Shown piece by piece: positions 1 to 25,167 of a stretch of DNA of 25,167 nucleotides (within the stretch, counting starts at the first letter, position 1; each line of letters starts with the position of its first letter). The DNA comes from a virus, in the IMG/VR virus record IMGVR_UViG_3300031972_001163, positions 1-25,167 of that record. The stretch is one strand, 5' to 3'. The position numbers and the translations under genes were made by a program. The notes beneath the pieces were generated by a model. It was not told the origin of the DNA. It saw nothing but the letters and a program-made list of their open reading frames with translations, and made no database searches.

Positions 1-63
1 AGAATTAACTATCACAAATAAATATCTGCGTCAATGGGGTTGCAAGTAAGTATTAAAAATATA
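1..63. other. Short non-coding left edge
   Basis: This A+T-rich stretch lies downstream of the last leftward early gene. I see no ORF, no clear hairpin and no tRNA-like fold in it. It may continue into an intergenic region or another gene outside the window. Confidence 0.5.
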
Positions 64-411
64 TTAAACTAACTTATTTGTAGGCAGCAGAACACCCATA
101 GAGAAATTGCCATCACCACCTTTAGCAGTCTTACCCTGTTCATAATAGTATCGGCACAAATCCTTTAGGAAATCTGTCGGTACTATTATCACCCTTTCCC
201 CATTGAGAATGAAAGCCCAGTAGTCAGCTTCAGTAGTAGAAATGCCAGATGGTTTTCCCCTGCACTCATACTCAACATAAATATTACCTGTCTTAGTGCT
301 TTTAAAGTCGCGCTTGACTTCTAACTTTGCACCTTTCAGCAAATCACCAAGCCAAATTTCTTCTGCCTGTCCAATAGCCAAATCATATTTAAAGTTATTA
401 TTGTATTCCAT
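64..411 (-). CDS. Small nuclease-like protein with ExK motif (PDDEXK-type, tentative)
   Basis: The 115-residue protein has an early acidic segment (E17/E18), then KLEVK at residues 29-33 and an acidic YVEYE at 45-49, followed by GKPSGISTTEADYW at 52-65. An ExK motif flanked by acidic residues in a protein this short suggests the PD-(D/E)XK nuclease superfamily, the fold of T7 endonuclease I and other phage resolvases. That placement is inferred from the motif only. I chose the ATG at 411 rather than an in-frame ATG ten codons upstream. It forms a TAATG overlap with the stop of the preceding nuclease gene and has AAGGGA nine bases upstream. It is the last gene of the leftward early operon. A role in DNA processing or recombination fits the neighbours. 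Confidence 0.72.
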   Translation of the reverse strand: MEYNNNFKYDLAIGQAEEIWLGDLLKGAKLEVKRDFKSTKTGNIYVEYECRGKPSGISTTEADYWAFILNGERVIIVPTDFLKDLCRYYYEQGKTAKGGDGNFSMGVLLPTNKLV

Positions 412-803
412 TACATATGTTCCCTTACTAGCATACACCAAGTCTGAAAGGATATTGTAGCGGTGTTATCCTTACCAGCGTAATCAGGATTAATACTAGA
501 GAGAAAGACTACGCACCTGACAGGATGTCTATCATATTTATAGATTAATACTGGCTCTGTTACAGAGGCATTAGCCGCCCTAGTTACTTGCGCCCACCAC
601 TCAGGCTTGTAACCGCCATCTGAACCACGAGTAGAGGCATAACGCTTACACTCAACAGTCCAACCATCAAGCCCAAGTACATCACCTCTGTCTGACTTTC
701 TATACTGTTCAATATCTCTCTCGCATTTAATACCAAGCTCCTCATCAATCATCTTGATTACTTGATATTCAAATGAACGTCCTTTTATTCTTCCGTTTGT
801 CAT
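411..803 (-). CDS. PDDEXK endonuclease (Holliday-junction resolvase-like)
   Basis: The 130-residue protein begins with a KGRSFEYQV helix carrying E12. It continues with RGDVLGLDG (D41) and WTVECKRYA, whose E51 and K53 complete a PD-(D/E)XK active site. A KPEWWAQ segment follows near 66-72. This arrangement (E, GD, ExK, then an aromatic/glutamine helix) is that of small phage and archaeal-type resolvase-like endonucleases, which cut branched or damaged DNA using Mg2+. The stop codon overlaps the start of the next gene by one base, so the two nuclease genes are probably translated together. Family placement is from motifs; the exact substrate cannot be read from the sequence. Confidence 0.8.
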   Translation of the reverse strand: MTNGRIKGRSFEYQVIKMIDEELGIKCERDIEQYRKSDRGDVLGLDGWTVECKRYASTRGSDGGYKPEWWAQVTRAANASVTEPVLIYKYDRHPVRCVVFLSSINPDYAGKDNTATISFQTWCMLVREHM

Positions 804-969
804 GCTTTACCGCCATTGCATAGCCGTTAGCACCATGATGCCCACCAAGTGGATGTTCTTCCCATCCCTTAGGCAGCTTAGTACCCGACACTATGTATCT
901 AATTCTAATTGATTGTGAATACTTGACCGATTCCGTTGTCGTTATCGCCTTCAATGAACCCTTCGCCAT
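769..969 (-). CDS. Small unknown ORF, start uncertain
   Basis: An open frame sits between the zinc-knuckle gene and the resolvase-like gene. Its C-terminal part (KLPKGWEEHPLGGHHGANGY) looks protein-like and leaves no gap with the neighbours, ending 35 bases inside the next gene. The start is a problem. The ATG at 969 has no convincing ribosome-binding site and would overlap the zinc-knuckle gene by about 65 bases. A GTG just downstream of that gene's stop would give about 40 residues. I do not recognise a family. It could be a small anti-host peptide or a chance ORF. Confidence 0.4.
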   Translation of the reverse strand: MAKGSLKAITTTESVKYSQSIRIRYIVSGTKLPKGWEEHPLGGHHGANGYAMAVKHDKRKNKRTFI

Positions 970-1114
970 CGCATAAAGGGCAAGGCAATTCGACATCAGC
1001 TTCGATGATAACATCTTCAAAAATCGTATCAACTGTTTCAATAGTCCAGCCCTCACCATCACACAGCGGACACATTATTCGGCTGGTTGGCTTGTGCTTC
1101 TTTCTGAAAGTCAT
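905..1114 (-). CDS. Double CPLCDGEG zinc-knuckle protein (DnaJ-like zinc motif)
   Basis: The 69-residue protein contains two identical CPLCDGEG motifs at residues 15-22 and 45-52, separated by an acidic stretch. This CxxCxGxG repeat is the metal-binding unit of the DnaJ cysteine-rich domain. Four cysteines could bind one zinc ion. No J domain is present, so this is a free-standing zinc knuckle, of a kind seen in phage early regions. I chose the ATG at 1114 because AGGTGAGG lies about nine bases upstream. An in-frame ATG six codons earlier and one just before the first CPLC have poorer sites. It overlaps the end of the HTH gene by about 56 bases. Its function is unknown; binding nucleic acid or a host protein is plausible. 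Confidence 0.68.
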   Translation of the reverse strand: MTFRKKHKPTSRIMCPLCDGEGWTIETVDTIFEDVIIEADVELPCPLCDGEGFIEGDNDNGIGQVFTIN

Positions 1115-1283
1115 TAGCTGTAACCTCACCTTTCGTTACAGTAAATATTCGGATGACAGTTTCCTTTGACGGATATCGTTCACCCTTTATTAGCCTACAA
1201 ATAGAAGCTGGTGATAGCCCAGACCTAATAGCAAACCTTCTCTGGCTTATGCCTTCTCGTTTTATATAGTCTATAAGTCTCAT
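1059..1283 (-). CDS. Cro/CI-type helix-turn-helix regulator
   Basis: The 74-residue protein is essentially one lambda-repressor-like HTH domain. SQRRFAIRSGLSPASICRLIKG (residues 13-34) fits the HTH_3/XRE pattern, with the recognition helix at SPASICRLI. A short polar tail follows and there is no peptidase or dimerisation domain, so it resembles Cro or Arc-size regulators more than full CI repressors. AAAGGTG lies five bases before the ATG. It is the first gene of the leftward operon and faces the recombination operon across 1284-1440, where an inverted repeat overlaps the rightward promoter. It is the obvious candidate to bind there. Whether it supports lysogeny or only times early expression cannot be decided, as no integrase is visible. 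Confidence 0.85.
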   Translation of the reverse strand: MRLIDYIKREGISQRRFAIRSGLSPASICRLIKGERYPSKETVIRIFTVTKGEVTANDFQKEAQANQPNNVSAV

Positions 1284-1306
1284 TATTGCACCTTTAATTT
1301 TGTATA

Positions 1307-1326
1307 TAGTTATCCCTAGTTATGCC
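1307..1326. repeat. 10-bp tandem repeat TAGTTATCCC/TAGTTATGCC
   Basis: Two adjacent 10-bp units differ at one position. A period of about one helical turn puts both copies on the same DNA face, as with tandem protein-binding sites. They lie 24-43 bases upstream of the HTH gene's ATG, near a TATATA that could be the leftward -10, so they may be operator half-sites for that gene. Function is inferred from position only. Confidence 0.5.
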
Positions 1327-1333
1327 ATTTCTA

Positions 1334-1378
1334 GGGGGGGGGATTTTTATAAAGTTTTTCCCCCCTTGTTATTTTTTT
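1334..1378 (+). terminator. G9/C6 hairpin followed by T-rich tract (possible terminator)
   Basis: A run of nine G (1334-1342) can pair with six C (1360-1365) around an A+T-rich loop containing the palindrome TTTATAAA. Downstream on the plus strand comes a T-rich stretch with seven T at 1372-1378. This could stop rightward transcription arriving antisense through the leftward operon, just before the rightward promoter. The G run could also be a homopolymer error or a protein-binding feature. Confidence 0.4.
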
Positions 1379-1388
1379 CTAACATAGT

Positions 1389-1422
1389 GTTGACAGTGTG
1401 TAAATGGTAGTATATTGTCAAC
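1389..1422. promoter_or_regulatory. Candidate operator: GTTGACA-N20-TGTCAAC
   Basis: A perfect 7-bp inverted repeat, GTTGACA at 1389-1395 and TGTCAAC at 1416-1422, brackets the rightward promoter. The arms keep alternating identity inward (R-T-R-T-R pattern), so the dyad is longer than the perfect part. It covers both the -35 and the -10 element, a classic placement for a repressor that blocks RNA polymerase. The divergent HTH gene product is the likely ligand. Confidence 0.6.
1390..1416 (+). promoter_or_regulatory. Sigma70-like promoter of the recombination operon
   Basis: A consensus -35 TTGACA (1390-1395) is followed after 15 bases by TATATT (1411-1416). The spacer is short by one or two bases, which may make the promoter dependent on regulation. 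Transcription would begin near 1423, just upstream of the exonuclease start chosen at 1441. Confidence 0.62.
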
Positions 1423-1440
1423 AAAAAAATGAGGGATAGC

Positions 1441-2331
1441 ATGGAATACGAAGTACCAGAATATAGAAAAGAGTTTGGCGCGACACATAACAGTGCGTCA
1501 GGAGGTACGCAAACAGTAGATGAACACATCTTAAAACTGTACTTGCGTAAAGAATATAAGATGAACTTTCCGTTTGGTGCAAAGCCAAGGGCAGGACAAA
1601 TTGTGCAAACAGGTGCAGACTTTTATTTAGGATTGGATAACTACTCGCCTATCCAAGGGCAGAAGAAGGGTATTCCAATAGAAGAAGCTATACAAAAAGC
1701 TACAACTGAGTTTATGACTTATCAACCTAGAGATTGGGATGATGGCAGAGACATGGAAGACTATCAAGAAATAAAGAATCACATAGCTGTTATGATTCAC
1801 AATTCTGTGAACGGATTAAAAGAATACTTTGGTGATGTAGAAATAGAGGGTGAGTCACAGAGGTGGGTAGAGGTAGACGGCATTGATGTACCTACCATGC
1901 TTTTTTTAGACTATATTGGTGATGGAAAGCAGATAGATTTAAAGTGTAGTTTTCCTATGCGTAACCCACTTAAAAAAGATGGCACTAGAAGCTGGCGCAT
2001 ACCAAAGCCAAAGACAGAACCAACACGACAGCAGGTATTACAACAAGCTGTGTATTGGAAAGCAACAGGATTTACACCAGGCTTATTGTTTGTTACAGCC
2101 GATGGTTACAACATAGTAACTGCTGATAACTGCCGAGCATTGTCAGAAGATAGCTTGAACGAAGCGTGGAATGAAATTGTACATCGTTGGATGATAATCC
2201 AAAACTTATTGAAGGCTGCCAATGGCAACTGGAAAACATTGTTTGGTTTAGTACAGCCAGACTTTGCAACCATCTCACAGCGACATGGCGGTGAGATACT
2301 TAACATAGCTAAAAACGCATGGAGAATATAA
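1441..2331 (+). CDS. Cas4/RecB-like PDDEXK exonuclease
   Basis: The 296-residue protein shows the RecB/Cas4-type nuclease signature: acidic D157 in LFLDYIGDG, then QIDLKCS with D166 and K168, then a QxxxY helix (Q201 to Y205). These are the metal-binding and helix-5 motifs of the PD-(D/E)XK exonuclease superfamily. No four-cysteine iron-sulphur cluster arrangement is evident. It probably resects DNA ends to make single strands for the ERF-family annealing protein encoded two genes downstream, as exonuclease-annealase pairs do in phage recombination. I prefer the ATG at 1441 (AGGG a few bases upstream, MEYEVPEY) over the ATG at 1429. The latter has no ribosome-binding site and lies almost at the predicted transcription start. 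It is the first gene of its operon. Confidence 0.85.
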   Translation: MEYEVPEYRKEFGATHNSASGGTQTVDEHILKLYLRKEYKMNFPFGAKPRAGQIVQTGADFYLGLDNYSPIQGQKKGIPIEEAIQKATTEFMTYQPRDWDDGRDMEDYQEIKNHIAVMIHNSVNGLKEYFGDVEIEGESQRWVEVDGIDVPTMLFLDYIGDGKQIDLKCSFPMRNPLKKDGTRSWRIPKPKTEPTRQQVLQQAVYWKATGFTPGLLFVTADGYNIVTADNCRALSEDSLNEAWNEIVHRWMIIQNLLKAANGNWKTLFGLVQPDFATISQRHGGEILNIAKNAWRI

Positions 2332-2768
2332 TGAATGCTAGAACAATAACACTTAAAGAATTAGCTGACGAATTGGGGTACGATAACACCACTATTTCTT
2401 ATGCAGTTAAGAAAGGTTACTTGCCAAAACCAGAGATTAAAATACTTAGTCCTGGCAAGGGTAGGTCATCTTACGCATGGAAAAGAAAAGATATCAAGGC
2501 TACTGATTGGTATAAGAAGAGACACATCAAAGCTCTAAGATTAAAGAAAGAAGAAGAACGACAACAAAAACATAAAGAACCAAGCATGAAAGATAGGCTG
2601 GATGAATTAGATTCTCTCGTTAAAAATAACGAACAGTTACGAGACACCCTAGAAGCGCGTTTGGAAGTAACAGAACATACTATCAGCCAACTTAAAGCTG
2701 CTTGGATAGTGTTCATGGATATGCAAGAAAAGATAGTATTACAAAGGGATAGAGAAAATGGCAGATAA
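2331..2768 (+). CDS. HTH plus coiled-coil protein in the recombination operon
   Basis: The 145-residue protein has an N-terminal helix-turn-helix-like segment (ITLKELADELGYDNTTISYA, residues about 6-25) and a wing-like PGKGRSSYAW, resembling DNA-binding domains of the AlpA/MerR style. From about residue 65 it is highly charged and helical. Residues 85-140 look like a coiled coil, with spaced leucines and many E/K/R. I do not recognise a named family. The start at 2331 gives a TAATG overlap with the exonuclease stop and has GGAG six bases upstream. Its place between exonuclease and annealing protein suggests a DNA-bound adaptor, a regulator of the operon, or a replication-initiation accessory. 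This is inference. Confidence 0.78.
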   Translation: MNARTITLKELADELGYDNTTISYAVKKGYLPKPEIKILSPGKGRSSYAWKRKDIKATDWYKKRHIKALRLKKEEERQQKHKEPSMKDRLDELDSLVKNNEQLRDTLEARLEVTEHTISQLKAAWIVFMDMQEKIVLQRDRENGR

Positions 2769-3462
2769 ATTAATAGATGCAATGGGATATGTGTCAGAGT
2801 TAAACAAAACTCATGGCATTAAACAAAGGGGCGGCAAAATGTACACGCAAGTCGTGCATCGCATGGAAGCGTTCCGAACTGTGTTTGGACTACAGCTTGG
2901 AGTTGATACTCAGATTCTAGTTGACGATGGTAATCGCGTAGTTGTAAAGGCTATCATTACAAACGCAGAAGGCATGACTGTAGGCTCTGGAATGGCTGAA
3001 GAAATACGAGGGCAAGGTCATGTTAATACAACATCTGCTTTAGAGAACTGTGAGACATCAGCAGTAGGCAGAGCCTTGGCTTCTATCGGATTGTCAGGCG
3101 GTGAGTATGCATCAGCTAATGAGATGGATGCAGTACCACGCAAGGCAGAGGCATTAAAAGCGCAACCTTCTGAGGATACAGCTAAGATTATTACTAAGGT
3201 GAAGGAAGTATTCCCTGAAGCTGAAGTAAAGATTGAACCAAAAGCAGAAGAGAAGAAGGAAGAAAAAGGTACGGATGAAGACCGAGATAAAAGTCTTTAT
3301 GTACAAACCAAGATTAGATTAGATAAGGTGGGCGGTTTGTCTGGCGTTCATTCTTTGTTTAATGAAATGAAACCTAAGATAAAAGAAATACAGACTAGAA
3401 GCCCTGAACGCGCACAACATTTTGAAAAAATGTTCAGGGATTGTGAAGCCAAGTTTTTATAG
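2758..3462 (+). CDS. erf: ERF-family single-strand annealing protein
   Basis: The 234-residue protein carries the ERF core at roughly residues 25-125. It includes TSALENCETSAVGRALASIG and the strongly typical GLSGGEYASANEM motif. ERF proteins (P22 Erf type) coat single-stranded DNA and anneal complementary strands in phage recombination and genome circularisation. Residues 126-180 are a proline/lysine/glutamate-rich linker, and the last 50 residues form a separate small helical tail. The gene starts 11 bases before the end of the HTH/coiled-coil gene. With the upstream exonuclease and the downstream SSB-tailed protein it makes a complete strand-annealing recombination set. Confidence 0.92.
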   Translation: MADKLIDAMGYVSELNKTHGIKQRGGKMYTQVVHRMEAFRTVFGLQLGVDTQILVDDGNRVVVKAIITNAEGMTVGSGMAEEIRGQGHVNTTSALENCETSAVGRALASIGLSGGEYASANEMDAVPRKAEALKAQPSEDTAKIITKVKEVFPEAEVKIEPKAEEKKEEKGTDEDRDKSLYVQTKIRLDKVGGLSGVHSLFNEMKPKIKEIQTRSPERAQHFEKMFRDCEAKFL

Positions 3463-3473
3463 GAGATTTTTAA

Positions 3474-3764
3474 ATGGCTACTAATGATTACAAAAAGATT
3501 GCAACAATGAAACTTTGGAAAAACGATGCAGGTAAAGCCACGCATGGTAATGGCAGTTGGCAACCTTGGGTTGATGGTTCTAACACAGACATCACCCTGA
3601 GAGGAGACCAGAAATATTCTGTTCGTTTATTTGATAATGAGGATGATACTGTAACCATACAAATCTCACAGAAAATGGATGCTTCCGTTAGTGTAGATAA
3701 GGGCTTGCGTAAAGTTGAGTCCAGTATTAGCCTTAATGATACATTAGATGATATTCCTTTTTAA
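3474..3764 (+). CDS. Small SSB-like protein with DDIPF C-terminal tail
   Basis: The 96-residue protein begins MATNDYKKIATMKLWKND and looks beta-rich up to about residue 75 (SVRLFDN, TVTIQISQK). It ends in DTLDDIPF. An acidic tail finishing in DDIPF is the protein-docking tip of bacterial SSB, which recruits recombination and replication proteins. The body is shorter than typical SSB and I cannot assign an OB fold with certainty. AGGAG lies nine bases upstream of the ATG. Position directly after the ERF gene supports a single-stranded-DNA-binding role. The operon seems to end here, at the structured element that overlaps the stop codon. Confidence 0.75.
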   Translation: MATNDYKKIATMKLWKNDAGKATHGNGSWQPWVDGSNTDITLRGDQKYSVRLFDNEDDTVTIQISQKMDASVSVDKGLRKVESSISLNDTLDDIPF

Positions 3765-3838
3765 GTAGGCTACTCCCTCCAGCGCTGCCTAGGGGTGCAG
3801 CTGATGCCTTGATGTGTGTGATGCCGAGCCTACTTTTT
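3763..3838 (+). ncRNA. Candidate structured RNA / complex terminator with pseudoknot
   Basis: The element is closed by a 9-bp stem (AAGTAGGCT 3763-3771 with AGCCTACTT 3827-3835) and ends in a TTTTT tract at 3834-3838. Inside, GCTGC (3784-3788) pairs with GCAGC (3797-3801) around an 8-base loop. The loop's AGGGG (3791-3795) can pair with TCCCT (3774-3778), giving an H-type pseudoknot. GATGCC occurs twice, at 3803-3808 and 3820-3825. A simple terminator would not need a 55-base structured loop. The strand is set by the U-tract. I do not match it to any known RNA family. It may be a small RNA, a ligand-sensing or regulated terminator between the two rightward gene groups, or just an elaborate terminator. 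Confidence 0.55.
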
Positions 3839-3912
3839 GTGTTGAACTTTTCCTTTCATACTACACAAAATTCGTTTACGGTTAATCAAGGCAACCCCTG
3901 ACTTTAACAACT
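3839..3912 (+). other. Short non-coding spacer before the HNH gene
   Basis: No ORF or hairpin stands out. A TTGAAC at 3842-3847 has no well-placed -10 partner, so I cannot assign a promoter with confidence. Either transcription passes the structured element, or an unrecognised promoter lies here. Confidence 0.4.
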
Positions 3913-4317
3913 GTGAGTAACCAAGTGCGTAAACATGGTGAAAAAAGAGAAGACGGTAAAGTCTATTGGGGAAGAAAAACCAATGGAAGCGAAGAGTGGA
4001 CTACGCACGAAAAGTTTTTAGACAGGAAGTTAAAGTCAAAACAAAGAGTCACCAAGTTAAGGAAGGCTCGTAAAAGATGGTTAAACATTTACAAAGTAGC
4101 AAAGGGTTGTGAGATATGTGGGTACAATGCCCACCCAAGTGGACTAGAGTTTGACCATTTACCGCAATATCAGAAGTGGAAAGACATCTCTTCTATAGTT
4201 GACTACAGTCTTAAAAATTTAATTAATGAAATTAGAAAGTGCAGGGTGCTTTGCGCCATATGCCATAGGATATTTACGGATGAACAAAGAAATAAAAAAA
4301 ACACTGATGGAGTTTAA
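3913..4317 (+). CDS. HNH endonuclease-like protein
   Basis: The 134-residue protein has a basic N-terminal half and a C-terminal HNH fold. C66-x2-C69 (CEIC) is followed by LEFDHL with D81-H82, and then by C114-x2-C117-H118 in RVLCAICHR. The paired cysteines would bind structural zinc and the DH/CHR residues form the beta-beta-alpha-metal site. Such genes in phages are free-standing homing endonucleases or DNA-processing enzymes. The N-terminal segment (REDGKVYWGRK) may bind DNA. The start is GTG, with no good Shine-Dalgarno, directly after a non-coding element, so expression may be weak. An intron-less insertion between two gene groups would suit a homing enzyme, but that is inference. Confidence 0.75.
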   Translation: MSNQVRKHGEKREDGKVYWGRKTNGSEEWTTHEKFLDRKLKSKQRVTKLRKARKRWLNIYKVAKGCEICGYNAHPSGLEFDHLPQYQKWKDISSIVDYSLKNLINEIRKCRVLCAICHRIFTDEQRNKKNTDGV

Positions 4318-4498
4318 CGAACTGTATGAAAAGAAACCGCCATCAAAAACACAGGCAGAAAGAATATGGAACAATGGACTTAATCTTTTAGCTTGGAAGC
4401 TGGTGATGCTAACTAAACCTGTTGCATCAAAGAAAGACAAAGAAATAAAGATACACCAAAAACCTTACTCAGTAACTTATACATTTGGAGAAAGCTGA
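4280..4498 (+). CDS. Small unknown protein
   Basis: This is a 72-residue, lysine-rich, mainly helical protein (MNKEIKKTLMEFNELYEKKP) with no motif I recognise. The in-frame ORF extends upstream, but that part overlaps the HNH gene. The ATG at 4280 has AGGA about nine bases upstream and overlaps the HNH coding end by 38 bases. An ATG at 4307 is the alternative. The stop overlaps the next start as TGATG, which supports the gene being real. Confidence 0.62.
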   Translation: MNKEIKKTLMEFNELYEKKPPSKTQAERIWNNGLNLLAWKLVMLTKPVASKKDKEIKIHQKPYSVTYTFGES

Positions 4499-4800
4499 TG
4501 AACAAAGAACAACTATTAACAGCCGCACTTGACGCTGTAACTGTACGAGGCTCTGCCTATGGCGATGCTTATACTAATCACAAAAGAATAGCAGACTTCT
4601 GGTCTCTCATATTAGAAACAGAGGTACGTCCTGACCAGGTAGCACCTATGATGATAGGTGTAAAACTAGCCAGGCTAATAGAAACACCTGACCATCAAGA
4701 CAGCTACGTAGATGTAGCAGGGTATGCAGCAACAGGCTCACAAGTTAAGGACGATGAGAGACTAATAGAAGTGGGTAACTCAAGAACATTAGATGTTTAA
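4498..4800 (+). CDS. DUF6378-like phage protein
   Basis: The 100-residue protein has RGSAYGDAYTNHKRIADFW (residues about 17-35), VAPMMIGVKLARL and TPDHQDSYVDVAGYAA. This is the pattern of small phage proteins now grouped as DUF6378. The alternating conserved E/H/D and aromatic residues resemble all-alpha nucleotide-handling proteins such as MazG-like enzymes, but no function is established that I know of. GGAGAAAG precedes the TGATG junction, giving strong coupling with the upstream gene. Family name is from memory of the motif pattern. Confidence 0.75.
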   Translation: MNKEQLLTAALDAVTVRGSAYGDAYTNHKRIADFWSLILETEVRPDQVAPMMIGVKLARLIETPDHQDSYVDVAGYAATGSQVKDDERLIEVGNSRTLDV

Positions 4801-4972
4801 GAAGAAACCTACTGCCCATGATATAGCAATGCGTAAAATTACTTGCGATTATTGTGGCAAAAAACATTTCATTAAACATGGTGACTGGGTAATCACTGCC
4901 AACAACAAAGTGTTATGCGATTACAGAAGATTGGATGATTGCTTTCACAAAAACTGGGAAAAAAACAAATGA
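4793..4972 (+). CDS. Small zinc-ribbon-like protein
   Basis: This 59-residue gene overlaps the end of the DUF6378-like gene by 8 bases and the next start by ATGA. The protein (start MFKKKPTAHD) has ITCDYCGKKH with C18 and C21, then LCDY (C42) and DDCFHKNW (C50). Four cysteines in this spacing could hold one zinc ion, as in small phage zinc-ribbon proteins. I do not recognise a specific family. Confidence 0.68.
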   Translation: MFKKKPTAHDIAMRKITCDYCGKKHFIKHGDWVITANNKVLCDYRRLDDCFHKNWEKNK

Positions 4973-5163
4973 CAGTAGAAGAATTTAGACAAGAATTAAA
5001 GAGATTAAATGACGAAGTTATAAACTTTGAGGTTATGAAAGGAAAAGAAATAGGCGGCTTTGCGTCTTCTATAATAAGAACCAAGCTGGGCAAGCACAAA
5101 TCTAACCTGACAAAACAACAATATAGAAATGTTAGTGGATGGAGAAAACACGGATGGTTATAA
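4969..5163 (+). CDS. Small helical protein of unknown function
   Basis: The 64-residue protein starts MTVEEFRQELKRLNDEVINF, a charged amphipathic helix, and ends in a basic YRNVSGWRKHGWL. The ATG at 4969 forms an ATGA overlap with the zinc-ribbon gene. The longer frame starting 30 bases earlier lies inside that gene and is less likely. No family is recognised. Confidence 0.6.
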   Translation: MTVEEFRQELKRLNDEVINFEVMKGKEIGGFASSIIRTKLGKHKSNLTKQQYRNVSGWRKHGWL

Positions 5164-5393
5164 GAAACGGAATACCAATTATGTTTAAAGATACATCAAC
5201 CATGAATCATGCTATGAAGACAACTAACTATGGCGATTTGTATGTCTTGGATGATGCAAAACAATACTATTACTTAACTAAGAAACTGGCTTTAAATAAA
5301 TTCTATTATGTAAAGAAGAGGATGCCAGACAAGAAGAGTTATCAAGTAAGGGTATTGCCTGAGAAAATCTTTACGATGAAACTCACCACTTAG
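5154..5393 (+). CDS. Small unknown basic protein
   Basis: The protein has 79 residues from the ATG at 5154, with GGAG nine bases upstream; an ATG at 5139 is possible but has a weaker site. It is rich in tyrosine and lysine (AKQYYYLTKK, KFYYVKKRMPDKK) and looks like a small beta protein. No family is recognised. Its last 11 bases overlap the end of the opposite-strand late operon. Confidence 0.58.
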   Translation: MVIRNGIPIMFKDTSTMNHAMKTTNYGDLYVLDDAKQYYYLTKKLALNKFYYVKKRMPDKKSYQVRVLPEKIFTMKLTT

Positions 5394-5664
5394 TTTTGTT
5401 AGCCCAATAAGCTGCTGACATCTTGCCCTTCGATATGTTCTTCGCGTGTCTCGCTTTGAAACTTTTGCGCCTGGCTTTCCCTGCGGCAGTCTTTGGATTC
5501 TTTCCTGCCCCGCTTACGCCTTGCTGTCCAAAACGTATAGTCTTTATCTTGTCGCCTGACTTGGCTACCACAACGTGACTTTTCTTTGGATGGTTTGGTG
5601 TTCGCTTTGGCTTGTTGTAACCTGAAACTCCTGCACGTTTTAATCTTGAGTCCCCCTTACGCAT
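5383..5664 (-). CDS. DUF6321-like basic phage protein
   Basis: The 93-residue protein contains KPKRTPNHPKKSHVVVAKSG, KTIRFGQQGVSGAG and the C-terminal SFKARHAKNISKGKMSAAYW followed by ANKTKW. This is the very conserved pattern of DUF6321 phage proteins. It is strongly basic (many K and R, few acidic residues), so it could bind nucleic acid, but no role is established. It overlaps the endolysin gene by 8 bases and is the last gene of the late operon. Its stop lies inside the convergent plus-strand gene. Confidence 0.82.
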   Translation of the reverse strand: MRKGDSRLKRAGVSGYNKPKRTPNHPKKSHVVVAKSGDKIKTIRFGQQGVSGAGKNPKTAAGKARRKSFKARHAKNISKGKMSAAYWANKTKW

Positions 5665-6103
5665 CGACTTGCCTCATTCTCTGTACTAATCTTTCAGCCC
5701 TGTTAGTAACCTGGCGATACCATTTGCTATTAACCATTTCATTAGCAGCACCTTGCCAATTTCTTGTACTAATATTAAAGTACATATCCTTAAACTTTTC
5801 AAGCCTAGGGTAGCCAAGATTAAACATCATATTAGCTATGATTAACTGCACTTCTTCAGGTAATAGGTAGAAATTGTCGTAGAGTCTTGTGCAATCGTTA
5901 AGCACTTGTTCAACGTCTGCCTCGAACGCTTGTTTAACTCTGTCTTCTGTAACTGGTGTGCCGACAGGCTTTTCATGTTCTGGGTCTGTAACACGAATAA
6001 GATGCCCAATACCAAAAGTAGGATAGCCAAGGTGGTCAAGGTATATCTCGTACTTACACCCTTCATCCTCGGCTAACTCTTTTCGTAGTTGGTCTACGTT
6101 CAT
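5657..6103 (-). CDS. Endolysin, GH24 lysozyme (T4 lysozyme-like)
   Basis: The 148-residue protein has the GH24 catalytic triad in the standard spacing: E14 in AEDEG, D23 in YLDHLG and T29 in PTFGIGH. It continues with the typical C-terminal helical half (NMMFNLG, SKWYRQVTNRAERLVQRMR). It hydrolyses the glycan strands of peptidoglycan to release phage. There is no signal peptide or SAR-type N-terminal membrane segment, so it should need a holin to reach the wall. Candidates are encoded a few hundred bases upstream in the same operon. Its start overlaps the stop of a 39-residue basic protein as ATGA. Confidence 0.93.
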   Translation of the reverse strand: MNVDQLRKELAEDEGCKYEIYLDHLGYPTFGIGHLIRVTDPEHEKPVGTPVTEDRVKQAFEADVEQVLNDCTRLYDNFYLLPEEVQLIIANMMFNLGYPRLEKFKDMYFNISTRNWQGAANEMVNSKWYRQVTNRAERLVQRMRQVDA

Positions 6104-6219
6104 TTCTTTTTCTTCTTCATCTTACTAGCCTTCTTTAAATCAGCACCAGTAATCTTCTTGCGTGGTGCAGCCATAGCCGCTAGTTTCTTTTGCTTTGGTG
6201 AGTATTTCATTCCTGGCAT
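6100..6219 (-). CDS. 39-residue lysine-rich protein
   Basis: This short ORF fills the gap between the 82-residue basic protein (TAATG overlap) and the endolysin (ATGA overlap). The product (MPGMKYSPKQKKLAAM, then KKITGADLKK, ending in five lysines) has 14 K and 1 R against a single acidic residue. Small proteins of this pattern (KITGADFK) occur beside lysis genes in marine phages, as far as I recall. Its role is unknown; it could bind DNA or act on the membrane. Confidence 0.72.
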   Translation of the reverse strand: MPGMKYSPKQKKLAAMAAPRKKITGADLKKASKMKKKKK

Positions 6220-6467
6220 TATGTTACCTTTCTGTACTTGCGTACTTTCTTTGCTATTGTTTTGGGTTGGGATACAAACTGCTTACCTTTTTTAGTTCCT
6301 CTTCGTTTAGCAGCCGTGGTAGCTGCGTACTCTTTTGGCGATAAGGCTTTGATAGCTGCTGACGGTAGATACCGTTCTCCAGTTTTACTGGACGGTTTGC
6401 CACTTTTAGTTCTCCACTTCTGCTTGCCCCATTGCTTCAGGCTTCTCTGTGATTTCTTTAGTGCCAT
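6219..6467 (-). CDS. Small basic phage protein (DUF5872-like)
   Basis: The 82-residue protein contains KWRTKSGKPSSKTGERYLPS, AIKALSPKEYAATTAAKR and GKQFVSQP, a conserved phage pattern I associate with DUF5872. It is strongly basic throughout and has no membrane segment. It overlaps both neighbours by one base (TAATG). No function is known to me. The motif conservation implies a defined fold rather than a disordered tail. Confidence 0.75.
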   Translation of the reverse strand: MALKKSQRSLKQWGKQKWRTKSGKPSSKTGERYLPSAAIKALSPKEYAATTAAKRRGTKKGKQFVSQPKTIAKKVRKYRKVT

Positions 6468-6643
6468 TACTTATATCCACCGCCCTTGGATTTGTACTGC
6501 TTCGCAAGCATCTGCGCTTTTCTTGCTGACCACTGACCAGGCTTTCCACCTTTACCACCAGATTTTATCTGCTGAAACAAACGCTTCCGCATAGTTGGTT
6601 TGGTATAGTTTCCTGCCTTGTTTACAGTGGATTTCTTTTTCAT
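6467..6643 (-). CDS. 58-residue basic protein, GKPGQWSARKAQ/GGGYK type
   Basis: The ORF begins with ATGA overlap on the upstream holin-like gene and ends in TAATG with the next gene. The product starts MKKKSTVNKAG and contains GGKGGKPGQWSARKAQMLAK followed by QYKSKGGGYK. It has 14 lysines and 3 arginines and no acidic residue. The KPGQWSARKAQ...GGGYK tail recurs in many phage small proteins. It may bind nucleic acid or negatively charged membrane. I know of no assigned function. Confidence 0.75.
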   Translation of the reverse strand: MKKKSTVNKAGNYTKPTMRKRLFQQIKSGGKGGKPGQWSARKAQMLAKQYKSKGGGYK

Positions 6644-6840
6644 TTCTTACTCTCTGAACTAAGCCACACTGCGAAAGCCCCTGTCATCGCGCCTGAACAT
6701 ATACTTATCATTGAACTTTGTTGTGTAGATAAATCCTCCAAACTCATGCCCCACTCCAGGACTCTTATATACATAACAGTCATAACGAGCATCATAAGCC
6801 TTGGTACTATTTTGTACTCTAGTATTGTTCTTGCACTCAT
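6640..6840 (-). CDS. Small two-TM protein, holin-like
   Basis: The 66-residue protein has two hydrophobic segments, at about residues 13-30 (PRLMMLVMTVMYIRVLEW) and 44-60 (MISICSGAMTGAFAVWL), joined by a short acidic loop, with a charged SSESKK end. That size and layout fit class II holins or holin-like phage proteins. It overlaps the 3TM holin gene and the next basic gene by ATGA junctions. It may be the true holin, an antiholin, or a partner of the adjacent protein. Confidence 0.7.
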   Translation of the reverse strand: MSARTILEYKIVPRLMMLVMTVMYIRVLEWGMSLEDLSTQQSSMISICSGAMTGAFAVWLSSESKK

Positions 6841-7217
6841 TTCTTTCCCTTAAATTTGTCCAAGCCTTTAATGCCAAGTGCAGCACTGCACACCAAAAAA
6901 ACAAGATACTGATACCAATCAGGTAACTCACTAAGGCGACTAAACCCATTTTCTACAACCTCTTCCATGCCTGGGATGAACACTAATACAACAGGTACTA
7001 GCACAACTATTGTGACAAGTTCATCCTTCCAAGAAGACTTAGTAGACTCAGCCATAATCAACTCCCACTTGCTGTCATGGGTAGCTGCTGTTTTCATAAT
7101 TTCGGCTTTGGCTTCAGCTTCAGTCTGTGCAAGTGTAGCTTTCGCTTTTTGCTTGGTCACTTGCCCTTCAAGGTATGAACTGCCGAGGCTGATTATAGGG
7201 CTTAATAGCTGAAACAT
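6837..7217 (-). CDS. Holin of the GTA 3TM type
   Basis: The 126-residue protein shows an N-terminal hydrophobic LLSPIISLGSSYLEG, then a helical KQKAKATLAQTEAEAKAEI stretch. Next come the typical W...AESTKSSWKDE motif, a membrane segment VTIVVLVPVVLVFIPG, an LPDWYQYLV segment and a final membrane segment. This pattern is that of the holin family found in gene-transfer agents and marine phages (3TM holin, DUF3154). It should form the membrane lesion that lets the endolysin out. The ATG at 7217 makes a TGATG overlap with the preceding stop; the TTG just before it is not needed as a start. Confidence 0.85.
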   Translation of the reverse strand: MFQLLSPIISLGSSYLEGQVTKQKAKATLAQTEAEAKAEIMKTAATHDSKWELIMAESTKSSWKDELVTIVVLVPVVLVFIPGMEEVVENGFSRLSELPDWYQYLVFLVCSAALGIKGLDKFKGKK

Positions 7218-7696
7218 CAATAAGCACTTTTAGTTGTTAGTAAAGATATTAATAGAATACCAAATCCACAGAAAACAATCACTAAAAAAATAATTGCGAA
7301 TATTTCTACAAACTGTTTTCGTAATTCTCTTTGCTTGTACAAAGTTTCTTTACGTTGTTTTCGTATGTCTGATTCCATCTTCACAAGTTCTTGCCAGGCT
7401 TGAGGTCCAAGCATACTGCCAATCAACTTGCGTAATTCATCTCTCTGATTCTCAAGTTGTTTCTTTTGTGTAAACAGTTCCATTGCTTCCTGTTCAACAG
7501 ATTGCCCTGAGAATAGTTTTTTAAATATAGGTGGGTTTTTAGCTTCGTGGTGTGCCCTGTCTACATCACTAACAGCAGACATCCAGCGTGATAAGTCTTT
7601 GCCCATTGACTCTATGTCACGCCCTATACTCACACCTTTCTTTAATGCGTTAAAAGCAGTACCAGCTATCGCCATTGCTGATACAGGGTCTACCAT
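7217..7696 (-). CDS. Coiled-coil protein with C-terminal membrane anchor
   Basis: The 159-residue protein has an alanine/glycine-rich start (MVDPVSAMAIAGTAFNALKK) and a long charged helical middle (about 75-128, QLENQRDELRKL and KQRKETLYKQRELRKQF). A single strong membrane segment follows at about 130-153 (IFAIIFLVIVFCGFGILLIS). It sits between two putative holin-type genes. A tail-anchored coiled coil could be a spanin-like or virion-tip protein, but the membrane segment is at the wrong end for a classical i-spanin. Function is not assigned. Confidence 0.8.
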   Translation of the reverse strand: MVDPVSAMAIAGTAFNALKKGVSIGRDIESMGKDLSRWMSAVSDVDRAHHEAKNPPIFKKLFSGQSVEQEAMELFTQKKQLENQRDELRKLIGSMLGPQAWQELVKMESDIRKQRKETLYKQRELRKQFVEIFAIIFLVIVFCGFGILLISLLTTKSAY

Positions 7697-7863
7697 TAGA
7701 TATCTTTACCGCGCTTAATCATTGCATAAATACGTATTGCAGCAAGCACTGCACCAAGCACTAGCACTATAAAAGTAAGCCATTCATTAGCACCACTAAG
7801 CCACATCGGTGTAGATATAGTTGCTGATGCTACTGCTAAGTCTGTTACTGTCTTGCTATCCAT
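7696..7863 (-). CDS. 55-residue single-TM protein
   Basis: This short gene fills the space between the 122-residue gene and the coiled-coil gene. AAGGAA lies eight bases before its ATG and overlaps the upstream stop; its own stop makes TAATG with the next start. The product begins MDSKTVTDLAVASATISTPM, contains WLTFIVLVLGAVLAAIRIYAM as a membrane helix, and ends IKRGKDI. One helix with a basic cytoplasmic end resembles class III holin-like phage proteins or a membrane accessory of lysis. Confidence 0.75.
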   Translation of the reverse strand: MDSKTVTDLAVASATISTPMWLSGANEWLTFIVLVLGAVLAAIRIYAMIKRGKDI

Positions 7864-7875
7864 AGCATATGTTCC

Positions 7876-8244
7876 TTATGCGTAAGGGCTGTCGCCAAGT
7901 AGTGATGTATCCCAAGCCGCTTTAAGTTCAACTATTGTTGTAGCATCTGTAATAGCTTGTGCGGCAGGTGCATCTCTTAGTGCATCCTTTGCTGTAGCTA
8001 TAGCAGTTGTGCTAGTACCAGCCTCTAGTGCCTTCATAAGTTCAACGTCTTTAGCCGCAAGTAATGGCTCACGAACCTCACGAATTTTATCTTTGAATAT
8101 TTCTTTAGCTTTAGTAATGTCTTCTGAAATTACTGTGCCAGATAATAACCAAGCATCTCTAAAGTCTCTGTTTGCTGGAACGGTAGCAGTTGAAGCATCA
8201 ATCTGATTACCGTCCTTGTCTACGATATATGTTGTTACAGCCAT
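7876..8244 (-). CDS. Tail-fibre accessory / assembly-chaperone-like protein
   Basis: The 122-residue protein has RDFRDAWLLSGTVISEDITK followed by a helical KDKIREVREPLLAAKDVELM and the ending IVELKAAWD. This FRDAW-then-PLLAALD-like layout is common in small phage proteins encoded right after tail or tail-fibre genes, often labelled tail assembly chaperone or XkdW-like. An assembly role for the fibre is inferred from the position. Upstream, AGGA precedes the ATG across a 9-base gap from the preceding stop. Confidence 0.7.
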   Translation of the reverse strand: MAVTTYIVDKDGNQIDASTATVPANRDFRDAWLLSGTVISEDITKAKEIFKDKIREVREPLLAAKDVELMKALEAGTSTTAIATAKDALRDAPAAQAITDATTIVELKAAWDTSLLGDSPYA

Positions 8245-8253
8245 AATAATATC

Positions 8254-8709
8254 CTATGCCGCTAAGTCTTGATTGATGCGCCAAGCATTACGCCAGACAC
8301 GATGTGATGGTAACTGTTCTTTTTTGCAGATAACCAAAGTTCTTCTGTTGCCACTGTCAAAGTTTGCTACAACATCGGCAGGACAGTCTTTAAGTATAAG
8401 ATACTCTATTGCTTCTCCTTCTGTCATAGCACCCATAGGCTCAGTCTCGTGTAGCAAGTATCCTCTTGTGTGCTTCTTAAAGTCAGGCTGTGCTTCGTCT
8501 TTTGCTAGTTCGTGATACACCCACACTGGCGGTAAGATGCCGCCTTGCAATGCACAAGCCATCCAGTTTGGGTCAGGCACAAGTATCTTTGCACATTCGT
8601 CCACGCTGTCTTCATACACAACACGATAGTCAGACTGCACAGGCTCAAGGTTTTCCTTTGCCCAACAAAGTCTGTCAAATAAATGTGTGCCTTTGAAATC
8701 AGGTGTCAT
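8254..8709 (-). CDS. Unknown conserved-looking protein after the tail fibre
   Basis: The 151-residue globular protein contains VPDPNWMACALQGGILPPVW, YHELAKDE and SHRVWRNAW, tryptophan-rich and without membrane segments. Its start overlaps the tail-fibre stop as ATGA. The sequence looks like proteins encoded downstream of fibres in other marine phages. I know no function. Candidate roles are a fibre chaperone or a fibre-tip adhesin. Five cysteines are scattered, with no clear metal site. Confidence 0.75.
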   Translation of the reverse strand: MTPDFKGTHLFDRLCWAKENLEPVQSDYRVVYEDSVDECAKILVPDPNWMACALQGGILPPVWVYHELAKDEAQPDFKKHTRGYLLHETEPMGAMTEGEAIEYLILKDCPADVVANFDSGNRRTLVICKKEQLPSHRVWRNAWRINQDLAA

Positions 8710-11132
8710 GCTAAATCTGCGTGAACTGTGACATAGTTAAAAGCAGTGGTAGCCTGTGCGTTTCCTGCGGTATAACCTGTGTGATGTGTTACAGTTGTGC
8801 TTTGAACTGCCGAATTAGTATATTGGGAACTTGCGGCAGTAGATGAGTTTGCGCCTGTAGATGTTGGACACATATTACCTGTTGCATCAAAAGCTGTAGC
8901 ATATGTTATTGTAAATGTAGAACCTGTTGCATCTGTTACACTGCTAATTCCAAAAGAACCATTAACAGTATTGCCTGTTTGATTGTAGTTAGTCCACGCC
9001 TTCGCACTGCCTTTCACAACATAATCAGTTGTTATTGACCCTTCGGTTGAGTGGGTCAGTGTATCTGCCGCTACTGTGCCAGTGACAGAAACGCCTGTAG
9101 CGGTGGTGGCGAGTTTTGTTAAGCCGTTGTAATATATTCTAAATGTTCCGCCAGTAACGCCTTGGAAGTAAGGTAAGTCGCTATTATTATATGCGAGAAG
9201 ATTGTTAGCCTTAATTTTAAGACTTCCAGTACCACTTCCACCTTCAGCAATGTAGCTGTCGCTACCATCGTGATAAATCTGCAAGTCAGAACCAGCACCA
9301 AATACAGCCTTGTCGTTGTCGCCAAAGTTGATATCGTTTCCGTTGGTGTCTAAGTTACCGCCAAGTTGAGGTGTGGTATCGCCAACTAAATCTGTGCTAA
9401 TGCCAGTTAAAGCAGAACCATCAATTGCAGGTAGTGTTCCTGTTAAATTTGCGGCTGGTATAGAACCTGTGCCAGTAATGTTATTGCTATTAAGGTCTAA
9501 GTTACCGCCAAGCTGTGGGGTTACATCACCGACAATGTCAGTCAAACCTGACTCTATGCTTGTCCAGCTTGTACCATCGTAAAACTTTAACGCATTATCC
9601 GTAGTGTTATATGCTAAATCACCTTCATCTAAAGATGTTGTTGGGTCAGATGCACCTACACGATACTGATTAGCAAAACTATTAACATCAACAATGTTTG
9701 TAGCAACTGTGTTTACGTTAGCTATGTCACCGCCCACTGCATTGACGTTAGCTATGTTTGTAGCGACTGTGCCTATGTCAGTAGCATCTGCCGCAACTGC
9801 TTGGATATCTGCGCTATCACCTGCTACTGTTGTTACGTCTGATGATATACCAGCAACCGTAGTCACATTTGCAGACACCCCTGCTACCGTTGTTACATTG
9901 CCGCTAATACCTGCAACTGTTGTTACGTTAGCAGATATACCTGCAACAGTACCTATATCTGTGCCGTCAGCCGCAACCGTTGTTACGTCAGAAGAAATAC
10001 CTGCAACAGTAGTTACATTAGATGATATACCTGCAACGGTAGTTACATCCCCAGATATGCCAGAAACTGTATTAATGTTAGTTTGTTCTGCGCTAGTTGG
10101 TGTTGTTCTTAACCAAGCTGTACTGCCTAAGTCATACACTTTCATTACGTTGTTTGTTGTGTCGAAATACAAAGCACCATCTATAAGCGCATCACCATCG
10201 TTATCCAGTGTTGGGTCTGAGGCTTTTGCACCAAGGTATCTATCGTCAAAATTATCGTAAGCTAATTCAGCCGCAGTTTGTGCATTTTGTGCAGCCGTTG
10301 CACTGTTCCCAGCAGTGACTACGTCAGCATTAGTAGATACAACATCTGCGTTTGTTAGCACTACATCAGCATTAGTAGATTCAACATCTGCCGCTGTTAA
10401 TATCGCGTCTGCCGCTGCTTCTGCCGCACTAGCTGCCGCATTTGTAGCAGATGTAGCAGCACTTACAGCATCTACAAGTAACTGCCAGTAAGTTGTATTA
10501 GTCAGTAATGTACCTGAAGGTGAATCTAATACGCATATATATACGTTGTTTAACTGACCTGCTGTTGTAGACTTAACAATGTCACGCTGGTTATAGTTAG
10601 ATGTTGTTGTCGTAGCATCACTGCCCTGGAATGTACCAATCTCTTGTGTAACCGCAAGTTCACCAGAGTCATCAAAAGCAAGTATCTTATTTGCCCTTGT
10701 TGTTGCACCAACCTCAAACTCTGTTGATATCATTGTGTTGGTACGAGATAACTTTAACGCCCTGTTTATTTCTTCCTGCTGGTCTTGAATAATTAGTGTC
10801 ATCTTATCCAGCGCGTCTTCATGGCTAGAAGCAGGGAATGGGTCGTTTGGAGTATAGTCAGTAGTTTGTGTCTGTGCAGTCTCTCTTAATAGAACAACAG
10901 TTATGCCACTAGCAGGAGGGGAAACAAATGTAATATTTCCTCCCCCAGTTTCACCAACACCAGACACACTGTAATTAGTTGTCTTTGTTTGTACAGCTTC
11001 AGAACCTGTAGCGTCTGTTCGCAAGATTACTGTGATATCGTCATCATCAAATATCTTAAACGTGTAAGCAAATACGGTTGTTGAATTATCACCGCTATAA
11101 CTTACTCTTGTTGTTGTGCTACTGACTGTCAT
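8706..11132 (-). CDS. Tail fibre protein (T7 gp17-type N-terminus)
   Basis: The 808-residue protein starts with the T7 tail-fibre attachment domain pattern (residues 1-150: TTRVSYSGDNSTTVFAYTF, LLRETAQTQTTDY and KMTLIIQDQQEEINRAL). Residues about 210-295 are alanine/asparagine-rich heptads (TNADVVLTNADVV). Residues about 350-485 consist of some thirteen 10-residue VTTVAGISSN-type units, forming a trimeric shaft. Next come paired TPQLGGNLD motifs (about 535 and 590) and GSDLQIYHDGSDSYI. The C-terminal third is glycine/threonine/serine-rich and should bind the host surface. No C-terminal intramolecular chaperone is evident. AGGAG precedes the ATG and a promoter-like site lies upstream. Confidence 0.9.
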   Translation of the reverse strand: MTVSSTTTRVSYSGDNSTTVFAYTFKIFDDDDITVILRTDATGSEAVQTKTTNYSVSGVGETGGGNITFVSPPASGITVVLLRETAQTQTTDYTPNDPFPASSHEDALDKMTLIIQDQQEEINRALKLSRTNTMISTEFEVGATTRANKILAFDDSGELAVTQEIGTFQGSDATTTTSNYNQRDIVKSTTAGQLNNVYICVLDSPSGTLLTNTTYWQLLVDAVSAATSATNAAASAAEAAADAILTAADVESTNADVVLTNADVVSTNADVVTAGNSATAAQNAQTAAELAYDNFDDRYLGAKASDPTLDNDGDALIDGALYFDTTNNVMKVYDLGSTAWLRTTPTSAEQTNINTVSGISGDVTTVAGISSNVTTVAGISSDVTTVAADGTDIGTVAGISANVTTVAGISGNVTTVAGVSANVTTVAGISSDVTTVAGDSADIQAVAADATDIGTVATNIANVNAVGGDIANVNTVATNIVDVNSFANQYRVGASDPTTSLDEGDLAYNTTDNALKFYDGTSWTSIESGLTDIVGDVTPQLGGNLDLNSNNITGTGSIPAANLTGTLPAIDGSALTGISTDLVGDTTPQLGGNLDTNGNDINFGDNDKAVFGAGSDLQIYHDGSDSYIAEGGSGTGSLKIKANNLLAYNNSDLPYFQGVTGGTFRIYYNGLTKLATTATGVSVTGTVAADTLTHSTEGSITTDYVVKGSAKAWTNYNQTGNTVNGSFGISSVTDATGSTFTITYATAFDATGNMCPTSTGANSSTAASSQYTNSAVQSTTVTHHTGYTAGNAQATTAFNYVTVHADLA
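9680..10076 (-). repeat. 30-bp coding repeats of the tail-fibre shaft
   Basis: About thirteen imperfect 30-bp units encode the 10-residue V-T-T-V-A-G-I-S-x-N/D repeat. They end as V-N-x-V/F-A/G variants at the N-V rich edge. Units diverge mostly at third codon positions, which points to selection on the protein. Unit number could change by recombination, which would alter fibre length. Confidence 0.85.
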
Positions 11133-11151
11133 GGTATCTCCTGTCTTACTC

Positions 11152-11180
11152 TTTATACCCTATTTTGCGCTTGCTTTAAA
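11152..11180 (-). promoter_or_regulatory. Candidate promoter ahead of the tail-fibre gene
   Basis: Reading leftward, TTTAAA and TATAAA are separated by exactly 17 bases, starting right after the stop of the upstream virion gene. The -10 matches consensus at five of six positions and the -35 at four. Transcription would begin just before the AGGAG of the fibre gene. It could raise fibre and lysis gene output late in infection. Confidence 0.45.
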
Positions 11181-11183
11181 GTG

Positions 11184-14100
11184 TTAGTCCACCCTTTGAG
11201 ATTCTGGCATTATATCTACAAGTTTGTTTAGACCATTTCTAATTCCTATAGCGTTGTTAAAAAATGCTAATGAATTTAATGACCTTTGATGTGACTTTGA
11301 CCACTGCAAATCTGGATTTAATATAGACCTAGCACCGCCCCTTACAACTTTATCAACTTTATTTGCTAAATCTACAGTAGGTATGCCGCTTATTAGATTT
11401 GATGCTAGACCTGTGCTTCTACCGTAAGCAAAAACTGGCTCGTTAGTGTAAAATAAAGCAGCCGTATCTATGGCGGCAGGTATCATAGATGCGTAACTAC
11501 TTCTTTGAAACGCTGCTTTTCCTATCTCAACAGGATTAAGTCGTTCATTTAAAAACTCCTCTTTGTCATCTCTGCCTAAAGAGTTTACATAAGTTTGCGC
11601 TACATAAGAAGAACCAGCAAAAAGTGTGGTTGCCGCAAAAGCACCTACCGTTTGCAAATCTCTTGCGGTCATGGCGTGTAAGGTTTGTTTTGAATAAGAA
11701 ACTAACATAAAAGTTCTGAACTGAAGGATTAATTTTCCCATCGTTCCTGTCATGTATTTGTTTAAATTACCTAAATCATTCTGCTGTATGCTTCGCCTTG
11801 TCATTCTAACGACCGCAACAGTAAAGGCATCTCTTGCTTCAGTATCAGTCCAATCTTCCATGTTTGTTTGGCGTAATTTTTGGTTTTTAAAGAAGGGTGA
11901 CTTTACCGTAACTGCGTGTTCTTTTATTTGATTAAATATTTTGTCAGCCATGTCTTCACTTAAACCAAGACCCGCTAATCTTTTTGCTGAAATATTTGTA
12001 GATTTGAAAGCTGCATCAGTAATGTTTTGCATAGCAGTTCTTGCTGCCACTCTTTCTAACATTAAAGTTATTGGAGCCATACCAGATACATCTGCTGTAA
12101 CTCTCTTTAAAGGTTGCATAAAAGCAATAGAACCTTCTACTGCCTTATCAAAGAAAGTAGAACCTTGTGCAACATAATTTTCCACAGGGTCAAATCTATT
12201 AAACGCTTGATTGATAGCACGTTCATTGCCAACGCCAAGAAAGTTTACAATATCTCTTGCAACTTGGTCTTCTAATTGACCATTCTTGGCTCTCTTTATA
12301 ACAGAACGAAATTCAGGTACTGCTTGAATTAAACCCCTAACACCTCCTATCGAAACAATGTTGCCTATTTCCGCAACTTGCGCGAACCCAACCTGGTTCA
12401 TTAGTCTAATAAAATTATAGTCGGCTATAAGCCTAGAAGCCCTAGCTGTTTTACTACCTGCTTTTGCATTAAATGGGGCGGATGATGGGTTTCTTCCTAA
12501 TAACAAATCATAAAGTATTTCTATGTTTTGTATTTGGGCTTCCGCTTCTTTTTCTAATCCCTTTGCTTTTGCTTCTTCTTTTATCCCAGCTATAACTTTT
12601 CTAAAATCATCTTCTGATTTAATGCCAACTTCAGCTAACGCAATTCTTCCTGTTAATTGTTGGGCATATGTATCATATACTCGTTCTGCATCTCTATCCA
12701 TTAAGTCTTTAACGCGAAGTATATTTCCGTCAGGCAAAGTGAGTTCTGCATCGACATCAATTTTCAATCTTCTTTTGGCTCTAGCTGGCTCACCTAAAGG
12801 TTTGCGACCAAATAAATTAATCAACCTTTGCGCTTGGTCTTCTGTTAATATTTCTTCTTCAACAAGAATGTCCTTCAGTATATCTTTTTCATCAGTTGTA
12901 AATATACGCGCAAGTCCAGAGTCTTTTCCAAACTCTGATTTTTTTATTTTTCTTACCATACCTTCAGCAATATTTTGGGCAAGTTCATCATCAAGCTCTG
13001 TATCTCCATTTAGCAAAGATTGCTTTAATAATTTAACGACATTATCTTGCCCATAAGTATCTGAAAACTCTATAAATTTGTAGGGTTGCCAAAGGTGAGT
13101 AAAGTATCTTAAATTTTCTGGTATAGATTCAAAACCTTTTAAGCCAGAATCTTTTGCTTTTCTTAGAAGTTCTCTAAAAGATAAGGCAACGGCTTTAGCT
13201 GCCTTTTGTACGGCAACAGGGGCATCAGCCCTTGGGTTTTCTATTTGGTCTGACACCTCTGTGCCAAACTTTGAACGGTAACTTGTAAAGTTTCTTTCAA
13301 CAATATTTACCCCATCTTCTTTTGCACGTTGCTTAACTGCTGGATTGTAAACTTCAGCTACCTTACCTCTTTCGGTATTATATAATATTGTTTTTTTAAT
13401 ATCAGCGGTTGCAGACATTGTTGCATTGTTTCTATTAAAACCAACACCATCTTCACCAGCCCTACCAAAAAAATCTCTGACAGTATTAAGTTTACTTCCC
13501 TTACCCCTGCCTACAAAATCAATCCTAGACCGTGACCATTCAGAGAATGGCGCATCTTCTAAATCTCGAAAGTCAGTAATTAAATCATCTGCTTTATTTG
13601 GAATAACAATATCATCTGCCCAACGATTTGCTGATGTAGACAATGCAGTGGATGACAGCAAGCTCTGAACTTGTGGGTCATCTCCAAACTGCCTTCTCAT
13701 TTGCTCGGCATAATCTATTACTTGTGCGTTTTCTGTTGCTTTTTTTAATCCAGCAACCGCGCCTTCTAACTCTGGGTCAGCAGTTTTTGCTAAAGCACCA
13801 AATGCACCACCGAGAATTAAACCAGCAGTTGCACCATAAAGAATGTCGTAAGGGTCTTTCACAGGGTCTTGGCTAACAAGATAGCTTTCAATAGCCGCAT
13901 TACTTGCTGCGCCCCCCAACGCACCTCTAAAAGCGTTTCCTAGCCTAGTTGCTTTTGAACCCCATATGGCAGGACCAAGTGCGCCACCTGTAACAACACT
14001 TGCACCAATAGCCAGTGGGTCTATAATAGCCGCCCCTAATCTCAAGCCAACACCACCCCAACCATAAGATTGAAGTGTCTTTTCATTATCTAAACTTTCT

Positions 14101-14429
14101 AAAGCCTTTGTTCTTAACGCCTTTGCGTGATTAAGGTTTCTGGCTTCATCTAAATAATCCCATGTTTCTACAGGTAAGTCTTCAGTAAGTTCATTAAAGG
14201 TATCATCGTCAAGCCAATTAGATGTATCTACCTCATAATCTTTTTCATCCAAGCCATTCAAAAACCAAGACAAACTATTTTCTTTTTCAAACGCAGCCTG
14301 GGCAGCATCAAAAAATCCTACCTTATTTTGCTGAATGTTTACTCTTTCTTGCCTCTCCGCAAACTTCCTTTCATCAGCAGTTATCTTTCTTAAAGAACGC
14401 CTAAGAGGAGTGTCTAAAATATCATTCAT
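11184..14429 (-). CDS. Internal virion protein, gp16-like (ejection protein)
   Basis: The 1081-residue protein has a charged N-terminus and a long glycine/alanine-rich hydrophobic region (about 125-215, LRLGAAIIDPLAIGASVVTG and TAGLILGGAFGAL). A large, mostly helical body follows. T7 gp16, which is ejected into the cell envelope to conduct DNA, has comparable size and genome position. T7 gp16 also carries an N-terminal transglycosylase. I see no E-containing GLMQ/AxYN lytic-transglycosylase motif here, so the wall-degrading domain is probably absent or elsewhere. The hydrophobic region could line a membrane channel. The start overlaps the upstream stop as ATGA. Assignment rests on length, order and composition. 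Confidence 0.8.
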   Translation of the reverse strand: MNDILDTPLRRSLRKITADERKFAERQERVNIQQNKVGFFDAAQAAFEKENSLSWFLNGLDEKDYEVDTSNWLDDDTFNELTEDLPVETWDYLDEARNLNHAKALRTKALESLDNEKTLQSYGWGGVGLRLGAAIIDPLAIGASVVTGGALGPAIWGSKATRLGNAFRGALGGAASNAAIESYLVSQDPVKDPYDILYGATAGLILGGAFGALAKTADPELEGAVAGLKKATENAQVIDYAEQMRRQFGDDPQVQSLLSSTALSTSANRWADDIVIPNKADDLITDFRDLEDAPFSEWSRSRIDFVGRGKGSKLNTVRDFFGRAGEDGVGFNRNNATMSATADIKKTILYNTERGKVAEVYNPAVKQRAKEDGVNIVERNFTSYRSKFGTEVSDQIENPRADAPVAVQKAAKAVALSFRELLRKAKDSGLKGFESIPENLRYFTHLWQPYKFIEFSDTYGQDNVVKLLKQSLLNGDTELDDELAQNIAEGMVRKIKKSEFGKDSGLARIFTTDEKDILKDILVEEEILTEDQAQRLINLFGRKPLGEPARAKRRLKIDVDAELTLPDGNILRVKDLMDRDAERVYDTYAQQLTGRIALAEVGIKSEDDFRKVIAGIKEEAKAKGLEKEAEAQIQNIEILYDLLLGRNPSSAPFNAKAGSKTARASRLIADYNFIRLMNQVGFAQVAEIGNIVSIGGVRGLIQAVPEFRSVIKRAKNGQLEDQVARDIVNFLGVGNERAINQAFNRFDPVENYVAQGSTFFDKAVEGSIAFMQPLKRVTADVSGMAPITLMLERVAARTAMQNITDAAFKSTNISAKRLAGLGLSEDMADKIFNQIKEHAVTVKSPFFKNQKLRQTNMEDWTDTEARDAFTVAVVRMTRRSIQQNDLGNLNKYMTGTMGKLILQFRTFMLVSYSKQTLHAMTARDLQTVGAFAATTLFAGSSYVAQTYVNSLGRDDKEEFLNERLNPVEIGKAAFQRSSYASMIPAAIDTAALFYTNEPVFAYGRSTGLASNLISGIPTVDLANKVDKVVRGGARSILNPDLQWSKSHQRSLNSLAFFNNAIGIRNGLNKLVDIMPESQRVD

Positions 14430-17401
14430 TTATTTGATTCTCTGAACTTTTGGGCATTTATTTCCGCTTGTGATACAAAGTCTTTTACTCTTTGTAAATC
14501 CGCTTTAGTAGCTTCTACTATTGCTGATGGAGAATAAGTTTCTTTGATATATTTTATAACAACATTATCAAGGCTAAAACCACCAGCCATAAAATCTAAT
14601 GCAGCGTTTACACTTTTTGCAGTAACTTCATCCAACGGTTCTTTACCTTGGATTTCTGCTAGTGTTTTTCTGTAAAGCCTTCTTTGTTCTATTAAGTTTA
14701 AGTCTTCAAACTCTCCTGAACCAAGTTCAAATCTTGCGTTAAGTGCTACTTTTTGTTCCACTTCTTTTTTCTTTTTTATACCCATCTCAGTAACTTGAGA
14801 CATCCCAACTTCCTGCAATTCTTGCGCAGTAATTGTTAAAAGCCTTGTAAGACCAGTATCATTACCTTCATCGTCTAAAACAACTCCATCAAGTGGTATG
14901 CCGTTTGGGTCTGTAATGATGTAATTACCTGCAAATTCATTCTTAACAACTCTTAAATCGCTAGGCTTATATTCCATTGTTGGGTCTAATATTACTTTCA
15001 TTGCCGTTTTGTTTTGAGAATCTTCTATTAAAGATTTTTTAGTTTCATCCATAGCACTTATGAATACTTGACCTTGTGTATTTAAATCGTCCTTACGCTG
15101 ATAGTGACCTTCTACAAAAACAAAGTCTCTAGCTATATCTTTTCTAGCCCACTCTAACGCTTCTTTCGCGCCACTAAATCTACCCACTTCAAGATAGTCC
15201 GCCGCCCTTTTTTTCAATAGGTCTTCCATTGCTGTTATGTTTAACGGCTCGTCATTACCAAAAAAAGTTTTATCCATTTCAGCCACAAGTTTTGTAGCCT
15301 CAGCTTTTAACTCTCCACTCTTAATATTAAATGATACTGGGTCAGACAATGCTTTCCTTGTATCCATAACAGCTTGTTCTATTCCATCAAAATCAACTCT
15401 AGCATTAAGTTCATCAAAAAAAGCTCTTTGCTTTGGGTCAGTTACATGGTTCTCAAGAACAGTAGAATAATTATCTAAAAAATTATATAGACTTAAAGAC
15501 TGCTGTATTAAACTAAACTCTTCTGTGTCTGGTGTAAAAGCAGCATCAATGCCAAACTTATAACCATTGTTTAATGCAGATATCCAAGCCTCGTGTTTGA
15601 CATTATTTCGAAAAGTAAGGTTAGCAATTTGTCTAGCCTTGTCTTCTTCAGACAAACTTTCATTAGCCACTATAGAAGATATCACAACTTTTGCGTTTTC
15701 TTGCAGTCTATCCCTCTCAATATAACCTGATGTAACTAAGTTATCCCCTTCTCCAGCTTCTATGGATTGTTGGATTACCTCGTTTTCAGATTTTTTTCTA
15801 ATTATTTTTTGCTGTTCTGTTTTGATTTTAAAGATAGCATTTAATGCCCTGTCTGAATTTTGGCTAACAGTTTTATTCACACTTAACTCAAGTGACTGCC
15901 TGTCGTTCAAAGGGGTTGTAAGAGACAATTGCAAATCATTTATCTCTTCAAGCAAAACTCTTTGTTCTTCTTCATCAGCTATTTCTAAATTTCTAATTTT
16001 AGAATTAACTAGATTTAATATAGTAGAAGAAGCAATCTCTTCTGCCTCGTCAATGTTCATTCCATCAGGCAATTCAAGCATTGCATCTGCAAGAATTCCA
16101 GATTGTGTTGATGATATAATTGTGTTTGAAAACTCTTGCCTTGCCTTTTCTGAAACCGCTTCTTGGCTAAAAGAACTTGAGGCTATAACAGAAAGGTCTC
16201 CTTGTTGGCTTTGCTTTAAATAATTAGAGTCTATTGAAATAGTAGAACCATCTTTTCGCCTATATATAAATGGAACACCATCTCTTATAGAGACAGATGC
16301 CTTTTCGAAATCTTCTTCTGATGCGCCATCTGAAACCATATCTTGTATAGAACCTACAATTTGGTCTCTCTGTTCTATTTGCTTGTTTGTTTTTAATTTA
16401 ACAATAGTTTCGCTTAATGATGTTAAATATTTTTGGTCTAATCCAGCAAAAGAAACATCAAACTTATTTTCAGAACCGTCTTGATAAGTAAACTCTGTCT
16501 CACCCTTAACAAGTCCAGTTGATATTTCTTGCACAGAAATTATATCTACCTCATTAAAAACCGTACCAATATTACTTAACGAATCATTATAAAATATTAT
16601 TTTAGACTCTTCTTCAGCCGTATCGATAGCGTCAAGCAATTTTTGTTCTTCCTCTAAAGGAAGCATTCTTGCTTTTGTTTGGTCTCTCTGAACATCAAAA
16701 TTTATTAGCGCAGAAGATAAGGGCATAGAACCATCTTCAACAGATTTATATGTAGCGTTTATATCTGCTGATATAAGCCTTATATCTAAGCTGGAAAGGA
16801 ATTCTTCTCTAGTTTGGTCTACAAATCTATTTGCCCCAGACTCATCCATTGAGTCGAATATTAAATTAGCATCTGAAACGCCAGTATCGTAGTCTACTGT
16901 TCCTCTGATGATGTTATCTGTTACAGCATTTAATCCCTTTATAGAAGATTCAGCTTGTTTCTTTTGTTTTCTAGCAACAGCATTTTGCTTTAATGGAATG
17001 GTTAATGATGAAAACCTTGATGCCGTTTTATTTTTAATAGCAGATTTAAACCTTGAGTTTATTCTTGGCGCATCTTCTATGGATTTAGAAACATTATCAA
17101 ATATTTCATTGGCTCTTATTTCTACTTGATTTACATCATCTGGCTCTTCAGCATCTAAAGCACTTAACTCTTCATTAATTCGAGACATTAATTCTGTATC
17201 TAAAGTATCCGCATCCATCTTTTGTTGAGATAATTCAAATTGTTCAGCGACACTTGCTACGTCAGAAAATGTTTTCTGATACCCAGCGTATGCTCTGCCT
17301 GGTGCAGTAGCTGCTGATATACTCATTCCTGGCGATAACTGACCTGCCGCTATTCCTGCTGTTGGTCCTGCGCCTTGATTATATAATGGTATTCTAGGCA
17401 T
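14426..17401 (-). CDS. Internal virion protein, gp15-like (ejection protein)
   Basis: The 991-residue protein is largely alpha-helical, rich in charged residues and glutamine, with no membrane segment. Its N-terminus (MPRIPLYNQGAGPTAGIAAG, then LSPGMSISA) is the style of phage internal core proteins, and FSDVASVAEQFELSQQKMDA leads into the helical body. By size and place between the gp14-like and gp16-like genes it corresponds to T7 gp15. In T7 that protein forms a periplasmic tube during genome ejection. It overlaps the previous gene by one base (TAATG) and the next by ATGA. Confidence 0.8.
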   Translation of the reverse strand: MPRIPLYNQGAGPTAGIAAGQLSPGMSISAATAPGRAYAGYQKTFSDVASVAEQFELSQQKMDADTLDTELMSRINEELSALDAEEPDDVNQVEIRANEIFDNVSKSIEDAPRINSRFKSAIKNKTASRFSSLTIPLKQNAVARKQKKQAESSIKGLNAVTDNIIRGTVDYDTGVSDANLIFDSMDESGANRFVDQTREEFLSSLDIRLISADINATYKSVEDGSMPLSSALINFDVQRDQTKARMLPLEEEQKLLDAIDTAEEESKIIFYNDSLSNIGTVFNEVDIISVQEISTGLVKGETEFTYQDGSENKFDVSFAGLDQKYLTSLSETIVKLKTNKQIEQRDQIVGSIQDMVSDGASEEDFEKASVSIRDGVPFIYRRKDGSTISIDSNYLKQSQQGDLSVIASSSFSQEAVSEKARQEFSNTIISSTQSGILADAMLELPDGMNIDEAEEIASSTILNLVNSKIRNLEIADEEEQRVLLEEINDLQLSLTTPLNDRQSLELSVNKTVSQNSDRALNAIFKIKTEQQKIIRKKSENEVIQQSIEAGEGDNLVTSGYIERDRLQENAKVVISSIVANESLSEEDKARQIANLTFRNNVKHEAWISALNNGYKFGIDAAFTPDTEEFSLIQQSLSLYNFLDNYSTVLENHVTDPKQRAFFDELNARVDFDGIEQAVMDTRKALSDPVSFNIKSGELKAEATKLVAEMDKTFFGNDEPLNITAMEDLLKKRAADYLEVGRFSGAKEALEWARKDIARDFVFVEGHYQRKDDLNTQGQVFISAMDETKKSLIEDSQNKTAMKVILDPTMEYKPSDLRVVKNEFAGNYIITDPNGIPLDGVVLDDEGNDTGLTRLLTITAQELQEVGMSQVTEMGIKKKKEVEQKVALNARFELGSGEFEDLNLIEQRRLYRKTLAEIQGKEPLDEVTAKSVNAALDFMAGGFSLDNVVIKYIKETYSPSAIVEATKADLQRVKDFVSQAEINAQKFRESNK

Positions 17402-17868
17402 TATGATAAATTCCCATAAGTTTGTGCGCCACCTGTAAAGCCAGATAACAAAGATTGTTGCGCTTGATATTCAAGTGCTGCTGATTGTGATGCACCCTCA
17501 AACCTTGCCATGTTAGCTTGACTTTCTTTTTGTATCTGTTCGATGCTAGATGCGTACTGTATTCTTGCCGCATCCTTTTCTGTATTAAAGTAACTATCCG
17601 CTAATGCTTGCATTGGACTGCCAGACATTTGTATGCCTGAAGCTGCTGTAGCTACTCTCTGTGTCGCAATAAGTCTGCTAGACTGCCTTCTAAGCGCAGC
17701 CTCTTCTTCTGTCTTTGCCCTTTGAAGTAAAACAGCTTCGTTTTCTGCTACCTGTGCATTATAATTTGCGGCTTGCTGGGCGGCATTTGCGGCTGCTTTA
17801 GCACCCTTTGCGCCCATAACACCGCCAAGAACCTGACCGCCTACTGCGGCTGCTGTTAATGGGTCCAT
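17401..17868 (-). CDS. Internal virion protein, gp14-like
   Basis: The 155-residue protein starts MDPLTAAAVGGQVLGGVMGA and is alanine/glutamine-rich. It has a short hydrophobic N-terminal segment, then long helices (RRQSSRLIATQRVATAASGI, GSPMQALADS, IEQIQKESQANMARFEG). This is typical of the small internal virion protein of podoviruses, the counterpart of T7 gp14, thought to insert in the outer membrane during ejection. One-base TAATG junctions tie it to both neighbours. Confidence 0.82.
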   Translation of the reverse strand: MDPLTAAAVGGQVLGGVMGAKGAKAAANAAQQAANYNAQVAENEAVLLQRAKTEEEAALRRQSSRLIATQRVATAASGIQMSGSPMQALADSYFNTEKDAARIQYASSIEQIQKESQANMARFEGASQSAALEYQAQQSLLSGFTGGAQTYGNLS

Positions 17869-18290
17869 TATCTTATCCTCGCAAGTCTATAATAATCATT
17901 ACCATCAGGACCATACTTCTTCATTAAACCTTCAACCTCAAAACCTAACCACTTTGCAAAACTTATTGCCTTGGGGTCACTTGCAGAAACACTTGCTTGC
18001 ATCCTTACTAAACTATCTTTTGACATTATATCATCAAATAGTTTGATTGTATATTTAGCAACTGTTAAAGGTTTTAATCTGCCTTCATTCGATAGCATAA
18101 TCCAACATTCACCGACACCCTTCCATAATAGATGGACACCGCCAAAACATAATATCGTATCTTCATCAAACAATGTAACGCCAGTAACTTGACCATTAGG
18201 CATGAACGTGCTTTTTGTCTCATCAGATAATTCATAATCTAAATTTATCTGGTCAAGATGTTCTTTTTCAAAAGCCTCAATTCTAAGCAT
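17868..18290 (-). CDS. T7 gp13-like protein with GNAT acetyltransferase fold
   Basis: The 140-residue protein (start MLRIEAFEKEHLDQINLDYE) has a central FGGVHLLWKGVGECWIMLS and a C-terminal FAKWLGFEVEGLMKKYGPDG segment. That layout is the GNAT acyltransferase pattern (beta4-alpha3, then W/LGF in motif B). T7 gp13, an internal protein needed for virion assembly, is a divergent member of the same shape and lies at the same genome position. The canonical Q/RxxGxG/A acetyl-CoA loop is not obvious, so catalysis is doubtful. I chose the ATG at 18290; a TTG lies just before it. It overlaps the upstream stop by 8 bases. Confidence 0.78.
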   Translation of the reverse strand: MLRIEAFEKEHLDQINLDYELSDETKSTFMPNGQVTGVTLFDEDTILCFGGVHLLWKGVGECWIMLSNEGRLKPLTVAKYTIKLFDDIMSKDSLVRMQASVSASDPKAISFAKWLGFEVEGLMKKYGPDGNDYYRLARIR

Positions 18291-20691
18291 CAAATGTGTT
18301 TGACCTTCTCATTACTGCTGTAATAGTCATAGGTAGTGGCTGGTTCTGCCTTACAACTACTCTTGCATTATTTTCATAACCAGATGGGAAAGATAATTCT
18401 TTATCACCACTAAACAACGGCACAGCTTCATCCATTGCCATACTACTATCTCTAAATGGTATTCTATCTAAGTTGTTTGTATCTGGTCCTAACTCAGCAC
18501 CAACAGTTTCTAAGAAGCGCACAGTAACACCATGCAATCTTTTAATCTTACCTTGCGATGTGCCATCCTCTGCACCAGCTTCTATCTGTAAAGTCTCTAA
18601 TATAGATGTATAATTATATCCTATGTGAACCTTACTAGCACTTCTATCTAATGTAATAGAACCGCCACTAACTGTTTTGTCAGCGTGAGTAGAACCGTCT
18701 GCCAGTACCTGTACTGTCTCACCTTCTAAATGATTTAATCCTGATATAGTTGTTGTAGCTGAACCATCATAAGTCAAACCACTATCAAGGAAGAAACTTT
18801 CTTCAACGTCTGCTGCAAAGTAAATACTCTTCATAAAAACAATGTGTCTTACTGTAGAACCGTTGATAGTTCTCTTAACAGATAAATATACTTGGTCTTC
18901 TGTGCCACTTGGAATAGCCGTAATACTTTCAACAATAGCACTGCCACCTAATATGTGGTCATGCCATGCAACCGTATTGTTTGGAGGGTCATAACTTAAA
19001 CCAACTAATTCACCATCTGCCCTGACAAACCATAGAATTAACTCTGGCTCTTGTTGCCATACCATATCTGTTAAGCCACCTCTGGTGATATGCTCGGCTA
19101 ATACAGTTAAGTCTCGTCCCACAAGTCCATCAGCATCAAGGCTAAACGTGATTTCTTTTACTTTCTCTGTACCTTTTTGTACTAAGATTGTGCTAGTTCC
19201 TGCCCTAACTGGTCTTATGTCTGATGCACCAAAGGTTGTTTCTCTAAGTACGTTTACCGTGGTAGGTGTAACAGGCTGTGTTCCTGTGCCGCCAGATAAA
19301 GTAAACTCAGAACTGGTTGTCAGTATCTGCAAGAATCTACCAGGTATCATGTGCTTAATAACATTAACCTTGTCAGATGCGATTGTTATATTAATAGCGT
19401 CATCATCTTCTGTGCCAGGCGTGTGGTTTTCAAAGTCTGCCGTTACAGAACCAAAGATTGATTGTGGTTTTCCTGTAGTCCCAGCAAAGTATAGACGTTC
19501 CTCATAAAAAGCTACCGCCCTTGGATAACCTTGGTCGCCACCAAATGCACCTAAAGACCATTTCTTAGTTGCATCTGCAACACCAACTACATGGTCTGGC
19601 AAAACAGACACACCTTGGTCATCTTCTTGAACAACTGCCGTAACTACAGTTGCACTAGTAAATGCAGTTATTTTTACATAACCAGTGTCATCATGCTGGT
19701 AAGTCCAATCGATATTACCATAAGTTTCTGTGCCTGATAAATGTACAGGTGGTGTATTCCCTGATGTCTGTGTGCTTCCTGTGTCTTGCAGATAAACGTG
19801 TCCATCATATCGAACCGTTACTCCATTTGCATAAGATGTACTTGCCGCCCATTCATCGTGATGCGTTTCTAATAACTCTCTAAAACGTATGTAGCGTCCA
19901 ACATCATCACTTGTAAATAAATCTGCCGAAGCAGTAATTGTAACTGTGCCAGTTTGTGCTGATGCGTACAATGTTATATCAGTGCCATTCTCATCCAGAT
20001 ACGGACCATCAGTAAAATCTATATCTTCTAATGTAAATGATGTGGCTGTTGTTCTTGTTACCTTTGCTGGTTCATGGTCTTTGTGCGCTAAGTAAACTAC
20101 GTCAGCAGACTGAACAAAGTTAATCTCAAAGATATCTGTAACACTATATGTTGTGGTTACTTCTACTATCTTACCAGATGTTCCACCAGATGTGTACGCT
20201 GTAAAAGCACTGCCATCTATACCAGATAACTCAAATGTATTTGTCGTTTGATTGGCAACTGTAAACTCACGATTGTTTAACTCTGTCATGCCGCCAACAC
20301 TTGAGATAAACACTCTATCTCCGTTGCTGTAACCATGAGAAGTAGCAGTGATTACAACAGGGTCTGCGGCTGTCGCACCTGTAATTGTTTTAGTAGCTTC
20401 TGTAAGTATGCCACCGTCTTTAAAGAACCTAATGTAGTTAGCACCAAACTCAAAAATATATGCCTGTTCATCACTAAACTCAAATGGCATAAGTCTTATC
20501 TTACCACCATCTTTAGATGCCCCAGCATAGTAAGTGCCAGGTCGTCTAGTTATACCACCTTGTGGATACACTAACATATTCTGTATTGTTTGGGCTGAAC
20601 CATTATAAAGCTGTGCATCTACTCTGCCATGCAGCCTAGGGGTAATCTCACCAGAAGTAAAATTAGTTATTATTGTGGATACTCTTGCCAT
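18283..20691 (-). CDS. Tail nozzle / tail tubular protein B-like protein
   Basis: The 802-residue protein begins with the recurrent podovirus signature NFTSGEITPRLHGRVD and QNMLVYPQGGITRRPGTYY. The middle is beta-rich with several Ig- or adhesin-like segments (SHGYSNGDRVFISSVGG, FVRADGELVGLSYDP). Length is close to T7 gp12 (794 residues), the six-fold tail nozzle, and it directly follows the gp11-like gene. The N-terminal signature occurs in other short-tailed phages as tail or stabilisation protein. One base separates it from the previous stop. Confidence 0.85.
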   Translation of the reverse strand: MARVSTIITNFTSGEITPRLHGRVDAQLYNGSAQTIQNMLVYPQGGITRRPGTYYAGASKDGGKIRLMPFEFSDEQAYIFEFGANYIRFFKDGGILTEATKTITGATAADPVVITATSHGYSNGDRVFISSVGGMTELNNREFTVANQTTNTFELSGIDGSAFTAYTSGGTSGKIVEVTTTYSVTDIFEINFVQSADVVYLAHKDHEPAKVTRTTATSFTLEDIDFTDGPYLDENGTDITLYASAQTGTVTITASADLFTSDDVGRYIRFRELLETHHDEWAASTSYANGVTVRYDGHVYLQDTGSTQTSGNTPPVHLSGTETYGNIDWTYQHDDTGYVKITAFTSATVVTAVVQEDDQGVSVLPDHVVGVADATKKWSLGAFGGDQGYPRAVAFYEERLYFAGTTGKPQSIFGSVTADFENHTPGTEDDDAINITIASDKVNVIKHMIPGRFLQILTTSSEFTLSGGTGTQPVTPTTVNVLRETTFGASDIRPVRAGTSTILVQKGTEKVKEITFSLDADGLVGRDLTVLAEHITRGGLTDMVWQQEPELILWFVRADGELVGLSYDPPNNTVAWHDHILGGSAIVESITAIPSGTEDQVYLSVKRTINGSTVRHIVFMKSIYFAADVEESFFLDSGLTYDGSATTTISGLNHLEGETVQVLADGSTHADKTVSGGSITLDRSASKVHIGYNYTSILETLQIEAGAEDGTSQGKIKRLHGVTVRFLETVGAELGPDTNNLDRIPFRDSSMAMDEAVPLFSGDKELSFPSGYENNARVVVRQNQPLPMTITAVMRRSNTFDA

Positions 20692-20692
20692 C

Positions 20693-21289
20693 TTAGAACC
20701 TTATATTAATAAAGTCGTCAGCAATAATCTTCTCTGGATAACCTTCTTGTGCATCCATAGAACGAGCCTCTTGCAATGCTCTCTCATATAATTGGTACAT
20801 TTGTTGTCCAATACTATTACTTCCAGTAATTGCATATGCTGTTTCTGCCGCTAACTTAGTAGCAACCGCATGACGCAAAGAACTATCATATTGTTCTGTA
20901 TCTGTAATCCTACCTACATAAACAATCCTGCAAGTACCTTCGTTAGAAAGAATTTTTCTGCCTTCAATCTTATACATTACTTGTGAGTCATAAGCAGATA
21001 CATCACTATCTACATTAACATTCCAAAAAGATAACACACGCAAACAATAAGGATTAGTAGGTAATGTGTATTGATAAGTAAAACCAAAAGCAGGGGCTTC
21101 AGAATCCTGCGCTAACTGCTTTCTGGTAATTGCAATATTCCAAGGATGTGAACGAAGAACCTGGTCACGAACAGTCTCAAACCTTCTGTTACATAACCTA
21201 GCTTCTTTAGAATTTTCAGTTAGTGAAGTAATGGTTGCTGCACCTAGCAAATCCATAGCTTCGTTACATATATCAACTACCGATGCCAT
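20693..21289 (-). CDS. Tail tubular protein A-like (tail adaptor)
   Basis: The 198-residue protein starts VVDICNEAMDLLGAATITSL and contains EARLCNRRFETVRDQVLRSH followed by PWNIAITRKQL. FTYQYTLPTNPYCLRVL and a C-terminal ATKLAAETAYAITGS helix follow. This is the classic gp11/TTPA head-tail adaptor pattern, which makes a ring under the portal and docks the nozzle. T7 gp11 has 196 residues. AAAGG lies before the ATG. It is the first gene after the hairpin that ends the capsid block. Confidence 0.92.
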   Translation of the reverse strand: MASVVDICNEAMDLLGAATITSLTENSKEARLCNRRFETVRDQVLRSHPWNIAITRKQLAQDSEAPAFGFTYQYTLPTNPYCLRVLSFWNVNVDSDVSAYDSQVMYKIEGRKILSNEGTCRIVYVGRITDTEQYDSSLRHAVATKLAAETAYAITGSNSIGQQMYQLYERALQEARSMDAQEGYPEKIIADDFINIRF

Positions 21290-21319
21290 ATTTCAGAACC
21301 TTTACTTTATTGAGTAGAA

Positions 21320-21340
21320 AGGGGCGGCATGACCGCCCCT
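21320..21340 (-). terminator. Strong hairpin after the capsid genes (T7 Tphi-like position)
   Basis: AGGGGCGG and CCGCCCCT form a perfect 8-bp G+C-rich stem around a 5-base loop. Reading leftward, TTTCT follows, a weak U-tract. It lies between the decoration gene and tail tubular protein A, where T7 has its partial terminator Tphi. It may reduce transcription into the tail genes after the abundantly needed capsid genes, or protect the capsid mRNA 3' end. Confidence 0.7.
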
Positions 21341-21346
21341 AACTTA

Positions 21347-21826
21347 TTAGTTAATCACATACTCAATGACAAACGCCATGTCACCAGCAGATGCACCTTC
21401 AGCACTGAAAGTAGCCGCAACATAGTAAACATCGCTTGGGTCTGAGCTTTGCCCAGCTAATTCCCAAACTTGCTGTCCAGTTGTGTTAAGGTCTGCAACT
21501 TCATAACGAAGTTCTGCTAAACCAGCACCGTCTGCAACATCAGTAGCCAAAGCATCTTCATCAACAACAACACCGTCATTCGTATAGAAGCCGACATTGT
21601 ATGTGCATGAACCGCCTAATGCGTCTGAACCAACACGAATTGATGTGATGGTAGCGTGAGTTGGTACTGGTGCAAGCATAACGATATCGTCATCGTTAGT
21701 GTCTGTTGCCGCCAATGCTACGTTACCTTGAGCAACGCGGATTTTACCGCCTAACTCGCTGGCAGGATTTGCAACTTGAGGAAGTGCCTCAATATTTGCA
21801 ACTAAATCAGAATTTTTTGTACCCAT
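21347..21826 (-). CDS. Probable capsid decoration/cement protein
   Basis: The 159-residue beta-rich acidic protein (GGKIRVAQGNVALAATDTND, YNVGFYTNDGVVV, YVAATFSAEGASAGDMAFV) directly follows the major capsid gene. Phages commonly place a head decoration or stabilising protein here. It has no motif tying it to a named family that I recognise. The gap to the capsid gene is 14 bases and contains AAAGGAAC as binding site. Confidence 0.72.
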   Translation of the reverse strand: MGTKNSDLVANIEALPQVANPASELGGKIRVAQGNVALAATDTNDDDIVMLAPVPTHATITSIRVGSDALGGSCTYNVGFYTNDGVVVDEDALATDVADGAGLAELRYEVADLNTTGQQVWELAGQSSDPSDVYYVAATFSAEGASAGDMAFVIEYVIN

Positions 21827-21840
21827 AATCTAGTTCCTTT

Positions 21841-22737
21841 CTACGCTGCTGCGCCATCTAAATCGTCTTCATCACACTTGATGCGAACGACCATGTTCTC
21901 TTGCATACGAGTAGCACCGATATCCATGCAATAGTAAACTTGAGTTGCGTAACCTTTGTCAGCACGCTCGTCAATTCTTGCAGAAACATCTTTGCCAATA
22001 CCTAATGCTAAACCTTCTTGCGCCCAGGCGAAGCAGGTACGAACATTATCTGTATCAACAGATAGACGGTTAGACATAATGAAGTTGAAGCCCATGAACT
22101 CATTAATCTCACCCTGTACCAGAGCCTTAACAGTGTTAAAGTCTGCTGATGTTACGCTGGTGTCAGCCAATAACGCATGGATTTGCGCTGGACCAACCAC
22201 AATGTAACGTGGGATTGAAGGGTCAACGTCAGCTTGGTCAAGCAATTTCTTTGCTTCACGTAGCTTTGTTAAGTTCATGTTTGTTGCTGCACCACCAACA
22301 GCTACACCAACATCCTGGTTTGTATCGAAAGCTGTGCTTGTTGAGCCAGTCTCGCCAGTAGATGATGCAGCGTCAAATGCTGAAATGATTACGTCATCCA
22401 TTGCACGTCCCATAGCTGCTGCTGCGGCTTGTGCATAAGATGATGTTGGGTCAATCAACATACGAACTTTGTCTTGGTCGTCAATTAAATCAGCATACTC
22501 ATATGATGCTAATGATAGTCTACGCCTAGCATGAGGTGTATCCATTTGTGGTGTGTCGGCATGACGGCTAGAACGCAACTGCGCTGTAGCAACTCCTACC
22601 TGGTCGATGAAAGCATTTTTGCCAACAACATTCTCAATACGTACAGTGTCACGCAGACGGCTTCCCATCTGTTGCGCAAGCATCTGCACGTTAGCAGAAT
22701 ACTGTTGTACAAATGCTGTAGTTACTTGTGTAGACAT
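21841..22737 (-). CDS. Major capsid protein
   Basis: The 298-residue protein has the HK97-fold style of podovirus capsid proteins. The N-terminal arm is TAFVQQYSANVQMLAQQMGS, then SYEYADLIDDQDKVRMLID, PRYIVVGPAQIHALL, and FNFIMSNRLSVD before the C-terminal sheet. It resembles phage coat proteins of the Phage_capsid_2 group. AAAGGAGATATATT precedes the ATG, one of the strongest ribosome-binding sites in the window, as expected for the most abundant virion protein. Its place after the scaffold and before the decoration gene is standard. Confidence 0.93.
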   Translation of the reverse strand: MSTQVTTAFVQQYSANVQMLAQQMGSRLRDTVRIENVVGKNAFIDQVGVATAQLRSSRHADTPQMDTPHARRRLSLASYEYADLIDDQDKVRMLIDPTSSYAQAAAAAMGRAMDDVIISAFDAASSTGETGSTSTAFDTNQDVGVAVGGAATNMNLTKLREAKKLLDQADVDPSIPRYIVVGPAQIHALLADTSVTSADFNTVKALVQGEINEFMGFNFIMSNRLSVDTDNVRTCFAWAQEGLALGIGKDVSARIDERADKGYATQVYYCMDIGATRMQENMVVRIKCDEDDLDGAAA

Positions 22738-22767
22738 AATATATCTCCTTTTGTCACACGATTACAT

Positions 22768-23007
22768 TTATACACTTTGCGATGTGCTACCCTTGCGGAC
22801 ACTTCTAGGTTTTTTAGCCTCCATGTGGCTACCGTCTTTCCGATTGTCTTCAGGACGGCAAGTACATAACTTATCGCTACCCTGGTAAACCCAATCCCAA
22901 ACCTTATCAGCAACTGGAATTGGATTTAAAATCTCGCGTTGTGTGCAGTTATCAAGCACTATACGCATAACTTCTATTCTGGCATCAAGTATAGTTTCTC
23001 TATCCAT
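22768..23007 (-). CDS. Small unknown protein between scaffold and capsid genes
   Basis: The 79-residue protein has an N-terminal helix (METIL-like DRETILDARIEVMRIVLDN), a DKVWDWVYQG segment and a basic, cysteine-containing C-terminus (CTCRPEDNRKDG). The start overlaps the scaffold stop by 8 bases. Only 30 bases separate it from the capsid gene and they hold that gene's binding site. No family is recognised. A minor head or scaffold partner is possible. Confidence 0.68.
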   Translation of the reverse strand: MDRETILDARIEVMRIVLDNCTQREILNPIPVADKVWDWVYQGSDKLCTCRPEDNRKDGSHMEAKKPRSVRKGSTSQSV

Positions 23008-23842
23008 AAATCATACCATACAAATCTGACACTCTTTCCATAGCTTTTTTTCTTCCAACTATGTTTGACTTATCCCAATACACATTAGACTTGTCATTCA
23101 TTATAGCATCAATCTCTGCTTGTGCTTCTGCTGGGGTCATAGCATGGTTGTGTGGTGCTTCTGAAATAGTGTCTTCGCTGGTTACAGTTTGCCTGAAATC
23201 CGCTATATTTGCAAACGCTTTGATGAACTCAGGATGGTTGCCAATCATAGTTCCGTCAGACAAACGCATCTCTAAAATCTCTGGGGATGCAAACTCTGAA
23301 ACAGCACGACCAGCGGCTTGCACTTTATCTTCATATGCTTTGCCCCATTCTTGCCTTAATTGAGTTTCTATCTGCCCACGTTCGTATTCAGCGTTCTGTG
23401 CGTTTTCTTCTTGACCAGTATTAACCATAGACCTGTAATACTCTAAAACACCGTTAGCTTGGTCAGGTGTTAGTCTAAGTTTATGTGCTACGTCTTTGTA
23501 ACCGTTAGCTACATCTTCTGTAACAATATTCCCATCTACAGCTATCTCATATCCGTCAGAAGATTCTGGTCTACCTAGTCTTTCATAAATGCGGTCTAAG
23601 TCTTCATCTGTTGGATTAACTGGCATAGGTATTTTGTCTGCGCCAATTAGTCTTTGTGCGTTTACATATGATTGTGCCAGATTGCTTACATCCTTAATTG
23701 GGGATAGGCTTGGATGATTGCGTATTTCTTCTGGAATCATATTTAAAAAATCGTTACCAGAACCGCCCTGCGCTACTTCTGCTGGTGTTTCCAACAAAGT
23801 ACCTTGAGGCTGGTCTACCTGTTCGACTGCTTCTTCTGACAT
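23000..23842 (-). CDS. Capsid assembly (scaffold) protein
   Basis: The 280-residue protein is acidic and disordered at first (MSEEAVEQVDQPQGTLLETP), then has IPEEIRNHPSLSPIKDVSNL, then PVNPTDEDLDRIYERLGRPE. These are marks of podovirus scaffolds. A helical Q/E-rich centre and a basic C-terminal helix (IVGRKKAMERVSDLYGM) that should bind the coat protein complete it. T7 gp9 has about 307 residues. It chaperones capsid assembly and leaves the mature head. Confidence 0.9.
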   Translation of the reverse strand: MSEEAVEQVDQPQGTLLETPAEVAQGGSGNDFLNMIPEEIRNHPSLSPIKDVSNLAQSYVNAQRLIGADKIPMPVNPTDEDLDRIYERLGRPESSDGYEIAVDGNIVTEDVANGYKDVAHKLRLTPDQANGVLEYYRSMVNTGQEENAQNAEYERGQIETQLRQEWGKAYEDKVQAAGRAVSEFASPEILEMRLSDGTMIGNHPEFIKAFANIADFRQTVTSEDTISEAPHNHAMTPAEAQAEIDAIMNDKSNVYWDKSNIVGRKKAMERVSDLYGMIYG

Positions 23843-24057
23843 TATGTCTCCTTAATTATCATTTGATGTATGTGCAAGATTGTGGCACGTTTGCCTTCTT
23901 CATATGTAGTAGCGTTTGCATCACCAGCTACATAGCTTGTCCAGTGGTAGTTACACCGCTTTTCAAGGTCTTGTAACACTTTCTGTCCAGCTTCTGTGCT
24001 AAATATATCAGTGTACATTTGTTTGAGTTTCTCTTGTTCTTTTATTGGGTCTACCAT
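23842..24057 (-). CDS. Bbp19-like small head protein
   Basis: The 71-residue protein contains YTDIFSTEAGQKVLQDLEKR and CNYHWTSYVAGDANATTYEE followed by GKRATILHIH. This is the pattern of the Bbp19-like phage proteins found between portal and scaffold genes. It makes one-base overlaps (TAATG) with both neighbours. Its molecular role is not known to me. Confidence 0.82.
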   Translation of the reverse strand: MVDPIKEQEKLKQMYTDIFSTEAGQKVLQDLEKRCNYHWTSYVAGDANATTYEEGKRATILHIHQMIIKET

Positions 24058-25167
24058 TATTTCTGAACCATCCTAACTGCTTGCGCTGCCTGTGCTGTAT
24101 CAGCAACGTCCTGCGAAATTTCTTGACGTTCCATCTGCTGTTGTTGCATAGCCGCACGTTCCTGTCTTACTTGATTAACTTCACGTTGTGACTTTAATGT
24201 AGTCTTAGGAACGCCAAGTGCATCTGTAATATGTCTTACTAATCCATCAGGGTCGATATGGTCGCCAACAGGTAGTGCCTGTGATAACGGCATAAGTATC
24301 TCTAATGCCTTCATAGTATTGTTAAGACTGCTAGATTTTTGCGCCCTAGCTAATGGAGATACATACTCAATATCAATATCTCTGCCCTGTAGTATTTCTG
24401 GTGGAGGGGCTAACATATCTGCCCTTAACATTAACGCGAACACTCTGTCTATAAGTGGACGAAGCATCTCATTCATCAGCCTTCCAAGCACAGGACCAAT
24501 CACCCTCATGCGTTCTTCCTGCCTTTGAATAACCTCGGTGGCTGTCATGTTTGGAGAACCACCAACAAGTAACTGGTCTACATAAAACGCAGAACGTATA
24601 GCCTGTCTTCGCTGGTCTTCCATAGCTAAACCAATATTTATATTAGAACCTGTATTCAAAGGTGTAATTGTATCTCTTGAACCAGCACGATAGAAGTTAA
24701 GACCGCCTGGGTTTGTTCTTACTGGTAGCATAAAGCCATCGTCAGGAACTAATAATGGTGGGTCGATTGTCTTTTGTGCTGCTTGTATAATAGTCTTAGA
24801 CATTAAGTTAAGCATCTTAACATCTGGCAGTGCTACCATAGCAGGGCTTCTGCCCATAACTTCGCCAGTTGATTTCAAGAAACGTGGTACAGCATATGGC
24901 ATTTCTTCAAAGCCACCCTCTGACATAACCATTTTGCTACCCATACAAATATAAATAGATGCAAATGGCATATTCTTATTATCACGCTTTGTAGTGTCTC
25001 TATCTATACGAGGTGTTACTGCGTGTAATATCTCAACTTGTTCGTCAGGTTTTTTCTCATAAACACGTTTAATAGTATCACTAACATTATCTATACCAAA
25101 GCGTTGCACTGCTGCTACTGCACTTGTGTGATACTTTCTAAATACAGTATCAACCATTCCATACTGG
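24057..25167 (-). CDS. Portal (head-to-tail connecting) protein, partial
   Basis: The frame stays open to the window edge (Q-Y-G precedes the first internal Met at 25157), so the N-terminus lies outside. The 369 visible residues show QYGMVDTVFRKYHTSAVAAV, PFASIYICMG, AMEDQRRQAIRSAFYVDQLL and MTATEVIQRQEERMRVIGPV followed by LGRL. This is the C-terminal two thirds of the podovirus connector family. T7 gp8 has 536 residues. A glutamine-rich basic tail (RAAMQQQQMERQE) ends the protein. The portal is the 12-subunit DNA gate of the head. Confidence 0.95.
   Translation of the reverse strand, partial: QYGMVDTVFRKYHTSAVAAVQRFGIDNVSDTIKRVYEKKPDEQVEILHAVTPRIDRDTTKRDNKNMPFASIYICMGSKMVMSEGGFEEMPYAVPRFLKSTGEVMGRSPAMVALPDVKMLNLMSKTIIQAAQKTIDPPLLVPDDGFMLPVRTNPGGLNFYRAGSRDTITPLNTGSNINIGLAMEDQRRQAIRSAFYVDQLLVGGSPNMTATEVIQRQEERMRVIGPVLGRLMNEMLRPLIDRVFALMLRADMLAPPPEILQGRDIDIEYVSPLARAQKSSSLNNTMKALEILMPLSQALPVGDHIDPDGLVRHITDALGVPKTTLKSQREVNQVRQERAAMQQQQMERQEISQDVADTAQAAQAVRMVQK

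Follow-up and report, generated by a model that had tools for sequence, protein, structure and literature searches.

In leaders of the preQ1-II, SAM-II and SAM/SAH types, the loop of a hairpin base-pairs with a segment further 3', close to the ribosome-binding site. The operator of T4 gene 32 is a pseudoknot of about 28 nt that precedes gene 32, and is located 5' of the Shine-Dalgarno (SD) sequence in the replication module, beside SSB-type and homing-type endonuclease genes (PMC535899). A conserved RNA with likenesses to both is encoded in the window, which comprises 25,167 nucleotides (positions 1 to 25,167) of the IMG/VR virus record IMGVR_UViG_3300031972_001163, from an uncultured ocean phage. 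It spans about 135 bases on the + strand (3763-3899), between an SSB-like gene (3474-3764, + strand) and an HNH endonuclease gene (3925-4317, + strand), and represents a new RNA family within a general type that is already known, the pseudoknotted phage leader RNA. Its hairpin P2 and helix A have the geometry of the classical H-type pseudoknot, with a short joiner (CC; 2-3 nt) and no nucleotides between the stems, and as in the preQ1-II, SAM-II and SAM/SAH leaders it is the hairpin loop that can pair downstream. Unlike in those leaders, helix A itself does not include the SD, P1 forms a second crossing helix, a large insert (helices B, P4, C and D) is present, and no Rfam family is matched. 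The element shares its genomic setting and its position 5' of an SD with the T4 operator, but is far longer, and it follows the SSB-like gene and precedes a different one. Among the 4227 families of Rfam 15, none matches the window at the gathering score, with only a chance 19-nt match to U6atac (E 2.6), and none matches seven homologous loci at E <= 1; this agrees with the preliminary description of the locus, where no match had been seen to the riboswitch and ribozyme cores compared (hammerhead, twister, pistol, fluoride). A tRNA or tmRNA was rejected, with no match in ARAGORN, as was a HEARO/IscB-type guide RNA, which was considered on account of the HNH gene: no Rfam match was found, the HNH protein has only some 130 aa and around half of the clade lacks it.

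The preliminary description placed the complete element at 3763-3838. The features which it listed can be read from the sequence, including a 9-bp stem AAGTAGGCT (3763-3771)/AGCCTACTT (3827-3835), the first bases of which overlap the SSB stop codon TAA (3762-3764), an inner 5-bp hairpin GCTGC (3784-3788)/GCAGC (3797-3801) with AGGGG within its 8-nt loop, a TCCCT (3774-3778) complementary to this AGGGG, a repeated GATGCC (3803-3808 and 3820-3825) and a TTTTT (3834-3838). The boundaries were, however, misplaced, as 3763-3838 represents only the 5' half of an RNA which extends to ~3899, is twice the size first noticed and ends just before the ribosome-binding site of the next gene. Half of the helices pair 3763-3838 with sequence beyond it. 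As a unit of 76 nt this piece is unremarkable, since it folds no better than shuffled sequence (MFE z-score +0.19; 112/200 shuffles fold at least as well), with a z-score of -1.8 (9/200 shuffles as good) for the whole of 3763-3910; comparison with homologues shows this region to be clearly non-random.

Homologues were sought using the SSB-like protein, the ERF-like protein and two DNA patterns. Approximately twenty-five independent IMG/VR records containing the region were obtained, and eighteen distinct sequences were aligned (alignment A2) and analysed with RNAalifold, pair counts and a covariance model (R1). The homologues belong without exception to a single clade of uncultured HTVC010P-like phages, and each of the eighteen sequences is located between the same SSB-like gene and either an HNH or a DUF6378 gene. 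Every SSB-homologue record in which the region has been sequenced contains the element, the exceptions being two contigs that end inside or at the element and one that ends before it. Similarly, a search with DUF6378 identified twenty-five clade members, 24/25 with the element and one on a contig that begins within the HNH gene, as well as two distant DUF6378 loci without the element. A single copy is present per record in the eight records that were searched whole. With the covariance model, no convincing match was found in three isolate HTVC010P-type pelagiphages and part of HTVC028P, the one match among these sequences (E 0.08) skipping most of the model, and none in other phages with an ERF gene. 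A DNA search of isolate phages with the region returned only short matches in a downstream gene, and no SSB homologues were found in the GTDB genomes. On the sequences available, the RNA family appears to occur so far only in a single uncultured clade.

Seven helices (P1, P2, P4, A, B, C and D) are supported by the alignment on the + strand RNA. P1, the closing stem of the preliminary description, pairs AGUAGGC (3764-3770; GGUAGGC in relatives) with GCCUACU (3828-3834) in 100 % of the eighteen sequences, with six of the seven pairs invariant and one compensatory event (G-C to A-U). It is followed by a pyrimidine joiner, J1/2 (ACUCCCUCCA, 3772-3781; YCCUCCYA in relatives), a potential pairing partner of either the P2 loop (5-6 bp) or the SD (UACUC/GAGUA in the window). 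Hairpin P2 (GCUGC/GCAGC with loop CUAGGGGU, 3784-3801) incorporates a C-G to U-A double change, and its G-U/U-G wobbles become G-C/U-A elsewhere in the alignment. Helix A is formed by AGGGGU within the P2 loop (3791-3796) and the complementary, nearly invariant ACCCCU (3894-3899). The long-range helix B (8 bp; GCCUUGAU, 3806-3813, with AUCAAGGC, 3885-3892) is likewise 100 % paired in the eighteen sequences and has four pairs with double changes, the window version GCCUUGAU/AUCAAGGC corresponding to GUCUUAAU/AUUAAGAC in most relatives and to GUUCUGAU/AUCAGAGC in locus L092. Helix C pairs GCCG (3823-3826) with CGGU (3879-3882), and occurs in versions GCC/GGU and, among relatives, GCUAU/AUAGU, ACUG/CGGU and GCCA/UGGC. 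The two GATGCC copies supply GCC to helices B and C, respectively. Hairpin P4 (CAGU/ACUG, CAAG/CUUG or CAA/UUG) has been lost in the window clade. Helix D (8 bp) pairs UUUUGUGU (3835-3842), which holds most of the TTTTT, with ACACAAAA (3863-3870), while AGCGCU/AGCGCU or UAGCG/CGCUA are found in the same place in relatives.

Conservation of the RNA and of the family fold is well supported by comparison of these sequences. Across the alignment 97.7 % of cells are paired, compared to 36-46 % with slid partners, eleven pairs have changed on both sides, and 0/500 shuffles match the alignment. When substitutions were moved among helix columns on the tree, as a phylogeny-aware null, the number of broken pairs was always higher than that observed (p about 0.0005 for helices P1, P2, A, B and C combined). 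Individually, the helices give p values of 0.001 (B), 0.01 (C), 0.016 (P2), 0.17 (P1, with two substitutions) and 1.0 (A, with one substitution). In an all-pairs R-scape-like scan the top two pairs, one in P2 and one in C, have E values of 0.9 and 1.8 at this low diversity, and single pairs are thus not significant. G-U/U-G pairs occur in P2, B and D, some at covarying positions, which identifies the + strand RNA as the selected molecule. The structured, pseudoknotted phage RNA that was first suspected is supported as conserved and genuine, and it is the interior which is conserved and the U-tract which is not, the reverse of an outer stem and U-tract surrounding a freely varying interior. Compensatory change, which had been proposed as a check on both stems and on a loop pseudoknot between TCCCT and AGGGG, is evident in P2 and limited to the one event in P1. 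Pairing of the loop with the upstream tract (5-6 bp) is possible in 18/18 sequences, but the exact TCCCT/AGGGG pairing is complete only in the window clade (58/83 cells across the alignment).

The G residues of the P2 loop could thus be contested, with the upstream CCUCC competing with helix A. The loop can form at least 6 bp with the downstream ACCCCU in 16/18 sequences and 5 bp in 2/18, and in all homologues this complementary strand lies 5' of the SD, as in an H-type leader. Since P1 crosses B and C, it would either alternate with them or form a second pseudoknot, and the nested fold with P1 and that with B and C lie within about 3 kcal/mol of each other in most sequences. These comparisons suggest, but do not prove, pseudoknot A, and P1 may coexist with B and C. 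The SD-like GAGUA of the next gene (3915-3919, + strand), which aligns with GAGGU of relatives, is mostly paired in the ensemble predicted for the window (unpaired about 0.14), partly through UACUC/GAGUA. A role for CCUCC as a covarying anti-SD was rejected, as the correlation between J1/2 and the SD across the family is not significant (p 0.125); the SD varies to GAGU or GAGA while CCUCC stays constant.

The gene 3' of the element is HNH in some records and DUF6378 in others. In the window, the HNH gene (PHROG HNH matches up to 1.1e-22 for the ORF 3913-4317) more likely starts at the GTG at 3925 than at 3913 according to alignment with relatives, and is followed by a DUF6378 gene (4498-4800, + strand; PF19905, 1.1e-25), which lies directly 3' of the leader in members without HNH. 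The leaders of L009 and L086 are nearly identical although the next gene differs. As either gene can follow nearly the same leader, the latter does not form part of the HNH gene, which is itself probably mobile, given its scattered distribution on the tree. In some records the small HNH gene is situated exactly between the leader and DUF6378 (window 3925-4317; L158:1-270), and in L158 its 3' end overlaps the start of DUF6378. Other phages that share this gene order have neither a gap nor an RNA, and the SSB stop codon overlaps the start of DUF6378.

P1 begins 0-7 nt after the SSB stop codon, and the distance from the end of helix A to the start codon, of HNH or DUF6378, is 18-20 nt in relatives and about 26 nt in the window. 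From this position and spacing, the interchangeable downstream genes and the two folds of near-equal energy, we infer that the element probably controls translation of the next gene, and tentatively favour a translational leader, possibly a switch, that acts in cis on the gene 3' of the SSB-like one. As part of the early/recombination transcript, the element would act in cis as a 5' leader, with helix A ending at the upstream edge of the translation-initiation region of the next gene, where it would set or switch initiation. In one predicted state, P1 and P2 would form and CCUCC would hold the loop G's, leaving the ribosome site free, while in the other, B, C and A would form and the CCUCC thus freed could mask that site. 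The trigger may be SSB translation through its stop codon, or a bound ligand or protein. Each of these regulatory steps, the effector, the switching itself, and the alternation of P1 with B and C or their joining in a double pseudoknot, is a proposal drawn from the predicted folds.

The element could instead be a separate processed small RNA or an RNA scaffold within the operon, for which its place before a start codon would be incidental. The complex fold with conserved unpaired blocks, and conservation regardless of which gene comes next, are consistent with such an RNA, but the 3' boundary keeps its constant distance to the next start codon in relatives, with the SD following directly, and no conserved promoter-like site or terminator bounds the element, making this alternative unlikely. 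No promoter-like site was found on the + strand within 3400-4200, and the two phage operons between which the element was initially placed are thus unsupported, a single co-directional operon being equally likely. Elsewhere in the window a very strong hairpin (GGGGGGGGGATTTTTATAAAGTTTTTCCCCC, 1334-1364) separates divergent gene groups and is closely followed by a promoter-like site (1390-1418).

A translational operator of the T4 gene 32 type, where the SSB-like protein would bind the pseudoknot and leader and repress the genes downstream, was considered given the pseudoknot beside an AU-rich leader with an SD, the adjoining SSB-like gene and the adjoining homing-type endonuclease gene, comparable to segG in T4 (PMC535899). 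It is distinctly unlikely, as at every locus the RNA lies 3' and not 5' of the SSB-like gene, so that there would be no autoregulation, and the gene product is only putatively an SSB. Its assignment derives from the C-terminal IPF tip (...DDIPF) only, which is common to relatives with which the protein shares 43 % identity. No family in Pfam, PHROG or NCBIfam names the product of 3474-3764 as an SSB, and its AF2 model is of low confidence (pLDDT 58).

Transcription termination or attenuation after the SSB gene, as first proposed, is suggested in the window clade by the strong 9-bp stem followed by UUUUU, and in most relatives by helix D followed by UUUUGUAU. The family does not keep a stem with a U-tract, however, as this arrangement follows P1 only in the window clade and D only in the others, and the terminator reading consequently does not hold for the family. 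In the window clade the TTTTT forms part of helix D, and relatives lack it, with 16/18 sequences having GAGCGC, AAGCGC or TAGCG after P1. Furthermore, a scan for terminators detects none in this region of either the window or L018, and the long-range helices B and C require transcription to continue through, such that termination as a conserved function is quite improbable. A DNA-level element (a replication origin, primosome hairpin or recombination site) is very improbable, as the covarying positions include + strand G-U pairs, which the other DNA strand would carry as A-C mismatches, even though the element lies in a replication/recombination module and related pelagiphages lack a DNA polymerase and depend on the host (PMC10504331).

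The leader reading may be compared with the HTVC010P-type isolates, which hold a different RNA in the same syntenic slot. Between their SSB-like gene and the next gene there is a covarying stem of 12-14 bp whose long, pyrimidine-rich loop holds U6-8, following the 5' strand, and UUCCCUUUC (L150:6794-6885, L149:26321-26423, L151:28190-28315 on the - strand, L152:413-506, L153:389-503 and L154:3608-3725), and it also occurs before genes other than DUF6378, as in HTVC035P. Like the element, this stem covaries on the + strand and ends just before the start codon; unlike the element, it is a single long-loop stem without a match to R1. A structured RNA in the gap between the SSB-like and next genes is therefore a recurrent feature. 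In L149 (Lederberg; 26321-26423) the loop sequence CCUUUCUUU has 9 nt of complementarity to AAAGAAAGG, located at the SD of the next gene, which suggests direct masking of the SD in this phage. The loop of helix D (3843-3862 in the window) contains UUUUCCUUUC, which resembles the pyrimidine motif of the pelagiphage stem loops and may, judging from this resemblance, represent a shared protein- or RNA-binding motif. The paper describing the pelagiphage Skadi reports that no terminators or ribonucleotide switches were found (PMC10504331).

It is conceivable, albeit doubtful, that the element represents a new class of phage riboregulator with a double pseudoknot, whose G-rich loop would be contested by the upstream CCUCC and the downstream ACCCCU and would couple SSB termination, or a ligand, to the next gene, with analogous but structurally different elements in the same slot across HTVC010P-type phages. 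No description of the element or of the pelagiphage stem was found in the open-licence literature. To our knowledge, few structured RNAs have been catalogued from marine podoviruses, and the element offers one that is supported by comparison, has a defined fold in which some helices are long-range or pseudoknotted, and keeps a constant gene context. If it is a regulator of translation, it would show how compact phages uncouple genes that in their relatives are read across an overlap of stop and start codons.
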